A stretch of 64,000 bases of DNA from Peptoniphilus grossensis ph5. Lineage in GTDB: Bacteria; Bacillota; Clostridia; Tissierellales; Peptoniphilaceae. The translations under genes were made by a program, and so were the position numbers. The stretch lies in assembly GCF_000311825.1 (NCBI RefSeq), contig NZ_HE978566.1, positions 456,075 to 520,074 on the forward strand, given 5' to 3'. This document shows positions 1 through 64,000 of the stretch, in pieces (the stretch's first letter is position 1; the number at the start of each line of letters is the position of its first letter). The notes under the pieces are model-generated. The model was not told the DNA's origin. It made no database searches and was given only the letters and a program-made list of their open reading frames with translations.

Positions 1-84
1 GCCAAAATTTTCTGCAATAATTTTTCATTCAAAACAATTATCTAGATAGGTCTAAATAAAAATGAATACAATACAAACAAATTA

Positions 85-113
85 TTGATAATTTTAACTG
101 GCTATGTTATACT
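85..113 (+). promoter_or_regulatory. rpsB promoter
   Basis: A sigma-A type promoter is visible: TTGATA at 85-90, a 17-base spacer, then TATACT at 108-113. It would start an rpsB transcript with a leader of about 100 bases. Bases 1-84 are AT-rich and show nothing else I can name. Confidence 0.8.
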
Positions 114-119
114 TTTATG

Positions 120-219
120 CGGTAAGTAATACACACATTTTTTGATATTAAAGGAGTTGCCAATTTGGTCCCTTTGATAGATGATAAAAATGGAGGAAAA
201 AAACACGGAGGTGGCTTAA
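120..219 (+). promoter_or_regulatory. rpsB 5' leader, possible S2 autoregulatory element
   Basis: The leader can fold as AAAGG (about 150-154) with CCTTT (about 170-175), around an inner GCCAA/TTGGT hairpin. Two Shine-Dalgarno sequences follow, GGAGG near 192 and GGAGGTG near 208; only the second is correctly spaced for the rpsB ATG at 220. An AAGGAG at 151 is well placed for a TTG at 165, which would open a short frame overlapping rpsB out of frame. Many bacteria control rpsB through its leader. Whether this one does is inference. Confidence 0.35.
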
Positions 220-1014
220 ATGTCAGTAATTTCAATGAAAAACTTATTAGAAGCTGGTGTTCACTTTGGACACCAAACTAGAAGATGGAACCCTAAGATG
301 AAGAGATTTATATTTACCGAAAGAAACGGTATTTATATAATTGATCTTCAAAAAACTGTAAAAAAAGTAGAAGAAGCTTATGACTTTGTAAGAGAGATTG
401 CAGCAAACAATGGTGAAATTCTATTTGTTGGTACAAAAAAGCAAGCTCAAGATGCAATAGAAAAAGAAGCTACAAAATGTGGAATGCCATACATTAACCA
501 AAGATGGTTAGGTGGTCTTTTAACTAACTACAAAACTATTAACAAGAGAATCGAAAGACTTTACAAGTTATTCGAAATGGAAGAAAATGGTACTTTTGAT
601 GTTCTTCCTAAAAAAGAAGTTGCTCAATTATTACATGAAAGAGAAAAACTTGAAAAATTCCTTGGTGGAATTAAAGAAATGAAGGGAATGCCTCAAGCTT
701 TATTTGTTGTTGACCCTAAAAAAGAAAGAATTGCAGTTAAAGAAGCTCACATTCTAGGAATTCCAGTTATCGGTATCGTTGATACAAATTGTGATCCTGA
801 AGAAGTTGATATTCCAATTCCAGGAAACGATGATGCAATTAGAGCGGTAAAACTTATTACTGAAACTATTGCAAATGCAGTTATCGAAGGAAAACAAGGT
901 AGTCAAATTGAAGATAGCGACAACGATTATGATGAATCCGCTCAAGAAGTTTCTGTAGAAATTGAAGAAGTTGAAGAAACTGTTGAGGAAGAAAAGTCAA
1001 CTATAGAAGAGTAA
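220..1014 (+). CDS. rpsB: 30S ribosomal protein S2
   Basis: Small-subunit ribosomal protein S2, needed for S1/mRNA docking and 30S assembly. The 264-residue product opens with the family signature around residues 8-25 ([19 protein letters not shown]) and carries the conserved GGLLTN and DPEEVD-type segments. The last 40 or so residues are an extra, strongly acidic, low-complexity tail, a common but variable addition. The start is fixed by GGAGGTG eight bases upstream. It leads an rpsB-tsf-pyrH-frr operon in the usual Firmicutes order, with its own promoter at 85-113. Confidence 0.98.
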
Positions 1015-1023
1015 AGATATTTC

Positions 1024-1061
1024 GAGAGTTCTAAAGTAATCCTTTAAAACTCTCTTTTTTT
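1024..1061 (+). terminator. Attenuator-type hairpin between rpsB and tsf
   Basis: The stem pairs GAGAGTT, one mismatch, TAAAG (1024-1036) with CTTTA, AACTCTC (1042-1054). It is followed by an unbroken run of seven T. It probably lowers tsf transcription relative to rpsB, since tsf has no obvious promoter of its own. Confidence 0.75.
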
Positions 1062-1085
1062 AAAATAAATAAGGAGTGAATTAAA

Positions 1086-1730
1086 ATGGCTATTACAGCA
1101 GCATTAGTTAAAGAATTGAGAGAAAAATCTGGAGCAGGCATGATGGACTGCAAGAAGGCTTTAACAGAAACAAATGGTGATATGGACAAGGCAATAGACT
1201 TTCTAAGAGAAAAGGGTCTTGCATCTGTAGCTAAGAAGTCTTCAAGAATTGCATCTGAAGGTCTTGTTGATTCTTACATCCACGGTGGAAGAATTGGAGT
1301 TCTTGTTGAAGTTAACTCTGAAACAGATTTCGTTGCTAAAAATGAAGAGTTTAAATCTTTTGTAAGAGATATTGCAATGCAAGTTGCAGCAGTTGCTCCA
1401 AAATACGTAAGCCGTGAAGAAGTTCCAGCTGAAGAAGTAGAACATGAAAGAAAAGTTCTTACTGAACAAGCTAGGGGAGAAAATAAACCTGAACACATTA
1501 TTGAAAAAATGGTTGAAGGCAGACTTGAAAAATTCTATGAAGAAATTTGTCTACTAGACCAAGATTTCATTAAGGATCCAGACAAAAAAATTCAAGATAT
1601 TTTAAATGATTTAATTGCAAAAATTGGTGAAAACATTAAAATCAGAAGATTTGTTAGATTTGAAGTTGGCGAAGGTCTTGAAAAGAGAGAAGAAGACTTT
1701 GCTGAAGAAGTAGCAAAACAAATAGGTTAA
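1086..1730 (+). CDS. tsf: Elongation factor Ts
   Basis: Guanine-nucleotide exchange factor that recycles EF-Tu from the GDP to the GTP form. The 214-residue product has the N-terminal UBA-like helix bundle with [12 protein letters not shown] at residues 15-26. The TDFVAKN motif that contacts EF-Tu lies near residue 80. It is shorter than the roughly 280-residue E. coli protein, in line with the compact Firmicutes form. An AAGGAG site precedes the ATG. It follows rpsB past a partial terminator and is 16 bases from pyrH. Confidence 0.97.
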
Positions 1731-1746
1731 CAAATTGGAGGAGTAA

Positions 1747-2451
1747 ATGCCAAAATATAAGAGAATTGTTTTAAAACTCAGCGGAGAAGCCTTGGCTGGC
1801 TCCAATTCCGTTGGCATTGACATTAATTATGTCAATTTAATTGCAAAGCAAGTAAAGAAAATTTATGACTTAGGTGTTGAGATTGGTATTGTTGTAGGTG
1901 GCGGAAACTTTTGGAGAGGACGCGACGAAAATAATATTGATCGTGCTACATCTGATTATATGGGTATGTTAGGTACTGTAATGAACGCTTTAGCATTGCA
2001 GGACTCTTTTGAAAAATTAGGCGTTATTACTCGTGTGCAAACTGCTATCGATATGAGGCAAGTTGCTGAACCTTATATTAGAAGGCGTGCTATTAGACAT
2101 TTAGAAAAAGGTCGCGTTGTAATATTTTCAGCTGGAGTTGGAAATCCATACTTTTCAACTGACACTGCTGCTGCACTTAGGGCTGCAGAAATTGATGCTG
2201 ATGTTATATTACTAGCTAAAAAGGGAACAGATGGAATTTATGATTCTGACCCTAATATTAATGAAAATGCAAAAAAATATGACAATTTAAGTTATAGAGA
2301 AATCTTAAATAAAAACTTAAAGATTATGGATGGCACAGCAACTACTCTTTGCATGGACAACAGTATTCCTTTAAGAGTATTTGGAATAGATGAAGAAGAT
2401 GCAATGTTTAAAGTTGTGTGTGGCGAAGATATTGGTACAAGCGTTAAATAG
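1747..2451 (+). CDS. pyrH: Uridylate kinase (UMP kinase)
   Basis: Phosphorylates UMP to UDP in pyrimidine nucleotide synthesis. It belongs to the amino-acid-kinase fold typical of bacteria. The 234-residue product starts [18 protein letters not shown], the phosphate-binding opening. It then has [10 protein letters not shown], the [15 protein letters not shown] helix, and the [20 protein letters not shown] nucleotide segment. GGAGG precedes the ATG. It lies nine bases before frr, the conserved order tsf-pyrH-frr. Confidence 0.98.
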
Positions 2452-2460
2452 GAGGATATT

Positions 2461-3018
2461 ATGATATCTGATCTAAAAAAGAATACTGAGTCTAGAATGA
2501 ATAAAACTGTAGACTCACTTACTGAATCACTTCAGTCTATAAGAGCAGGTCGTGCTAATACTACTTTACTTGACAAAATTCATGTTGATTATTATGGACA
2601 AAAAACTCCAATTAATCAAGTTGCTAGTCTTTCTGCTCCAGAGCCAAGACTTCTTACAATTCAACCTTGGGATGCAAATTTAATCCCAGATATTGAAAAG
2701 GCAATATTAAAATCTGATTTAGGAATAACTCCTTCCAATGATGGAAAAATTATTAGATTAGCTATTCCTCAACTTACAGAAGAAAGAAGAAGAGATCTTA
2801 CTAAGCTAGTTGGAAAGTATGCTGAAGAGGCAAAAATTTCTATTAGAAATGTGAGAAGAGATGCTATGGAAGATATTAAAAAAGCTGAAAAAGCTAAAGA
2901 AATTTCTGAAGATGATAAAGCTTCCTATGAAGAAGACATTCAAAAATTGACAGATAAATACATTAAAGAAGTTGACAAAGTAGCAGAAAATAAAGAAAAA
3001 GAACTTATGGAAATTTAA
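2461..3018 (+). CDS. frr: Ribosome recycling factor
   Basis: Splits post-termination ribosomes together with EF-G. The product has the family's usual 185 residues. It carries the [13 protein letters not shown] segment near residue 30 and a long helical C-terminal half rich in lysine and glutamate, matching the three-helix arm of the tRNA-mimic fold. The start is set by AGGAGG directly upstream. A strong terminator follows at 3024-3053. Confidence 0.98.
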
Positions 3019-3023
3019 TTTTT

Positions 3024-3053
3024 AGCCTTAGATTATTCTAAGGCTCTTTTTTT
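3024..3053 (+). terminator. Terminator after frr
   Basis: AGCCTTAG (3024-3031) and CTAAGGCT (3038-3045) form a perfect 8-bp stem with a six-base loop. A seven-T run follows. It separates the ribosomal block from the lipid-synthesis genes, which have no clear promoter of their own, so some read-through is likely. Confidence 0.85.
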
Positions 3054-3063
3054 AAGGAGTTTT

Positions 3064-3789
3064 ATGAATTATTACGAAGAATTAGACTTAAATAATATTC
3101 CAAAACACGTTGGAATAATAATGGACGGAAATGGAAGATGGGCAAAAAATAGGAATATGCCGAGAACTTTTGGTCATAAAGAAGGTACTAAAAGAGTTAT
3201 TGAAATTGTTGAAGCAGCTTATAAAATAAATATTAAATCCTTAACCCTCTATGCTTTTTCAACAGAAAATTGGAAGAGACCAGAAGAGGAAATTTCAAAG
3301 CTAATGGATTTATTAGCCTTTTACATAAAAAGCCAGTTGGAAAAAATTAAGAAAAATAATGTAAGGATTAAAGTCCTAGGTGACTACAAAGCCTTTCCAG
3401 AACCAATTGTCAAACTAATTGAAGATGCGTTGCAGGAAACAAAATCAAATGATAAAATGATATTAAATATTGGGCTAAATTATGGCGGTCAAAGTGAAAT
3501 AGTTAGAGCTAGTAAAAATATTTGTAAAGACGTAATTGATGGGAAAATTTCCCTTGATGACATTGACACAGAAAGCTTTAAAAAGTATTTATATACCGCA
3601 GGACAAGATGACCTAGATCTTTTAATTAGACCAAGTGGAGAGCTTAGAGTTTCTAATTTTTTACTTTACCAATTAGCCTATAGTGAATTTTATTTTTCAA
3701 ATATTTTGTGGCCAGATTTTCACGAAAATGATTTTTACAAGGCTATATATGATTTTCAAAAACGAAATAGAAGGTATGGAGGACTTTAA
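3064..3789 (+). CDS. uppS: Isoprenyl transferase (undecaprenyl diphosphate synthase)
   Basis: cis-Prenyltransferase that extends farnesyl diphosphate with isopentenyl units to C55-PP, the lipid carrier for cell-wall sugars. The 241-residue product has MDGNGRWAK at residues 20-28, whose aspartate binds the diphosphate. The C-terminal RPSGELRVSNFLL motif is present; the tryptophan usual in SNFLxWQ is a tyrosine here. AAGGAG lies in front of the ATG. It is two bases from cdsA. Confidence 0.97.
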   Translation: MNYYEELDLNNIPKHVGIIMDGNGRWAKNRNMPRTFGHKEGTKRVIEIVEAAYKINIKSLTLYAFSTENWKRPEEEISKLMDLLAFYIKSQLEKIKKNNVRIKVLGDYKAFPEPIVKLIEDALQETKSNDKMILNIGLNYGGQSEIVRASKNICKDVIDGKISLDDIDTESFKKYLYTAGQDDLDLLIRPSGELRVSNFLLYQLAYSEFYFSNILWPDFHENDFYKAIYDFQKRNRRYGGL

Positions 3790-3791
3790 TT

Positions 3792-4574
3792 TTGACAGAT
3801 CTACAAAAGAGAGTTACCACTGGTGCAGTTGGTATTTTATTAATAATTCTAATTTTTTATTTGGGGCTAAAGGCAATTAAAATTTCTTTTTTTATTATTA
3901 GTCTTGAAGCTGTAAGAGAAATGTACAATGCTCTTTACAAAAAAGGCATAAAATTATTTTTACCAATCTTGTTTTTTGGAGCTCTTATAACTTTTTTATG
4001 CTCTTTTTTTGATAAAAACTTAATTTTCTCTCTTGTCTTATTTTTTGTTGTAAACTCATGCCTTTTTGTTCATTTAGATGATTATGAATTGAGCAACTAT
4101 GCTTATACAACATTTACTTATTTTTATGTAATATTTTTGCTTAATTTGCTTGGAAGTATTGACGATATTTACTTAATCATAGCTGGCTTTATTATTTCTT
4201 TTTCAACAGATACCTTTGCCTACTTCATGGGATCAACTTTTGGAAAGCACAAGTTAATTGAAAGGGTAAGCCCAAATAAATCTATTGAAGGTGCAATTGG
4301 GGGAACTTTTTTTGCCCTTGTCATTACAAGTATTTATTTTGTAATGCTCAATAAGAACAATGCAATTTATGATATTAATGCTCTTGTAGTATTTATTATA
4401 TTTTTATCTTCTATTTCTGGTCAATTTGGCGATTTATTTGCGTCTAAGATAAAAAGATACACAGAGATAAAGGACTACGCACAAATTCTTCCTGGACATG
4501 GTGGTATTTTGGATAGGTTTGACAGTTTAATTTTTATCAGTCCCTTTATTTATATCTTGTACAATTTTATTTAA
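3792..4574 (+). CDS. cdsA: Phosphatidate cytidylyltransferase
   Basis: Makes CDP-diacylglycerol from phosphatidic acid and CTP in the membrane, the branch point of phospholipid synthesis. The 260-residue product is almost wholly hydrophobic, with seven or eight predicted membrane helices. It ends with the CDP-DAG synthase signature: SPNKSIEGAIGG near residue 160, FGDLFASKIKR, and a final GHGGILDRFDS. The TTG start lies directly after the uppS stop. dxr, which usually follows, is absent; rseP begins nine bases downstream. Confidence 0.95.
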   Translation: MTDLQKRVTTGAVGILLIILIFYLGLKAIKISFFIISLEAVREMYNALYKKGIKLFLPILFFGALITFLCSFFDKNLIFSLVLFFVVNSCLFVHLDDYELSNYAYTTFTYFYVIFLLNLLGSIDDIYLIIAGFIISFSTDTFAYFMGSTFGKHKLIERVSPNKSIEGAIGGTFFALVITSIYFVMLNKNNAIYDINALVVFIIFLSSISGQFGDLFASKIKRYTEIKDYAQILPGHGGILDRFDSLIFISPFIYILYNFI

Positions 4575-4583
4575 GGAGGACAG

Positions 4584-5594
4584 ATGATCACTTTAATTAG
4601 TTCTCTAGTAGTTTTTCTATTAGTTGTAATGCTTCATGAATTTGGGCACTTCACAGTGGCAAAACTATCAGGAATAAAAGTTAATGAATTTTCCATAGGC
4701 ATGGGACCAAAACTTATACAAAAACAAAAGGGTGAGACTTCTTACAGTCTTAGAGCACTACCCATTGGTGGTTATGTTGCAATGGAAGGGGAAGAGGAAA
4801 GCTCTCACGACCCCAGATCCTTTAACAATGCACCAATTTTAAAGAGAATGGCAGTTGTTCTTGCCGGTGCTTTTATGAATTTTATTTTAGCTTTTCTTGC
4901 CTTTACCATAATTTTTTCCATAGTTGGATATGGTTCAAATGAAATTGATATGGTAATTAAGGATTCTCCAGCAGAAATTGCTGGATTAAAAGCTGGAGAT
5001 AAAATAATAGAAATAGATAAAATTAAAACTAAAGATATTTACGAGATTAATTCTTTAATTAGTGATAAAAAAGATGAAGAAATTAATCTAAAAATTAATA
5101 GGAATGGCGAAAACTTAGATATTAATTTAAAGCCAAGATATTCAGAAGAAAATAAAATGTATTTAATTGGAATTACATCTAAGCTTAAGAACTCTTTTTT
5201 TAAGTCCATAGAACTTGGTGCCAAGAGGACAGGTGAAATGTCCCTTATGATTTTAAAGAGCTTAAAAATGATTTTTGATGGTTCTTTTAAAATAGAATAT
5301 CTATCTGGACCTGTTGGAGTTGTACAAATGATTGGCTCAGAATCATCTAAGGGTTTTTTTAATTTTTTACAGATTTTGGCTCTAATTTCTGTCAATCTCG
5401 GCGTATTTAATTTACTTCCAATTCCAGCTCTTGATGGAGGAAAATTTTTATTTTTGTTAATTGAAGCTCTAAGAGGCAAGCCTATAAATGAAAAATTTGA
5501 ACAAGGTCTTTCACTAATTGGAATTAGTATTTTATTTAGCTTAATGATTTATGTAACTATATTTAATGATATTGGAAGGTTGTTTAGTAAATGA
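4584..5594 (+). CDS. rseP: Site-2 intramembrane metalloprotease
   Basis: Zinc protease of family M50 that cuts transmembrane segments of anti-sigma factors and signal-peptide remnants. The 336-residue product has the catalytic HEFGH at residues 18-22 in the first membrane helix. A PDZ domain lies at about 120-190. The second active-site element NLLPIPALDGGK sits near residue 275. At least four membrane helices are evident. AAGGAGG precedes the ATG. The stop overlaps ispG by four bases, so the two are translationally coupled. Confidence 0.96.
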   Translation: MITLISSLVVFLLVVMLHEFGHFTVAKLSGIKVNEFSIGMGPKLIQKQKGETSYSLRALPIGGYVAMEGEEESSHDPRSFNNAPILKRMAVVLAGAFMNFILAFLAFTIIFSIVGYGSNEIDMVIKDSPAEIAGLKAGDKIIEIDKIKTKDIYEINSLISDKKDEEINLKINRNGENLDINLKPRYSEENKMYLIGITSKLKNSFFKSIELGAKRTGEMSLMILKSLKMIFDGSFKIEYLSGPVGVVQMIGSESSKGFFNFLQILALISVNLGVFNLLPIPALDGGKFLFLLIEALRGKPINEKFEQGLSLIGISILFSLMIYVTIFNDIGRLFSK

Positions 5595-6646
5595 TAAAGA
5601 GAAAAGAGACAAAGAAAATTTATGTTGGCAAGGTGCCAGTTGGAGGAGATTCTTTTATTTCAATCCAATCAATGACTAACACCAATACGAAAGATGTAAA
5701 ATCCACTGTTTCGCAAATAAAAAAATTGGAAGAGGCTGGTTGCGACATTATTAGAGTGGCTGTAAATGATTTAGATGATGCAGTTGCACTTAGAGAGATA
5801 AAAAAGGAGATAAAAATTCCAATAATTTCTGACATTCAATTTGATTATAAACTGGCTCTAGCTGCTGCTGAAAACGAAAGTGATGCCATAAGATTAAATC
5901 CAGGAAACATTGGCGAATCATGGAAGATAAAAGAAGTAATAGAAGCTTGTAAGTTTTATAACATCCCCATAAGAGTTGGCGTGAATTCTGGTTCTATAAA
6001 AGAGGAGTTTTTAGATAAGTTTAAGGGGGTAAATGCATCTTCAATATGTCTTAGTGCCATGGAAGAAGTTGAAATTCTTGAAAAAAATAATTTTTATGAT
6101 ATTGCTGTCTCTCTTAAGGCTTCTAGTGTAAACTTGACTATAGAAAGTTATAGAAAATTTTCTGAGATGTCGAATTATCCACTTCATCTTGGTGTCACTG
6201 AAGCAGGTACACCAAAGAAGGGAATTGTTAAGTCAGCAATTGGAATCGGGACTCTTTTATCTGAAGGAATTGGCGACACAATAAGAGTTTCTCTAACATC
6301 TGATCCCTTAGATGAAGTTATAGCTGGTAAAGACATTTTAAAGGCACTAGATCTCAGAAGGGAAGGAATAGATTTAATTTCTTGTCCAACTTGTGCAAGG
6401 ACCAAGGTAGACTTAATTGAAATTGTAAAAAATGTTGAAGACAGACTATATGCAATGGATAAGAATTTAAAAGTAGCAATAATGGGCTGCGCAGTAAATG
6501 GTCCAGGTGAAGCAAAGGAAGCAGACATTGGAATTGCCTGTGGAAATGGAAATGGACTTATTTTTAAAAAGGGCGAAATCGTAAAAAAAGTTCCTGAAGA
6601 AAAACTTTTAAGTGAACTTTTATCAGAAATAGAAAAAATCGGGTGA
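5591..6646 (+). CDS. ispG: 4-hydroxy-3-methylbut-2-en-1-yl diphosphate synthase
   Basis: Iron-sulfur enzyme that reduces methylerythritol cyclodiphosphate to HMBPP in the MEP isoprenoid pathway. The 351-residue product has the TIM-barrel part with QSMTNTNTKD near the start. The cluster-binding cysteines lie in CPTCARTK (about residue 263) and GCAVNGPGEA (about 300). Its presence implies the MEP route, although dxr of the same pathway is not in this cluster. The start ATG overlaps the rseP stop. Confidence 0.97.
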   Translation: MIKRKETKKIYVGKVPVGGDSFISIQSMTNTNTKDVKSTVSQIKKLEEAGCDIIRVAVNDLDDAVALREIKKEIKIPIISDIQFDYKLALAAAENESDAIRLNPGNIGESWKIKEVIEACKFYNIPIRVGVNSGSIKEEFLDKFKGVNASSICLSAMEEVEILEKNNFYDIAVSLKASSVNLTIESYRKFSEMSNYPLHLGVTEAGTPKKGIVKSAIGIGTLLSEGIGDTIRVSLTSDPLDEVIAGKDILKALDLRREGIDLISCPTCARTKVDLIEIVKNVEDRLYAMDKNLKVAIMGCAVNGPGEAKEADIGIACGNGNGLIFKKGEIVKKVPEEKLLSELLSEIEKIG

Positions 6647-6650
6647 GAAT

Positions 6651-9600
6651 TTGCTTTTATTAAAAGATATTTTTAAAAAATTAGAAATCACATCTTTAGA
6701 AGTTTCAGATGATATTTCCATAGATTCCATTAAGAGGAATAAGAATAGTGGCGAGGTATTTTTTGTAATAACTTCTAAAGAAGATTTAGATACAAATTTA
6801 AAGAAAAAAATTAAAGAGATTTTTTCAAAAAATTTAGAAGAATATAAAATTTATATTGAATTCAAGTCATCTTCTCTCTATAAAAGTGAAGATGATTTAA
6901 TTTGTGCGGAAATTTTGAAGTACAATCCATCTTCAAAAATTTGGATTGAAGAAATTGAAATCAAAAAAGAAAAAAATAAAATTGAAATAAAACTTCCAAG
7001 TGAAGAAGCTTATTACACTCTAACAAAAAATGGATTTGGCCAATACTTGGAAGAGGAACTCAAAGTGTTTGGCTCCTATAAAATCGACTTTGACTTTGTA
7101 AAAGAAATAGTAGAAGATGACAATATTGAGTCCTTTATTTCACAGATTGACGAGGCAGAAGAAGTGATATCTGCAAAGCATGAATTGGAAATTAAAACGA
7201 AGGCAGAAAATAAAATAAAGGAAAACAAAGCAAAAAAAGTAAATTCTTATGGAAAAAAAGATATTGATAATACTCAAAGGCTTATTGATATAAATGTCAA
7301 TTCTCAAAAAGTCACTGCGGAAGTTGATATCTTTAACATTGATTGTCGAGAAATAAAATCTGGGAATTTTTTAGTTTCCCTATCTGTAACAGACTATACT
7401 TCTTCAACACTTGCCAAAATATTTTTAAAACCAGAAAAGCTTGAAGAATTTATGGAAAGTTTCAAAAGAGGCGATCATGTTTTAATAACTGGAAACGTAA
7501 ATTATGATAGTTTTTCAAAATGTGAGACTCTTATGATAAGATACATTGAAAAAAGAGACAAAGTAATTCGCATGGATTACTCCAAGGAAAAGAGAACGGA
7601 ATTTAGGATTCACTCAAAGATGTCACAAATGTCTGGTGTAACTTCCTTTACTGATTTTGCAAAAAGGGCAAAACTATGGGGTCACGATGCACTAGCTATA
7701 GCTGATACAAATGATGTTCAGGGATTTCCAGAAGCAATGGAAGCAGGAGATGCTACTGGTCTTAAAATTTTATATGGCACAGATATAAACTTTGTTGACG
7801 ACAAAGAAAAAATCGTCACAAATTATGATCCTAATAAAAATTATGAATCCTATGTCGTCTTCGATATAGAAACTACTGGACTATCTTCTAGAAATGATAA
7901 AATTACAGAAATTGGTGCAGTAAAAATTGTTGATGGAGAAATTGTAGATCGATTTTCGCAATTAATTAATCCTGAAAGAGAAATTCCACAAGTTGTAGTT
8001 GAACTAACTGGCATTAGCAATGCAAAAGTAGAAAATGAACCTACAATCGAAGAAGTCATTCCAAAATTTTATGAATTTGCAAAGGACTCTGTCTTAGTTG
8101 CCCATAATGCAAAATTTGATATTTCCTTTATAAGAAGGGAATATGCAAATAATAATTTAGAATTTAAGCACCCAATCTTAGACACCCTAGTCTTGGCAAG
8201 AGCTCTTATGACTGACATGAAGAGGTTTAACTTGGGAACTCTATGTAAAAATCTTGGGGTTTCACTTGTTGGAGCTCACAGAGCAGTAAATGATGCTGAA
8301 GCTACTGCTGCAATGTTTATAAAATTAATTGAAAGATTTAAAAAAGAAAAAGAATTTAATTTTGACAATTTAAACCAAGAAACTATAAACATAGATTCTA
8401 AACGTTTGTTTGAAAGTTCACTCTTATTAATAGCTAAGGATGAAGTTGGGCTAAAAAATTTATACAAACTGATATCTGCATCTCATATGCAATTTTATAA
8501 TTTTACTGCAAAAGTTCCTCGAAGTCTATTGGATAAATATAGGGAAGGAATTTTAGTGGGCTCAGGCAATGCCAGTTCTCCTCTTTTCGATGCAGTTTAC
8601 AGAATGTGCCCTGATGAAGAACTAATAGAAATTGCAAAATACTATGACTTCTTGGAGATTCAACCAGCAAGCGATAATATAATGGCAATTGAAGATGGAA
8701 AATTCACTATAGAAGACATTAGAGAAATAAATAAAAAAATCTTGTGGCTTGGAGAAAAATTAGAAATTCCAGTTATTGCTGATTCAGACACTTATTACCT
8801 TGAAGAGTCAGAGGATATTTTAAGGCGAATTGTTTTAAATGGAAAGCCAGGTAGACCTGACCCAAGAGCTAGCAGAGAGCAAAAATTTTATTTTAAAACT
8901 ACAGAAGAAATGCTTGATGAATTTTCTTATCTTGGTCAAGAAAAAGCTTATGAAGTTGTAGTTACAAATACAAATAAATTAAAGAATGAGATAAAAGCTA
9001 TAAAGCCAATTCCAGATGGCAAATATCCACCAGTAATAGAAGGTTCAGATGAAAGTCTAAGAGAAATGACTTATAAGAAGGCTCACGAAATTTATGGTGA
9101 TAAGCTCCCGGAGATCGTTAAAGAGAGATTAGAGAAAGAATTAAAATCTATAATCTCTAACGGATACTCAGTTCTTTATATAATTGCTCAAAAACTTGTA
9201 AAAAAATCAAATGATGACGGATTTTTAGTTGGCTCCAGGGGTTCTGTCGGTTCATCTTTTGTTGCAACAATGTCTGGCATAACAGAAGTAAATCCTCTTC
9301 CACCACATTATATCTGTCCAAATTGTAAACACTCAGAGTTTACAAAAGATTTAACCTATGGTTCTGGTGTTGACATGCCCGATAAAGTTTGTCCTGAATG
9401 TGGAAGTCCAATGAGAAAAGATGGACACAACATTCCTTTCGAAGTTTTTTTAGGCTTTTATGGAGACAAGGAACCTGATATTGATTTAAACTTTGCAGGA
9501 GAATACCAACCACAAGCACATAAATATACAGAAGAATTATTTGGTGAAGGTTATGTATTTAGGGCAGGAACTATTGGAAAAATTGCTGAGAAAACTGCCT

Positions 9601-10892
9601 ATGGCTATGTAAAAAAATATTTTGAAGGCAAAAATATTTCTCCTGTTGAAATAGATAGACTGGCAAAGGAAATCACTGATGGAAAAAGAACTAGTGGACA
9701 ACATCCAGGCGGCGTTATGATTGTGCCTAAGAGCAAAAGTATTTTTGATTTTACCCCAATTCAGTATCCAGCAGATGATTCAACATCAGGAGTAATAACA
9801 ACTCACTTTGACTACAACTTTATTCACGGAAAGATTTTAAAGCTAGATATACTTGGTCACGATGGTCCAACTATTATTAAAATGTTAGAAGACTTCACTG
9901 GACTTGATTCAAATAAAATTAGACTAGACGATGAAAAAACTCTATCAATATTTAATAGTGCAGAAATTTTTAACATGGATGAAGAAATTTTTTCTTGCGA
10001 AACAGGAACTCTTGGCATACCAGAATTTGGTACATCTTTTGTAATTTCTATGCTAAAGGAAACAAAGCCAAAGAATTTTGCTGACTTAGTAAGAATTTCT
10101 GGGCTATCACATGGCACTGATGTGTGGATTTCAAATGCCCAAGAGCTTGTTGACTCAGGAAGGGCAGAACTTAAAGATGTTATTGCAACAAGAGAAGACA
10201 TTATGGTTTATCTAATAAATGCAGGTGCAGAAAATAAAATGGCCTTTGACACCATGGAAAAAGTTAGAAAGGGAAAGGGGCTTACTGAAGAACAAGAAAA
10301 TATAATGAAGAATTTAGATTTACCTGAATGGTATATTGATTCTTGTAAAAAAATCAAGTATATGTTCCCTAAGGCACATGCTGTTGCTTATGTAATGCTC
10401 TCCTTTAGAATAGCTTACTATAAATTAAATTATCCACTAGCCTTTTATGCAACCTATTTCACTATTAAATTAAATGACTTTAATGGAGAAAATATTATTG
10501 AAGGCCCAAGCTTTTTAAAAAATAGAATAAAAATTTTAAGAGAAATTCAAAACCCAACTGCAAAGGACAAGGGAGAAATAAGAGTGTCTGAAGTTGCTCT
10601 TGAAATGTATGCAAGAGGCTTTGAATTTTTGCCAGCTGATCTATATAAATCAAAGGCATCTAAGTTTACTATAGAAGATAAAAAGATAAGAATGCCACTA
10701 AGGGCAATACCAGGCATTGGTGAGAACTGTGCTAATAGCATTGAGGAAGAGGCTGTGAAGTCAGAATTTTTATCTATAGAAGACTTTTCTAGGAGAACTA
10801 AGGCCGGAAACTCTGTAATTACAATTTTACAAAAAAATGGAATGTTAATTGATCTTGATGAGACAAATCAAATTTCTCTATTTAATTTTTAA
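6651..10892 (+). CDS. polC: DNA polymerase III, PolC-type alpha subunit
   Basis: Replicative polymerase of low-GC Gram-positives with built-in proofreading. The 1413-residue product has an N-terminal region and OB fold (to about 310), then a PHP domain split by a DEDD exonuclease (FDIETTG near 402, VAHNAKFD, HRAVNDAEAT). The polymerase core follows, with GSRGSVGSS, a CPxC...CPEC zinc site, PDIDLNFAGEYQ and SGQHPGGVM. The PHP metal ligands look lost: HxH reads RIH, TDH reads ADT, and the later NVHYL reads DTYYL. A TTG start follows GGTGAG, four bases after ispG. Exonuclease and polymerase motifs are intact. Confidence 0.97.
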   Translation: MLLLKDIFKKLEITSLEVSDDISIDSIKRNKNSGEVFFVITSKEDLDTNLKKKIKEIFSKNLEEYKIYIEFKSSSLYKSEDDLICAEILKYNPSSKIWIEEIEIKKEKNKIEIKLPSEEAYYTLTKNGFGQYLEEELKVFGSYKIDFDFVKEIVEDDNIESFISQIDEAEEVISAKHELEIKTKAENKIKENKAKKVNSYGKKDIDNTQRLIDINVNSQKVTAEVDIFNIDCREIKSGNFLVSLSVTDYTSSTLAKIFLKPEKLEEFMESFKRGDHVLITGNVNYDSFSKCETLMIRYIEKRDKVIRMDYSKEKRTEFRIHSKMSQMSGVTSFTDFAKRAKLWGHDALAIADTNDVQGFPEAMEAGDATGLKILYGTDINFVDDKEKIVTNYDPNKNYESYVVFDIETTGLSSRNDKITEIGAVKIVDGEIVDRFSQLINPEREIPQVVVELTGISNAKVENEPTIEEVIPKFYEFAKDSVLVAHNAKFDISFIRREYANNNLEFKHPILDTLVLARALMTDMKRFNLGTLCKNLGVSLVGAHRAVNDAEATAAMFIKLIERFKKEKEFNFDNLNQETINIDSKRLFESSLLLIAKDEVGLKNLYKLISASHMQFYNFTAKVPRSLLDKYREGILVGSGNASSPLFDAVYRMCPDEELIEIAKYYDFLEIQPASDNIMAIEDGKFTIEDIREINKKILWLGEKLEIPVIADSDTYYLEESEDILRRIVLNGKPGRPDPRASREQKFYFKTTEEMLDEFSYLGQEKAYEVVVTNTNKLKNEIKAIKPIPDGKYPPVIEGSDESLREMTYKKAHEIYGDKLPEIVKERLEKELKSIISNGYSVLYIIAQKLVKKSNDDGFLVGSRGSVGSSFVATMSGITEVNPLPPHYICPNCKHSEFTKDLTYGSGVDMPDKVCPECGSPMRKDGHNIPFEVFLGFYGDKEPDIDLNFAGEYQPQAHKYTEELFGEGYVFRAGTIGKIAEKTAYGYVKKYFEGKNISPVEIDRLAKEITDGKRTSGQHPGGVMIVPKSKSIFDFTPIQYPADDSTSGVITTHFDYNFIHGKILKLDILGHDGPTIIKMLEDFTGLDSNKIRLDDEKTLSIFNSAEIFNMDEEIFSCETGTLGIPEFGTSFVISMLKETKPKNFADLVRISGLSHGTDVWISNAQELVDSGRAELKDVIATREDIMVYLINAGAENKMAFDTMEKVRKGKGLTEEQENIMKNLDLPEWYIDSCKKIKYMFPKAHAVAYVMLSFRIAYYKLNYPLAFYATYFTIKLNDFNGENIIEGPSFLKNRIKILREIQNPTAKDKGEIRVSEVALEMYARGFEFLPADLYKSKASKFTIEDKKIRMPLRAIPGIGENCANSIEEEAVKSEFLSIEDFSRRTKAGNSVITILQKNGMLIDLDETNQISLFNF

Positions 10893-10923
10893 AATTTATA
10901 AATTAACTAATTTTTGTTATAAG

Positions 10924-10951
10924 TTGTAATTCTACTAATTTATGTTATAAT
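10924..10951 (+). promoter_or_regulatory. rimP-nusA operon promoter
   Basis: TTGTAA at 10924-10929, a 16-base spacer and TATAAT at 10946-10951. TGT directly before the -10 box gives an extended -10. It drives the rimP-nusA-rnpM-infB operon. Confidence 0.7.
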
Positions 10952-10975
10952 TTAATAAGAAAGATATTTTAGTGT

Positions 10976-11006
10976 AAAGAGTGGGTTAGCCCACTCTTTG
11001 TTTTTT
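10976..11006 (+). terminator. Leader terminator ahead of rimP
   Basis: AAAGAGTGGG (10976-10985) and CCCACTCTTT (10990-10999) form a perfect 10-bp stem with a TTAG loop, followed by GTTTTTT. It sits between the promoter and rimP, so it acts as an attenuator. NusA autoregulation at such leader terminators is known in other bacteria; here it is inferred. Confidence 0.8.
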
Positions 11007-11022
11007 AGTAGTGAGGTGTTAA

Positions 11023-11484
11023 GTGAATAAAAAAGAATTAAGAAAAGAGATTTACCCACTAGCTGAAGAGGTAGCAGAAGAACTTGGCTACGAAGTTGTA
11101 GACATAGAATTTCAAAATGGATCAAAGCACGATCTTCTTTCGATTTTTATTTATAAAAAAGAAGGAATTGATCTTGATGACTGCACAGAAATGAGTAGAA
11201 ATTTAGAGAAAAAGTTAGACGATCTTGACATTTTAAAAAATCCTTATTATCTTGAGATTTCTTCGCCAGGACTTGATAGACCTTTAAAAACAAAAGATGA
11301 CTATAGAAGAAATGTTGGCAAGGAAGTTGACCTTAAACTTTATGCACCAATTGACGGGAAAAAAGAATTTAGTTTTGTTTTAGACAAATATGATGATGAA
11401 TTTGTTTATTGTAACATTGATGGCGAAGAATTAAAAATTCCAATTAAATCAATTTCATCTATGAAACAAACTATTAAATTTTAA
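11023..11484 (+). CDS. rimP: Ribosome maturation factor RimP
   Basis: Needed for late maturation of the 30S subunit. The 153-residue product has the two-domain RimP layout. The N-terminal part includes GYEVVDIEF near residue 23 and LEISSPGLDRPLK near 81, the most conserved stretch of the family. A small SH3-like C-terminal domain follows. A GTG start is chosen because GAGGTG lies at the right distance. It opens the nusA operon and is 11 bases from nusA. Confidence 0.96.
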   Translation: MNKKELRKEIYPLAEEVAEELGYEVVDIEFQNGSKHDLLSIFIYKKEGIDLDDCTEMSRNLEKKLDDLDILKNPYYLEISSPGLDRPLKTKDDYRRNVGKEVDLKLYAPIDGKKEFSFVLDKYDDEFVYCNIDGEELKIPIKSISSMKQTIKF

Positions 11485-11495
11485 TGGAGGAATAA

Positions 11496-12776
11496 ATGAA
11501 CCAAGAGTTTATAGACGCTTTGAATGAAATCGAAAAAGAAAAAGGGATTTCAAAAGAAATTGTCTTCGAGGCTTTGGAATCAGCTTTAGTTTCCAGTTAT
11601 AGAAAGAATTATGGTACATCTCAAAATGTTATTGTTAATATGAATAGAGAAACTGGAGAGATAAAACTTTTTGCATCTAAGGATGTTGTTGATGAAGTAG
11701 AAGATGATCAACTTCAAATATCCCTTGAAGAGGCAAAAAAAATTGACCCAAGCTATGAGGTTGGAGATGTTTATAATTTAGAAATACATCCGAAAAACTT
11801 TGGAAGAATTGCTGCTCAAACAGCTAAACAAGTTGTTATTCAAAGAATAAAAGACGCTGAAAGAGATATTGTTTTTGACGAATATGTTGAAAGAGAAAAG
11901 GAAATCATTACAGGAGTAGTTCAAAGAAAGGCCTACAATAATGTATATGTTGATTTAGGAACTACTGAAGCAATTTTGCCTTATAGCGAGCAAATAAGTA
12001 ATGAAAGATACGAACATGGCGACAGATACAAGATGTTAATTTTATCTGTTGAAAAGTCTACAAAGGGTCCACAAATTGTCCTTTCAAGGTCACACCCTGA
12101 TTTAATAAAGAGACTCTTTGAATTAGAAGTGCCTGAAGTAAGTGAAGGAATTGTTGAAATTTATTCTATTTCTAGAGAAGCTGGATCAAGGACAAAGATT
12201 GCTGTATTTTCAAGAGATCCTGAAGTGGATCCACTGGGTGCTTGTGTTGGATACAAGGGTCAAAGAGTAAATGCAATTGTAGATGAAATACACAATGAAA
12301 AAATTGACATTGTTATTTACGAAAAGGAAATGGACAAATTTATTGCAAACTCACTAAGTCCATCTAAGGTAGAAAAAGTTTTTGTAAATGAAGCTGAAAA
12401 ATCTGCTTTGGCTATAGTGCCAGATTATCAATTGTCTCTTGCAATAGGTAAAGAGGGACAAAATGTTAGACTTGCAGCAAAGCTAACAGGATGGAAAATT
12501 GATATTAAGTCTAAGGAACAGTTTGAAGCTTATCTTGAAGATAGGGGAATTACTGAAGAAGAATTAGCTGAAGAATTTGAAAGTGCAAAGAAAGATTTGT
12601 CTGATGATCTTGAAGCTGAAGATGATATAACTTTAGAGAACTCTGATGAAGTTAAAAGAGAAGAAGTTTCTCAAGATAATGATTTAGATATTGATGCGAA
12701 GGATGATTTAGAAGTAGAATCTTCAAGAGATAATAGTGAAGAATCTGAAGAAGCTGAAGAAGAAAAGGAAGATTAA
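11496..12776 (+). CDS. nusA: Transcription termination/antitermination factor NusA
   Basis: Binds RNA polymerase and nascent RNA to modulate pausing, termination and antitermination. The 426-residue product has the N-terminal polymerase-binding domain (to about 125). An S1 domain (about 130-200) and two KH domains follow, with DPLGACVGYKGQRV near 245 and LAIGKEGQNVRLA near 313. The last 60 or so residues are an acidic low-complexity tail. GGAGG precedes the ATG. The order rimP-nusA-ylxR-infB is standard. Confidence 0.98.
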   Translation: MNQEFIDALNEIEKEKGISKEIVFEALESALVSSYRKNYGTSQNVIVNMNRETGEIKLFASKDVVDEVEDDQLQISLEEAKKIDPSYEVGDVYNLEIHPKNFGRIAAQTAKQVVIQRIKDAERDIVFDEYVEREKEIITGVVQRKAYNNVYVDLGTTEAILPYSEQISNERYEHGDRYKMLILSVEKSTKGPQIVLSRSHPDLIKRLFELEVPEVSEGIVEIYSISREAGSRTKIAVFSRDPEVDPLGACVGYKGQRVNAIVDEIHNEKIDIVIYEKEMDKFIANSLSPSKVEKVFVNEAEKSALAIVPDYQLSLAIGKEGQNVRLAAKLTGWKIDIKSKEQFEAYLEDRGITEEELAEEFESAKKDLSDDLEAEDDITLENSDEVKREEVSQDNDLDIDAKDDLEVESSRDNSEESEEAEEEKED

Positions 12777-12803
12777 AAAATTCTTAATTTAACGGAGTAA
12801 AAA

Positions 12804-13066
12804 ATGACTAAAATTAGGAAAATACCTATGCGTACTTGTATAGGTTGTAGGGAACAAAAACCAAAAAAAATTTGATCAGAGTTGTTAAAAATAAGGAAGA
12901 TGAAATCTTTATTGATAAAACGGGAAAGGCAAATGGTAGAGGAGCTTATTTATGTAATGACAAGAGTTGTTTGGAAAAAGCGATAAAGTCAAAGGCCCTA
13001 AATAGGGCATTTACGACAGAAATTAGTGAGGAAATATATGAGAAACTAATGAATTCTGTGGATTAA
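12804..13066 (+). pseudogene. rnpM: RnpM (YlxR) RNA-binding protein, frameshifted in an A8 run
   Basis: YlxR-family protein; its Bacillus homologue binds RNase P RNA. The frame opens at ATG 12804 after an ACGGAG site and reads MTKIRKIPMRTCIGCREQKPKK, matching the family's CxGC...KPK opening. At the A8 run (12863-12870) it shifts into a TGA at 12873. The rest (LIRVVKNKED, then GRGAYLCNDKSCLEKAIK) continues in another frame to 13066. One more A would restore an 87-residue protein reading KPKKNLIRVV. Sequencing error, real mutation and transcriptional slippage all fit. ylxQ, often next, is absent. Confidence 0.85.
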
Positions 13067-13090
13067 GCTTCTTTTGAGGAGGTGTTCAAT

Positions 13091-15400
13091 TTGTCAAAAA
13101 TTAGAGTGCACGCGTTGGCAAAGGAAATTGGTATTACAAGTAAAGAATTAATTTTAAAATTAAATGAAATGGAAATACCAGTAAAAAACCATATGTCAAC
13201 TTTAGAAAGTGCTGATGAAGAAAGAATAAGAAAATTATACAAAAAAAGTTCTTCTAAGAATGAATCTCCTGTAAAGAATGATAATTCTAAAAATAGTAGA
13301 GATGTAAAAGCAAAAAGTGAAGTTGCAAAAAATAAAAAAGAAAAGCAAGATAAACCTAATAGAGTTAAAACTTCTAAATATAAAAAACCTCAAGAAGATT
13401 CTGATAAGAAATTTTTTGATGAAAGAAAAACAGAAAATCATAAACACAATAAAAATCACAACAACAAAAAAGAAGAATCTTTTGAAGATGAGGATTTTAA
13501 CAACAATAGAAAAAACAGATTTAAAAACAAAAAAGATAATAAAAGGGAAAATAACAACTCCTACAACAGAGATTTAACTAAGAAAAAACCAAAGAAAAAA
13601 GTTAAATCAAGACACAAAAAAGAGGAAGAAAATAGAGGAGATGATCCTATAACAGTGATTGCACCAATTACAGTTAAAGATTTTGCAGATCAACTTGGAG
13701 TATCTGTATCTACAGTAATAACAAAATTAATAGGCCTTGGAGTTATGGCTAATCAAAATCAAAGCATTGATGAAGACACTTGTATTTTATTAGCTGATGA
13801 ATTAGGTATTGAAATAGACATTGAGGAGCCAAAACTAGACGAATCAATTGAAGAAGAATATGGTCTTCTAAAAAAAGATAAAGAAAGAGACTTAAAGACT
13901 AGACCACCTGTAGTTACAGTAATGGGCCACGTTGACCACGGCAAGACTTCTCTTCTTGATTCAATCAAGAAGACTCATGTAACACAATCAGAAGCTGGTG
14001 GAATTACTCAACACATAGGAGCTTACACAGTTAATTTAGCTGGAAAGAAAATTACTTTCCTTGATACTCCTGGTCACGAAGCCTTTACTTCTATGAGACT
14101 TAGAGGAGCTCAAACTACGGATATTGCTGTGCTTGTTGTAGCCGCAGATGATGGTGTAATGCCACAAACAATTGAAGCAATTTCTCACGCAAGATCTGCT
14201 GAAGTGCCTATTATTGTTGCTATAACAAAGATTGATAAGCCAGAAGCTAACACTGAAAGGGTAAAGCAAGAGCTTATGAATGAAAACTTGCTAGCTGAAG
14301 AGTGGGGAGGAGACACAATTGTTGTAGGTGTTTCTTCAAAAACTGGAGAAGGAATAGATGAGCTTCTTGAAATGATTCTTCTAGTTGCCGAAATGAGAGA
14401 GCTTAAGGCAAATCCTAACAGACGTGCTATTGGAACTATTATTGAAGCAAACCTTGATAAGGCAAAGGGTCCTATGGCAACTATTCTCATTAAGAATGGT
14501 ACTTTAAGATTTGGTGATTCAATAGTTTCTGGAGTATGTTCAGGAAGAATTAGGGCTATGAAAGACGATAAGGGCAAGCAAGTTAAAAAGGCTGGTCCAT
14601 CAATGCCAGTTGTAGTTCTTGGTCTTAACGAAGTTCCTAACGCAGGCGATACAATTTATGCAGTTAATGATGACAAAACTGCAAAGGCCATTGCTGATAA
14701 AAATGCAGAAATCACTAGAGAAAAAAGACTTAGCCAAACTACAAAGATTAGTCTCGACAATTTATTTGAAAAAATTTCCGAAGAAGATGTAAAGGAATTA
14801 AACATAGTTGTAAAAGCTGATGTTAAGGGTTCTGTTGAAGCTTTAAATCAATCACTTCTAAAACTGTCTACTGATGAAGTTAAAATCTCAATAATTCACT
14901 CTGGAGTTGGCGGAATTAATGAATCTGACGTAACCCTTGCTTCTGCATCTAATGCAATAGTAATTGGATTTAATGTTAGACCAAATATTAATGCAATTGA
15001 ACTTGCTAAGGCTGAAGATGTTGAAATTAGAACTTACAGAGTAATTTATGAAATCATAAATGATATTGAACAAGCTGCTAAGGGTATGTTAGATCCAGAT
15101 ATTGTTGAAGAAATTCTTGGTAGATGTGAAATCAGACAAACCTTTAAACTTCCTAATAATCAAATGGTTGCAGGAGTATATGTTTTAAATGGTAAAATCT
15201 TAAGAAATTCTAAAGTAAAAGTTCTTAGAGACGATGTCGTAATTCATGAAGGAGACATAGCTTCACTAAAGAGATTTAAAGACGATACAAAGGAACTTGC
15301 CACTGGTTTTGAAGGCGGACTTGTTATAGATGGTTTTAACGACATCAAAGAAGGAGACCTTCTTGAGTCATATATACTAAAGGAAGTTAAGAGAGCATAA
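13091..15400 (+). CDS. infB: Translation initiation factor IF-2
   Basis: GTPase that brings initiator tRNA to the 30S subunit. The product of about 769 residues has an N-terminal IF2_N helix module. A lysine- and asparagine-rich linker (about 55-185) and a second IF2_N module follow. The G domain has GHVDHGKTS near 278, DTPGHEAF and TKID. Domains II-IV complete the protein. TTG at 13091 is preferred because GAGGAGG (13076-13082) is then correctly spaced; a GTG at 13082 would overlap that site. The linker has many A runs but the frame is intact. Confidence 0.97.
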   Translation: MSKIRVHALAKEIGITSKELILKLNEMEIPVKNHMSTLESADEERIRKLYKKSSSKNESPVKNDNSKNSRDVKAKSEVAKNKKEKQDKPNRVKTSKYKKPQEDSDKKFFDERKTENHKHNKNHNNKKEESFEDEDFNNNRKNRFKNKKDNKRENNNSYNRDLTKKKPKKKVKSRHKKEEENRGDDPITVIAPITVKDFADQLGVSVSTVITKLIGLGVMANQNQSIDEDTCILLADELGIEIDIEEPKLDESIEEEYGLLKKDKERDLKTRPPVVTVMGHVDHGKTSLLDSIKKTHVTQSEAGGITQHIGAYTVNLAGKKITFLDTPGHEAFTSMRLRGAQTTDIAVLVVAADDGVMPQTIEAISHARSAEVPIIVAITKIDKPEANTERVKQELMNENLLAEEWGGDTIVVGVSSKTGEGIDELLEMILLVAEMRELKANPNRRAIGTIIEANLDKAKGPMATILIKNGTLRFGDSIVSGVCSGRIRAMKDDKGKQVKKAGPSMPVVVLGLNEVPNAGDTIYAVNDDKTAKAIADKNAEITREKRLSQTTKISLDNLFEKISEEDVKELNIVVKADVKGSVEALNQSLLKLSTDEVKISIIHSGVGGINESDVTLASASNAIVIGFNVRPNINAIELAKAEDVEIRTYRVIYEIINDIEQAAKGMLDPDIVEEILGRCEIRQTFKLPNNQMVAGVYVLNGKILRNSKVKVLRDDVVIHEGDIASLKRFKDDTKELATGFEGGLVIDGFNDIKEGDLLESYILKEVKRA

Positions 15401-15753
15401 TGAACAATAAGAGAATTAATAGAATATCTGAAGAAGTAAAAAGAACAATTTCAAATATTGTCCAAAATGAGCTAAAAGATCCTAGAATTCCATCCATTAC
15501 GAGCATTTCTCATGTTGAAGTTACTAATGACTTATCCTTTGCCAAGGTTTATGTGTCTGTGCTTGGAAATGACTTTGACAGAGATGAAGCCGTGGAAGGA
15601 TTAAATTCTGCAAAGGGATATATAAAAAAGGAATTGTCTAAAAGAGTTAAACTTAGAGCAATGCCTGAACTTATCTTTATAAAAGACGATTCCATAGAGA
15701 GAGCTCTTGAACTTGACAAATTAATTGATGAGGTAAATCGTGGAAATGAGTAA
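15400..15753 (+). CDS. rbfA: Ribosome-binding factor A
   Basis: Helps 16S rRNA 5'-end processing and 30S maturation, especially in the cold. The 117-residue product is a single KH-like domain of family length, starting with RINRISEEVKRTISNIVQNEL and containing KDPRIP and VTNDLSFAKVYVSV. Its ATG overlaps the infB stop by one base, indicating coupling. The 3' end overlaps nrnA. Confidence 0.97.
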   Translation: MNNKRINRISEEVKRTISNIVQNELKDPRIPSITSISHVEVTNDLSFAKVYVSVLGNDFDRDEAVEGLNSAKGYIKKELSKRVKLRAMPELIFIKDDSIERALELDKLIDEVNRGNE

Positions 15754-16720
15754 TCTAGTGGAACTTTCCTCTGAATTAAAAAAACTAATTGACGAAAGTG
15801 AAATTATTGCAGTTGCATCTCACTTAAATCCAGATGGAGATAATTTAGGTTCAGTTACAGCTATGGTGGGCATACTAAATAAACTTGGCAAAAATGTTGT
15901 TTTTGTTTTAGATGATAAGATTCCACAATCCTTTAAATTTTTGCCAAATTTATCCTTTGCTAAGGCTCCTGATAAAATAAATAATAATTTTGATTTATTT
16001 ATTGCTCTAGACGCATCTGATGAAAATAGAATGGGCGATAATATAAAAAAAATCTTTGAAGCATCAAAGAAAACTGTAAATATTGACCATCATTTTAGCA
16101 ACACCAATTACGCTGATTTAAATATTGTTGACTCAAAATCTCCAGCGACTTGTGAAGTCCTTGCAAGAATTTTTGAAACTTTGAGTTTAGAACTCAATAA
16201 AGAAATCGCAACGTCATTATTCACTGGACTTTCCACTGACACAGGTTCCTTTAAATATAGCTCTGTATCCTCAGATACTTTTTTAACTGCATCAAATTTA
16301 TTTAAATATGATATTGATATTGATGAAGTTACAGTAAATGTTTATCAAAGCAGGTCTAGAGAAAAGACAGATCTATTAATTAGAGCCATGAATTCAATAG
16401 AGTATTTTCATGACAATAAAATTGCTGTAGTATTAGTCACTAAAGAAGACATGGAAAAATCAAAGGCAGAAAAATCTGATGCCGATGGCATAGTTGAATT
16501 TGTAAGAGATATTGACACAGTGGAGCTTGCGGTATTACTAAAGGAAAAAGACGACTGTATAAGACTTTCTCTTAGATCAAAGTCAGATATTGATTGCACA
16601 AAAGTTGCATCAAAATTTAATGGCGGAGGTCATGTAAGAGCTTCTGGTGGCACAATAAATCATACTGATTTAAATAAGGCTAAAGAAGATGTGGTAAAAG
16701 TAGCTGAAGAACAACTATGA
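15740..16720 (+). CDS. nrnA: DHH-family oligoribonuclease / pAp phosphatase NrnA
   Basis: Degrades very short RNAs and removes the 3' phosphate of pAp. The 326-residue product has the DHH domain with HLNPDGDNLGS near residue 28 and IDHHFSNTNYAD near 117. The DHHA1 RNA-binding domain ends in GGGHVRASGGTI near 298. GTG at 15740 or ATG at 15746 could start it; GAGGT at 15730 allows either. It overlaps rbfA and truB, so rbfA-nrnA-truB-ribF is one tight unit, as in other Firmicutes. Confidence 0.94.
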   Translation: MEMSNLVELSSELKKLIDESEIIAVASHLNPDGDNLGSVTAMVGILNKLGKNVVFVLDDKIPQSFKFLPNLSFAKAPDKINNNFDLFIALDASDENRMGDNIKKIFEASKKTVNIDHHFSNTNYADLNIVDSKSPATCEVLARIFETLSLELNKEIATSLFTGLSTDTGSFKYSSVSSDTFLTASNLFKYDIDIDEVTVNVYQSRSREKTDLLIRAMNSIEYFHDNKIAVVLVTKEDMEKSKAEKSDADGIVEFVRDIDTVELAVLLKEKDDCIRLSLRSKSDIDCTKVASKFNGGGHVRASGGTINHTDLNKAKEDVVKVAEEQL

Positions 16721-17607
16721 TGGACGGACTTTTAATTTTTGACAAAGAAAAGGGAATTACTTCTCACGATTTAGTTTATAAAGTTAGAAAAAAATTGGGA
16801 ATAAAAAAAGTAGGTCACACAGGCACACTTGATCCAATGGCTACAGGTGTGCTTGTGATTTCCATAGGCAAGGGCACAAAGACAAGTGATTATATTTTAT
16901 CAAGTGACAAAGTATATGAAGCAAAAGTAAGACTTGGAATTTTGACCGACACCTATGACATAACTGGAAAAATTTTGGAGGAAGAAGATGTAATTTTTAC
17001 TGAAGAAGAAATTAAAGATGCTTTAATTAAATTCACTGGTAAAATCTCTCAGAAACCTCCAATTTATTCTGCCCTAAAAGTTAAGGGAAAAAAACTTTAT
17101 GAATATGCAAGAGAAGGTAAAGACGTTGAAATCAAAAAAAGAGATGTGGAAATTTATAAAAATGAACTCTTAGACTTTAATGAAAAAGATGAATTTACTA
17201 TTTTAGTTCACGTGTCAAAGGGCACATATATAAGATCACTAGCCTATGATATAGGTAAATCTTTAGGAACTTTTGCTAGCTTAACTGAGCTTAGAAGAAT
17301 TAGGACTGGGTCTTTTAAAATTGAAGATGCAATAAAAGTTTCTGATTTTGAGAAATCAAGCCTAGATGAAATAAAAGAAAAAATTTTACCCATGGATTTA
17401 GCTCTAATGGATTTTAAGAGAATTGATATTCCAAAGAGCTTTTGTGACAAATTTATTATGGGACAGTTTTATAAATTAAAGGAAAATTTTTCTGATGAAA
17501 ATTATAGAGTTTATTCAGATGATAAATTTTTGGGTATTGGAGAAATAAGAAAAAAAGATGGAGAATTTTTTCTCAAGATGAAGAAGAATTTAATAGGTGA
17601 TTTATGA
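16717..17607 (+). CDS. truB: tRNA pseudouridine-55 synthase
   Basis: Makes pseudouridine 55 in the T-loop of tRNAs. The 296-residue product has the catalytic GHTGTLDPMATGVL near residue 33, with the nucleophilic aspartate. KPPIYSALKVKGKKLYEYAR lies near 110 and SKGTYIRSLAYDIG near 168. A C-terminal PUA-like part completes it. Its start overlaps the nrnA stop and its stop overlaps the ribF start, each by four bases. Confidence 0.97.
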   Translation: MMDGLLIFDKEKGITSHDLVYKVRKKLGIKKVGHTGTLDPMATGVLVISIGKGTKTSDYILSSDKVYEAKVRLGILTDTYDITGKILEEEDVIFTEEEIKDALIKFTGKISQKPPIYSALKVKGKKLYEYAREGKDVEIKKRDVEIYKNELLDFNEKDEFTILVHVSKGTYIRSLAYDIGKSLGTFASLTELRRIRTGSFKIEDAIKVSDFEKSSLDEIKEKILPMDLALMDFKRIDIPKSFCDKFIMGQFYKLKENFSDENYRVYSDDKFLGIGEIRKKDGEFFLKMKKNLIGDL

Positions 17608-18512
17608 AAATAATTGAAATTGACTTAAATTATGAGGCAGAGGAAGAATCAGTTATAGCCCTGGGAAATTTTGACGGCGTCCACAGGGGTCATATTGAAT
17701 TAATAAGTAAGGCAATTGAAAATGCAAAAAAATTAAATATTAAGTCAAGTCTTTTGCTTTTTAACGAGCACACAGATAATCTTGTAAAAGTTGGGAAAAA
17801 AGATATTATAACAACTAATAAGACAAAATTTGAAATTTTAGAAAATTTAGGCGTAGATATAATTTACCTGATTAATTTTACGAGAGAGTTTATGTCCTAC
17901 AGTCCAATTAAGTTTTTAGATGATTTTTTAGCAAAAAATTTAAAAATAAGGGGAGTAGTAGTGGGTTATGATTACACCTACGGATATAAAAAATCTGGTG
18001 ATGTAAAGTTTTTAAAGGAAAATAAAAATTTATTTGAATCTGTTGAAGTAATTGAGCAAATTTCTTATAATGACGAAAAAATTTCTTCTTCCTTAATTAG
18101 AAATTTAATTGAAGATGGAAATATAAAAGATGCGAATTTTTTGTTGTCAAGACCCTATAAACTCATTGGGAAAATTATTCACGCCAAGGGTTTGGGAAAG
18201 AAAATGGGCTATCCAACAGCCAACCTTGAACTAATTGATAATTTTGTTATTCCAAAATTTGGAGTCTATGACACAGATATTATAATTAAGGGCAAAAAAT
18301 ATAGGGCATCTACTAATATTGGAACTAATCCAACAGTTGAACATGATGGCATAAAAATTGAGGCACACATCTTGGACTTTAATGAAGATATATATGGAGA
18401 GATTGTAGAGCTTGAACTTTTAGATTTTGTTAGACCTGAATTAAAGTTTAATAGTCTAGAAGAATTATTTGACCAAATTGCAAAAGATGTTTTAGTTACA
18501 AGGAATAGATAA
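17604..18512 (+). CDS. ribF: Bifunctional riboflavin kinase / FAD synthetase
   Basis: Converts riboflavin to FMN and then FAD. The 302-residue product has the adenylyltransferase domain with GNFDGVHRGH near residue 22 and VVGYDYTYGYKKSGD near 112. The kinase domain follows, with GKKMGYPTANLEL near 197, the FGVYDT segment and NIGTNPTV. Length is typical. It is coupled to truB by an ATGA overlap and is the last gene before the rpsO promoter. Confidence 0.96.
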   Translation: MKIIEIDLNYEAEEESVIALGNFDGVHRGHIELISKAIENAKKLNIKSSLLLFNEHTDNLVKVGKKDIITTNKTKFEILENLGVDIIYLINFTREFMSYSPIKFLDDFLAKNLKIRGVVVGYDYTYGYKKSGDVKFLKENKNLFESVEVIEQISYNDEKISSSLIRNLIEDGNIKDANFLLSRPYKLIGKIIHAKGLGKKMGYPTANLELIDNFVIPKFGVYDTDIIIKGKKYRASTNIGTNPTVEHDGIKIEAHILDFNEDIYGEIVELELLDFVRPELKFNSLEELFDQIAKDVLVTRNR

Positions 18513-18513
18513 C

Positions 18514-18542
18514 TTTACATTTATGACATTTCGTGGTAATAT
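18514..18542 (+). promoter_or_regulatory. rpsO-pnp promoter
   Basis: TTTACA at 18514-18519, a 17-base spacer and TAATAT at 18537-18542, immediately after the ribF stop. Confidence 0.8.
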
Positions 18543-18548
18543 ATAAAA

Positions 18549-18612
18549 GGTTAAATAGCTATTCACAGTTGGTCGCTCCTCGACGCCTACTTTGGTTAGC
18601 TGAATTAAAAAT
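18549..18612 (+). promoter_or_regulatory. Candidate S15 autoregulatory leader
   Basis: The rpsO leader has a distinct GC-richer island, GGTCGCTCCTCGACGCC, within AT-rich surroundings. It can fold: TAGCT (about 18556) pairs with AGCTG (about 18599), enclosing a GTCG/CGAC stem-loop and GCC/GGT pairings that could alternate. S15 represses its own mRNA through structured leaders in several bacterial groups. The position and compact folding suggest the same here, but I cannot confirm a match to a known class. Confidence 0.5.
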
Positions 18613-18625
18613 TTAGGAGGAAAAT

Positions 18626-18892
18626 ATGTTAGAACCAAATATTAAAAAAATTATTATTGACGAATTTAAAACTCACGAAGGTGACACAGGTTCACCAGAA
18701 GTACAAATTGCAATTCTTACTAGAAGAATTAACGATTTAAACGAACACTTGAGAGTTCACAAGAAAGACCACCACTCAAGAAGGGGACTTCTTAAAATGG
18801 TAGGTAAGAGAAGAAACTTATTAAGATATTTAAAAAATACTGATATAGAAAGATATCGTACACTTATTAAAAAACTACAAATAAGAGGATAA
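18626..18892 (+). CDS. rpsO: 30S ribosomal protein S15
   Basis: Primary binder of 16S rRNA in the central domain. The 88-residue product has family length and the signature [19 protein letters not shown] near residue 16, then [15 protein letters not shown] and the basic [19 protein letters not shown] stands before the ATG. It pairs with pnp as in most bacteria, separated by a hairpin. Confidence 0.98.
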
Positions 18893-18895
18893 TAG

Positions 18896-18918
18896 GAGCG
18901 GTAATTCCGCTCTTTCTT
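18896..18918 (+). terminator. rpsO-pnp intergenic hairpin
   Basis: GAGCGG (18896-18901) and CCGCTC (18907-18912) pair across a five-base loop and are followed by TTTCTT. It is a weak terminator or an mRNA-processing hairpin between rpsO and pnp, a classical site of RNA cleavage in other bacteria. Confidence 0.6.
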
Positions 18919-18935
18919 ATTAAAAGGAGGAAATA

Positions 18936-21044
18936 ATGGAAAAAACTTATACTATGGATCTCGCAGGTTCCCAGTTAAAAGTTACAATTGGAAAAGTTGC
19001 AGAACAAGCTAATGGTGCTTGTTTAGTACAATATGGAGATACTGTTGTCCTAGTGACAGCAACAGCTTCATCTAAACCAAGAGAGGGAATCGACTTTTTT
19101 CCTCTAAGTGTTGATTACGAAGAAAAGATGTATGCCGTTGGAAAAATTCCTGGTGGATTTATTAAAAGGGAAGGAAGACCAAGCGAAAAGGCTACACTTT
19201 CTGCTAGATTAATTGACAGACCTCTTAGACCTCTTTTCCCTGAAGGATATAGAAATGATGTGCAAATTGTTGCAACTGTATTATGTGTTGACCAAGATCA
19301 TTCACCAGAAATTGTTGCCATGATTGGTTCTTCTATTGCTCTTTCTATTTCTGACATTCCTTTTGATGGACCTACTGGTTCTGTTGAAGTTGGATTTATT
19401 GATGGAAAATATATCATAAACCCTAATGAAGAAGAGAGAAATAAATCTAGAATTAACTTATCACTTGCTGGAACTGAATCTGCCATTATGATGGTTGAAG
19501 CAGGAGCACAAGAAGTAAGTGAAGCAGAAATGCTTGAAGCAATTTTACAAGGACATGAAGTTATCAAAGAAATTTGCAAATTCATCAATGAAATAACTTC
19601 AGATGTTGGAAAAGAAAAGGCAGCCTATGAAGTATTTAAAGCTGACGAAGAAATTGTTTCTAAAGTTAAAGAATATGGCAAAGACTTATTAGTTGATGCA
19701 ATTAGACAAAAAGATAAAATTGTAAGAGTTGAAAAAACTGAAGCAGCAAAGGAAGACATTAGAGAACATTTTAAAGACCTAATGGAAGAAAATGCAAAGG
19801 ATATTGAAGCTGCCTTAGAAGAAATAGAAGTAACTGAAGTTAGACGTGGCATTCTTGAAGATGAAAGAAGACCTGACGATAGAAAGCTTACAGAAATTAG
19901 ACCACTTTCTTCTGAAGTAGGGGTTCTTCCAAGAACTCATGGTTCAGGACTATTTACTAGAGGACAAACTCAAGTACTTTCTATTGCAACTCTAGGCGCA
20001 ATTTCACAAGAACAAGTAATTGATGGACTTGGAGATGACAAGCCAAAGAGATATATTCACCATTACAATTTCCCAGGATTTTGTGTAGGAGATACTAAAC
20101 CATCAAGATCACCAGGAAGACGTGAAATTGGTCACGGTGCTTTAGCTGAAAGAGCCCTTTTTCCAGTAATACCTGATAGCGAAACTTTCCCATACACAAT
20201 TAGAGTTGTATCTGAAGTATTATCCTCTAATGGATCATCTTCTCAAGCATCTATTTGTGGATCTACACTTGCATTAATGGACGCAGGTGTGCCAATTAAG
20301 GCACCAGTAGCTGGTATTGCTATGGGTCTTATTGAAGAAAATGGCGTAATAAAAATTTTAACTGACATTCAAGGTCTTGAAGATCACTTTGGAGATATGG
20401 ACTTTAAAGTAGCAGGTACTAGAGAAGGTATAACTGCTATTCAAATGGATATTAAAGTTGAAGGAATTAAAAAAGAAATCCTTGAAGTTGCCCTTGAAAG
20501 AGCAAAGGTTGCGAGATTTGAAATTTTAGATCACCTAGCAACTACTATTGAAAAGCCAAGAGCTGAACTTTCTAAGTACGCTCCAATAATCCACATGATT
20601 TCTATTGACCCTGAAAGAATTGGCGAAGTAATTGGCGCTGGTGGAAAGATAATTAATAAAATTATTGAACAAACTGGCGTTAAAATCGATATTGATGATG
20701 ACGGAAGAATTTCTATTCTTTCAGAAAGTGATGAAAGAGCTAAGGAAGCAATTGCTATAATTGAAGACATAGTAAAAGAAATTGAAGTTGGAGAAGTTTA
20801 CACTGGTAAAGTAAAGAAAATTGTTAAGTTTGGTGCATTTGTTGAACTTAAAAAGGGAACTGAGGGACTTCTTCACATTTCAGAAATTGCTCACGAAAGA
20901 ACAAATAGTGTTGATGATGTTCTAAAAGTTGGCGATACAGTAGAAGTTAAAGTTATTGATATTTCTGATGATACTGGTAAAATTTCACTTTCAAGAAAAG
21001 CTCTTTTAAAGAGAGAAGATAATAAGAAAGAACAAGATAAGTAA
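18936..21044 (+). CDS. pnp: Polyribonucleotide nucleotidyltransferase (PNPase)
   Basis: Phosphorolytic 3'-5' exoribonuclease of mRNA decay. The 702-residue product has two RNase PH domains (about 10-220 and 310-540, with [14 protein letters not shown] near 336), joined by a helical domain. A KH domain follows ([14 protein letters not shown] near 568), then an S1 domain ([15 protein letters not shown] near 630). AAGGAGG precedes the ATG. A terminator follows directly. Confidence 0.98.
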
Positions 21045-21056
21045 ATAAAATTTTAG

Positions 21057-21088
21057 TCGCATTAAGATTTATTTTAATGCGATTTTTT
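21057..21088 (+). terminator. Terminator after pnp
   Basis: TCGCATTAA (21057-21065) and TTAATGCGA (21074-21082) form a perfect 9-bp stem followed by six T. The ATG at 21077 lies inside this stem, which argues that dut starts later, at 21101. Confidence 0.85.
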
Positions 21089-21100
21089 AAAGGGGAATTT

Positions 21101-21532
21101 ATGAAATTAAAAATTATTAACAAAAGCAAGCATCCACTTCCTAAATATGAAACAGAAGGCTCCTCAGGAATGGATCTTAGGGCTAATCTTGATGAAGATT
21201 TAGTTTTAAAATCACTTGATAGAGTTTTAGTTCCAACTGGATTATTTTTAGAATTTGACAAGGGATATGAAGCGCAAGTTAGAGCTAGATCTGGTCTTGC
21301 ATTAAAAAAAGGTCTAGGTCTACCTAATGGAATAGGAACAATTGATTCTGATTACAGGGGAGAGTTAAAGGTAATTCTTATAAATATGAGCAAGGATGAA
21401 GTTGTCATTAAAGATGGAGAAAGAATTGCACAAATTGTTTTTATGAAAATAGAAACTCCAGAAATTGTTGAAGTTGAAGAGATAAGTGAAACTGAAAGAA
21501 GCGATGGAGGCTTTGGTCACACTGGTCTTTAA
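21101..21532 (+). CDS. dut: dUTP diphosphatase
   Basis: Hydrolyses dUTP to dUMP, keeping uracil out of DNA. The 143-residue product shows all five motifs of trimeric dUTPases: SGMDLRA, RSGLALKKGL, the IDSDYRGELKV segment, ERIAQIVF, and the C-terminal arm RSDGGFGHTGL. The start at 21101 is chosen because AAGGGG precedes it and an upstream ATG lies inside the pnp terminator. It stands alone between pnp and ftsK. Confidence 0.96.
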   Translation: MKLKIINKSKHPLPKYETEGSSGMDLRANLDEDLVLKSLDRVLVPTGLFLEFDKGYEAQVRARSGLALKKGLGLPNGIGTIDSDYRGELKVILINMSKDEVVIKDGERIAQIVFMKIETPEIVEVEEISETERSDGGFGHTGL

Positions 21533-21542
21533 GACAACAAAT

Positions 21543-21551
21543 TGTTATAAT
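21543..21551 (+). promoter_or_regulatory. ftsK extended -10 promoter
   Basis: TGT directly followed by TATAAT at 21543-21551 forms an extended -10 element after dut. The -35 region (TGGTCT) is poor. The same TGTTATAAT string recurs before rimP, der and rqcH in this window. Confidence 0.5.
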
Positions 21552-21570
21552 ATTATTGAGGTGCTATCTC

Positions 21571-23945
21571 TTGATAAAAAATAAAAAAACAATAAAAAAA
21601 ATTCAAATAAAAAAAATGTTAGCAAAAGAAGAAGGACAAGTTCTGAAACATCTTCTGGCAAAGAAATAATGGGTCTATTTTTAGTTGTAATAGGTATAGT
21701 ATTTTTTATTTCTCTATACAGTCAGAGAATGGGAATAATTGGCACATTAATTTATAAATTATTTTCTATTATTTCAGGCTCAGGTAACTTTATAATTCCA
21801 CTTCTACTTATTTTTTGGGGAATTCTATATAACATTCAAGCTACGAAATTCCATATGAGAAGATATATAATCTGCTCTCTTGTAATATTTTTCTGCATTT
21901 TAGTATTTCTCGATGGTTCTAAGGAAATGGACATGACTTTAATCGAAAGAATAATTAAGTCAACAGAGTATATGGACATTACAAGAAGTGGCGGTATAAT
22001 TGGCGCCATCTTTGGATTTTTCTCTTATAAACTTTTAGGATCTCTTGGAACTTATTTAGTTCTTGGACTAATAATTGTGGCATCAATTTATTTCATGCTA
22101 AAAGTTAACATCGACCAAATAATCATGTTTACTGAAGATCTTGGCGAATATTTTGAAGACAAAAAGAAAGCCCATGAAGTAAAGAAAGCTGAAAAAAAAT
22201 TAAAGCAAGATGAAAAAGAAAAGAAGAAAATTGAAAGAGAAAATCTAAAGAAAGAAAAATTAGAGTTAAAAAAAGCTAAAGAAGAAAAAATAGTCGAAGG
22301 TGAAGACTTTGGAGAAAATTTAGTTATAAAAGATTATTCTGACGATAATAATTTGGAAAAGATTGAAGAAGAAAAGTCTAAGGATATTGATCTTATTGAC
22401 AAGAAGGATAAGTCAGTAGATAAGAATATTGAAGATATTGAAATAGACGACGAAGAAGTCCTTGATACAATAAAAGATGATATTGAAAATAAAAATAAAG
22501 AAGAATACTCTTACACTTATCCAGATACAGCTCTTTTAGATAGACTCAAATCAAAGGGCGGATTTTCCAAAGATGAAGTGATGGAAAAGGGAAGAATCAT
22601 AGAAAATACTATGCGGAACTTTGGAATTGAGTCTAAAGTTGTTGCCATAAATCGTGGACCTGTCATTACATCCTATGAGTTAAAACCAGCACCCGGCATA
22701 AAACTATCTAGAATTGTTGGACTTAGTGACAATATTGCCATGGCTCTTGCCAGTTCCGATCTTCGTATAGAAGCTCCAATACCTGGCAAAACTGTTGTGG
22801 GTATTGAAGTTCCAAACAACGAAAAGGATGCAGTTGGACTTAAAGAGTTAATTGATTCCAATGAATTTAAAACTATTAAGTCTGATTTACCATTAGCTCT
22901 TGGAAAAGATGTTGAAGGAAATATTTTAATTTCTGGTATGGAAGATATGCCGCATTTACTAATAGCAGGAGCGACAGGCTCTGGTAAATCAGTTTGTATT
23001 AATTCTATAATTACTAGCGTGATTTATAAATCATCACCAAAGGATGTAAAGTTGATGCTAATTGACCCTAAGGTAGTTGAGCTTAGCGTCTATAATGGCA
23101 TTCCACATCTTTTAATTGATGTAGTAACAAATCCTAAGAAGGCAGCTTTTGCACTTAACTGGGCTGTTGATGAAATGGAAAAAAGATACCTTGCCTTTGC
23201 AGAAAATCATGTTAGAGATCTTAAAGGCTACAACAAGAAGATGATTGAAGAGGGAAGAGAAGATGAAAAACTTCCTAAGATTTTAATTATTGTTGACGAA
23301 CTTGCAGACCTTATGATGGTTGCATCAAAGGAAATAGAAGAATATATAGCAAGGCTTGCACAAAAGGCAAGAGCTGCTGGAATGCACTTAATCCTAGCAA
23401 CGCAAAGGCCTTCTGTTGATGTTATTACAGGAACTATTAAGGCTAACATACCTTCAAGAATTGCTTTCGCTGTAGCCTCTTCTGTGGACTCAAGGACTAT
23501 TCTTGACATGGGTGGTGCAGAAAAACTTCTTGGCAAGGGCGACATGTTATTCTATCCAAGTAAATATCCAAAACCAAAAAGGATACAGGGTGCACTAATT
23601 AGTGACAGCGAAGTGGAAAGAGTAGTTGACTTTGTAAAAAATAATAATGAAATAAAAACTAACCTTGAATCAAAAATAGAAAAGGCAATAGAAGACAAGA
23701 AAATTAAAGTTGATGATGAAAAGGATCCACTTTTTAAAGAGGCAGTTGAACTAGTAGTTAATGATGAACAAGCTTCTATTTCTTATATTCAAAGAAAATT
23801 AAAGGTTGGCTATTCAAGAGCTGGAAGAATAGTAGATCAAATGGAAGAAATGGGCATCATTGGACCTCATGAAGGTTCCAAGCCTAGAAAACTTTTAAAA
23901 ACCAAGGAAGAAATAGATATAATTTTAGGTGATGAAGATGAATAA
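21571..23945 (+). CDS. ftsK: DNA translocase FtsK/SpoIIIE, N-terminal frameshift in an A7 run
   Basis: Septal ATPase that pumps chromosome ends into daughter cells. The intact frame from ATG 21669 has four N-terminal membrane helices and a charged linker. The motor follows: GATGSGKSVCINS near residue 430 of that frame, LIIVDELADLMMV, then the winged-helix gamma domain. Upstream, GAGGTG at 21559 points to TTG 21571. That frame fails, but adding one A to the A7 run at 21583-21589 joins it to the downstream frame, giving a basic leader (NKKNVSKRRRTSSETSSGKE) and 791 residues. Without this, translation would start at 21669, whose ATG overlaps a TAA. Confidence 0.9.
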
Positions 23946-25254
23946 TGTGCATATAGTTACCTTGGGTTGCTCAAAAAATGAAGTCGACTCATCTATGATG
24001 TACTCACTTTTAAATAAAGATAGATATAGGATGGTAGATGATGCAAGTGATGCAGATATTTTAATTGTAAACACTTGTGGATTTATCGATGCAGCCAAGG
24101 AAGAGTCAATTGACACAATTTTAGAGTCAGTTGAATATAAGAATGAGGGAAGATGTAAAAAAGTTCTTCTATCAGGTTGCCTTGCCCAAAGATATCCTGA
24201 GGAACTTTTAAAGGAAATTCCTGAAATTGATGGAATCATCGGCACAGGAAATATAAATTATATAAACGAGCTCTTAGACAGAAGTATGTCTGGAGATTTA
24301 TTTGTAAAAACTGACAATTTAAATTCAGCTTATATTGAGGGAATAAAAAAAGAAGATGTTAAGACCACTGAATTTGTAAAAATCTCAGAAGGTTGTAATA
24401 ATAACTGTTCTTACTGTATTATTCCTTCACTTAGAGGTAAAAATAGATCAAGAAAAATTGAAGATATATATTCTGAAGTCCAATACCTAGTAAGTAAAGG
24501 CGCAAGGGAAATTATTTTAATCGCACAAAATACTACTGATTATGGAATTGATTTGTACTCAAAATATTCTTTGGCTAAATTAATTAAAGAAATTTCAAAA
24601 ATAGAAGGTTTAAAGTGGATTCGCGTTTTATATTTATATCCTGACCATTTTACTGATGAACTAATAGAAGAATTTAGAACTAATGAAAAATTAGTGAAAT
24701 ATGTTGATATGCCTCTTCAACACATTTCTGACAATGTTTTAAAGAGTATGAACAGAAAAACCAGCAAGGACCATATTTTAAAGACTCTAAAGAATTTACG
24801 AGCATCTATTCCAGAAATTGTAATTAGAACAACCTTTATTGTTGGTTTTCCTGGAGAAAGTCAAGAAGACTTTAAAGAACTTGTAGACTTTATAGAAGAA
24901 ATTAAATTCGACAAGCTTGGAGTTTTTGAATATTCCAGAGAAGAGGGAACGAAGGCGGATCTTTTAGATAATCAAATTCCTGATGAAGTTAAAAAGAGAC
25001 GGAAAGATGAAATTATGGAAATACAAAACGATATTTCTAATGAAATCCTTTCAAAAAATTTAGATAAATCTTTAGAAGTCTTAATAGAAGAAAAGATTGA
25101 CGAAAATAATTATGTAGGAAGAACATATATGGATGCTCCAGAAATTGATGGAGTTATCTATGTTGAGTCTAATAGGAATTTAGAAATAGGAGATTTTGTT
25201 AAGGTTAAAGTTATTGATACTTTAGATTATGATTTAGTAGGTGAAGCTATATGA
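23938..25254 (+). CDS. rimO: Ribosomal protein S12 methylthiotransferase RimO
   Basis: Radical-SAM enzyme that adds a methylthio group to an aspartate of ribosomal protein S12. The product of 438 residues has the UPF0004 domain (HIVTLGCSKNEVDS, plus further cysteines in NTCGF and LSGCLAQRY). The radical-SAM CNNNCSYCIIPSLRG lies near 150 and a TRAM domain ends the protein. TLGCSKNEVDS marks RimO rather than MiaB. ATG 23938 follows TTAGGTGAT and overlaps the end of ftsK. Confidence 0.95.
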   Translation: MNNVHIVTLGCSKNEVDSSMMYSLLNKDRYRMVDDASDADILIVNTCGFIDAAKEESIDTILESVEYKNEGRCKKVLLSGCLAQRYPEELLKEIPEIDGIIGTGNINYINELLDRSMSGDLFVKTDNLNSAYIEGIKKEDVKTTEFVKISEGCNNNCSYCIIPSLRGKNRSRKIEDIYSEVQYLVSKGAREIILIAQNTTDYGIDLYSKYSLAKLIKEISKIEGLKWIRVLYLYPDHFTDELIEEFRTNEKLVKYVDMPLQHISDNVLKSMNRKTSKDHILKTLKNLRASIPEIVIRTTFIVGFPGESQEDFKELVDFIEEIKFDKLGVFEYSREEGTKADLLDNQIPDEVKKRRKDEIMEIQNDISNEILSKNLDKSLEVLIEEKIDENNYVGRTYMDAPEIDGVIYVESNRNLEIGDFVKVKVIDTLDYDLVGEAI

Positions 25255-25784
25255 ATACTCCAAATAAATTGACTCTCATGAGAACTTTAATGGTTCCAAT
25301 CTTTGTCTTATGCATGTATTTAGATTTTAATAATTCGAGAATAGTTGCAACACTTATTTTTGCCATTGCTTCTTTTACAGACTTTTTAGATGGTTATCTT
25401 GCAAGAAAGGACAATTTAGTTACTAATTTTGGAAAATTTGCTGATCCCCTTGCCGATAAAATTTTAGTATGCTCAGCTATGATTATGTTAGTAAGCACTG
25501 GTGAAATGCCAGCCTGGGCTGTAATTATTATCATATCAAGAGAATTTACTATTACTGGATTTAGAATTATTGCGGCTTCTGAAAATATTACAATAGCAGC
25601 AAGTCCTCTTGGTAAATTTAAGACTGTTACACAGTTAATATCAAATATTTTACTGTTAACTGGAATAGAAAAATTTAGACCTATTGGCATGGCAATATTT
25701 TATTTAGCTGTTGTGTTTACTGTAATTTCAGGTGCAGATTATTTAATAAAAAATAAAAAAGTTCTTGATTTAGAAAACATTTAA
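25251..25784 (+). CDS. pgsA: Phosphatidylglycerophosphate synthase
   Basis: CDP-alcohol phosphatidyltransferase that joins CDP-diacylglycerol and glycerol-3-phosphate. The 177-residue membrane protein has the family motif DG-x2-AR-x8-G-x3-D-x3-D starting at DGYLAR near residue 48, then four or five membrane helices. It overlaps the rimO stop by four bases. The order pgsA-cinA-recA is conserved in Firmicutes. Confidence 0.96.
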   Translation: MNTPNKLTLMRTLMVPIFVLCMYLDFNNSRIVATLIFAIASFTDFLDGYLARKDNLVTNFGKFADPLADKILVCSAMIMLVSTGEMPAWAVIIIISREFTITGFRIIAASENITIAASPLGKFKTVTQLISNILLLTGIEKFRPIGMAIFYLAVVFTVISGADYLIKNKKVLDLENI

Positions 25785-25792
25785 GGAGATTT

Positions 25793-27028
25793 ATGAAAGC
25801 GAGCATTTTGACAGTTGGAAAAGAAATTTTAATCGGCTCAATTACTAATACAAATTCAAAATACATTTCTGAAAAGTTAACTGACATGGGAATAGATGTA
25901 ACTAGGCATGTTTCTGTAGATGATGACTTAGATGAAATAGTCAAGGAATTAGAATACTCTACAAAATCATCTGATTTAATCATAATAAGTGGTGGGCTTG
26001 GACCCACTAATGACGACATAACTAGAGATGCTGTGGCTAAGTTTTTAAATAGAAAAATTTATCTTGACCAAGCTGAAAAGGAAAAGATGATTGATAGATT
26101 TACAAGACTTGGCAGAACCATGACTCCAAATAATTTAAAGCAGGTTATGTTAATAGAAGGCTCAGAAAAGATTGAAAACAAGTGGGGAGTAGCCCTTGGT
26201 GAGTCAATTGAATTTAAAGGAAAGAGAATAATTCTTCTTCCAGGACCTCCAAATGAAATGGAGCCAATGCTGGACTATTATTTTGCCAATAAATCCTTTA
26301 CTGAGGAAAATATAATGGTAAAATCCATAGACATTATAGGTCTTGGAGAATCAATTATAGAAGATAGAATTAGAAAGATGTCCTTTGACGATGATTCTGT
26401 GAGTATAAATACTTTTGCTCATGGAACTTATACTGAAGTTAAAATTATTGGTAAGAACACTAAAAAAGATGAATTGCAATTTTCTATTGAAAAAGTTGTA
26501 AAGTCTCTATATGCTGAATTTGACACTCATGTCTATTCTGAAAATAATGATGATGTGGCAGGAGAAATTGTGAGAATTTTGAAAAATAATAATTTAAAAA
26601 TTTCCTTTGCCGAATCCATAACTGGTGGAATGCTTAGCTCTGCAATTACAGATATTTGTGGAGCATCAAAGGTTATGGAAACTTCCTTTGTCACATATTC
26701 CAATGATTCAAAAAATAAAAATTTAAAGGTTTCAAAGAATACTTTAAATGATTTTGGAGCCATTAGCGAGAATACAGCTTTTGAAATGGCGAAGGGCGTT
26801 AAGGAAAGATCCAATGCTAATATTGGAGTTTCTACAACTGGAGAAGCTGGACCTAATTCATCTGAAACTGAAGTGGGAAATGTCTTCACTTGCATTTATT
26901 TTTCAGATGACAATTATTATACTAAGCACTATTTCTTTAGCGGAGATAGAAATAAAATAAGAAGAAGCACTGTCAACAGAGTATTATCTCAAATACTTTT
27001 TGTACTTAGAAAAAATTTTAAGGAGTAA
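25793..27028 (+). CDS. cinA: CinA-family competence/damage-inducible protein
   Basis: The 411-residue product has an N-terminal molybdopterin-binding-like domain with [19 protein letters not shown] near residue 65 and [12 protein letters not shown] near 150. A C-terminal CinA domain of nicotinamide-nucleotide amidase type has [14 protein letters not shown] near 272 and a TGEAGPN loop. In other bacteria CinA deamidates NMN in pyridine-nucleotide salvage and is co-transcribed with recA. AAGGAG precedes the ATG; recA follows after two bases. Confidence 0.94.
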
Positions 27029-27030
27029 TT

Positions 27031-28098
27031 ATGAAAGATAGTAATTTAAGCAAAGAAAAACAAGAAGCCCTTCACAATGTTTTGTCAAAAATTGAAAAGC
27101 AATATGGTGAAGGATCAGTAATGGTTTTAGGAGACGATGTTAAGCTTGATATTGATTCAATTCCTACAGGCTCACTTGCACTAGATATTGCTCTTGGAAT
27201 TGGTGGAATACCTAAGGGTAGAATTATTGAAATTTATGGACCAGAATCTTCAGGAAAGACTACATTAGCTCTTCATATGTTAGCAGAAGCTCAAAAAATG
27301 GGTGGAACTGGTGCTTTTGTAGACGCAGAACACGCTCTTGACCCAGGATATGCAAAAAATCTTGGAGTTGACATAGAAAACTTGATTATTTCTCAACCGG
27401 ACACTGGCGAACAAGCTCTTGAAATAACAGAGGCTTTAGTTAGATCTAATGCTGTAGATTTAATTATAATTGACTCAGTAGCAGCACTTGTTCCAAAGGC
27501 AGAAATCGATGGGGAAATGGGTGCAGCTCAAATTGGTCTTCAAGCAAGACTTATGTCACAAGCTCTTAGAAAACTTACTGGTGCTATAAATAAATCAAAG
27601 TGTACAGTTGTTTTCATAAATCAACTTAGAGAAAAAGTTGGAATTATGTTTGGAAATCCTGAAACAACTACTGGAGGAAGAGCTCTTAAATTTTATTCTT
27701 CAGTAAGGCTTGACATTAGAAGGACAGAAATCATAAAAAAGGGCGATGAAATGATAGGCAACAGAGTTAGAGTTAAAGTTGTTAAAAACAAAATTGCTCC
27801 ACCTTTTAAACAAGCTGAATTTGACATTATGTATGGAAAGGGTATTTCTAGCGTTGGTAATATTCTCGATGTAGCTTCTGAAGCAGATATTGTAAAAAAA
27901 GCTGGTGCTTGGTATTCTTATGGTGAAGAAAGGCTTGGTCAAGGAAGGGAAAATGCAAAAGAATTTTTAGAAGGAAATCCTGAACTTTTAAAGGAAATTG
28001 AACATAAAGTTAGACTTCATTATAATTTAATCCCAGAAGATGAAATCGAAGCTGAAAATACAGATGCAAAATCAGAAAATTTTTTAGAAGATAAATAG
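27031..28098 (+). CDS. recA: Recombinase A
   Basis: Forms filaments on single-stranded DNA, drives strand exchange and triggers LexA self-cleavage. The 355-residue product has [13 protein letters not shown] near residue 70 (Walker A) and [10 protein letters not shown] near 145 (Walker B). The L2 loop [19 protein letters not shown] lies near 208 and an acidic C-terminus ends the protein. AAGGAG precedes the ATG. I see no operator of its own; it probably depends on the upstream pgsA-cinA transcript. rny, the usual next gene, is displaced to 35989-37527 on the other strand. Confidence 0.98.
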
Positions 28099-28109
28099 GT
28101 TGTGATTTT

Positions 28110-29087
28110 TTGAAATTACTCTATTTAACAGACACTCACATAAGAGGCACAAGCCCACAAAATAGACTTGATGATTACCAGGAGACTTTAAAGGAAAAAT
28201 TAAGAGAGGTAGCAAGTATTATTAAAGAAGAAAAAATTGACTACGTCCTTCACGGAGGAGATCTCTTTGATAGACCTGATGTCTCTGTAAGCATAGTCTC
28301 TGATTTTGCAAAAATTTTTCAAAGTTTTGGAGTACCAATTTATATTATTAGTGGCAATCACGATATTTTTGGTCACAATCCTGATACTCTTGATAGAACT
28401 ATGCTTGGTCTTCTTTGTAATTTAGGTGTCATGAACTTAGTCAATTACAAAAAAATCATTTTAGAAAAGGATATTAGACTACAGCTTACTGGTTCACCCT
28501 ATGTGTATTCCATGGACGAAGCTTCCAATAGGGAAAATTATATTTTAGATGAAGTGGATAATACTTGCAAGTACTCAATCCACATGACCCATGGGTTTTT
28601 AATTGACAAACCTTTTTTAAAAGAGGTTTCACATACTTTAATAGAGGACATAAGAAGCACTAAAGCAGATATAACTCTTGGTGGACACTATCATTTTGGC
28701 TTCAAAACAGTTGAGCTAGACAATAAATATTTTGTGAACCCTGGTGCTTTAATAAGAATTTCAAATTCAAAAGCTGAAATCAATAGAAAACCAAAGGTAA
28801 ATATCATAAGCTTAGCTGATGATATAAAAATTGAAGACAGATTTTTAAAATGTGCTAAGCCAGGCGAAGAAGTTTTAGATAGGTCTGAAATGGAAAGGCA
28901 TCAATTTAAGGGAATAAAGCTTGCTGAATTTAAGGAAAGTATTGATGCAACCACTAATTATAATAGTTTAGATATTTTTGATTTGCTTTTAAAAATTTCT
29001 AAAAGCGAAAATATTTCTGAAGAAGTAAAAAAAGAAGCTTTAAAGAGAGTTGAAGAAGCTCAAATTAATGGAGTTAGTTATTTATGA
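28110..29087 (+). CDS. SbcD/Mre11-like metallophosphoesterase (DNA exonuclease)
   Basis: Predicted two-metal nuclease partner of the ATPase genes downstream. The 325-residue product has the full calcineurin-like set: D8 and H10 (TDTH), GGDLFDRP around D51, GNHD at 82-85, H161 in HMTHG, and GHYH at 192-195. The C-terminal 110 residues form an extra cap of unknown role. A TTG start at 28110 follows a 17-base initiation block that recurs before the fourth gene of the module. It overlaps the next ORF by four bases. Real SbcD is longer (about 400), so this is a relative, not sbcD itself. Confidence 0.85.
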   Translation: MKLLYLTDTHIRGTSPQNRLDDYQETLKEKLREVASIIKEEKIDYVLHGGDLFDRPDVSVSIVSDFAKIFQSFGVPIYIISGNHDIFGHNPDTLDRTMLGLLCNLGVMNLVNYKKIILEKDIRLQLTGSPYVYSMDEASNRENYILDEVDNTCKYSIHMTHGFLIDKPFLKEVSHTLIEDIRSTKADITLGGHYHFGFKTVELDNKYFVNPGALIRISNSKAEINRKPKVNIISLADDIKIEDRFLKCAKPGEEVLDRSEMERHQFKGIKLAEFKESIDATTNYNSLDIFDLLLKISKSENISEEVKKEALKRVEEAQINGVSYL

Positions 29088-30535
29088 TTTATATAAAAAA
29101 AATTGAACTTCATAATTTTCAATCCCATGAATACACTGAGATGGAATTTGACCGAGGACTAAATGTAATCCTCGGCAATTCTGATGTGGGAAAAACTGCA
29201 ATTTTAAGGGCAATAAAGTGGGCTCTTTACAATGAACCTAAAGGCGATTATTTTATTAGACAAGGGGAGAAGGAGGTCTCAGTAAAGGTTACTTTCTCCA
29301 ATGGTGTTGTAGTTGAAAGAGCGAAAACTCCATCGAAAAATTCATACTTTCTTGTAGATTCTTCAGGAAATGAAATGAGATTTGAAGGATTTGGTATAGA
29401 TGTGCCAAAGGAAATCACTGATGTCACTAATATGTATAAGGTTCCCTTGGACAATTCAAACAATAAAACTATTTTAAATATAGCTGAGCAATTAGATGGC
29501 CCTTTTTTATTAAATGAACAGGCATCACTTAGGGCTTCTGCTATTGGAAGATTAATTGGCGTCAATTATGTAGATGATGCCCTTAGAAATGTAGTTAGGG
29601 ATAATAAGAGAACTAACAAAGAAATTGTTGAATTGAGAAAAAATAGGGACGACCTTAAGGAACAATTAGATGAATTTTCTTATATAAAAGATTATAAAGA
29701 AAAGTACGAAAAAATTACAAGAATAAGAAATAAAATAAAAGATTTACAGGACAGACTCGATTTATGTTTTAAATTAAAAGAAAATATCGATAAAAATAAA
29801 ATTGAGCTAGAAGAAGTTTCTAATTTAGTTGAAAAGTTTAAAAATTTAAATAAACTAGAGATAGTAATTCCTAATTTGGAAAATTCTCTTTTAAAGAAAA
29901 ATAATTTTGAAAATTATTTAGAAAAAATCGTAAAAACTGATAGGGAGATTGATTTAATTAAAAATAATTTGAATAAACTTAAATCTTTAGATGGCTTATC
30001 TTTAAGGGTTTCAAAAATTACTGAAAATAAAAATAGACTCTTTATTTATGAAAGTTTATACGATAAATACAAGAAAAATATTAAAGAACTTTCAGAAGTT
30101 AAGAAAGATTTAAAAAACTATAAAAATAATGATGAAATTCAAAGGATTTCTGAAAATTTAGAACGTAAAATGGATTTTTATTCAAAAATTTATGGATACA
30201 GAACTGATTTAAATAATATCGATTCTAAGCTTGCTTTAGGTAATAATTACATAAAAAATTTTGGCAATAATGATAAAATTGATTTTATTTCAAAAAATAT
30301 TGACGATAAATCCAAGAATCTAAAAAAACTAAGGGATATTAAAGAAAATTTTAAGGACCTATCTCTTAAAATTTTTGAAACAAATAATGAATTAAAAAAT
30401 TTAGATGAAAATATAAGGGATTGCACTGCATCTTATGAAAAGACGATTCTTGATGTGGGGGTTTGTCCTTTCTGTTACAGTAAAATCGATGACGAGTCAA
30501 TTGAACACATTAAGTACCACTTGAGGAATGATTAA
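29084..30535 (+). CDS. Rad50/SbcC-like ATPase, N-terminal half with terminal zinc element
   Basis: The 483-residue product begins like SbcC/Rad50 (IELHNFQSHEYTEMEF). Walker A GNSDVGKT is at residues 31-38 and a Q-loop-like stretch LLNEQASLRASAIGRLIG lies near 155. From about 175 to 455 it is lysine- and glutamate-rich coiled coil. It ends with C461-x2-C464-x10-H475-x3-H479. There is no Walker B, signature or H-loop; those are in the gene at 30774-31424. It overlaps the nuclease gene by four bases, and the next gene's ATG follows its stop with no gap. It is probably the ATP-binding half of a split SMC-like enzyme. Confidence 0.85.
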   Translation: MIYIKKIELHNFQSHEYTEMEFDRGLNVILGNSDVGKTAILRAIKWALYNEPKGDYFIRQGEKEVSVKVTFSNGVVVERAKTPSKNSYFLVDSSGNEMRFEGFGIDVPKEITDVTNMYKVPLDNSNNKTILNIAEQLDGPFLLNEQASLRASAIGRLIGVNYVDDALRNVVRDNKRTNKEIVELRKNRDDLKEQLDEFSYIKDYKEKYEKITRIRNKIKDLQDRLDLCFKLKENIDKNKIELEEVSNLVEKFKNLNKLEIVIPNLENSLLKKNNFENYLEKIVKTDREIDLIKNNLNKLKSLDGLSLRVSKITENKNRLFIYESLYDKYKKNIKELSEVKKDLKNYKNNDEIQRISENLERKMDFYSKIYGYRTDLNNIDSKLALGNNYIKNFGNNDKIDFISKNIDDKSKNLKKLRDIKENFKDLSLKIFETNNELKNLDENIRDCTASYEKTILDVGVCPFCYSKIDDESIEHIKYHLRND

Positions 30536-30769
30536 ATGAATTACGAAGAAAATTTAAAAAATTTAAAGGATCAACTAGACAGATTAAAAAGTATGAAATA
30601 TAAATCTGAAGCTAGACTTGAACAGTTAAACTCACAAAAAAAAGAAATTCTTGTTGAAATTGAAAAGCTTGGCATTAAGCCAGAAGACCTTGAAAGTGAA
30701 ATTTCTAATTTAAAAAATGAAATTGACAAACTTTTTGATGAAGCCAACAATTTAATGCCTAGGTTGTGA
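30536..30769 (+). CDS. Small coiled-coil protein between the two ATPase halves
   Basis: I do not recognise a family. The 77-residue product is almost entirely charged heptad-like helix (LKNLKDQLDRLKSMKYKSEA, later LESEISNLKNEIDKL), with no cysteine and no membrane segment. Its ATG follows the previous stop immediately, with GAGG in the preceding codons, and the next gene begins four bases after its stop. Placed between the N and C halves of a Rad50-like ATPase, it may supply part of the descending coiled-coil arm. Confidence 0.7.
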   Translation: MNYEENLKNLKDQLDRLKSMKYKSEARLEQLNSQKKEILVEIEKLGIKPEDLESEISNLKNEIDKLFDEANNLMPRL

Positions 30770-30773
30770 TTTT

Positions 30774-31424
30774 TTGGACTTAAAAGAACTTGATTTAAAA
30801 TTAAATCAACTTAATAACAAAATCTTAAGCGATGAGGGAAAAATAGAAATATTATCAGAACAATTAGATAAAACAGAAAAAATTTTAAAGGATAGGGAAG
30901 ACTACAGCGATATTCTCACACAAGTTTCCCTTTTATTTCAAAAGACTTCTGAATTTGCTAGGGAACAATCAAAAAGACAAATTGAGGATACTGTGACAAA
31001 ATGTCTACAATTTATTTTTGAAACGGATATTGAATTTTTAATTGAACTTTCTGAAGCAAGGTCTGTTCCTGTAGCTGAATTTTTTGTGCAAAGCAATTAC
31101 CCTGAAGGTTATAGTGTAAAAACTAAGCCTGAAATTGCAAGAGGTGGTGGAGTAGTTGATATTATTTCCCTTGCCCTTCGCATTGCCTTTTTGCAGCTAA
31201 ATCAGCCAAAATTATCTGGATCACTAATACTAGATGAACCAGGAAAACATGTAAGCAACGATTATGTTTTTAATTTGGGAGAATTTCTTAAAAAATCCTC
31301 AAACTTATTTGACAGACAGATAATTATGGTCACTCACAATCCTTATCTTTCTCAAATTTGTGACAAAGCTTTCCAAGTGAAAAATAAGAGGGGAATAAGC
31401 GAGGTAAGTGTATACAATCAGTAA
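30774..31424 (+). CDS. Rad50/SbcC-like ATPase, C-terminal half
   Basis: The 216-residue product has about 65 residues of coiled coil, then the C-lobe of an SMC/Rad50-type ATPase. It carries a signature-like ARGGGVVDIISLALR (122-136), Walker B LILDE (151-155) continuing into PGKHVSNDY, and an H-loop histidine in MVTHNP (H188). It lacks Walker A. TTG at 30774 is preceded by the same 17 bases as the nuclease gene. It should pair with the 29084-30535 product to form a complete ATPase site. The LDEPxxHVS form resembles phage-type recombination ATPases, which is recollection rather than a search result. Confidence 0.85.
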   Translation: MDLKELDLKLNQLNNKILSDEGKIEILSEQLDKTEKILKDREDYSDILTQVSLLFQKTSEFAREQSKRQIEDTVTKCLQFIFETDIEFLIELSEARSVPVAEFFVQSNYPEGYSVKTKPEIARGGGVVDIISLALRIAFLQLNQPKLSGSLILDEPGKHVSNDYVFNLGEFLKKSSNLFDRQIIMVTHNPYLSQICDKAFQVKNKRGISEVSVYNQ

Positions 31425-31431
31425 TTTTTTC

Positions 31432-31460
31432 TTGACTTTAGCAAGTAAAATTGTTAATAT
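31432..31460 (+). promoter_or_regulatory. yerC promoter
   Basis: TTGACT at 31432-31437, a 17-base spacer and TAATAT at 31455-31460, directly after the ATPase gene. Confidence 0.8.
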
Positions 31461-31470
31461 ATTAGTGAAA

Positions 31471-31487
31471 ATATGAATTGTTCATAT
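31471..31487. promoter_or_regulatory. Inverted repeat at the yerC transcription start
   Basis: ATATGAA and TTCATAT form a perfect 7-bp inverted repeat with a 3-base centre, starting 11 bases past the -10 box. It is well placed for an operator, possibly for YerC itself, which is a TrpR-like DNA-binding protein. Confidence 0.4.
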
Positions 31488-31522
31488 AATACTTTTTATT
31501 ACTTAAAAGTCAGGAGGATAAA

Positions 31523-31840
31523 ATGATTTACGACTCAAAAATAAAGAGCAAAGAAGTAGACGGTTTATTTGAAGCTATTTTGCTTTTGGAAAATTTAGAG
31601 GAATGTTATAGATTCTTTGAAGATATTTGCACAGTTAAGGAATTGCAAGCAATAGCTCAAAGATTACAAGTTGTTAAATTACTTGTAAAAAATAAAACTT
31701 ATCATCAAATTGAAGGTGAAACTGGGGCTTCAACAGCAACTATTTCAAGAATTAATAGATCTCTAAATTACGGAGCTGATGGCTATAAATTAGTTTTAAC
31801 TAGATTAAATATTATAGATGAAGACGAAGAAAAAGAATAA
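31523..31840 (+). CDS. yerC: YerC/YecD family TrpR-like DNA-binding protein
   Basis: Small helix-turn-helix protein related to the Trp repressor, whose regulon is poorly known. The 105-residue product has the family core ICTVKELQAIAQRLQVVKLL (about 35-55) and a helix-turn-helix in YHQIEGETGASTATISRINR (about 62-81). AGGAGG precedes the ATG. It has its own promoter, a palindrome at the transcript start and a terminator overlapping its stop, so it is a single-gene unit. Confidence 0.93.
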   Translation: MIYDSKIKSKEVDGLFEAILLLENLEECYRFFEDICTVKELQAIAQRLQVVKLLVKNKTYHQIEGETGASTATISRINRSLNYGADGYKLVLTRLNIIDEDEEKE

Positions 31841-31860
31841 GGGCGACCTTATTCTTTTTT
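31835..31860. terminator. Bidirectional terminator between yerC and rqcH
   Basis: GAATAAGG (31835-31842) and CCTTATTC (31847-31854) form a perfect 8-bp stem with a GCGA tetraloop. T6 follows on the plus strand, and a T-rich stretch on the minus strand. It serves both convergent genes and overlaps the yerC stop codon. Confidence 0.9.
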
Positions 31861-33574
31861 AAATGTTTATATTTATTGTTTTGTAATTTGTGTAAGTAAC
31901 AAGCCCTGGCTTTTTTGCAGGATGTCTCTTTACATACATTTTGAAGGTATAGTCCACTGGAATGTTTTGCGACTTTGAAAGGGAGCTGTACTTAGCAGCA
32001 AGCTTTGCAGCCGTTAAAAGAGAATTATTTGTAAAATCTCTCTTGTCATTTTTTAGGATTACATGAGATCCTGGTGCGTCTTTAACGTGGAACCAGAGAT
32101 CATTTTTTTTCGCCTTTTTATGGGTCAAGTAGTCGTTTTGTCTATTGTTTTTGCCAACAAAAATATCAAAGCCATCTTCAGTTTTTATGGTAATATAATT
32201 TTCATCAGAATCTTTTTTCTTTTTATTATTTTTCTTTTTCTTCTTTAAGTATCCTTCTTTTTCCAATTCTTCATAGATTTCATCAATTTCATCTGGCCTT
32301 TCAGCAAAGTCTATATTAAGTAAAATTGATTCTAAATAAGAAATTTCTGATTTGCCAATTTCAATTTGTTCAGTCAAAAATGTTGCCGCATTTTTTAGTT
32401 TGGAGTACTTTTTATAATATTTAGCAGCATTAGATGGTCCATCTAAAGTTGAATCTAGTGGAATTTTTATTTCGTCCATATTATTATAGAAATTTTCAAC
32501 AGTAACTGAATCAGCACCTTTTTCGATTTTATAAAAGTTAGAAGATATTAAATCTGCATAAACTTTAAATTTCTCTCTATTTAAAGCTACATTTAATTCA
32601 TTTGCTTGGTTTGAAAGTTTTCTGTTTAGTTTTTCTATATTTTTCTTTACAAGTTTTTTTAAATCTTTGCTCTTTGAACCAAGACTATCTCTTAAAAATT
32701 TATAATTATAGAACTCTTCAAGTAGGGAAGAAATGCTTTCAACCTTTATTTTTTCCTTATCATTTAAGCTTTCCAAATCAATGGAATAGAAGTCTTTAAA
32801 TAAATCTTCTCTATAAATTTTTATTGGGCTAAAATCATTTTTTCTCACAATTTTAAAAATTTCAGAAAATATTTTATCAAGCTCAATAATCTCAGAGTCA
32901 GTTAAGGCTGACAGGTTTCGTTTAAAGTCAATATTAGACCTATATTCAATTTCGCTACACATCTGTGAACTTATGCCAGTGAAATTTTTTAGGAAAAAAG
33001 ATTTTATATTTAAATTTTCCTTTGAATTTTTAATCAAATCACTTATAGAATCAACTTGGCAAGGATCGAGTCCTTCTGAAATATCTTCTGGATTATAAGT
33101 AAGACCTGGCAAAATTTCTCTCACGCTAGATAAATTAAAATTAATTCTCTTTAATGAGTCAATAATTTTTTTTGAATCATCATCAATAAGTATTACATTG
33201 GAATGTTTGCCCATAAGCTCAATTATAAGAGCTTTCTTGCTATATTCGCCAAGCTCATCGCGAGATTTAACCAGAATTTTTATAATTCTATCCATTTTAT
33301 ATTGACTTACTTCAAGAATCTGATTGTTCTCAAGATGTTTTCTTAAAAGCATGCAAAATGCTGGAGGATTTTGCGGGCTGTCGAAGATTTCATCACTAAA
33401 ATACATTCTAGGGCTTCCAGAAATGGATATAAAGAGTCTTTCTCTTTGACCTTTAGCTCTTATATTTATCAAAAGATCATTGTTATTCTGGTAAATTTTA
33501 TCGATTCTTCCATCAATAACGCGATTATTTATTTCATAAACTAAGTTTTTTACTACTGTTCCGTCTAATGACAT
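31859..33574 (-). CDS. rqcH: Rqc2 homologue RqcH (NFACT protein)
   Basis: Ribosome quality-control factor that binds obstructed 50S subunits and adds alanine tails to stalled peptides for degradation. The 571-residue product has the NFACT-N domain from its start (SLDGTVVKNLVYEINN...GRIDKIYQ). Helical and coiled-coil parts follow (about 290-420), then a lysine-rich link. The C-terminal NFACT-R domain has DLWFHVKDAPGSHV. Length matches Firmicutes FbpA/RqcH. It has an extended -10 promoter just upstream and shares a terminator with yerC. Confidence 0.94.
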   Translation of the reverse strand: MSLDGTVVKNLVYEINNRVIDGRIDKIYQNNNDLLINIRAKGQRERLFISISGSPRMYFSDEIFDSPQNPPAFCMLLRKHLENNQILEVSQYKMDRIIKILVKSRDELGEYSKKALIIELMGKHSNVILIDDDSKKIIDSLKRINFNLSSVREILPGLTYNPEDISEGLDPCQVDSISDLIKNSKENLNIKSFFLKNFTGISSQMCSEIEYRSNIDFKRNLSALTDSEIIELDKIFSEIFKIVRKNDFSPIKIYREDLFKDFYSIDLESLNDKEKIKVESISSLLEEFYNYKFLRDSLGSKSKDLKKLVKKNIEKLNRKLSNQANELNVALNREKFKVYADLISSNFYKIEKGADSVTVENFYNNMDEIKIPLDSTLDGPSNAAKYYKKYSKLKNAATFLTEQIEIGKSEISYLESILLNIDFAERPDEIDEIYEELEKEGYLKKKKKNNKKKKDSDENYITIKTEDGFDIFVGKNNRQNDYLTHKKAKKNDLWFHVKDAPGSHVILKNDKRDFTNNSLLTAAKLAAKYSSLSKSQNIPVDYTFKMYVKRHPAKKPGLVTYTNYKTININI

Positions 33575-33591
33575 TTTATCACCTGAAAATA

Positions 33592-33600
33592 ATTATAACA
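33592..33600 (-). promoter_or_regulatory. rqcH extended -10 promoter
   Basis: On the minus strand TGT is followed directly by TATAAT at 33600-33592, about 20 bases before the rqcH ATG. No good -35 box is seen. Confidence 0.5.
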
Positions 33601-34310
33601 TTTTTTTTGAATTTAATTGATGGAGTATAGTTAAAGATTTAGATGTATATACAAATATATGTTTAGAACATATGTATGTTATAAATTAATGAAAATTTTA
33701 AAAACAATTAACAATATAGAATTAGACATAAACAAAAATTTCTATAGGTGGTATAGAAATAAGATCATTTAAGAAAAAAATAATTTGCTACAAAAATTAG
33801 AATTATTAAATTGATTAAGTTTTTTGAGCTTAAAATAATTTAACGTAATTAATTAGTTTAATAAGGATAATATTATTTGATGATTATTATTAAAAGCGAT
33901 TTAAAATAATATCAATGTGTGTGATAAATAAAATAAAAATAATGAGAGCAATATAAATTAAAGATTGATTTAAAAATAATATGTGAAGAACAAAATAAAA
34001 AAATTTGGTTGAAGGTTATGTAAAAAAATATTTTTGCTTGAAGTTTAATGTAAATAGTTCAACAAGTATTGATTTATTGCCAGAATGTGACAATTTATAA
34101 AATAACTTACTTAAAGCTAATTTAAATGGAAAACATAAAAAATAGTCACAAAATTATTATTTTGTGACTATTTTTGTCTCTCTTAATTCAAATATTTTCC
34201 AATACCCTATTATATCAATAAAAATTTTAATAGAGAAAATTGATATTTTAAAGATTTAAACAAATTAACTTTGCCTTTTATTTTAAAATATCATATAAAT
34301 CAACTAAAAA
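33601..34310. other. 735-base gene-free AT-rich gap, possible decayed gene
   Basis: No intact gene is visible. It holds a 7-3-7 inverted repeat at 33657-33673 (ATATGTT-TAG-AACATAT) and a 27-codon frame from ATG 33689 lacking a ribosome-binding site. Further protein-like pieces are broken by stops, for example YVKKYFCLKFNVNSSTSIDL around 34015-34075. A very strong hairpin lies at 34138-34175. The layout suggests remains of a plus-strand gene ending at that hairpin, but composition alone could mimic this. Bases 34176-34310 show nothing. Confidence 0.3.
34138..34175. terminator. Strong bidirectional hairpin
   Basis: Bases 34138-34154 and 34159-34175 are perfect 17-base complements with a four-base loop. 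AAAAA and TTTTT flank the GTCACA core, so either strand ends in a U tract. On the minus strand it can stop transcription from the Xer and copper-amine-oxidase-domain genes. Confidence 0.85.
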
Positions 34311-34943
34311 TTATTGGAAAATAGAATTTGATTCTTTTCCTTCCTGAACTTTTTCTCTTGGAATATTAAATTGATCTAAATATTTATCACTATTGTTGTC
34401 CTTCTTTATTTCTTCTTCCTTATTATCTTCTTCATAATTATATCTCTTGCCCTTAGTTTTAAATTTACCAGAAATATAAACTGAATCATCTTTCCAATCA
34501 ACATTAAGACCTAAAGTTTCAGAAATAAATCTTATAGGCACATAAGTCCTGCCATCATATAAAATTGCTGGAGAATCTAAGTTTACAACTGAATCTTCTC
34601 CTCCTAAGTTTAGTTTTGCCTTAGTTGAATTAATATCAAGCTCTACAAGGACATCTATGGCACCAATTAAAATTCCACTAGTGTTAGTTTCCTTTCTTTG
34701 ATAAAAATTGATTTGAGCGCCTAAATTTTCAGATATATATCTAATAGGCACCATTACTCTATTAGTGTTTTTGTCAAGGTATGCCCTACCCATGTCTTCT
34801 GGTATATTTTGTAGATTGTTGTTGATATAAATATTTACATTTTTATCAAGGGCATCCTTTGGCAATTTTCCAGCTGCAAAAACAGATGTACTTAATACCA
34901 TAGACATTATTCCAACAATTGCAAGTTTTTTAAATTTCTTCAT
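34311..34943 (-). CDS. Secreted protein with copper amine oxidase N-terminal-like domains
   Basis: The 210-residue product has a signal peptide (MKKFKKLAIVGIMSMVLSTS, cut after VFAAG). Two stalk-type repeats follow, each with V-P-I-R-[YF]-I-S-E-[NT]-L-G (about residues 70-80 and 136-146). The second carries the usual NLDSPAILYDGRTYVPIRF form. An acidic and lysine-rich tail ends the protein. This domain is found on many Clostridia surface proteins and is not itself an oxidase. GGAGA precedes the ATG. It lies 30 bases after the Xer gene, probably co-transcribed. Its function is unknown. Confidence 0.85.
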   Translation of the reverse strand: MKKFKKLAIVGIMSMVLSTSVFAAGKLPKDALDKNVNIYINNNLQNIPEDMGRAYLDKNTNRVMVPIRYISENLGAQINFYQRKETNTSGILIGAIDVLVELDINSTKAKLNLGGEDSVVNLDSPAILYDGRTYVPIRFISETLGLNVDWKDDSVYISGKFKTKGKRYNYEEDNKEEEIKKDNNSDKYLDQFNIPREKVQEGKESNSIFQ

Positions 34944-34973
34944 AATTTCTCCTTTATTATAAGTTTTTAAATA

Positions 34974-35939
34974 TTAATCATCTTCTTTTACTTTGGCAAG
35001 AGGATTTGATTCTACCATTTTTTTAAGGGACTTTTTGTTTACGTGAGTGTAAATTTCTGTAGTATTAACAGATTCGTGTCCCAATATCTCTTGTAAAGAC
35101 CTTATGTCAGCATTGCCATATTGATAAAGCAGTGTTGCAGCAGTATGTCTGAGTTTGTGGACAGAATATTTGTTTGTATCAAGTCCAGAGTTTTTCATGT
35201 GTTTTTCAATCATGTGCTGAATCGACCTGTTACTCATTCTCTGCTCTCTCATGGACAAAAATAAGGCGTCATTTTTTATTTGAGGACGAAGCTTTAAATA
35301 TTCATTAACAGCATAAACAGAAGCTTCGTTTAGATAGATAGTTCTCTCTTTATTGCCCTTGCCTATTACTTTAAGAGTATTGTCATCTTGTAAATGAGAA
35401 ATGTTTATACCAGCAAGCTCTGAAAGTCTCATGCCACAGTTTAAAAATAAGGTTACAATTGCATAATCCCTTTTTTTATAAACAGGCTTCATTTTTGCCT
35501 TCTCAATTGTCTTTAAAAGGTTTAAACTTTGGTCCAAAGTTAGATATACAGGGAGAGTTTTTTCTACTTTAGGCATATCTATATCAATAATTGGGTTTTT
35601 CTTAATTACCTCAATTTTAGCATACAAATAATTATAAAAGCTTCTAACTGATGAAATTTTTCTAAATTTCGATCTATTGGAAATCTTTCTTTCTCTCTCT
35701 AAAAAAGCATTATAGGCATATATATCTTGTTTAGTAACACTTTCTAGCACTTCTGGACTTATATCTTCAATGGGAATGTCATTAAAATCAATGGAATCAT
35801 CTACTAAGTTTTTTCTTCTTTTTATAAATCTAACAAAGACTCTTAAATCGTAGTAATATTCTTTAATTGTGTTATCGGAAGAGCCCTTAGTTGACTTCAT
35901 ATAATCTAAAAAATCATCAACTAAACTTGAACTTATCAA
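34974..35939 (-). CDS. Tyrosine recombinase, XerC/XerD type
   Basis: Site-specific recombinase, probably for chromosome dimer resolution. The 321-residue product has an N-terminal SAM-like core-binding domain (DDFLDYMKSTKGSSDNTIKEY). The catalytic domain has Arg in CGMRLSELAG (near 175), HKLRHTAATLLYQYG (near 267), the LGHESVNTTEIYTHV histidine, and its nucleophilic tyrosine. The TTG at 35939 is preferred because GGAGGTGAT lies at the right spacing; the longer frame to 35975 runs into the rny terminator. With ftsK intact elsewhere a dif-type role is likely, but XerC, XerD and single-Xer types cannot be separated here. Confidence 0.9.
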   Translation of the reverse strand: MISSSLVDDFLDYMKSTKGSSDNTIKEYYYDLRVFVRFIKRRKNLVDDSIDFNDIPIEDISPEVLESVTKQDIYAYNAFLERERKISNRSKFRKISSVRSFYNYLYAKIEVIKKNPIIDIDMPKVEKTLPVYLTLDQSLNLLKTIEKAKMKPVYKKRDYAIVTLFLNCGMRLSELAGINISHLQDDNTLKVIGKGNKERTIYLNEASVYAVNEYLKLRPQIKNDALFLSMREQRMSNRSIQHMIEKHMKNSGLDTNKYSVHKLRHTAATLLYQYGNADIRSLQEILGHESVNTTEIYTHVNKKSLKKMVESNPLAKVKEDD

Positions 35940-35954
35940 TCTATCACCTCCTAC

Positions 35955-35983
35955 AAAAATAAAAACCTGACACAAGTCAGGTT
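35955..35983 (-). terminator. rny terminator
   Basis: On the minus strand AACCTGAC and GTCAGGTT (35983-35964) form a perfect 8-bp stem with a four-base loop, followed by TTTTTATTTT. It lies just past the rny stop and ahead of the Xer ribosome-binding site. Confidence 0.85.
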
Positions 35984-35988
35984 CTTAA

Positions 35989-37527
35989 TTATTTAGCGTA
36001 TTCAACTGCTCTAGTTTCTCTTATAACATTAACTTTAATTTGTCCAGGGAAATCTAGTTCAGCCTCTATTCTCTTAACAATATCTCTAGCAGTAATAGTA
36101 ATTTCTGCTTCAGATATTTTTTCAGGTTTTACTATTATACGAATTTCACGACCAGCTTGAACAGCGTAAGACTTTTCAATACCATCAAATTCATTGGCAA
36201 TTTCTTCAAGTTTTTCAAGCCTTTGAATATAAGATTCAACAGTTTCGCGTCTTGCGCCAGGTCTTGCTGCGGAAATAGCATCAGCTGCTTGAACTAAAAC
36301 TGATTCAACACAATTTGGTTCGACATCACCATGATGTGATTGGATTGCGTTAATTACAAATTCAGATTCGTGATATTTTCTTGCAATTTCCACTCCAATG
36401 TCAACATGTGGAGCATCAAGGTTTCTATCCACTGATTTACCTAAATCATGTAGTAGTCCGCCTCTCTTGGCAAGCTTAACATCTGCACCAATTTCTCCAG
36501 CTAATATTCCAGCAATTTCAGCAACTTCAACTGAATGTTTAAGGTTATTTTGTCCATAACTAGTTCTATATTTAAGTCTACCTAAATATTTAATAATTTC
36601 TGGATGAAGTCCGTGAACTCCAGCATCATAAGCTGCTTGTTCACCTGATTCCTTAATAATAGTTTCAACTTCATTTTTAGCCTTTTCAACAGTTTCTTCA
36701 ATCTTAGTCGGATGAATTCTGCCGTCATTTACAAGTTTTTCTAAAGCAACTCTTGCAATCTCCCTTCTGATTGGGTCAAAGCAGGATAACACAACAGCTT
36801 CAGGAGTATCGTCGATAATTAAATCTACTCCAGTTATTGATTCAATAGCCCTAATATTTCTACCTTCCCTGCCTATAATTCTTCCCTTCATTTCATCATT
36901 TGGAAGATTTACGACAGCAACAGTAGATTCTGCAACTTGGTCAGCGGCACATCTTTGAATAGCTTGTGCAATTACATTTCTTGCATATTTCCCGGATTCT
37001 TCTTTAATTCTATTTTCATTTTCTTTAATAATAAGTGCTGATTCATTAGTAATTTCTTTTTTCAATTCATTGAGCAAAATCTCTTTACCTTCATCTTTGG
37101 TAAGACCAGCAACTTTTTGAAGTTCCTCTTCTCTCTTTTTAATAAGTTCGTCAACTTGGTCTTCCTTTTCTCTAAGACCCTCTAATTTCTTAGTAAGTTT
37201 TTCGTCCTTATGTTCAACTTGAGCAGACTTTTTATCTAAAAGCTTTTCCTTAGAGATAACACGGTCTTCCATTTCTTTGATTTCAGCTCTTCTAATTTTT
37301 GCTTCCTTTTCTTGCTCAGATCTTAGTTTTTGAATCTCTTCTTTAGCTTCGACGAGTAAAACTTTCTTTTGAGTTTGAGCTTGATTTTCAGCATCGTAAA
37401 TCATCTTTTTTGATAATTCTTCAGCATTTTTGAGTTTACCTTCAGAAATATATTTTCGAATAGCATAGCCAACAGCCATGCCAATAATACCGATAATAAC
37501 GACAATAATTAAAGTATTAAAATCCAT
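35989..37527 (-). CDS. rny: Ribonuclease Y
   Basis: Membrane-anchored endoribonuclease that starts mRNA decay in many Firmicutes. The 512-residue product has one N-terminal membrane helix (about 5-20) and a long coiled coil (about 30-195). A KH domain ([16 protein letters not shown] near 215) and an HD domain ([10 protein letters not shown], then HDLGKSVD near 360, and QSHHGDVEP) follow. Length is typical. GGAGG precedes the ATG. In Bacillus it follows recA; here it is 8 kb away on the opposite strand. Confidence 0.97.
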
Positions 37528-37567
37528 TCATACACACCTCCTATTTAGTTTTCATGTTTCAAATTTT

Positions 37568-37602
37568 ACAATCATTTTTAGGCATAAGCCTTAAAATAAT
37601 TG
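37568..37602. promoter_or_regulatory. Hairpin at the 5' end of the rny transcript
   Basis: CAAT, ATTTT and AGGC on one side match GCCT, AAAAT and ATTG on the other, with single mismatches between blocks and an ATAA loop. It starts inside the rny -10 box and covers the predicted transcript start. It could be an operator or a 5' stabilising hairpin. It could also be the end of the yneA-like transcript, but it has only a short T tract. Confidence 0.45.
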
Positions 37603-37627
37603 TATATCTTTTAAAAGGATAAGTCAA
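37599..37627 (-). promoter_or_regulatory. rny promoter
   Basis: On the minus strand TTGACT (37627-37622), a 17-base spacer and TACAAT (37604-37599) form a near-consensus sigma-A promoter. Confidence 0.8.
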
Positions 37628-37652
37628 ATAAAAGCGTGTGCATGAACCTTAT

Positions 37653-37949
37653 CTATTTGTTTTCATATATTGGTATAGCTAATTTATAACCTGGTTTAAT
37701 CTCGTAGGGTGAAATATTATTTAACTTTTCAACATCATTAATAAATTTCATCTTATTCTTATATTCATAATTATTTGAAATCGACCACAAAGTATCACCC
37801 TTTTTTACAGTATAAACATATATTATAGCTTCTTCCTCTCTCATAAGATTTATAGTTTCATCTTTTTTAATGATTAATCCAGAATTAAACATAAAAATAA
37901 TAAATAAAAATAAAAAAACTTTTGGCTTATTAATAATAATTCTCTTCAT
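37653..37949 (-). CDS. Membrane LysM protein, YneA-like SOS division inhibitor candidate
   Basis: The 98-residue product has one N-terminal membrane helix (about 9-27) and a single LysM domain (about 45-93, YTVKKGDTLWSISNNY opening). This is the exact layout of Bacillus YneA, which is divergent from lexA and blocks septation during the SOS response. Here too it is divergent from lexA, sharing a 196-base control region with palindromes. Identification rests on architecture and position, not on close sequence recall. GAGGTGAT precedes the ATG. Confidence 0.75.
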   Translation of the reverse strand: MKRIIINKPKVFLFLFIIFMFNSGLIIKKDETINLMREEEAIIYVYTVKKGDTLWSISNNYEYKNKMKFINDVEKLNNISPYEIKPGYKLAIPIYENK

Positions 37950-38025
37950 AAAATCACCTCATGTAAATTTGTTCGAATAAAGTTTAAACGCTTGTAGTAA
38001 ACAAGTGTATCAAATATAAGTTCTA

Positions 38026-38035
38026 AACATATGTT
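38026..38035. promoter_or_regulatory. Candidate LexA operator in the lexA/yneA-like intergenic region
   Basis: AACATATGTT is a perfect 10-bp palindrome matching the centre of the Bacillus SOS box (GAAC-N4-GTTC form) without its outer G and C. Other symmetric elements in the same region are CTTG-N7-CAAG near 37991 and ATACTT-GTTT-AAGTAT at 38095-38110. The last lies between the lexA -35 and -10 boxes and could be the real operator. Confidence 0.45.
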
Positions 38036-38088
38036 ACAACTAAGGTTCTATTATGTCAAGGAAATTATACAATTATTTAAACTATCGT

Positions 38089-38117
38089 TTGAAATACTTG
38101 TTTAAGTATGATATTAT
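38089..38117 (+). promoter_or_regulatory. lexA promoter
   Basis: TTGAAA at 38089-38094, a 17-base spacer and TATTAT at 38112-38117. The spacer contains the inverted repeat ATACTT-GTTT-AAGTAT, so a repressor bound there would block RNA polymerase. Confidence 0.75.
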
Positions 38118-38145
38118 TAATGTAGAAAAATTAGGAGGTAAACCC

Positions 38146-38766
38146 ATGTACGAAGATTTAAACCAAAGAGACCTTGAAATTTTGTTTTTTATTAAAAGAT
38201 TTATTGAATCTAAGTCCTACCCACCTACTGTTCGTGAAATTTGTGCTGGTTGTAATATTAAGTCAACTTCAACTGTTTACTATGCCCTTGAAAAATTAGA
38301 ATCTACAAATTATATTAGAAAAGATGCTTCAAAAACTAGAGCCCTTGAAATTGTTCCTCAAGATGATGACATACTAATGCTTAAAAAGAAAACTGTAGAT
38401 GTGCCAATTGTTGGCAGAGTTACAGCTGGTGCTCCTATTTTAGCTGTTCAGAATATTGAAGATACTATGCCCCTTCCTGTTGATTTTGTATCAAATAAAG
38501 AACTTTTTATTTTAAAGGTTAAGGGAGAAAGTATGATTAATGCAGGAATTTATGACGGAGACTATGTAATTATTGAAAAGACAAATTCTGCTAGAAATGG
38601 AGAAAAAGTTTTAGCCTTAATAGAAGATGAAGCAACTATAAAAACTTTTTACAAAGAAAAGGATAGGTATAGACTTCAACCTGAAAATGATAATATGGAG
38701 CCTTTCTACTTTGACAAAGTCGATATATTGGGAAAAATTGTTGGACTTTACAGAAAAATGAACTAA
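38146..38766 (+). CDS. lexA: SOS repressor LexA
   Basis: Represses DNA-damage genes and cleaves itself when RecA filaments form. The 206-residue product from ATG 38146 has a winged helix-turn-helix (about 1-70). The cleavage site is A94-G95 in RVTAGAP, with catalytic S129 in KGESM and K166 in ATIKTF. AGGAGGT fixes this start; a frame open to 38053 would have to read through the promoter. The recognition-helix region differs from Bacillus: CAGCNIKSTSTVYYAL replaces a segment ending STVHGHL, and it holds a CxxC pair. Confidence 0.96.
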   Translation: MYEDLNQRDLEILFFIKRFIESKSYPPTVREICAGCNIKSTSTVYYALEKLESTNYIRKDASKTRALEIVPQDDDILMLKKKTVDVPIVGRVTAGAPILAVQNIEDTMPLPVDFVSNKELFILKVKGESMINAGIYDGDYVIIEKTNSARNGEKVLALIEDEATIKTFYKEKDRYRLQPENDNMEPFYFDKVDILGKIVGLYRKMN

Positions 38767-38767
38767 A

Positions 38768-38811
38768 AAATACCCTTACTGTTAATAGATAGTAAGGGTA
38801 TTTATCTTAAA
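38768..38811 (+). terminator. lexA terminator
   Basis: AAATACCCTTACT (38768-38780) and AGTAAGGGTATTT (38791-38803) form a perfect 13-bp stem with a ten-base loop, two bases after the lexA stop. The following T tract is short. Confidence 0.8.
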
Positions 38812-38842
38812 CTTTATTTAAATAGAAAATAATAATTTTTTT

Positions 38843-38878
38843 ATAGGGATGTGTATATGCGTCCCTATTTTTTTCTTT
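38843..38878 (+). terminator. Second hairpin terminator downstream of lexA
   Basis: ATAGGGATG (38843-38851) and CGTCCCTAT (38860-38868) pair over 9 bp with one G-T, followed by a long T-rich run. It is either a back-up terminator or the end of a short separate RNA. The remaining bases to 38956 show nothing. Confidence 0.7.
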
Positions 38879-38956
38879 TAAAAAATTAATTTTGAATTCA
38901 AATTTTAGTAATTTTGTCTGTAAGATTCTATTTGTATTATTTTTACATAAGACATT

Positions 38957-40252
38957 TTAATCTTTTTGTATTGTAACTAAATTTTCCTTATCAAGTGCAT
39001 TTAATAGATGTATCAATGCGAATTTAATGTGATAGTAAGAAAGTCCTCCTTGGAAATATACATAATAAGGCTCTCTCATTGGTCCATCTGCTGAAAGTTC
39101 TATGGATGAGCCCTCTATGAAGTCTCCTGCTGCCATTATTACCTTATCATCATATCCTGGCATGTCCCAAGGCATAGGAGTGAATTCTGAGTCAACTGGA
39201 GAAGAAAATTGAATGTATTTGCAAAATGTTTCTAAAATTTCAGGTTTTTTTAGTTCAATTGCTGTGACAATATCGCTTCTTGGGTCATCACTTGATGGAA
39301 TAGTTTTAAAGCCCAATTCTTCAAAACATTTTGAAAAAAGCATAGCACCCCTTATTGCATCCTCAACAATTTTTGGCGACATAAAAAGTCCTTGAAGGAT
39401 TTGTCTTGTCATTCCAAAGGTTAGTCCGCAGTCCTTTCCTATTCCTGGTGCAGTAAGTATATTTGCCGCCCTTTCTACAAGTTCAGACTTGCCTACTAGA
39501 TAGCCGCCCGTGTAGGAAATTCCTCCTCCAGGATTTTTTATAAGTGAACCTGCCATAATGTCTATTCCAAGCTCACTTGGTTCAATAAGTTCTGTAAATT
39601 CTCCATAGCAATTGTCCACGAAAATTTTTATATTTTTATTTATCCTCTTCACTTCATCAATTGCTTTTTTTAGTTCAGAAATTGTAAAGGCCCTCCGATT
39701 TGAATAGCCCGTTGACCTTTGCATAATAACAAGAGAAGTATTTTTTTTAATATAATTTTTGATGCTCTTTACATCAATTTTATTTTCTATTAGGGGCACT
39801 TCAGAGTATTCATAGCCAGTTTTTATTAAAGAGTCAGGGCTGTCTCCCCTTAATCCAATTACTTTTTGCAACGTATCATAGGGCGTAGAAGTAACAGATA
39901 AGAAGTGATCTCCTGGTTTTAAGACAGATTTAATTGCAAGTGTTATTGCATGAGTTCCTGATACAATGTTTGATCTCACAAGGCTATCCTCTGTCCTAAA
40001 AATTCTAGTGTAAATGCTTTCTACCTTGTCTCTTCCAATATCTCCATAGCCATAGCCTGTAGTCCAGTTAAAATCTGTAGATTTTAAACCTTCTTCCTGC
40101 ATAGCTTTTAAAATCTTAACTTGATTATACTGTGCAATGTCACTAAATTCTTGAAATCTATTTTTTAGTTTTTCTTCATTTTTATTTACAAAATCAATTA
40201 TTTTTTTATCAATTTTATATTCTTCTTTAAATAATTTGTCGTATATTGTCAT
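38957..40252 (-). CDS. PLP-dependent YnbB-family protein (aluminium-resistance / methionine gamma-lyase-like)
   Basis: Fold-type I PLP enzyme of the Cys/Met metabolism superfamily, YnbB group; the true substrate is unknown. The 431-residue product has YGYGDIGRD near 67 and the VSGTHAITLA cofactor loop near 98. VDNCYGEF near 213 gives the aspartate that holds the pyridine nitrogen, and the PLP lysine is in AGSLIKNPGGG near 240. Length is typical. It follows miaA by eight bases, a linkage also seen in Bacillus. It is the last gene of the miaB operon. Confidence 0.88.
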   Translation of the reverse strand: MTIYDKLFKEEYKIDKKIIDFVNKNEEKLKNRFQEFSDIAQYNQVKILKAMQEEGLKSTDFNWTTGYGYGDIGRDKVESIYTRIFRTEDSLVRSNIVSGTHAITLAIKSVLKPGDHFLSVTSTPYDTLQKVIGLRGDSPDSLIKTGYEYSEVPLIENKIDVKSIKNYIKKNTSLVIMQRSTGYSNRRAFTISELKKAIDEVKRINKNIKIFVDNCYGEFTELIEPSELGIDIMAGSLIKNPGGGISYTGGYLVGKSELVERAANILTAPGIGKDCGLTFGMTRQILQGLFMSPKIVEDAIRGAMLFSKCFEELGFKTIPSSDDPRSDIVTAIELKKPEILETFCKYIQFSSPVDSEFTPMPWDMPGYDDKVIMAAGDFIEGSSIELSADGPMREPYYVYFQGGLSYYHIKFALIHLLNALDKENLVTIQKD

Positions 40253-40260
40253 CTTTTCTC

Positions 40261-41169
40261 CTAAACTAATCTACTGTCAATATAATTTTCTATATCAGAA
40301 AGTATTGTGTCTGATTCTCTGTCGAACCACTTAATTCTTTTATCTCTTCTAAACCAAGTAAGCTGTCTCTTGGCATAGTGTCTTGAATTTTTCTTTATTA
40401 AGTCCACCATTTCATCAAAATCTATATTGCCATCTAAATAAGAAATCACTTCTTTGTATCCAATAGCCTTAAGTGATTGTGAGTTTTTGTCGAGTCCTTC
40501 GTCTAAAAGATTTTTCACTTCATCTATAAGGCCTAAGTCAATCATTTTATCTACTCTTTGGTTAATCTTTTGGTAAAGTTTAGCCCTATCCATATTAAGG
40601 CCGATGTAAATTAAATTGTAGTCATTATTTTCTTCTCGAAAATTGTCGCCTTTTTTATTGCCATTTTTTAAAATCTCTAAGGCTCTTATAATTCTCTGAC
40701 CGTTGTTTTTGTGGATTTTTTCTGCCATATTCTTATCTTGATCTTGAAGTTTTTCGTATAAAAATTCGCTTCCCTCTTCCTCTAGTATCTCTCTAAGTTC
40801 ATCTCTATACTCATAATCGGGTTCAGTTTCAGTAAAATCTAAATTATAGACAAGAGAATTGATGTAAAGTCCCGTTCCTCCAACTAAAAAAGGAAGTCCA
40901 TCTCTATTATTTATGTCAGTAATAATTTTTTTTGCAGAATTTTTAAAATCAGCAACAGTAAAATTATCAGAAGGCTCTATTATATCAACCATATGATGAA
41001 GGATACTTGTTTTATTTAAGTCAATTTTTGCAGTTCCAATATTTAATTTTTTATAAATTTGCATGGAGTCACTGGAAATTATCTCGCCCTTATATTTTTT
41101 TGCGAGTTCAAGAGAAAGTTCAGTCTTCCCTATTCCCGTTGGTCCTGTTATTATAATTAAATTTTCCAT
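40261..41169 (-). CDS. miaA: tRNA dimethylallyltransferase
   Basis: Adds the isopentenyl group to A37 of tRNAs that read UNN codons. The 302-residue product has the P-loop GPTGIGKTELS near residue 8 and SSDSMQIYKKLNIGTAK near 33. FLVGGTGLYINSLVY lies near 94 and HYAKRQLTWFRRDKRIKWFD near 265. Its product is the substrate for MiaB, encoded first in the same operon. The start lies directly after the mutL stop. Confidence 0.97.
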   Translation of the reverse strand: MENLIIITGPTGIGKTELSLELAKKYKGEIISSDSMQIYKKLNIGTAKIDLNKTSILHHMVDIIEPSDNFTVADFKNSAKKIITDINNRDGLPFLVGGTGLYINSLVYNLDFTETEPDYEYRDELREILEEEGSEFLYEKLQDQDKNMAEKIHKNNGQRIIRALEILKNGNKKGDNFREENNDYNLIYIGLNMDRAKLYQKINQRVDKMIDLGLIDEVKNLLDEGLDKNSQSLKAIGYKEVISYLDGNIDFDEMVDLIKKNSRHYAKRQLTWFRRDKRIKWFDRESDTILSDIENYIDSRLV

Positions 41170-43032
41170 TTATTCCCTCAAAAATAATTTTGATATGGTG
41201 TGTTTTGATACTTCAACAACAGTAGGTCTGCCATGAGGACAAGTATATGGATTTTCACAATTTTTTAAGTCCCTAATAAGTGACTCGATTTCCATATCTG
41301 ATAAGTCATCTCCAGCCTTGACTGATGCTTTGCAGGCCTTTTTCATTATTTTATATAAATCAGCCTCATAATTTGATGAAATCTCCTTGTCTAGAGAATC
41401 AATTATATCCCTAATAAAATTTACATAGGTTGGCAAGCCAAAAATCATTGGCACTTCTCTAAGAACTACAGATTTGTCGCCAAAGTCCTCAATTTTAAAA
41501 CCAAGCTTTGTAAAAAGATCCAAATAATTTAAAATTTTGTCGTATTCCATTTGATTAAGTTCAATTATCTCTGGCTTAAGCAAAATTTGTGAAGTGATCT
41601 CACTCTTTAAATACATGTGCAAAAATTTCTCGTAGTTTACTCTTTCGTGGGCAGCGTGTTGATCTACTAGAAAAGTAATGCCCTCTCTTTGATTTTCTAA
41701 AAGTATATAAGTCTTAAAGAGAACGCCTGCTATTCTTGTATTTAAAAGTTTTTCATCTATATGACTTTTTTCGCTGTTAAATAAAAAGTTTTTATCTTCA
41801 TGTTCTTCAGTGAAAATTCTTTCATCCTCTGCTTTTATATCTTCTTTTAAGCTGTCTTTATATAAAACAGAATCTTCATTAAAGGTCTTCTCTGAATAAT
41901 CCTCACTTGTTTCCTTTTCTATATCCCAAAGGCTTTTTAAATTTGTATTTTTTTCTTGGTCAACACTATCATTAGTTTCATCTTCTTCAAAAATATCAAA
42001 GACACTTACATTTTCCTTTTTATCTTCTATTTCAATTTCTCTAATGCTTCTATTTGGGAAAATTACTTCTTCCACAACTTCAGCCAAAAGAGCTCTTAAA
42101 ATATTTTCATTGGAAATTTTTATTTCATTTTTCTTTGGATGAATATTTACATCAATTAGCTTTGGGTCAATATCAAGGTACAATACAAATACAGGATATC
42201 TGTTTAGCGGAATTAGAGAGTGATAATTTTTTTCCACTGCCCTTGATATGTTAATGTTTCTTATAAATCTTCCGTTTACAAAAATATATTGGCTGTCTCT
42301 ATTTGACCTAAAGAGTTTGTTGTCAGAGAAAAACCCCCTAATCCTATAATTTTCTGATTCAAAAAATCCTTCATTTAAAGAAGATGCAATTTCTGAACCT
42401 AAAATACTAAAAATTCTATTAATGGGATCCTTGTCGCTTCCTGTATTTAAAATAATTTTTCCATCTCTTATAAGAGTAAATTTTATATTATTGTTACTTA
42501 GGACAATTTTTTGTACAATGTCAATTATATTATTTATCTCAGTCAAATCTTTTCGCAAAAATTTTTTTCTAACTGGGGTATTGTAAAAGACATCACTTAT
42601 GACAAAGGTCGTGCCCTTGGGCATACCAACTTTATTTTTCTTTATAATTTTTCCATTTTCAATTAAGAGAGAATTACCTGCAAGGTCCTCTTCCCTCTTT
42701 GTCATAAGTTTGATTTTTGAAATATTTGAAATGCTTGCAAGAGCTTCTCCACGAAAACCTAGTGTCCTTATTTTTTCCAGGTCTTCAATTTTCTCTAGCT
42801 TTGATGTGGAGTGGCGAAGAAATGCCACTTCAAGGTCATCTTCAGAAAAGCCAGAGCCATTGTCTGAAACCCTAATATAGTCAGTACTATCTCCTCTTAT
42901 CTCAACGAGAATGTCATCTGCACCTGCATCAATAGAATTTTCAACTAATTCCTTCACTATTGATGCAGAATTTTCAATTATTTCTCCTGCAGCTATTTTT
43001 GAAATAGTTGCTTCATCTAAAAGTCTAATCAT
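41170..43032 (-). CDS. mutL: DNA mismatch repair protein MutL
   Basis: Links MutS mismatch recognition to strand removal. The 620-residue product has the GHKL ATPase motifs IAAGEIIENSASIVKELVEN (near 14), RVSDNGSGF, RHSTSKL and GFRGEALASIS. An acidic linker spans about 335-430. The C-terminal domain has DQHAAHERVNYE, which fits the DQHA-x2-E-x4-E endonuclease motif, and CPHGRP. It is therefore the nicking type of MutL, as expected where MutH is lacking. The start overlaps the mutS stop (ATGA). Confidence 0.97.
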   Translation of the reverse strand: MIRLLDEATISKIAAGEIIENSASIVKELVENSIDAGADDILVEIRGDSTDYIRVSDNGSGFSEDDLEVAFLRHSTSKLEKIEDLEKIRTLGFRGEALASISNISKIKLMTKREEDLAGNSLLIENGKIIKKNKVGMPKGTTFVISDVFYNTPVRKKFLRKDLTEINNIIDIVQKIVLSNNNIKFTLIRDGKIILNTGSDKDPINRIFSILGSEIASSLNEGFFESENYRIRGFFSDNKLFRSNRDSQYIFVNGRFIRNINISRAVEKNYHSLIPLNRYPVFVLYLDIDPKLIDVNIHPKKNEIKISNENILRALLAEVVEEVIFPNRSIREIEIEDKKENVSVFDIFEEDETNDSVDQEKNTNLKSLWDIEKETSEDYSEKTFNEDSVLYKDSLKEDIKAEDERIFTEEHEDKNFLFNSEKSHIDEKLLNTRIAGVLFKTYILLENQREGITFLVDQHAAHERVNYEKFLHMYLKSEITSQILLKPEIIELNQMEYDKILNYLDLFTKLGFKIEDFGDKSVVLREVPMIFGLPTYVNFIRDIIDSLDKEISSNYEADLYKIMKKACKASVKAGDDLSDMEIESLIRDLKNCENPYTCPHGRPTVVEVSKHTISKLFLRE

Positions 43033-45641
43033 TGTAACTCCTTAGATTTATTTACAATTTCATTTAACAAATTAAAAGCTTCCATGGGACTTATTTCGAG
43101 AATATTTATTTCCTTTAACTTATCTATAAAGTTCATTATTTCTGGATTGTTGTTTTCTTCTCTAATATATTCCTTATTTAAGTCAATGCTTATATCTTCG
43201 TTTTCTTTTTCAATTACATATAATACTTCTTTAGCTCTATTAATTATAGTATCATCGATACCTGCAAGCTTTGCAACATCAATGCCATAGGAATTATTTG
43301 TAAAACCCTTTATTATTTTTCTTAAGAAAATTATTTCTTCATCTTGCCTATCAACTGCAATAGTTAAATTTTCTACTGAATCATATTTTTCTTCAAGATG
43401 AACAAGTTCGTGGTAGTGGGTTGCAAAAAGGGTTTTTGCTTTAATATTTTCTGCAATGTATTCGATTATAGCATTTGCAATGGCAAGTCCATCAAAGGTG
43501 CTAGTTCCCCTGCCCACTTCATCTAAAATAAGCAAGGATTTTGCCGTTGCATTGTCAATAATATCGGCAACTTCTTGCATCTCAACCATAAAGGTAGATT
43601 GACCCTTGGAAAGATTGTCGCTTGCACCAATTCTCGTAAATATTCTATCTACAAGTGAAATATTAGCACTGTCACAAGGCACAAAGGATCCTATATGAGC
43701 CATAATAGTTATTAGGGCAACTTGTCTCATATAGGTGGACTTACCTGCCATATTTGGACCAGTGATTATGTGGATCATATGCTTATCAGTGTCAATAAAA
43801 GTATCATTTGGAACGAAAAATTCATCCTTCAGGTAAGTTTCCACTATTGGATGTCGTCCATTTTTTATTTCAATAAAGCCATCTTGGTTAAAGTCTGGTC
43901 TTACATAATTGTTTAAATTAGAAACTTTTGCCAGAGACAAAATTGAGTCTAAATTCGAAAGTTTGTCTGCTAAAATTTGTATCCTATAAATTTCTCCTGC
44001 TATATAGTCCTTTAAACCATTATATATTTCAGCTTGTAATGTCAATGCTCTCTCTTTAGATCCAAGGAGCTTTCCTTCCATGTCCTTTAATTCAACAGAG
44101 AAAAATCTTTCTGAGCCAACTAGGGTTTGTTTTCTAATGTAATCATCTGGAACTTCATCTAAAAAAGATTTAGTAACTTCAATAAAATATCCAAGAATTT
44201 TATTGTGTTTAACCTTTAATTTTTTGATACCAGTTCTTTCTCTTTCTTTGTTTTCAAAATCCAGTAACCAGTTCTTGCCTTCTGTGGCTATTTTAAAGAG
44301 CTCATCTAAGTCCTCAGAATATCCTTCTTTAATTATCCTGTTTTCTTCTATTACCACAGGAGGATTTTCAATTAAAAGGGCATCTATTTTTTCAAAAATA
44401 TCACTTAAATCTATAAATTCTCTTGCCAAAGAATTTAAATAATCATTCTTGTAAATTTCTAAAATTTCTTTTATTTTCTTAGAATTTATAATTGTATTCT
44501 TAAGAGAATAAACTTCACGAGGATTTACACTTCCATTGGAAATTTTTACTACAAGCCTTTCAATGTCATAGACTTCTTTTAAGATTTTTTCTAATTTGTC
44601 TTGAAGAAGCAAGTCTCTCGTAAAGGCTTCTATTAAATTTTGTCTCTCATAAATTTTATTTAAATTCACCAATGGACTTTCCACCCATTTTTTTAACTTA
44701 CGAGAACCCATAGAGGTGCTGCACTTGTCAAGTACGTCTAATAGGGAACCCTTTTTGCTAAAAGTATTAAGTCCTTTTACTACTTCAAGTGTTCTCTTTG
44801 AGCTTTCGTCTAAGATTAAATAATCAAAATTATTATAGAGTTTAATATTATTTATGTGCTTTAAATTAATTTTTTGAGTAACTACCAAGTACTGCAAAAT
44901 TTTTTTTAATGATGTGTAATCAGAAATATTATTTGATGACAAGAAATTTTTTAAATTTTCTTTGAAATTTTCGCTAAAATATTCTCCAAGATCTTTAAAT
45001 AAATTGATTTCCCTTAAATTATCTGAAAGATAAGGATTTACAAAAATATTATCTCTTTTTATTTTCTCCTTAAACTTTGAAGTAACTTCATCATTTAATA
45101 AAATTTCATTGGGACTAATTCTGTCGATTTCATCTTGTAAGAAATTATACAATTCGGACTTTGACAAAAAAGTTTTTTCTGTAAAATAAATTTCTCCTGT
45201 TGAATAATCTGAATAGGTTAAATTTAAGGAGTAACCGTGAATAAAAATTGAAAGAAGGTAATTATTCAAGTCACTCTTTAAATATTCAGTGTCCGTAAAG
45301 GTTCCCGGGGTAATAATTTGAGTTACTTCTCTTTTAACTATGCCCTTGGCAAATTTTGGGTCTTCCATTTGGTCGCAAATGGCAACCTTATAGCCCTTAT
45401 TTATTAATTTTGAAATATATCCTGATGCCACATGATATGGAACTCCACACATAGGAGCCTTTTCTTCAAGACCTGCATCCCTTTTTGTGAGAGTTATTTC
45501 AAGTTCTCTTGATGCAAGAAGGGCATCGTCAAAGAACATTTCATAGAAATCGCCAAGCCTAAAAAATAAAATTGCATCAGGATTCTCATCCTTTACAGCA
45601 AGATATTGCTGCATCATAGGAGTTAATTTTTCACGATTCAA
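43029..45641 (-). CDS. mutS: DNA mismatch repair protein MutS
   Basis: Recognises mismatches and small loops. The product of 870 residues has the mismatch-binding FFRLGDFYEMF near 28. The connector, lever and clamp domains follow, then the ATPase with GPNMAGKSTYMRQ near 625, LILDEVGRGTSTFDG and ATHYHEL. TTG at 45641 is preferred: GTAGGTGA lies just ahead of it, whereas the GTG at 45650 is part of that site. Either start lies inside the end of miaB. Confidence 0.96.
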   Translation of the reverse strand: MNREKLTPMMQQYLAVKDENPDAILFFRLGDFYEMFFDDALLASRELEITLTKRDAGLEEKAPMCGVPYHVASGYISKLINKGYKVAICDQMEDPKFAKGIVKREVTQIITPGTFTDTEYLKSDLNNYLLSIFIHGYSLNLTYSDYSTGEIYFTEKTFLSKSELYNFLQDEIDRISPNEILLNDEVTSKFKEKIKRDNIFVNPYLSDNLREINLFKDLGEYFSENFKENLKNFLSSNNISDYTSLKKILQYLVVTQKINLKHINNIKLYNNFDYLILDESSKRTLEVVKGLNTFSKKGSLLDVLDKCSTSMGSRKLKKWVESPLVNLNKIYERQNLIEAFTRDLLLQDKLEKILKEVYDIERLVVKISNGSVNPREVYSLKNTIINSKKIKEILEIYKNDYLNSLAREFIDLSDIFEKIDALLIENPPVVIEENRIIKEGYSEDLDELFKIATEGKNWLLDFENKERERTGIKKLKVKHNKILGYFIEVTKSFLDEVPDDYIRKQTLVGSERFFSVELKDMEGKLLGSKERALTLQAEIYNGLKDYIAGEIYRIQILADKLSNLDSILSLAKVSNLNNYVRPDFNQDGFIEIKNGRHPIVETYLKDEFFVPNDTFIDTDKHMIHIITGPNMAGKSTYMRQVALITIMAHIGSFVPCDSANISLVDRIFTRIGASDNLSKGQSTFMVEMQEVADIIDNATAKSLLILDEVGRGTSTFDGLAIANAIIEYIAENIKAKTLFATHYHELVHLEEKYDSVENLTIAVDRQDEEIIFLRKIIKGFTNNSYGIDVAKLAGIDDTIINRAKEVLYVIEKENEDISIDLNKEYIREENNNPEIMNFIDKLKEINILEISPMEAFNLLNEIVNKSKELQ

Positions 45642-47028
45642 TTCTTTCACCTACTAGAGAAAAACTATTTGCTTCTGTTACCTTAACTTTTAAAATTTTT
45701 CCGATATCGCTTTTATTTCCATTGAAATTTATTAGTTTAAATTCATCAGTTCTTCCACTAACATTACTATCGTCCTTTTTTGAGAAATCTTCAACAAGTA
45801 CATCTACATCTCTTCCAAGAAAAGCTTTGTTTTTCTTTTCTTGAATTGGATATAAAATATCTAAAAGTCTCTCAAACCTCTCATGTTTAACTTTATCAGG
45901 AACTTGTTCCATTCTTGCAGCAGGAGTATTTTCCCTCATGGAATAAATAAAAGTAAAGGCTGTGTCGTACTCAACTTTTTTAACTAAATCTAAGGTGTCA
46001 AGAAAATCTTCTTCACTTTCACCTGGAAAACCAACCATTATGTCTGTGGAAAGGGCCATGTTTGGATTAACACTTTTTACCTTATCTATCTTTCTTAGAT
46101 AATCTTCTTTTGTATATTTTCTGTTCATCATCTTAAGAACTCTTGATGAACCAGCTTGAACTGGAAGGTGTAAGAAATTGCAAAGTTTATCTAAATTTTT
46201 AAAGGAATAAATTAATTCATCGGAAATATCCTTTGGATGTGATGTCATAAACCTAATTCTCTCTATTCCCTTTATGTCATTAATTTCTTCAAGAAGATTT
46301 GCAAAAGAATATTTATCGTCAAAAGTTTTTCCATAAGAATTTACATTTTGACCAAGGAGAGTTACTTCCTTAGTTCCATTTTTTGCAAGCTCCTCAATTT
46401 CTCTAATTATATCATGAGGTCTTCTGCTCGTTTCTCTTCCCCTTGTGTACGGAACTATGCAATAGGAACAGAAGTTGTTACAGCCATACATAATATTCAC
46501 ATAGGACTTAAAATTGTAAAGTCTATTTGCGCCTAGAGTATTATCTATGCTAAGTGGATTTTCTTCTATATCAATGGCAAGTTTTTTGCCTTCATAGGAT
46601 GACTTTAAGAGCTCTGGCAGTTTCCAAATATTATTTGTTCCAAAAATAATATCCACATTTGGAAATTTTTCTATAACATAATTTCTTGACTCTTCTCTTT
46701 GCATCATGCAGCCGCAAACTGCAACTTTTATATTTTTTTTCTTAGACTTTAAATTTTTTAAATTTCCAAGTTGACCGTAGACCTTATCTTCTGCAGAATG
46801 TCTTACTGAACAAGTATTTAAAATTATTAAATCAGCATCATCAACTTCATTTACAAAGCTGTAGCCCATTTTTTCAAGGAGCCAAGTTATTTTTTCAGAA
46901 TCGTGCTCATTCATTTGGCAGCCATGAGTAATGATTAGGGCTTTCTTTTCATCAATATTTTCTTTTATATCTCTAATGTACTCATTTACATTGTTATTTA
47001 TATCGTTAATTAGTTCTTTATTTTCCAT
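45631..47028 (-). CDS. miaB: tRNA-2-methylthio-N6-dimethylallyladenosine synthase
   Basis: Radical-SAM enzyme that methylthiolates i6A37 in tRNA, acting after MiaA. The 465-residue product has the UPF0004 domain with ITHGCQMNEHDSE near 33, NTCSVR and VCGCMMQREE. The radical-SAM CNNFCSYCIVPYTRGRE lies near 183 and a C-terminal TRAM domain ends the protein. ITHGCQMNEHDSE and YTRGRE distinguish it from RimO. It is the first gene of miaB-mutS-mutL-miaA-ynbB, driven by the promoter at 47054-47083. Confidence 0.97.
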   Translation of the reverse strand: MENKELINDINNNVNEYIRDIKENIDEKKALIITHGCQMNEHDSEKITWLLEKMGYSFVNEVDDADLIILNTCSVRHSAEDKVYGQLGNLKNLKSKKKNIKVAVCGCMMQREESRNYVIEKFPNVDIIFGTNNIWKLPELLKSSYEGKKLAIDIEENPLSIDNTLGANRLYNFKSYVNIMYGCNNFCSYCIVPYTRGRETSRRPHDIIREIEELAKNGTKEVTLLGQNVNSYGKTFDDKYSFANLLEEINDIKGIERIRFMTSHPKDISDELIYSFKNLDKLCNFLHLPVQAGSSRVLKMMNRKYTKEDYLRKIDKVKSVNPNMALSTDIMVGFPGESEEDFLDTLDLVKKVEYDTAFTFIYSMRENTPAARMEQVPDKVKHERFERLLDILYPIQEKKNKAFLGRDVDVLVEDFSKKDDSNVSGRTDEFKLINFNGNKSDIGKILKVKVTEANSFSLVGERIES

Positions 47029-47053
47029 TTACATCCTCATTTCGTGTCTTTAT

Positions 47054-47083
47054 ATTATAACTGAAAAACAGCCTATTTATCAA
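47054..47083 (-). promoter_or_regulatory. miaB-mutS-mutL-miaA operon promoter
   Basis: On the minus strand TTGATA (47083-47078), an 18-base spacer and TATAAT (47059-47054). Its -35 box touches the T tract of the terminator of the preceding gene. Confidence 0.8.
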
Positions 47084-47110
47084 GAAAAGAGTATGCATAG
47101 GCATACTCTT
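47082..47110 (-). terminator. Terminator after the FAD dehydrogenase gene
   Basis: AAGAGTATGC and GCATACTCTT (47110-47101 and 47096-47087) form a perfect 10-bp stem with a CTAT loop on the minus strand, followed by TTCTT. The stem overlaps the stop codon of the gene it ends. Confidence 0.8.
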
Positions 47111-48485
47111 AAGACATAATACTATTTAAATATCTAGCAACATAGACTCCGCAAGCAGAGGCTTGTGAAAGTGAATGAGTGGCACCTCCACCATCGCCAA
47201 CTACAAAGAGACCGTCAACTGAAGTTTCAAAATTTGAATCAGTTTCAACTCTTGAATTATAAAATTTAACTTCAACTCCATATAAAAGTGTATCGTCATT
47301 TGCAGTTCCTGGTGCAATTTTATCTAAGGCATAAATCATCTCTATAATTGAGTCAAGTTGTCTCTTAGGAATTACAAGGGACAAATCACCTGGAGTTGCC
47401 TTTAAGGTTGGCTCAGTAAAGCATTTAAGCATTCTTCTCTTATCAGATCTTCTTCCCTTAACCAAATCTCCAAATCTTTGTAGTAGAACTCCTCCTCCAA
47501 GCATATTGCTAAGTTTTGCTATTGATTCGCCATATTCGTTTGAATCTTTAAAGGGTTCTGTAAAAGTATTGCTAACTAAAAGAGCAAAGTTTGTGTTCTC
47601 AGATTGAAGTTTAGGGTCAGCATAAGAATGCCCATTTACAGTTATAATGCCGTTAGTGTTTTCAGCTACTACTTGTCCATAAGGATTCATGCAAAAAGTC
47701 CTTACAAGGTCGTTGTAACCCTTAGTTTGATAAACTATTTTTGACTCATAGACTGCATCTGTTATATGTTTAAATACCTCTGCAGGTAGTTCAACCCTGA
47801 CACCAATATCCACTTGGTTTGAAAATAAATTAATATTAAATTTTTTGCAAATTTCAGAAATCCATTTAGAGCCACTTCTTCCTGAAGCAAGAACTAATTT
47901 GTCACAGTAAAAAGTTTCACCCTTGTCAGTAGTAAGTTTAAAATTTTCATTTTTTTCAACATCAACTATTGTGGTGTTAAAAATTATTTCCACTTTATCC
48001 TTAGTCCACTCATAAATTTTTTCTAGGATTTTCACATTTCTATCTGTGCCAAAATGTCTAACCTTGGCATCCAGCAAGTGTAGGTCATGTTTTAAGGCAA
48101 GAGTTTTTAAATTTGATGCGCTTGTTTCATAAAGTTTTGAATTTCCACCGTCAAATTTGCATAGAACGGAGTCAACATATTCCATTAGTTCAATTGACTC
48201 TTCTTTTCCAAGGTAGTCATGCATTTGTCCGCCAAAATTTGTTGTAATATTATATTTTCCATCAGATAAAGTACCGGCTCCACCATAACCATTCATGATA
48301 TTGCAAGGTTTACAGCCAATACAGCTTTCAACTTGTCCAGTTTTTATTGGACACTGCCTTTTATAAATTGTATTGCCCTTGTCTATTACCAGTACCTTTA
48401 AATTGGAATTTAACTTTTTAAATTCGTAAGAGGCAAAGACGCCACTTGCGCCTGAGCCAACTATTATTACATCATATTTATTCAA
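47109..48485 (-). CDS. Uncharacterised FAD-dependent dehydrogenase
   Basis: The product of 458 residues opens with a Rossmann FAD motif, YDVIIVGSGASGVFASYEF. A cysteine group (CPIKTG, then CIGCKPC near 80) and GYGGAGTLSDGKYN follow. It ends with a second FAD motif, GLFVVGDGGGATHSLSQASA, near 430. This matches a conserved clostridial family whose substrate I do not know. TTG at 48485 is chosen because AAGGAG precedes it and the Rossmann strand starts immediately; the longer frame would run inside rluD. It begins at the rluD stop and closes the sepF cluster. Confidence 0.82.
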   Translation of the reverse strand: MNKYDVIIVGSGASGVFASYEFKKLNSNLKVLVIDKGNTIYKRQCPIKTGQVESCIGCKPCNIMNGYGGAGTLSDGKYNITTNFGGQMHDYLGKEESIELMEYVDSVLCKFDGGNSKLYETSASNLKTLALKHDLHLLDAKVRHFGTDRNVKILEKIYEWTKDKVEIIFNTTIVDVEKNENFKLTTDKGETFYCDKLVLASGRSGSKWISEICKKFNINLFSNQVDIGVRVELPAEVFKHITDAVYESKIVYQTKGYNDLVRTFCMNPYGQVVAENTNGIITVNGHSYADPKLQSENTNFALLVSNTFTEPFKDSNEYGESIAKLSNMLGGGVLLQRFGDLVKGRRSDKRRMLKCFTEPTLKATPGDLSLVIPKRQLDSIIEMIYALDKIAPGTANDDTLLYGVEVKFYNSRVETDSNFETSVDGLFVVGDGGGATHSLSQASACGVYVARYLNSIMS

Positions 48486-48486
48486 A

Positions 48487-49389
48487 TTATTTCTCCTTGC
48501 TAAAAAGTGCCATAAAATCATTGAACCTCTTTGGAAATTCATCAACAATTTCAAGTTCTTCACCTGTAATTGGGTGATTAAATTTAAGTTTATAAGCGTG
48601 TAAAAGCTGTTTATTTATTTTATATTTGTTTTTTATGCCGTAGGTCTCATCGCCAACAACGGGATGATTTACATAGGATAAGTGCACTCTAATCTGGTGA
48701 GTTCTACCAGTATGTAGCCTGACATCTAAGAGAGTAAATTTATCAAAGTTTTTTAAAACATGAAAGCTTGTAGAGGCATGCTTAGAATTTTCTTCAACAA
48801 CTTTCATTTTAATTCGATTATTGGGATCTCTTCCAATGGGTGCATCTACATCAAAGTCCTCATAGATATTACCATGAACTATTGCCAAATAATGTTTTTC
48901 GATTTCTCGATTTTTAAACATATCTACCAGTTTATAATAAGCCTGGTCTTTTTTTGCAATAATCATAAGACCAGATGTATCCTTATCAAGCCTATGTACA
49001 ATGCCAGGTCTATTTTCATCTATTGGGTTAGATAGATTTTTAAATTTATAAAGTAAACCATTAACAAGAGTTCCACTTTTATTTCCTGCACCTGGATGGA
49101 CTACTAAGTCCTGGGGCTTTGAAATTACAGCAAGATATTCGTCCTCATAAATTATATTAAAATCTATATTTTCTGGAAGAAGTTTCTCCTCATCGTCAAA
49201 GGAAACTGTAATGGTGTCCCCTTCCCTTAAACTATATCCTGCCTTTACGATTTTTCCATTTAATAAAATATTTCCAGCTTCAATATGTTTTTTTATTTGC
49301 GACCTATTTATTTCAAGTTTTTGATCTAAAAATTTATCAAGTCTAGTATCAACATCAAGAGTAGTTACTAGAAAAATGTTTTTGTACAT
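48487..49389 (-). CDS. rluD: RluA-family ribosomal pseudouridine synthase (RluD type)
   Basis: Modifies uridines of 23S rRNA. The 300-residue product has an N-terminal S4 domain (RLDKFLDQKLEINRSQIKKHI). The catalytic GIVHRLDKDTSGLMIIAKK lies near 128, with RTHQIRVHLSYVNHPVVGDETYG near 228. It follows lspA by three bases, the usual lspA-rluD (ylyB) order of Firmicutes. AGGTGAT precedes the ATG. Which uridines it modifies cannot be read from sequence. Confidence 0.94.
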   Translation of the reverse strand: MYKNIFLVTTLDVDTRLDKFLDQKLEINRSQIKKHIEAGNILLNGKIVKAGYSLREGDTITVSFDDEEKLLPENIDFNIIYEDEYLAVISKPQDLVVHPGAGNKSGTLVNGLLYKFKNLSNPIDENRPGIVHRLDKDTSGLMIIAKKDQAYYKLVDMFKNREIEKHYLAIVHGNIYEDFDVDAPIGRDPNNRIKMKVVEENSKHASTSFHVLKNFDKFTLLDVRLHTGRTHQIRVHLSYVNHPVVGDETYGIKNKYKINKQLLHAYKLKFNHPITGEELEIVDEFPKRFNDFMALFSKEK

Positions 49390-49392
49390 AAA

Positions 49393-49848
49393 TCACCTTT
49401 TATTGTCGTGAAGAACTATTCCAATGGAAATTAAAATTGTTCCAAGAACAATAAACATATCGGCAAAATTAAAAATTGCAAAATCATGGCCAAAGAACCT
49501 CATACTTATAAAGTCAACAACATAGTGAAGTCTAATTCTGTCTATGAAGTTTCCAATAGTCCCACCAATAAGAAGACTGAAACTAACTAAATAAATAAAG
49601 GGAACCTTATTATAATTTCTAATTAAAAATACAATTAAAAATAGTAAAACTAGGACAGTTATAACTGTAAATAGAGATCTAAATCCTTGTAAAATTCCAA
49701 AGGCTGCACCTCTATTCTCTATGTAATAGAGTTTCAAAAAGTTGTCAATTAGTACAATTGGATTTTCATTTGCAATATTTGCAACCACCAAATATTTTGT
49801 AAACTGATCTATAATTATTAAAATAATGCAAAAAATAGCAACGAACAT
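49393..49848 (-). CDS. lspA: Lipoprotein signal peptidase
   Basis: Aspartic protease in the membrane that removes signal peptides from prolipoproteins. The 151-residue product has four membrane helices. The conserved regions are DQFTKYLV (near 14), NRGAAFG (near 44), the first catalytic Asp in GNFIDRIRLHYVVDF, and the second in FNFADMFI (near 125). AAGGAG precedes the ATG. Confidence 0.97.
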   Translation of the reverse strand: MFVAIFCIILIIIDQFTKYLVVANIANENPIVLIDNFLKLYYIENRGAAFGILQGFRSLFTVITVLVLLFLIVFLIRNYNKVPFIYLVSFSLLIGGTIGNFIDRIRLHYVVDFISMRFFGHDFAIFNFADMFIVLGTILISIGIVLHDNKR

Positions 49849-49857
49849 AGTATCTCC

Positions 49858-50640
49858 TTACTTATTTAATCTCACTAAAACTACAAAATTGCCCCTCTTA
49901 GTGCTTCCTTCAACTTCAAAAATTCTAAATCTTCCATACTTTCTAAGGGAAACCAAGTCACCTTCCTCAAGCTCAAAGTGAGCTCTTGTCTCCTTGGCAA
50001 AATTAACTTTTACAAGTTCACCATCTATCATCTTTTTAACCTTTGATCTTGATAGATTAAAGACCTTAGAGATTAAATTATCTAATCTAAAGGAAGAGAC
50101 AACAATTTTTTTGTAGTCAAATTCCTTTTTTGGGAGATCAGAAATTTTATCTTCACGACTGAGGACAATATTGTATTTAGATATTTTTGTGAGGTTTATT
50201 TCTACAAAGTTTGCAATTTCTCTTTTAACAAAAAAATAAGTGAATTTTTCTCCAATTAAAATATCACCTATTTTTTGTCTGTCTATACTTAGGCCTAAAA
50301 TAGATCCTAGTACATCGCCGTGTTTAATTTTTTCATTAGATTCAAATTTAAATAAGACAATATCATCTGCATCATTTTCACATTTATAACTAGGATAAAT
50401 ATAAATGATGCAGGATTCACTGTCATTGTATCCCCCATGGGTTTCATAGGAGATTTCATCTTTAAACCTATTTAAAATGGAAATAGACAAATTAATCTCA
50501 TGAGGATTTAAAAAATCTGTTGATTCAGTAATATGACTTTTCATTACAGATTCCATTTTGTCAATAACTTTCCTTATAGTAGTCCTTTCCTCAGGCCTAT
50601 TAATATGATTAATTAAATCTATTCTGTTTAAATTTACCAA
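49858..50640 (-). CDS. ylmH: YlmH-like RNA-binding protein with S4 domain
   Basis: The 260-residue product has the YlmH N-terminal region (GGYNDSESCIIYIYPSY near 82). A C-terminal S4 RNA-binding domain has FRLDNLISKVFNLSRSKVKKMI near 187 and the VNF and EGDLVSLRKYGRF segments. Bacillus YlmH is linked to ribosome rescue and to the division cluster. A TTG start overlaps the end of sepF, suggesting coupling. ylmG, usually between sepF and ylmH, is missing. Confidence 0.9.
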   Translation of the reverse strand: MVNLNRIDLINHINRPEERTTIRKVIDKMESVMKSHITESTDFLNPHEINLSISILNRFKDEISYETHGGYNDSESCIIYIYPSYKCENDADDIVLFKFESNEKIKHGDVLGSILGLSIDRQKIGDILIGEKFTYFFVKREIANFVEINLTKISKYNIVLSREDKISDLPKKEFDYKKIVVSSFRLDNLISKVFNLSRSKVKKMIDGELVKVNFAKETRAHFELEEGDLVSLRKYGRFRIFEVEGSTKRGNFVVLVRLNK

Positions 50641-51083
50641 GGAAACATTCCGTTGTTCTTAAGTTGCTCTTTTAATCCATCAATTTCAACATTGTTTGGT
50701 GCCAAGATAAAAATATCTTTGTTAACTTTTTGCATCTTTCCATCAAGTGCATAAAGAGCTCCACTTACAAAATCAAAGATTTGTCTCTTAACATCAACAT
50801 CAAGTTGTTCAAAATTAAGAACTACAGCCTTGAAATCTCTTAAATCATCAACTATAAGTGGTGATTCATCATAAGAAAGTGGTTCATGAACTGTAATTAT
50901 CATATTGCTTGTTGATACTCTTGGTTTAGCTTTAGTATGAGTGATGTTCTTTGGTGCATAAGTAGGTTCTACAACCTCTGCTTCCTTTACATCATCTTCA
51001 AAATCTTCGTCAAAATCTTCGTATTCATATTCATCTGCAAAGCCAAAGATTTTCTTTAGTTTGTCCATAGTTTTTTCTGCCAT
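50634..51083 (-). CDS. sepF: Cell division protein SepF
   Basis: Membrane-binding partner of FtsZ that bundles filaments at the septum. The 149-residue product has an N-terminal KKIFGFADEYEYEDF segment and a variable acidic linker. The conserved C-terminal core lies at about 68-140: VHEPLSYDESP, then FKAVVLNFEQLD and IFDFVSGALYALDGKMQKV. It lies between yggS and ylmH in the classical ylm cluster. AGGAGG precedes the ATG. Confidence 0.96.
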   Translation of the reverse strand: MAEKTMDKLKKIFGFADEYEYEDFDEDFEDDVKEAEVVEPTYAPKNITHTKAKPRVSTSNMIITVHEPLSYDESPLIVDDLRDFKAVVLNFEQLDVDVKRQIFDFVSGALYALDGKMQKVNKDIFILAPNNVEIDGLKEQLKNNGMFPW

Positions 51084-51092
51084 AATATCCTC

Positions 51093-51803
51093 CTAATTAT
51101 AATTTCTATTTCCAAATAATTTAGAACCAACTCTGATCATATTGGATCCTTCTTGGATTGCCAATTTAAAATCATGGCTCATCCCCATTGATAAATATTT
51201 CATCTCAAGTCCATCATAGTTTTTTGATGCAATATTTTCAAACATTATATTCATCTTCTCAAATAATTTTCTCAGCAAAGTTTCATCAGGACTATTTGGA
51301 GCAATAGCCATAAGCCCCTTAATATTAATATTTTTATAATCTAAAAGCTCATAAATAAAATCTTCAGTTTCCTCATATTTTATTCCTGATTTAGTCGCTT
51401 CATTGCCAATGTTAATTTGCACAAGACAATTTACTTTGATGTCATCTTTTTCTGCTCTCTTATTAATTTCTTTAGCTAATTTTATTCTATCCAGAGATTG
51501 AATTAATTCTACTTTGTCATAAATATATTTTACTTTATTAGTCTGTAAATTGCCAATCAAATGAAAATTTATTTTATTATTTTTTAACTTTTCTTCAATT
51601 TCTTTATCTTCTATCTTTGAAACAAGTTCTTGAACCTTATTTTCGCCAAAATCCATGACACCAAGTTGGTTAAAAACCTTTATCATTTCTACTGGATGGG
51701 TCTTTGATACAGCAATTAGTTTGACATCTCTTTTAAAATTAGAATTATCCTTTGCTATTTCTATATCTTCATAAAGTTTTTTTAAATTGTCTTCCAAATT
51801 CAA
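51093..51803 (-). CDS. YggS/YlmE pyridoxal-phosphate homeostasis protein
   Basis: PLP-binding protein of the alanine-racemase fold that buffers PLP, with no firm enzymatic role. The 236-residue product has LIAVSKTHPVEMI with the PLP lysine near 34 and GENKVQEL near 55. HLIGNLQTNKVKYI lies near 80 and the C-terminal LSMGMSHDFKLAIQEGSNMIRVG motif ends it. A TTG start follows GAGGTGAT. It lies ten bases upstream of sepF, as in Bacillus (ylmE-sepF). Confidence 0.95.
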   Translation of the reverse strand: MNLEDNLKKLYEDIEIAKDNSNFKRDVKLIAVSKTHPVEMIKVFNQLGVMDFGENKVQELVSKIEDKEIEEKLKNNKINFHLIGNLQTNKVKYIYDKVELIQSLDRIKLAKEINKRAEKDDIKVNCLVQINIGNEATKSGIKYEETEDFIYELLDYKNINIKGLMAIAPNSPDETLLRKLFEKMNIMFENIASKNYDGLEMKYLSMGMSHDFKLAIQEGSNMIRVGSKLFGNRNYN

Positions 51804-51812
51804 AATATCACC

Positions 51813-53060
51813 TCAATTTAAGATTCTTGACTCATCTACAGTTTTTGGATTTATTACTATGGCGTCGTTAACAGTTACAGTTTTATAACTTTTATCGCCA
51901 ATGCTAATAACAGACTCTTTATTTCCCTTGTTGATAAAGACATAATCATTTGTCTCACTTACTATTTCAACTGGCACAAATTTAACAAGCCCCTTGATTT
52001 CCTGTATATATACTCCAGTAAGATTATCTCTTTCTATAAGCGTTGACTTTGGTATTTCAAAGCCCTTAGTTTTATTTACTATAATTTTGCCATCGTGTAT
52101 CCTATTAGAATACATATTTTCAAAATATCTATCTAGGCTAACAATAATTACGGCATGATTATTATCTTTATTTATTTTTTCCACTATACCATAAATGTCT
52201 TCAATTTCTGGAATTTGTATTTTAACAGAATCCCCAATATTATAATTTGAAATTTGTGAGACATTGTTAATAGTGCAGGCAACCTTCCAATTTAAATTAT
52301 TTACTATTTTAAAAAGCGGATCTCCATTTTTTACCTTGGTTTCCATTTCCAAACTTTTAAAGTTGTAGTTTTTATTTAAGTATTTATAAGTAAACTTGTC
52401 TAAATTGTCAATTTTAAAATAATCCTCATTGCCATCAATTTTATAAGTAACTATACCACTAAATTCTGCAAGATAAGAAAAATTGAATTTAGAAATTTTT
52501 TCTTCTAAGTCCCTTTTCTTAAGCAAAAGAGTATCCTCTGATAGTTCAAGATATTCCTTTAATTCAGCCTCATTAATGTTTTCTTGAGAAGCTTCATCTG
52601 ATGAATTTATATCAAAATAAACCCCAGAATAATTTTTGTTTTTTATTTGTTCTTGAAGATTTTTTGTAAAACTCAAAGAATTTTCTTTTTCTACGGGTTC
52701 AATTCCCTTTTTTATCTTTATTGCTGCCTTAACTTTATTTAGTTCATCCTTTAAAGAGGATACATCTTCCATTAAATTTAAATTTGCAACTTCATAGCCT
52801 ACAGGCACCTTTTGTCCTTCACTGGCATGAAATACTACAATCCCATCTCCTTTTGAAAAATAAGCTTTTTCATCAAAGAGATTGTAAATTTTTGTGTCAA
52901 TATCCTTTTCAAAAGTGGTCAAAGTTGGAAAAATTGTTTTATAATTATTTACTCTACTTCCTCTTATTAATTTTGCAAAAAATACAATTAAAATTAAAAA
53001 AATTAAAAGAGCCAGCATCCTTCTCTTGAAAAATTTATTTTTTTTAAAAAAACTGTTCAA
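51813..53060 (-). CDS. HlyD-like membrane adaptor of unknown function
   Basis: The 415-residue product has a basic N-terminus and one membrane helix (about 16-31). An HlyD/RND-adaptor layout follows: a biotinyl-lipoyl-like piece (GDGIVVFHASEGQKVPVGYEVAN near 70), a helical hairpin (about 100-195), a return strand (SGIVTYKIDG near 205), and C-terminal beta barrels. A TTG start follows ATAGGTGG, with its own extended -10 promoter. No ABC transporter or channel gene is adjacent, and the neighbours are the sepF division cluster, so an envelope role is more likely than export. Confidence 0.75.
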   Translation of the reverse strand: MNSFFKKNKFFKRRMLALLIFLILIVFFAKLIRGSRVNNYKTIFPTLTTFEKDIDTKIYNLFDEKAYFSKGDGIVVFHASEGQKVPVGYEVANLNLMEDVSSLKDELNKVKAAIKIKKGIEPVEKENSLSFTKNLQEQIKNKNYSGVYFDINSSDEASQENINEAELKEYLELSEDTLLLKKRDLEEKISKFNFSYLAEFSGIVTYKIDGNEDYFKIDNLDKFTYKYLNKNYNFKSLEMETKVKNGDPLFKIVNNLNWKVACTINNVSQISNYNIGDSVKIQIPEIEDIYGIVEKINKDNNHAVIIVSLDRYFENMYSNRIHDGKIIVNKTKGFEIPKSTLIERDNLTGVYIQEIKGLVKFVPVEIVSETNDYVFINKGNKESVISIGDKSYKTVTVNDAIVINPKTVDESRILN

Positions 53061-53082
53061 AAAACCACCTATTCATCAAATA

Positions 53083-53091
53083 ATTATATCA
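53083..53091 (-). promoter_or_regulatory. Promoter of the HlyD-yggS-sepF-ylmH-lspA-rluD operon
   Basis: On the minus strand TGA is followed directly by TATAAT (53091-53083), an extended -10 element 23 bases before the TTG start. A -35 box is not clear. Confidence 0.55.
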
Positions 53092-53111
53092 CAAACTCCT
53101 GCAATATGTTA

Positions 53112-54119
53112 TTATTCGAAGAAGATTTGCTCTATTTCGTCCTTATTTTTTCTAGTCATTAAATCATACACAGCTTTATTTGGATCGTAACCTTCATATA
53201 AAACTTGGTAAAGTGCATTTGTTATTGGCATTTCTATGTTTTTAAGTTGAGAAAGTTTATAAGCAGACTTAACAGTCTTAACTCCCTCAACTACTTGACC
53301 AACTTCCTTGCAGGCTGCTTCCATTGATTTACCTTGACCAATTAATATTCCTGCTCTTCTATTTCTAGAGTGCATACTTGTGCAAGTTACTATTAAGTCA
53401 CCAATGCCAGATAGTCCATTGAAGGTGTGTGGGTTTGCACCCATGACAATACCTAGTTTACTCATTTCATAAATTCCACGAGTCATTAGTGCTGCCTTTG
53501 AGTTGTCTCCATAACCTAGACCATCATTCATGCCTGCAGCAAGAGCAATAATATTTTTTAAAGCGCCACCTATTTCAACCCCGATTAAATCAGGATTTGT
53601 GTAAATTCTAAAAATTGAAGTAGAAAATTCGTGTTGAATAGTTACTGCAGCCCTTGGATCTAGAGAAGAAGCTACAAGAGTTGTTGGAATATCCTTTCCT
53701 ACTTCTTCAGCGTGAGATGGTCCAGAAAGAGCTACAAAGGGATTGTCCTTTAAAATTTCTGATGAAATTTCTGAAATTCTATCGAGAGTTTCAAGTTCAA
53801 ATCCCTTTGATAAGTTGACAATAATTGTCTCCTTTGAAATCTTGCCCTTAATTCTTTCTAAAATTTCTCTAGTGCTAGAAGTTGGCACTGCAATAACAAA
53901 AACATCAATATCTTCAAGAACACTATCTAAATCATTAGTAAGGTTGATTTCATTTTTAAATTTTGCTCCTGGAAGATATTTTGAATTTTCTTTATTTTTC
54001 TTTATATCATCAATTACAGATTTATTTCTAATATAAAAATTTACCTTATGCCCTTTATTTGATAAAAGCCTAGCAATGGCAGTACCCCAGCTTCCACCAC
54101 CACATAGTGTGATATTCAT
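53112..54119 (-). CDS. gpsA: Glycerol-3-phosphate dehydrogenase [NAD(P)+]
   Basis: Reduces dihydroxyacetone phosphate to sn-glycerol-3-phosphate for phospholipid synthesis. The 335-residue product has GGGSWGTAIARLLSNKGH near 6 as its dinucleotide-binding loop. AVPTSSTREIL lies near 77, then the catalytic lysine in GGALKNIIALAAGM and SGIGDLIVTCTS. It overlaps plsY by four bases; the two gene products act in sequence. Confidence 0.97.
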   Translation of the reverse strand: MNITLCGGGSWGTAIARLLSNKGHKVNFYIRNKSVIDDIKKNKENSKYLPGAKFKNEINLTNDLDSVLEDIDVFVIAVPTSSTREILERIKGKISKETIIVNLSKGFELETLDRISEISSEILKDNPFVALSGPSHAEEVGKDIPTTLVASSLDPRAAVTIQHEFSTSIFRIYTNPDLIGVEIGGALKNIIALAAGMNDGLGYGDNSKAALMTRGIYEMSKLGIVMGANPHTFNGLSGIGDLIVTCTSMHSRNRRAGILIGQGKSMEAACKEVGQVVEGVKTVKSAYKLSQLKNIEMPITNALYQVLYEGYDPNKAVYDLMTRKNKDEIEQIFFE

Positions 54120-54706
54120 TTCCTACCTCCTATTTTATTTTCATTTCCGGCTATTAATCTCTTGATGTTATCCTTATGTCTTATTATTCCAATTAAAGCA
54201 ATAATATCAATTAAAATAATATTATAAGTAGTAAGGTCTGACATAAAGGTGTAGACAATAATAATTGAAATGAAAAATAAAATTGAACCAACAGAAACTA
54301 TTTTTGTTAGAAGAGTTCCAAGCACCCATACAATATAACATATTAAGGTAAGGGGAAAATTAAAAAGAGCTAAGGCGCCTAGAGTTGTAGCAACTCCCTT
54401 TCCACCTCTAAAATTCATGTAGAAGGGGAAATCGTGACCAATTACAGATCCAAGTATTCCCAGTGGAATAAGGTTTCTCCCGAAAAATTTTCCAATTATA
54501 AAAGTTACTGCTACTCCCTTAAAAAAATCAATAATAAAAGTTGTAACACCAGCTTTTTTGCCAAGAACTCTCATGGCATTAGTTGTTCCAGCGTTTCCTG
54601 AACCATATTTTCTAATATCTTTATTTAAAAATAATTCTCCTATAATATAGGAACCAGAAATTGTGCCAATCAAATAAGATATAATTAAAACTAAGAAATA
54701 ATTCAT
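54116..54706 (-). CDS. plsY: Acyl-phosphate glycerol-3-phosphate acyltransferase
   Basis: Membrane enzyme that puts the first acyl chain on glycerol-3-phosphate, using acyl-phosphate. The 196-residue product has five membrane helices. The three active-site loops are SYIIGELF...GSGNAGTTNAMRVLG (near 18-48), NFRGGKGVATTLG (near 98) and the C-terminal IRHKDNIKRL. It overlaps der and gpsA by four bases each. Confidence 0.97.
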   Translation of the reverse strand: MNYFLVLIISYLIGTISGSYIIGELFLNKDIRKYGSGNAGTTNAMRVLGKKAGVTTFIIDFFKGVAVTFIIGKFFGRNLIPLGILGSVIGHDFPFYMNFRGGKGVATTLGALALFNFPLTLICYIVWVLGTLLTKIVSVGSILFFISIIIVYTFMSDLTTYNIILIDIIALIGIIRHKDNIKRLIAGNENKIGGRK

Positions 54707-56043
54707 CTTCTTGGTCCTTTGTCAGCTCTTGGATTAACTCTGTTTTTCAACTCCAATATTATTGGAGTGCCATCAAAGGAATAGGTCTCTCTAATTTGAT
54801 TTTCAATATATCTCAAATAGGAGAAGTGGAATAATTCCTTATCATTAACAGAAAGTAAAAATTTTGGTGGTCTAACACTTACTTGAGAACCGTAGTAGAG
54901 CTTTCCTCTCTTGCCCTTATCTGATGGCGGTTGGTTCATAAGAACTGCTCTATTTAAAATATCGTTTAATACACCAGTTTGAATTCTGTGGTTGTAATTG
55001 TTGTTTACCACTTCAATTAAATCTAAAAATTCATTTACTCTTTGACCGGTTTTAGCTGATATAAATATTATTGGAGCATATAAGACAAAAGGAAGCTGAT
55101 TTCTTATTTCCTTTTCAAAGTTTTTCATAGTCTTTGTCTCTTTTTCAAGAGCATCCCACTTATTTACTGCAATAATAATTGCCTTATTATTGTCATGAGC
55201 ATATCCAACAATTTTAGAATCCTGTTCAGTTACACCTTCTAGCGCATCAATCATAAGTACACAGACATTTGATCTTTCTATTGCAGTAAGAGTTCTTATT
55301 ACAGAATATCTCTCAACACCTGGTACAATTTTTTTCTTTTTTCTAAGTCCAGCAGTGTCTACAAAAACATATTCATTGTCCTTGTATTTAATTAAAGAGT
55401 CAATTGAATCTCTTGTAGTGCCGGGAATATCTGTAACTATAGACCTGTTTTCTCCAGTTAAATAATTTAGAAGAGAGGACTTGCCAACATTAGGTTTACC
55501 TATTAAGGTAACCCTTATAAGATCATCATCTTCTATATCATCTACTGGTGTAAAACCACTTACAACTTCGTCAAGCAAGTCACCTACACCAGTGCCTTGT
55601 TCAGCACTTATGCCAATGGGATTTCCTAAACCTAATTCATAAAAATCAAAAATATTTTCCTTTGTTATTTTTGAATCATATTTATTTACAGCTAAAACAA
55701 CTTTAGTTTTGGTTTTTCTGAGAAATTGTGAAATTTCTACATCTGTTGGATTTAAACCCTCAGCACCATCTACTAAAAATATTACAACATCAGAAGTTTC
55801 TAGTGCCATATCGATTTGTGCCTTGATGCTAGACATAAATATGTCTTCGTCCTTTAGATCAAGTCCACCTGTATCCACAAGTAAAAATTTATAATTAAGC
55901 CAAGATGCAGGTTGATATATTCTATCTCTAGTTACACCTGGAGTATCTTCAGTTATAGAAACTTTTCTTCCTACTATTTTGTTAAATAAAGTAGATTTGC
56001 CTACATTTGGTCTGCCAATTATTGAAACTATGGGCATTTCCAT
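54703..56043 (-). CDS. der: Ribosome biogenesis GTPase Der (EngA)
   Basis: Double GTPase needed for 50S assembly. The 446-residue product has two G domains (GRPNVGKSTLFN near 11, DTPGVTRDR; GKPNVGKSSLLN near 185, DIPGTTRDS, NKWD near 297). A C-terminal KH-like domain ends with basic residues. ATG 56043 is preferred because GGGGTGAT lies seven bases upstream. It leads der-plsY-gpsA from a promoter at 56065-56093. Confidence 0.97.
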   Translation of the reverse strand: MEMPIVSIIGRPNVGKSTLFNKIVGRKVSITEDTPGVTRDRIYQPASWLNYKFLLVDTGGLDLKDEDIFMSSIKAQIDMALETSDVVIFLVDGAEGLNPTDVEISQFLRKTKTKVVLAVNKYDSKITKENIFDFYELGLGNPIGISAEQGTGVGDLLDEVVSGFTPVDDIEDDDLIRVTLIGKPNVGKSSLLNYLTGENRSIVTDIPGTTRDSIDSLIKYKDNEYVFVDTAGLRKKKKIVPGVERYSVIRTLTAIERSNVCVLMIDALEGVTEQDSKIVGYAHDNNKAIIIAVNKWDALEKETKTMKNFEKEIRNQLPFVLYAPIIFISAKTGQRVNEFLDLIEVVNNNYNHRIQTGVLNDILNRAVLMNQPPSDKGKRGKLYYGSQVSVRPPKFLLSVNDKELFHFSYLRYIENQIRETYSFDGTPIILELKNRVNPRADKGPRR

Positions 56044-56064
56044 ATAATCACCCCTATCTAAGTA

Positions 56065-56093
56065 ATTATAACAAATTAAATTATTAGATTCAA
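56065..56093 (-). promoter_or_regulatory. der-plsY-gpsA promoter
   Basis: On the minus strand TTGAAT (56093-56088), a 17-base spacer ending in TGT, and TATAAT (56070-56065). Confidence 0.8.
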
Positions 56094-56107
56094 TTTACTA
56101 TTTACAA

Positions 56108-56136
56108 TTGAGAATAAAAAAACTCCATAGTATAAT
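56108..56136 (+). promoter_or_regulatory. Threonine/serine exporter promoter
   Basis: TTGAGA at 56108-56113, a 17-base spacer and TATAAT at 56131-56136, back to back with the der promoter. Confidence 0.75.
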
Positions 56137-56151
56137 TAGCTTGGTGATAAA

Positions 56152-56931
56152 ATGGCGAAAGTTTTAAACAATATAAAAGATGCTAAAGATTTAATGAATC
56201 TATCCTTATTCACTGGCGCTTTATTAATTCAAAATGGAGCAGAATCTTATAGGGCAGAAGATACAATCGAAAGGATTTGTAAGTCGGTCTCTAATATTTC
56301 TAATGTTTCAGCCTACGCTCTACCCTCTGCAATTTTTATTTCAATGGAGTTTGAGGGAGAAACTCTTAACAATTTTAGAAAAATTACAATTTCAGATACA
56401 AATTTATATAAAATTGACTGTGTAAATTCTTTTTCAAGAGATTTTGTCTCACGAGATCTTTCAATAAAGGAAGGCTATGAAAGACTTTTTGAAATTGATG
56501 CAGCTGAAGAAAATCCAAAGAAAATATATTTTTCTGGTGGCATTGCTTCCTCCTTCTTCACACTTTTATTTGGTGGCGACTTAAAGGACTTCTTGGCTAG
56601 TTTTCTTATTGGCATATTAATCCCCATAGTTCTTGAAAAACTTAGCTACTTCAAACTTTCTTTTTTCATAAATAATATTATTTGCGCCTTTATTACATCA
56701 GTCCTAGCAATTATCTGTGTACACTTTGGTTTTGGCTCAAACATTGACAACATAATCATCGGAGTAATAATGCTTTTGGTTCCTGGCGTTGCCATAACAA
56801 ACTCTGTGAGAGACATAATGAGCGGCGAATTTATAACAGGTGCCATTACTATGATTAAAGCCTTCTTCATTGCACTTGCCATTGCCTTTGGCGTGGGCGT
56901 TGGTTTAAAAATTATGAGGTTTATAATATGA
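56152..56931 (+). CDS. Threonine/serine exporter, large subunit (ThrE N-domain, YjjP-like)
   Basis: Half of a two-gene ThrE-type exporter that releases threonine and serine. The 259-residue product has an N-terminal soluble part with TGALLIQNGAESYRAEDTIERI (near 20-42). Five membrane helices follow from about 122 on, including VPGVAITNSVRDIMSGEFITG. In actinobacterial ThrE the two parts are one protein; here they are split, as in many Firmicutes. GGTGAT precedes the ATG; it overlaps the next gene by four bases. Confidence 0.9.
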   Translation: MAKVLNNIKDAKDLMNLSLFTGALLIQNGAESYRAEDTIERICKSVSNISNVSAYALPSAIFISMEFEGETLNNFRKITISDTNLYKIDCVNSFSRDFVSRDLSIKEGYERLFEIDAAEENPKKIYFSGGIASSFFTLLFGGDLKDFLASFLIGILIPIVLEKLSYFKLSFFINNIICAFITSVLAIICVHFGFGSNIDNIIIGVIMLLVPGVAITNSVRDIMSGEFITGAITMIKAFFIALAIAFGVGVGLKIMRFII

Positions 56932-57389
56932 AGATGCTCTCACAATTTTTCTTATCAGCCTTTGCTACCTATGGCTTTACTATTTATTTTAAGCTTCCAA
57001 AAAAAGTTAGGATCATTACATCAGCCCTAAGCGGTTTTATATGGATAATCTACGAATATTTATTTAGTTTTAGTGAGAACTATATGATTTCATATTTGAT
57101 TTCATCTTTTCTCATTGGAATTTTTTCTGAAACTTTTGCTATTAAATTTAAAAAGCCCGCCACAGTATTTACACTCCCTTGCCTAGTACCACTTGTACCA
57201 GGAGCAGGAATGTATTACATTATGTATTATTTCATCGAATCAAATTATATTTTAATGCGAGAACAAGTCATTAAAACGACATTAACTACATCTGCACTTG
57301 CCCTAGGCATAGTCTTATCTCAAGGTTTAGTTAGAATTATTAAAGAATCTTCAAGAAAAATTAAGGCAAATAAAAAAGGTAATGGATAA
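56928..57389 (+). CDS. Threonine/serine exporter, small subunit (YjjB-like)
   Basis: Second half of the ThrE-type exporter. The 153-residue product has four membrane helices and the family segment LPCLVPLVPGAGMYYIMYY near residue 85. It ends in a basic tail. Translation is coupled to the large subunit through an ATGA overlap, and a strong terminator starts inside its last codons. Confidence 0.9.
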   Translation: MKMLSQFFLSAFATYGFTIYFKLPKKVRIITSALSGFIWIIYEYLFSFSENYMISYLISSFLIGIFSETFAIKFKKPATVFTLPCLVPLVPGAGMYYIMYYFIESNYILMREQVIKTTLTTSALALGIVLSQGLVRIIKESSRKIKANKKGNG

Positions 57390-57419
57390 ATTTTTCCATT
57401 ACCTTAATTTTTTTGCCTT
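57363..57419. terminator. Bidirectional terminator between exporter and TraB-family gene
   Basis: The core stem is AAGGTAATGG (57376-57385) with CCATTACCTT (57396-57405), followed by T7. Outer arms AAGGCAAA (57363-57370) and TTTGCCTT (57412-57419) can pair as well, giving a long nested hairpin whose ends reach into both convergent genes. Confidence 0.85.
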
Positions 57420-58570
57420 TAGAATAAACTTTGTATTATTTTACTTCCAGCAATTATTGTTCCAATTGATGAGCCAATATTTGCCAGTATTACCACTAAA
57501 AGAGCCTTCAAAAATTTATTGTGAATCCAAGCTTTTATACTAAAAATATCTTCAGGAATATTATTTACATCCTCAACTGTAGGTTTTTTTAAGCTTGCTT
57601 CTACAAGACCTGCAAACCAACCACAAGCAAGCATTGGGTTTATAGATGTAAAAGGTGCTGCAACAAAGGCTGTCAAAACACTTAGTGGATGAGGAAGGCA
57701 TAGAGCTGTTAAGAGAGCGGCAAGAACAGAATTAAATAAAAACCATGACTTTATTTGCGCCATTCCTGTATTCATGCTTTGCTTAAAGCCAAGTCCAATT
57801 AAAACTACAATTAAAATTGGAATTAACCAAGGTATGACCTTGCCAGCCAAAGATTTTGGCGGAATTTTATTTAGCTCTTCAATATTTTGCTCTTTAAAAA
57901 CTTCTTCTTCAACTCCTGGAGTGTGTGCCGCACCAAGAATGGCAATAACTTTATCCCCTGGAGCATTTTTAATATTATATGCTAGATACTTATCTCTTTC
58001 ATGCAAAAGAGTTGCTGCTATCTGAGGATAATCCTTGCCCATATCTTCAATTGCAAGCTCAAGATTATCTCTTTCAATTAATTTTTGTAGGTCCTCTTCT
58101 GAAACATCTTCATCATCGTCTATGGACATTAAAGAAAAAAATAATTTTATTCTTTCAAAAAACCCCATCTTTCTCCATATTCGCATAAAGGTTGTTTGGA
58201 TACTTCTATCGGCTAAGACTAAATTTATGCCAAATTCTTCTGATGCCTTCATGCCCTCAATCATTTCTTGACCAGGCTTTGTCTTTAGCTTCTTGGCAAT
58301 ATTTTTTTGGTAAGATGAAAGAATTAAATTTGCAATTAAAAGTGTAACTTTTTTTTGTTTAATTATGTCAATAATATTTGTATTTTTCCAAGCATCAGGA
58401 TTTTTTAAATTCTTGTACCTTTGTTCATCAAGTTCAATGCAAATTGAATCAGGTTTTTCTTCTTCAATAGTTTCTCTAACTAATTTTGCACTTTCTTGTG
58501 AAACATGAGCAGTGGGAATTAAAATTATTTCCTTGCCATGATAATCTATTCTAATTAATTTATCCTTCAT
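57419..58570 (-). CDS. TraB/GumN-family membrane protein
   Basis: The 383-residue product has the TraB-domain motifs PTAHVSQES (H22), IELDEQRY (E46) and ILGAAHTPGVEEE (near 213). These residues form the predicted metal site of the TraB/Tiki/GumN superfamily. The C-terminal third has about four membrane helices (from VIPWLIPILIVVLIGLGF near 240). Enterococcal TraB acts in pheromone shutdown, while other members are proteases or of unknown role. AGGAGA precedes the ATG. It follows two membrane coiled-coil genes and is the last gene of that unit. Confidence 0.85.
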   Translation of the reverse strand: MKDKLIRIDYHGKEIILIPTAHVSQESAKLVRETIEEEKPDSICIELDEQRYKNLKNPDAWKNTNIIDIIKQKKVTLLIANLILSSYQKNIAKKLKTKPGQEMIEGMKASEEFGINLVLADRSIQTTFMRIWRKMGFFERIKLFFSLMSIDDDEDVSEEDLQKLIERDNLELAIEDMGKDYPQIAATLLHERDKYLAYNIKNAPGDKVIAILGAAHTPGVEEEVFKEQNIEELNKIPPKSLAGKVIPWLIPILIVVLIGLGFKQSMNTGMAQIKSWFLFNSVLAALLTALCLPHPLSVLTAFVAAPFTSINPMLACGWFAGLVEASLKKPTVEDVNNIPEDIFSIKAWIHNKFLKALLVVILANIGSSIGTIIAGSKIIQSLF

Positions 58571-58591
58571 TTTTCTCCTAAAATAGAAGAG

Positions 58592-59566
58592 TTACTCTCT
58601 CTCTTCTGACAATGTATAAGTATCTCCGCTTACTCTATTGTAGTAAGTTACAGTAAGTTTATTATTTTCATTTTTTTCACTCATAAGGCTATCATCTAAA
58701 ACATTTAATTTATTTGTGCCATTTTCTGACACAATTTTATAATTTTCTAAATAATTTACAGATGAGTTTAAAATATCAATACAAAGGGCATTTAAGATCC
58801 TAAAATTATTATCTTCGTCACTTTTCTTAGCTGTTTCACTTTTTAAAATGTTGTCATTATTTTGACCCAATATTTTAATATTTTCCTTGTCGCCATAAAT
58901 ATTTTCGTAAACCGAAAAGAACTCTTCTTCTTCCTTTAAAATAGTTTCTTTTTCTTCCTTTAGCTTTGAAATTTTGGAAGTGTCATTTAATAAAATAGAC
59001 TTTAGCATGTAATTATCTCCATTAATTAAATAATCTATGATTCCAAGATTTTCATAGGCCTTTAGGTTGTGCTTACTTATATTTCTATTTAAATCAAAAT
59101 TATAGTAGGAATTTAAGAGAAACTCAATCATGAGAAGATTTGATCTAACATCTTCTTCTGTTAAATTTTCTTCAATAAAACTTCCCTTTAATGGCTTATA
59201 ATCGTTGATCTTTCCATTTTCTATATTGTATAATTCATTAAAGTTATTTTTGCGAAAAGAAATTAGTGAGTCACTAATTTCCATATTCATGCTATCTATT
59301 TCGGAAGTCTTGTCTTTAATAATGTCAAATTTATTTATTTCGTTGTTTATTACATCTAATTTTGACTTTTTACTGTTGTTTTCTTGGCTCAAAGTTTTAA
59401 ATTTATCTTCAGCCTTCTTCTTACTTTCTAAAAGGGCAGAATTTTCTCTTGATAAGTTAAAGTAAGAAGATCCCACAGTTTTTAAATTAGAAAGTCCAAG
59501 AAAAGAAAAAACAAAAGCAAGGGCAATAAAAATGATTGGTATTGTAATTTTTTTATTTTTAATCAT
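58592..59566 (-). CDS. Membrane-anchored coiled-coil protein of unknown function (second of a pair)
   Basis: I do not recognise a family. The product of 324 residues has one N-terminal membrane helix (about 8-25). A coiled coil follows (about 37-90), then a mostly helical, asparagine- and glutamate-rich extracytoplasmic body with a second coil near 200-215. The end is beta-like (KLTVTYYNRVSGDTYTLSEE). ATG 59566 is preferred over the GTG at 59575, because GAGTGAT is then correctly spaced. It overlaps the preceding gene, whose product has the same layout, so the two probably act together. Confidence 0.8.
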   Translation of the reverse strand: MIKNKKITIPIIFIALAFVFSFLGLSNLKTVGSSYFNLSRENSALLESKKKAEDKFKTLSQENNSKKSKLDVINNEINKFDIIKDKTSEIDSMNMEISDSLISFRKNNFNELYNIENGKINDYKPLKGSFIEENLTEEDVRSNLLMIEFLLNSYYNFDLNRNISKHNLKAYENLGIIDYLINGDNYMLKSILLNDTSKISKLKEEKETILKEEEEFFSVYENIYGDKENIKILGQNNDNILKSETAKKSDEDNNFRILNALCIDILNSSVNYLENYKIVSENGTNKLNVLDDSLMSEKNENNKLTVTYYNRVSGDTYTLSEERE

Positions 59567-60377
59567 TGTTATCACTCTTTTCTAAAGCTTTTAAAATACC
59601 AAGATTTTTGTAATAGGATGAAATTTTTTCTTCCATAAACTTATTCAAGTAAATTAAATTTTCAGACTTTAAATTTCCGGTTTTGTAGCCCTTTCTCTCA
59701 ATTTCCTTATAAATAAACAAAAGATTATTTACATCTGCATAAATTTCTGAAAGAGATGATTTTTCATCATTTATATAAGAATATATATTTGAGCTGTAAA
59801 TTGAAGCATAAAAAACCAAGGCATCCAGTTCCTTTGAATTTTTATTTAATTTTAAAATGCTCTTGGCAAATCCATTTGATTCTTCAACATAAGCTTTAAT
59901 ATTAAGTTCATTGTATATATTTTTGTGTTTGTCTAAATTTTCCTCGCTATAAAGATCTAGAAAATCATTAACTGATTTGTCATAGCCATCTTTTTCATAA
60001 ATATCAGACTCAAAATAAGCTCCATAGGCCTTTAATCTTTCCTTAATCTCGGCTACTATGGCTTTGTTTTGATTTGTATAATCCTCTTTCAACCTTTTTA
60101 TTTCATCAGATTTACTTGACTCAAATTGATATCCATATTTTTCATAAAATTCTTGTGATTTTATATTAAATTCAATTTCTAGAGAATCAATATCTTCTGT
60201 GATAGACCTTGTTTTATCTTCAATTAAATTTATTTCTTCTCTAATATTTTTATTCTCAGAAATAATTTCTGATGAGTACTTTTTATTTGCAAGTGAGTAG
60301 ATGAAAAAAATCAAAGACAAAATAAATAGGATAATTGAAAAAATATATAAGGCTTTATACCAGTTTTTACTAAACAT
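59559..60377 (-). CDS. Membrane-anchored coiled-coil protein of unknown function (first of a pair)
   Basis: I do not recognise a family. The 272-residue product has one N-terminal membrane helix (about 8-28) and a coiled coil (about 35-70). A helical charged body follows, with few hydrophobic stretches and no catalytic motif I can see. It lies seven bases after the rseC-like gene and overlaps the next gene, whose product shares its topology and size. Together they look like a bitopic pair with large outward-facing helical domains. Confidence 0.8.
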   Translation of the reverse strand: MFSKNWYKALYIFSIILFILSLIFFIYSLANKKYSSEIISENKNIREEINLIEDKTRSITEDIDSLEIEFNIKSQEFYEKYGYQFESSKSDEIKRLKEDYTNQNKAIVAEIKERLKAYGAYFESDIYEKDGYDKSVNDFLDLYSEENLDKHKNIYNELNIKAYVEESNGFAKSILKLNKNSKELDALVFYASIYSSNIYSYINDEKSSLSEIYADVNNLLFIYKEIERKGYKTGNLKSENLIYLNKFMEEKISSYYKNLGILKALEKSDNND

Positions 60378-60384
60378 TTCTCAC

Positions 60385-60807
60385 CTACATTTTTTCGAGA
60401 AAAATAGCAGCTTTATTTGTTTTGTTAAATTTGTGATCTATTTCTTTTAATATTAAATGTGAAATAAGCAAGGAAAATACCCCAATAATTAGTGATATTA
60501 AATCTATATTTCCCATGGAAGTCTTGCTCATAATAATATAGGAAATTGTAATTGTAGACATAAATAAAATTAAAGGAAGACCATATACTAAAAATTTATA
60601 AGAAAGTACAGACTTGTTCCTTGTCTTAATTTTTACAAGGTCGCCAACATTGGCTGACACAGTATTTTGAAATTCGAAAAGTTCTCTCTCTGATTCAGCA
60701 CATTTTGCACTACAAGATTCACAACTTTCTCCGCAAGCACTTTCTCTTGTAAATTCTACAAAGATTTTATTTTTATCCTTTGATCTAACAATTCCAATGC
60801 TTTCCAT
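60385..60807 (-). CDS. RseC/MucC-like membrane protein
   Basis: Family of SoxR-reducing or Rnf-associated proteins. The 140-residue product has a soluble N-terminus with a cysteine cluster C25-x3-C29-x2-C32-x3-C36. A beta-rich stretch (VSANVGDLVKIKTRNKSVL) and two membrane helices (about 70-93 and 100-120) follow. In other bacteria RseC is tied to electron transfer by Rnf complexes; no rnf gene is in this window. It is 24 bases after aspS and seven before the next gene, so it belongs to the aspS-linked unit. Confidence 0.85.
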   Translation of the reverse strand: MESIGIVRSKDKNKIFVEFTRESACGESCESCSAKCAESERELFEFQNTVSANVGDLVKIKTRNKSVLSYKFLVYGLPLILFMSTITISYIIMSKTSMGNIDLISLIIGVFSLLISHLILKEIDHKFNKTNKAAIFLEKM

Positions 60808-60831
60808 AATATCACCTTAATCTCCTTTTTT

Positions 60832-62625
60832 TTATTTTTCTTCTTCTTTTTCTTTTTCTATAACTTTTACATGAACTTCTTCTAATTGTTTTTCTGAAAG
60901 TCTTGTTGGCGCACCAGTTAATAGACAAGTTGCTGCTTGAGTTTTTGGAAAAGCTATTACATCTCTAATGCTCTTGGCATTAGTAAATAGCATTACAAGT
61001 CTATCTAATCCATAAGCAAGTCCTCCATGTGGTGGTGCTCCGTATTTAAAGGCTTCTAATAGGAATCCAAATTTTTCCTTAGCTTCTTCTTCAGAAAGTC
61101 CCAAAGCTTCAAACATTTTTTCTTGAATTTCTGGGTCATTAATTCTAATACTTCCTCCGCCCATTTCATCGCCGTTAATTACAATGTCATAGGCTTTTGC
61201 TCTTGCATTTTCTTTGTCACTAGTAAGTTTATCTACATCTTCATCTAATGGACTTGTGAAAGGATGGTGCATAGCCACATATCTTCCCTCTTCTTCGTCG
61301 TATTCAAATAGAGGGAATTCAGTGATCCATGTAAGTTTATAATCATTTTCGTCAATTAAATCCATGTCTCTTGCTATCTTGTTACGAAGATTTCCAAGAC
61401 CACTGTAAACAACTGAGTTTTTATCAGCTAAAATCAAAATTAAATCGCCTTTTTTTGCATCAAAAGCCTTAATAATTTCATCCATTTTTTCTTCAGACAA
61501 GAATTTTGCAATTGGAGAATCAATTTCTTCATCGACTCTTATCCAAGATAGACCAATTGCCTTAAAATCTTTTACAAAGGATTCTAATTTTTTAACTTGC
61601 TTCTTTGAGTAAAATTCGCTTCCGCCCTCAACTTTAATTCCTCTGACACTTTTGCCCTTTTCTGTATTTCCTTCAAATACTTTAAAGCCGCATTCCTTTA
61701 CAAGATGAGATATGTCGTGGAGTTCCATGCCAAATCTTAAATCTGGCTTGTCAACTCCAAATCTATCCATTGCTTCAGCATATTTCATTCTCTTTATAGG
61801 AAGCTCAATTTCTTTATTTAAAATTTCTTTAAATAGTCTTTGCAAGAATCTTTCATTTATTTCCATCACATCTTCTTCAGTTACAAAGCTAAGTTCCATG
61901 TCAATTTGCGTAAATTCAGGTTGTCTATTTGCCCTTAAGTCTTCATCTCTAAAGCATTTTGTAATTTGGATGTACCTGTCAAGTCCTGCAACCATTAAAA
62001 GTTGTTTCATAAGTTGTGGTGATTGAGGAAGGGCGTAAAATTCGCCAGGATTAACTCTACTAGGCACTAAATAATCCCTTGCTCCTTCAGGAGTTGGCTT
62101 AGTTAACATTGGAGTTTCAACTTCTATAAATCCATTTTCATAGAAGAAGTCACGAGTGATTTTGTAAATCATTGAACGAATCATGAGATTTTTTTGCATA
62201 CTTGGCTTTCTTAAATCTAAAGTTCTGTATTTTAATCTCATGTTTTCAGAAACATTGTCGTTGTCCTTTACATAAATTGGTGGAACTTCAGATTCACTTA
62301 AAATTTTAAGTTCGCTGGCAAGAACTTCAACTCGTCCAGTTTCAAGTTCTTCATTTATTGATGATCTCATGCGAACTTTACCTCTTACAGCAATAACAAA
62401 TTCTCCACGAAGATGTGATGCCTTTTCTAAAAGCTCATCAGAAGATGTGTCATCAAATACAATTTGTGCAATTCCACTTCTATCTCTAAGGTCAACGAAA
62501 ATTATTGAGCCAAGGGATCTTTGTTTAGCAACCCAGCCCATTAAGGTAACTTCTTTTGAAATCATTTCTTCTGAAATCTCATTACAATAATTACTTCTCT
62601 TGAGATTTCCCATTTTTTCAGCCAT
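60832..62625 (-). CDS. aspS: Aspartyl-tRNA synthetase
   Basis: Class II synthetase charging tRNA-Asp. The 597-residue product has the N-terminal OB-fold anticodon domain (GWVAKQRSLGSIIFVDLRDRSG) and motif 1 near 165. Motif 2 is FRDEDLRANRQPEFTQIDME near 218. A bacterial-type GAD insertion spans about 290-420, and motif 3 GLDRLVML lies near 560. Length is typical of the bacterial enzyme. AGGAGG precedes the ATG. Its leader holds a terminator-like hairpin; hisS, a common upstream neighbour, is not here. Confidence 0.97.
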   Translation of the reverse strand: MAEKMGNLKRSNYCNEISEEMISKEVTLMGWVAKQRSLGSIIFVDLRDRSGIAQIVFDDTSSDELLEKASHLRGEFVIAVRGKVRMRSSINEELETGRVEVLASELKILSESEVPPIYVKDNDNVSENMRLKYRTLDLRKPSMQKNLMIRSMIYKITRDFFYENGFIEVETPMLTKPTPEGARDYLVPSRVNPGEFYALPQSPQLMKQLLMVAGLDRYIQITKCFRDEDLRANRQPEFTQIDMELSFVTEEDVMEINERFLQRLFKEILNKEIELPIKRMKYAEAMDRFGVDKPDLRFGMELHDISHLVKECGFKVFEGNTEKGKSVRGIKVEGGSEFYSKKQVKKLESFVKDFKAIGLSWIRVDEEIDSPIAKFLSEEKMDEIIKAFDAKKGDLILILADKNSVVYSGLGNLRNKIARDMDLIDENDYKLTWITEFPLFEYDEEEGRYVAMHHPFTSPLDEDVDKLTSDKENARAKAYDIVINGDEMGGGSIRINDPEIQEKMFEALGLSEEEAKEKFGFLLEAFKYGAPPHGGLAYGLDRLVMLFTNAKSIRDVIAFPKTQAATCLLTGAPTRLSEKQLEEVHVKVIEKEKEEEK

Positions 62626-62634
62626 ATTTCCTCC

Positions 62635-62669
62635 TAAAAATTAAACTCCAAGCCTCAAATGGTTTGGAG
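62635..62669 (-). terminator. Hairpin with T tract just ahead of aspS
   Basis: On the minus strand CTCCAAACC and GGCTTGGAG (62669-62661 and 62654-62646) form a nine-position stem with one mismatch and a six-base loop, followed by TTTAATTTTT. It ends directly before the aspS ribosome-binding site. It either ends the upstream Mur-ligase transcript or attenuates aspS. I see no T-box sequence. Confidence 0.65.
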
Positions 62670-62688
62670 CTTAGTCGTTAAAATATAA

Positions 62689-62713
62689 ATAAACGATTAG
62701 CGATTTATTTTAT
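62689..62713. repeat. Inverted repeat upstream of aspS
   Basis: AAATAAACG and CGATTTATTT surround a short ATTAG centre, giving an imperfect palindrome about 70 bases before the aspS start. It is operator-like, but I cannot name a regulator. Confidence 0.4.
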
Positions 62714-62771
62714 TATTTATTTCCATAAAAATCTATTTTAATTATAAAACAAGGTCTCGTAAAATTCAACT

Positions 62772-64000
62772 TTAACAGATTCTACTGTCTATTCTGTGAG
62801 AAAATCCTTGGATATCTTTAACCTTATTTTCTCTTAAAAGTTTTTCTTTCACAAATTTTGCACCCTTATCCATGCCCTGACATCCTGCAAGCAACAGTAC
62901 ATCTTCACTATTTAAAAGATCAATTGAATTATTTACAGCGTCTTCTAAGGTATCATAAATTTTACAGTCAATATTATTTTCCTTTAAAATATTCTTAAAA
63001 ACCTTTAATTCTTCCTCTGTCACCCTATCTTTTTCGCCAACTATGTCTTTTGATAGAGTAGCAGCTAAAGTCCTTGGTTTTAAAATTTTTATCCACTTAA
63101 CAAGTCTTTCAGTGATCTCTCTATTTACTTCCACTCCTCTGTGTCCTCTTATGGCATATAAAATATTTAAGTCTTTATATACCATCATTTTAAGAGTTTC
63201 CATTGTTGCATCAATATTTTTTTCATTGGCAAAGTGGTCGTCTAAAATTTTAAAATCTTCATCAAAGATAAGTTCAAATCGTCTCTCTACACCCTTAAAA
63301 TTTTTTAGTGCATCAGTTATTATTTCTTTTTCTATATTAAGACATAGTGCAACAATTATTGCAACTACAGAATTCATAACCGAAGAATAACCCACAGAGC
63401 CAAGCTCAACTTTGAAGTTAGACTTTTTTATTGTAAAATCTTTTAGTTTTATATCTTTATTTATATTAAATATAAATTTTCCCTTGCCCGTAGATAAATC
63501 TAAATCAGAAATCCCAAAATCTGCTTTGTCATTCTCCAGTGAAAAAGACAAAACTTTAGCCTGAGTTTTTTCTTTTAGAGAATAAATCATTTCATCATCG
63601 GCATTTAAAATTGCAAGGGCATCTTTTTTAGCATGTCTAATAAGTCTCGATTTGTAGAGAAAATATTTTTCAAAACTTCCATGTTGGTCAATGTGTTCTC
63701 TGCCAAGATTGTTAAAAGTAACTATGTCAAAGTCAATATTCTTGTCTCTAAAAAGTTCTTGGGCTGAAGAAGAGACTTCCATAGTCACATCAGTAATATT
63801 ATTATCTGCCATATCTCTTAAGTATGACTGAAGAGTGAGAGACTCTGGTGTAGTAAGTATTGATGGAATTTTTACATCCTTATACCTAGTTAAGACAGTG
63901 CCTATCATGCCAGTTTCCCTTTTATCTTCCTTTAAAATTGAATCTACCATAAAAGCAGTAGTTGTCTTTCCATTTGTAGCTGTAATACCAATTATATTCA
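62772..64000 (-). CDS. Mur-ligase-family protein, N-terminus beyond the window
   Basis: ATP-dependent ligase of the Mur/FolC superfamily, cut at the window end. The visible part starts at the P-loop (GITATNGKTTT near 63990). The central-domain residues VTFNNLGREHIDQHGSFEKYF follow, then ILNADDE and a full C-terminal domain ending IDSRIC. It resembles MurE in the first half. However, the MurE DYAHTP, DNPR and GKGHE segments read DDHFAN, nothing clear, and AGCQGMDKG. It is therefore probably a different ligase of the group. About 409 codons are visible. Confidence 0.8.
   Translation of the reverse strand, partial: NIIGITATNGKTTTAFMVDSILKEDKRETGMIGTVLTRYKDVKIPSILTTPESLTLQSYLRDMADNNITDVTMEVSSSAQELFRDKNIDFDIVTFNNLGREHIDQHGSFEKYFLYKSRLIRHAKKDALAILNADDEMIYSLKEKTQAKVLSFSLENDKADFGISDLDLSTGKGKFIFNINKDIKLKDFTIKKSNFKVELGSVGYSSVMNSVVAIIVALCLNIEKEIITDALKNFKGVERRFELIFDEDFKILDDHFANEKNIDATMETLKMMVYKDLNILYAIRGHRGVEVNREITERLVKWIKILKPRTLAATLSKDIVGEKDRVTEEELKVFKNILKENNIDCKIYDTLEDAVNNSIDLLNSEDVLLLAGCQGMDKGAKFVKEKLLRENKVKDIQGFSHRIDSRIC

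Follow-up and report, generated by a model that had tools for sequence, protein, structure and literature searches.

The four genes that follow recA in Peptoniphilus grossensis ph5 very probably (we put it at roughly 85%) encode a single divergent complex of the Mre11-Rad50/SbcCD type, with a predicted function in DNA-end processing and a Rad50/SbcC chain that is naturally divided. We designate the products MPE (an Mre11/SbcD-type metallophosphoesterase), NH (a Rad50-like N-lobe with coil and hook), SM (a small helical protein) and CH (a Rad50-like C-lobe). The split is real and old. Sequence, fold, gene order and co-occurrence of the parts support the sequence-only reading of the locus as a split Mre11-Rad50-like module.

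In the window, the 64,000-nucleotide stretch of contig NZ_HE978566.1 that was analysed, the genes form a linked + strand group headed by recA (27031..28098, 355 aa, named by sequence reading), a neighbour outside the complex. MPE (28110..29087, 325 aa, TTG start), assigned by profile and motif matches, begins after a gap of 11 bases and overlaps by 4 bases NH (29084..30535, 483 aa, ATG start), assigned by profiles and a structural model. SM (30536..30769, 77 aa, ATG start), helical by sequence pattern and recognized by same-size homologues between NH and CH, follows with no gap, and CH (30774..31424, 216 aa, TTG start), assigned by profile and AlphaFold model, lies 4 bases further on. The four tight genes described earlier after recA are indeed open reading frames with these starts; only the beginning of the module moves, from 28096 to 28110, where the MPE frame starts.

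The arrangement is widely conserved. Of 33 loci from relatives, 31 show the order recA-MPE-NH-SM-CH and the remaining two stop at contig ends; the 33 represent 36 strong-CH relatives with three left out (G002, G003 and G013), exclude the odd contig L061 and include one locus (L041) with the C-half interrupted by a stop. Gene order was also retained in 66 of 80 loci from named bacterial records, a set comprising the best 80 of 386 matches fetched from a genome-contig scan and sharing species with the 33. No relative encoded one fused ATPase (0/33 loci), and none of 193 loci, whether from relatives, from named bacterial records or from viral contigs, placed NH and CH within one open reading frame. 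A strong CH match was present in 65 of 398 genomes of the phylum, all 65 of which have NH; in 3 of the 65, the NH and CH lobes lie within one fused ORF. Two genomes were NH-positive without a strong CH match: in one (G246) a 999-aa ORF looks, from its sequence, like a one-chain Rad50, and the other (G347) is represented by a 3.4-kb contig ending within the adjacent MPE. Assembly error and decay are ruled out because the identical break recurs in independent genomes and phages, and chance pairing of the halves is ruled out by the co-occurrence of NH and CH. The split is therefore a matter of organisation, as first proposed, with the four proteins encoded separately throughout the order and outside it, while the suggestion of a lineage-specific system was too narrow: many of the phylum's families have the module, as do phages.

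The split parts seen in bacteria are also encoded by phages. Scanning viral sequences with CH as a lone query yielded no confirmed relative; with alignment A1 the scan yielded 186 matches, the best 80 of which were fetched and read. MPE and NH were fused in 6 of these 80 viral loci, and a viral contig of 218,948 bases (L152) has MPE+NH, SM, another ORF and CH in that order. In an MPE tree the bacterial copies formed one group (SH-aLRT 90, not starred), outside of which fell two copies with phage gene order (L255 and L258). This was a quick tree with an unsure root, in which SbcD outgroup rows fill about a quarter of the columns, and it favours neither phages nor bacteria as the donor; a domesticated phage-type system is possible. 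A further variant was seen in three genomes of one family (f71), where MPE, N-lobe and C-lobe form one chain of 684-700 aa that has neither coil nor hook; SM was not found in these genomes.

Judged from genome content, the split module seems to stand in for SbcCD. Canonical SbcD, defined by E <= 1e-30 (160 of 398 genomes), was detected in 2 of 65 split-module genomes and in 158 of the 333 remaining genomes (Fisher p about 1e-13, kinship uncorrected), and both of the former have an integrase and phage-family genes near a prophage-like split copy. This definition scores as not canonical 34 genomes with SbcD between 1e-15 and 1e-30, five of which (G177, G237, G277, G372 and G441) have the split module. 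Admitting any SbcD match at 1e-15 (194 genomes), in a search that detected only 10 of 14 control genomes, gave 7/65 versus 187/333 (p 3e-12, again uncorrected for kinship), and a third tally at the tool's cut-off (162 genomes) had the same outcome. Canonical SbcC, scored among 61 relatives at E 1e-26 or better, was found in 1/37 versus 15/24 (p 2.4e-7, kinship uncorrected); the formal SbcC cut-off was reached in 0 of the 61 genomes and 1 of 14 controls. The genome of P. grossensis ph5 itself has a second MPE, adjoining an ORF whose matches to NH are weak, so the split module may not be alone in making up for lost SbcCD.

The catalytic motifs ascribed to the metallophosphoesterase were confirmed: MPE has D8, H10, GGD49-51, GNHD82-85, H161 and GHYH192-195, and across 21 aligned rows the metal-binding residues D8, H10, D51, H84, H161 and H195 are invariant, with N83 and H193 nearly so. 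MPE matches Pfam Metallophos (3.8e-13), the SbcD-like phrog_100 (1.4e-18) and, among PDB sequences, Mre11 chains (from 2.8e-05), and scores below the SbcD equivalog cut-off (TIGR00619, NCBIfam; 43.1 bits versus 77.65).

NH and CH bear out the two ATPase halves of the original proposal. NH consists of an N-lobe (residues 1-160), a helical coil (161-458) and a zinc-hook motif (461-464). Its Walker A, GNSDVGKT31-38, is encoded at 29174..29197 (+ strand), with G31, G36 and K37 conserved in 76/76 rows, and is accompanied by Q136. The motif C461PFC464 (30464..30475, + strand) is a putative zinc hook: a CPxC follows the helical region in 76/76 rows, phages included, with both Cys and the Pro retained. 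CPFC, which the sequence-only reading had not mentioned, lies 19 residues upstream of the NH C-terminus, placing the cut in the chain just past the hook. Matches include phrog_16465 over its full length (2.3e-65) and Rad50 model PRK03918 (3.9e-23), for which NH, at 81.4 bits, is under a cut-off of 700 bits set on a model that covers the whole Rad50 chain. CH, which matches phrog_15167 at 2.1e-59, is an 80-residue helix followed by a Rad50-like C-lobe with RGGG123-126, LDEP153-156 and H188. RGGGVVD (31140..31160, + strand) takes the place of LSGGER; Walker B LILDEP (31224..31241, + strand) has D154 and E155 in 76/76 rows, and the H-loop histidine H188 (31335..31337, + strand) is likewise present in 76/76. 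The Walker A, Q-loop, Walker B and H-loop of an ABC head are thereby spread over NH and CH, and their key residues are present in 76/76 rows. The signature reads GGG(V/I/L), preceded by Arg in 64/76 rows, and the Ser of LSGGE/Q is absent from 76/76, so ATP turnover may be slower or otherwise controlled.

Predicted models indicate that NH and CH carry the Rad50 lobe fold. Each protein was modelled singly with AlphaFold (NH overall pTM 0.39; CH mean pLDDT 94). The NH model aligns with Rad50 N-fragments 9a9j_A (Z 13.5, rmsd 5.7, 178 aligned) and 1f2u_C (Z 13.1, rmsd 2.8, 131 aligned), and the CH model with C-fragments 1f2u_B (Z 15.1, rmsd 2.5, 143 aligned) and 9a9j_B (Z 14.9, rmsd 3.7, 165 aligned). 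SM homologues of equal size occur between NH and CH; the SM-like ORFs upstream of CH in phages were judged by eye, with no control. The NH coil, with about 285 helical residues, is far longer than the 80-residue CH helix and the 77-residue SM combined, so that a simple antiparallel pairing needs fold-backs.

Fold alone does not single out Rad50, since SMC and RecF heads tie with it for NH (Z within 1); the top Foldseek match of CH is an SMC head. Together with the altered signature, the similarity of NH to SMC and RecF heads would suit a complex that organises chromosomes or tethers ends, with the phosphoesterase as a regulator instead of a repair nuclease. We consider such a role improbable: sequence profiles rank Rad50 first for both NH and CH, NH terminates in a CxxC hook rather than an SMC hinge, MPE retains its metal-binding residues, and the module is present where SbcCD is missing. 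A Lamassu- or Gabija-like anti-phage defence system with an SMC/Rad50-like ATPase might be suspected from PADLOC matches of NH to one LmuB model at 1.9e-16, strongest over residues 1-95, to another at 1.9e-13 spanning 4-469, and to GajA and PtuA, and of CH to mad3 (8.6e-09). The GajA and PtuA matches listed, however, are confined to the P-loop end of NH, and MPE, SM and CH gave no LmuA, LmuC or GajB match. The fixed position after recA, the presence of the module in 14/14 genomes of the genus, and its carriage by many phages also make a defence role unlikely. An only apparent split, with NH, SM and CH joined by readthrough, frameshifting or RNA splicing or separated by sequencing errors, is highly improbable even though NH and SM share a frame in the window (TAA directly followed by ATG), because SM lies in NH frame 0, 1 or 2 in 43, 36 and 44 of 123 loci, a spread that keeps no recoding geometry and rules recoding out, CH is in SM's frame in only 6 of the 123, CH stands apart from an MPE-NH-SM group found together elsewhere in the genome in 5/5 CH-only cases, and independent genomes and phages share the break.

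As a divided Mre11-Rad50/SbcCD-type complex, the four proteins would work as follows. By comparison with known systems, MPE would be the nuclease, NH would supply the head N-lobe with Walker A and Q-loop, together with the zinc hook and the coil that runs out to it, and CH would supply an 80-residue helix running back and the C-lobe with signature, Walker B and H-loop. NH and CH are predicted to meet at the head to form one ABC half, and two such halves would pair through zinc held by four hook cysteines, their heads pairing upon ATP binding. SM could fill in the absent stretch of the returning arm nearest the hook, or form a helical hairpin closing off the coil. The C-terminal helices of MPE may dock at the coil root, with MPE cutting blocked or hairpin DNA ends during ATP turnover and the processed ends passing to RecA, product of the same gene group. 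The complex would thus perform the job of SbcCD in these bacteria.

A more far-reaching interpretation, which we offer tentatively and regard as possible but on the whole doubtful, is that the module constitutes an ancient, separate Mre11-Rad50 class that requires at least four subunits. The ATPase would be open behind the hook, so that DNA could pass into the coil with the zinc hook still fastened; RGGG would signify a different ATP cycle. SbcCD would have been displaced several times in the phylum, phages would share the module as their own end-processing enzyme, and one family would have lost the coil, the hook and SM but retained a single chain with nuclease and head. If this is true, the coil-less family is a natural test of the hook's purpose. 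More generally, coil-less fused relatives open zinc hook function to comparative study.

In the usual view of Rad50 and SbcC, one chain carries the long coil and hook that determine how DNA ends are held. The conservation in nature of a version divided into separate head halves, a hook arm and a small helical subunit suggests that an unbroken chain is dispensable. The divided Mre11-Rad50/SbcCD-type module may also account for the missing recognisable SbcCD in many of these bacteria and for phage fusions reported without one ATPase lobe. No description of a naturally split Rad50 or SbcC was found among the open-access papers searched. Yoshida et al. (2011, PMC3175470) describe Mre11/Rad50 fusion proteins of phages and bacteria in which MPE is joined to a Rad50 lobe, those of Anaerostipes and Bacillus phage 0305phi8-36 being without one P-loop segment; in contrast to the fusions described there, the C-lobe is found here as a separate gene. 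Phage SbcC has both ABC-domain lobes within each chain, according to PMC5105663. Phage T4 gp46/gp47 and SPN3US SbcCD resemble our module in being a phage-encoded nuclease and ATPase, but T4 gp46 and SPN3US gp186 are single chains, and the only separation in SPN3US is the long distance between its SbcC and SbcD genes. PHROG families 16465 and 15167 are full-length phage homologues of NH and CH, named just 'exonuclease' and 'ATPase' and not flagged as two halves.

Archaeal Mre11-Rad50 (Pyrococcus, Methanocaldococcus) provides the best PDB sequence matches for both lobes, and its structures are among the best fold matches for NH and CH, yet archaeal Rad50 is one chain in nature. In crystals 1f2t, 1f2u and 1ii8 the Rad50 N and C fragments are separate chains, a cut made by design, and that designed cut resembles the natural one between NH and CH. 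Bacterial SbcCD likewise pairs an MPE nuclease with an ABC ATPase bearing a coil and CPxC hook, encoded by adjacent genes. Mre11-Rad50 and SbcCD have a one-chain ATPase with a mid-chain hook, whereas here there are three genes; SbcC was one open frame of 918-1185 residues in 7 examples, and canonical SbcC has LSGGE in 6 of 7 where the split module has RGGG.

Directly downstream of cinA, recA is followed on the forward strand by a module of four genes. The first (28110-29087, 11 bases past recA) encodes a 325-aa metallophosphoesterase (MPE) and overlaps by 4 bases the gene for a 483-aa protein with a Rad50-like N-lobe, coil and hook (NH, 29084-30535), which is abutted by the gene for a 77-aa protein (SM, 30536-30769). 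Four bases further on is the gene for a 216-aa Rad50-like C-lobe (CH, 30774-31424), and a TrpR-family gene starts downstream at 31523. The names recA, cinA, rny and folD were assigned by reading the sequences, with no family search behind them. The sequence-only reading had described a metallophosphoesterase, two ATPase halves and a small coiled-coil protein; this description was borne out, but its start coordinate was wrong (the module begins at 28110), and it lacked the CPFC zinc-hook motif that NH carries 19 residues from its end. The window comes from a Peptoniphilus-like genome, the closest named CH, from P. senegalensis, being 91% identical. A 16-base element, aggttgtgattttttg, has exactly two copies on the forward strand of the window (28097-28112 and 30761-30776), with its last bases forming the start codons of the TTG-started MPE and CH, and looks like a ribosome-binding site.

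Profile and structure-database searches identified MPE as a calcineurin-like phosphoesterase nearest to SbcD/Mre11, with metal-binding residues conserved across 21 aligned rows. NH matched the Rad50 model PRK03918 at positions 2-454, from its start as far as the hook, and phrog_16465 over its full length; CH matched the Rad50 C-terminus (Rad50_Sulf 666-869) and, again over its full length, phrog_15167. The AlphaFold model of CH (mean pLDDT 94) has a helix at 3-82 followed by an ABC C-lobe. Its top Foldseek match was an SMC head fragment, followed by 1f2t_B, 3qkr_B, 9a9j_B and 1f2u_D, C-chains that are separate chains in crystallised Rad50, and a second structure comparison aligned 143 residues with 1f2u_B (Z 15.1, rmsd 2.5). 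The NH model (mean pLDDT 83, pTM 0.39) comprises an N-lobe and helices at 161-458, then the CPFC loop with one short helix after it. Foldseek ranked the Rad50 N-chain 9a9j_A first, then 3auy_A and 1f2u_C; in the second comparison 9a9j_A (Z 13.5, rmsd 5.7, 178 aligned) was tied by RecF and SMC heads. As modeled, the NH fold by itself is a Rad50/SMC/RecF-type N-lobe, and the hook and sequence profiles point to Rad50.

The split of the ATPase over separate genes is real. When regions around the C-half were compared in 33 loci of relatives, the order recA-MPE-NH-SM-CH was present in 31, the other two being truncated by contig ends, and it recurred in 66 of the 80 named bacterial loci that were the best of 386 matches, a set overlapping the relatives in species. 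Among the named loci lacking the full order, CH stands by itself in five and contig ends intervene in another five; three have a disrupted reading frame for MPE or NH, and one is an odd P. harei contig. The P. harei contig (NZ_UATM01000018.1, 6466 bases; L061, L079) holds two inverted, stop-ridden SM-CH-TrpR copies and looks like a palindromic low-quality contig; an intact copy lies elsewhere in the same genome. All five CH-alone genomes encode NH at another site, flanked by MPE and SM, and SM shows no fixed frame with respect to NH, using all three across 123 loci (43, 36 and 44). The parts are therefore individual proteins, and any association between them would be in trans. The halves also co-occur: CH was detected at E 4e-28 or better in 65 of 398 phylum genomes (the runner-up, at 9e-15, is an ORF of 567 aa), and all 65 carry NH at 1e-20 or better, three of them within a fused ORF; NH is present in 67 of the 398. 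Collectively, MPE-NH-SM-CH is a conserved, naturally split, predicted Mre11-Rad50-type complex, of which we found no description in a literature search limited to open-access papers. On a 3.4-kb contig (L275, genome G347), an MPE gene adjoins one for a remote NH-like protein that terminates in a CPTC region, perhaps a more divergent split lineage; no strong CH match was found in that genome.

The module often sits between recA and rny: among the loci of relatives, 20 of 33 have rny immediately 3' of CH in the same orientation, as do 56 of the 80 named loci, and in the remaining loci rny occupies another position or was not seen. In the close relatives of the window, rny is on the opposite strand a few kb off. 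Of the CH-alone loci (L125, L138, L139, L142 and L146, from Acetivibrio-type and other genomes), four have CH flanked by folD and rny; the L146 locus stops 0.2 kb past CH and neither gene is visible.

Phages carry the same components. CH, NH and MPE occur together, in several gene orders, in 69 of the 80 best of 186 viral loci, of which 26 have a RecA-like gene and six an MPE-NH fusion with CH separate. SM was recognised in 33 viral loci. In another 40, NH and CH are present without an SM match, and 32 of these have an ORF of 55-130 aa directly before CH; by a control-free inspection by eye most of those ORFs show an SM-like pattern and a few are plainly unrelated. Bacillus phage vB_BboS-125 (NC_048735.1) has the order NH, an AP2-domain gene (perhaps a homing endonuclease), SM, CH, one more gene and MPE; this MPE (L026:8256-9236, 326 aa, unannotated in the record) is 38% identical to that of the window. 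Viral contig L152 (218,948 bases) encodes an MPE-NH fusion, then SM, one ORF and CH. A 2011 survey (PMC3175470) describes Mre11/Rad50 fusions of a Bacillus phage and Anaerostipes without one P-loop segment, and L152 may be that phage.

In three bacterial genomes of family f71, a single ORF of 684-700 aa joins MPE, NH up to profile position ~158-169 and CH from ~33-51, with neither coil nor hook. SM was found in none of the three, versus 3/3 positive controls, and none had an SbcD match at 1e-15. This fusion is probably secondary, because in a quick MPE tree f71 is nested in the split bacterial group (supports 83-96), and its composition supports NH and CH being parts of one head, with SM paired with the coil. 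In the predicted complex, the head would be built from NH and CH, NH would carry the hook, MPE would be the cutting subunit and SM would complete the arm. The arms differ in helical residues (~285 in NH versus ~150 in the CH helix plus SM), a mismatch that could be accommodated by NH folding back on itself or SM binding as a hairpin. Gene order and the known role of the family suggest that the module may make ends for RecA.

A search of the window's own genome for canonical sbcC and sbcD returned, as top matches, a short N-terminal stretch for SbcC (7.5e-6) and the module's MPE, under the cut-off, for SbcD. A second MPE lies at contig 1, 322520 (locus L065, 316000-330000), adjoining an ORF with weak NH-like matches; we take this pair to be perhaps of YhaO/YhaN type. 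Among 61 relatives, canonical SbcC occurs in one (G021) of the 37 that carry the split module versus 15 of the 24 that lack it, and nine have neither. Canonical SbcD (E <= 1e-30) occurs in 2 of 65 split-module genomes versus 158 of 333 others, uncorrected for kinship, or 7 of 65 versus 187 of 333 when every match at 1e-15 is counted; some SbcD may be missed, as the 1e-15 search was positive in just 10 of 14 control genomes. In both genomes with canonical SbcD and the split module (G157, G445), the split genes run NH-SM-CH-MPE and lie near integrase and further genes of phage families. Families f1, f41, f43 and f138 each include both states, a pattern that speaks against a one-off historical accident, the counts not being tree-corrected.

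The serine of the ABC signature contacts ATP. In CH, RGGG(V/I)(V/I)D aligns with Rad50 LSGGER; GGG is present in 76 of 76 rows and the preceding arginine in 64. With GGG at this position, the signature serine is missing from all CH rows examined, the feature likeliest to alter mechanism. Canonical SbcC of the same order, in contrast, has LSGGE in six of the seven examined.
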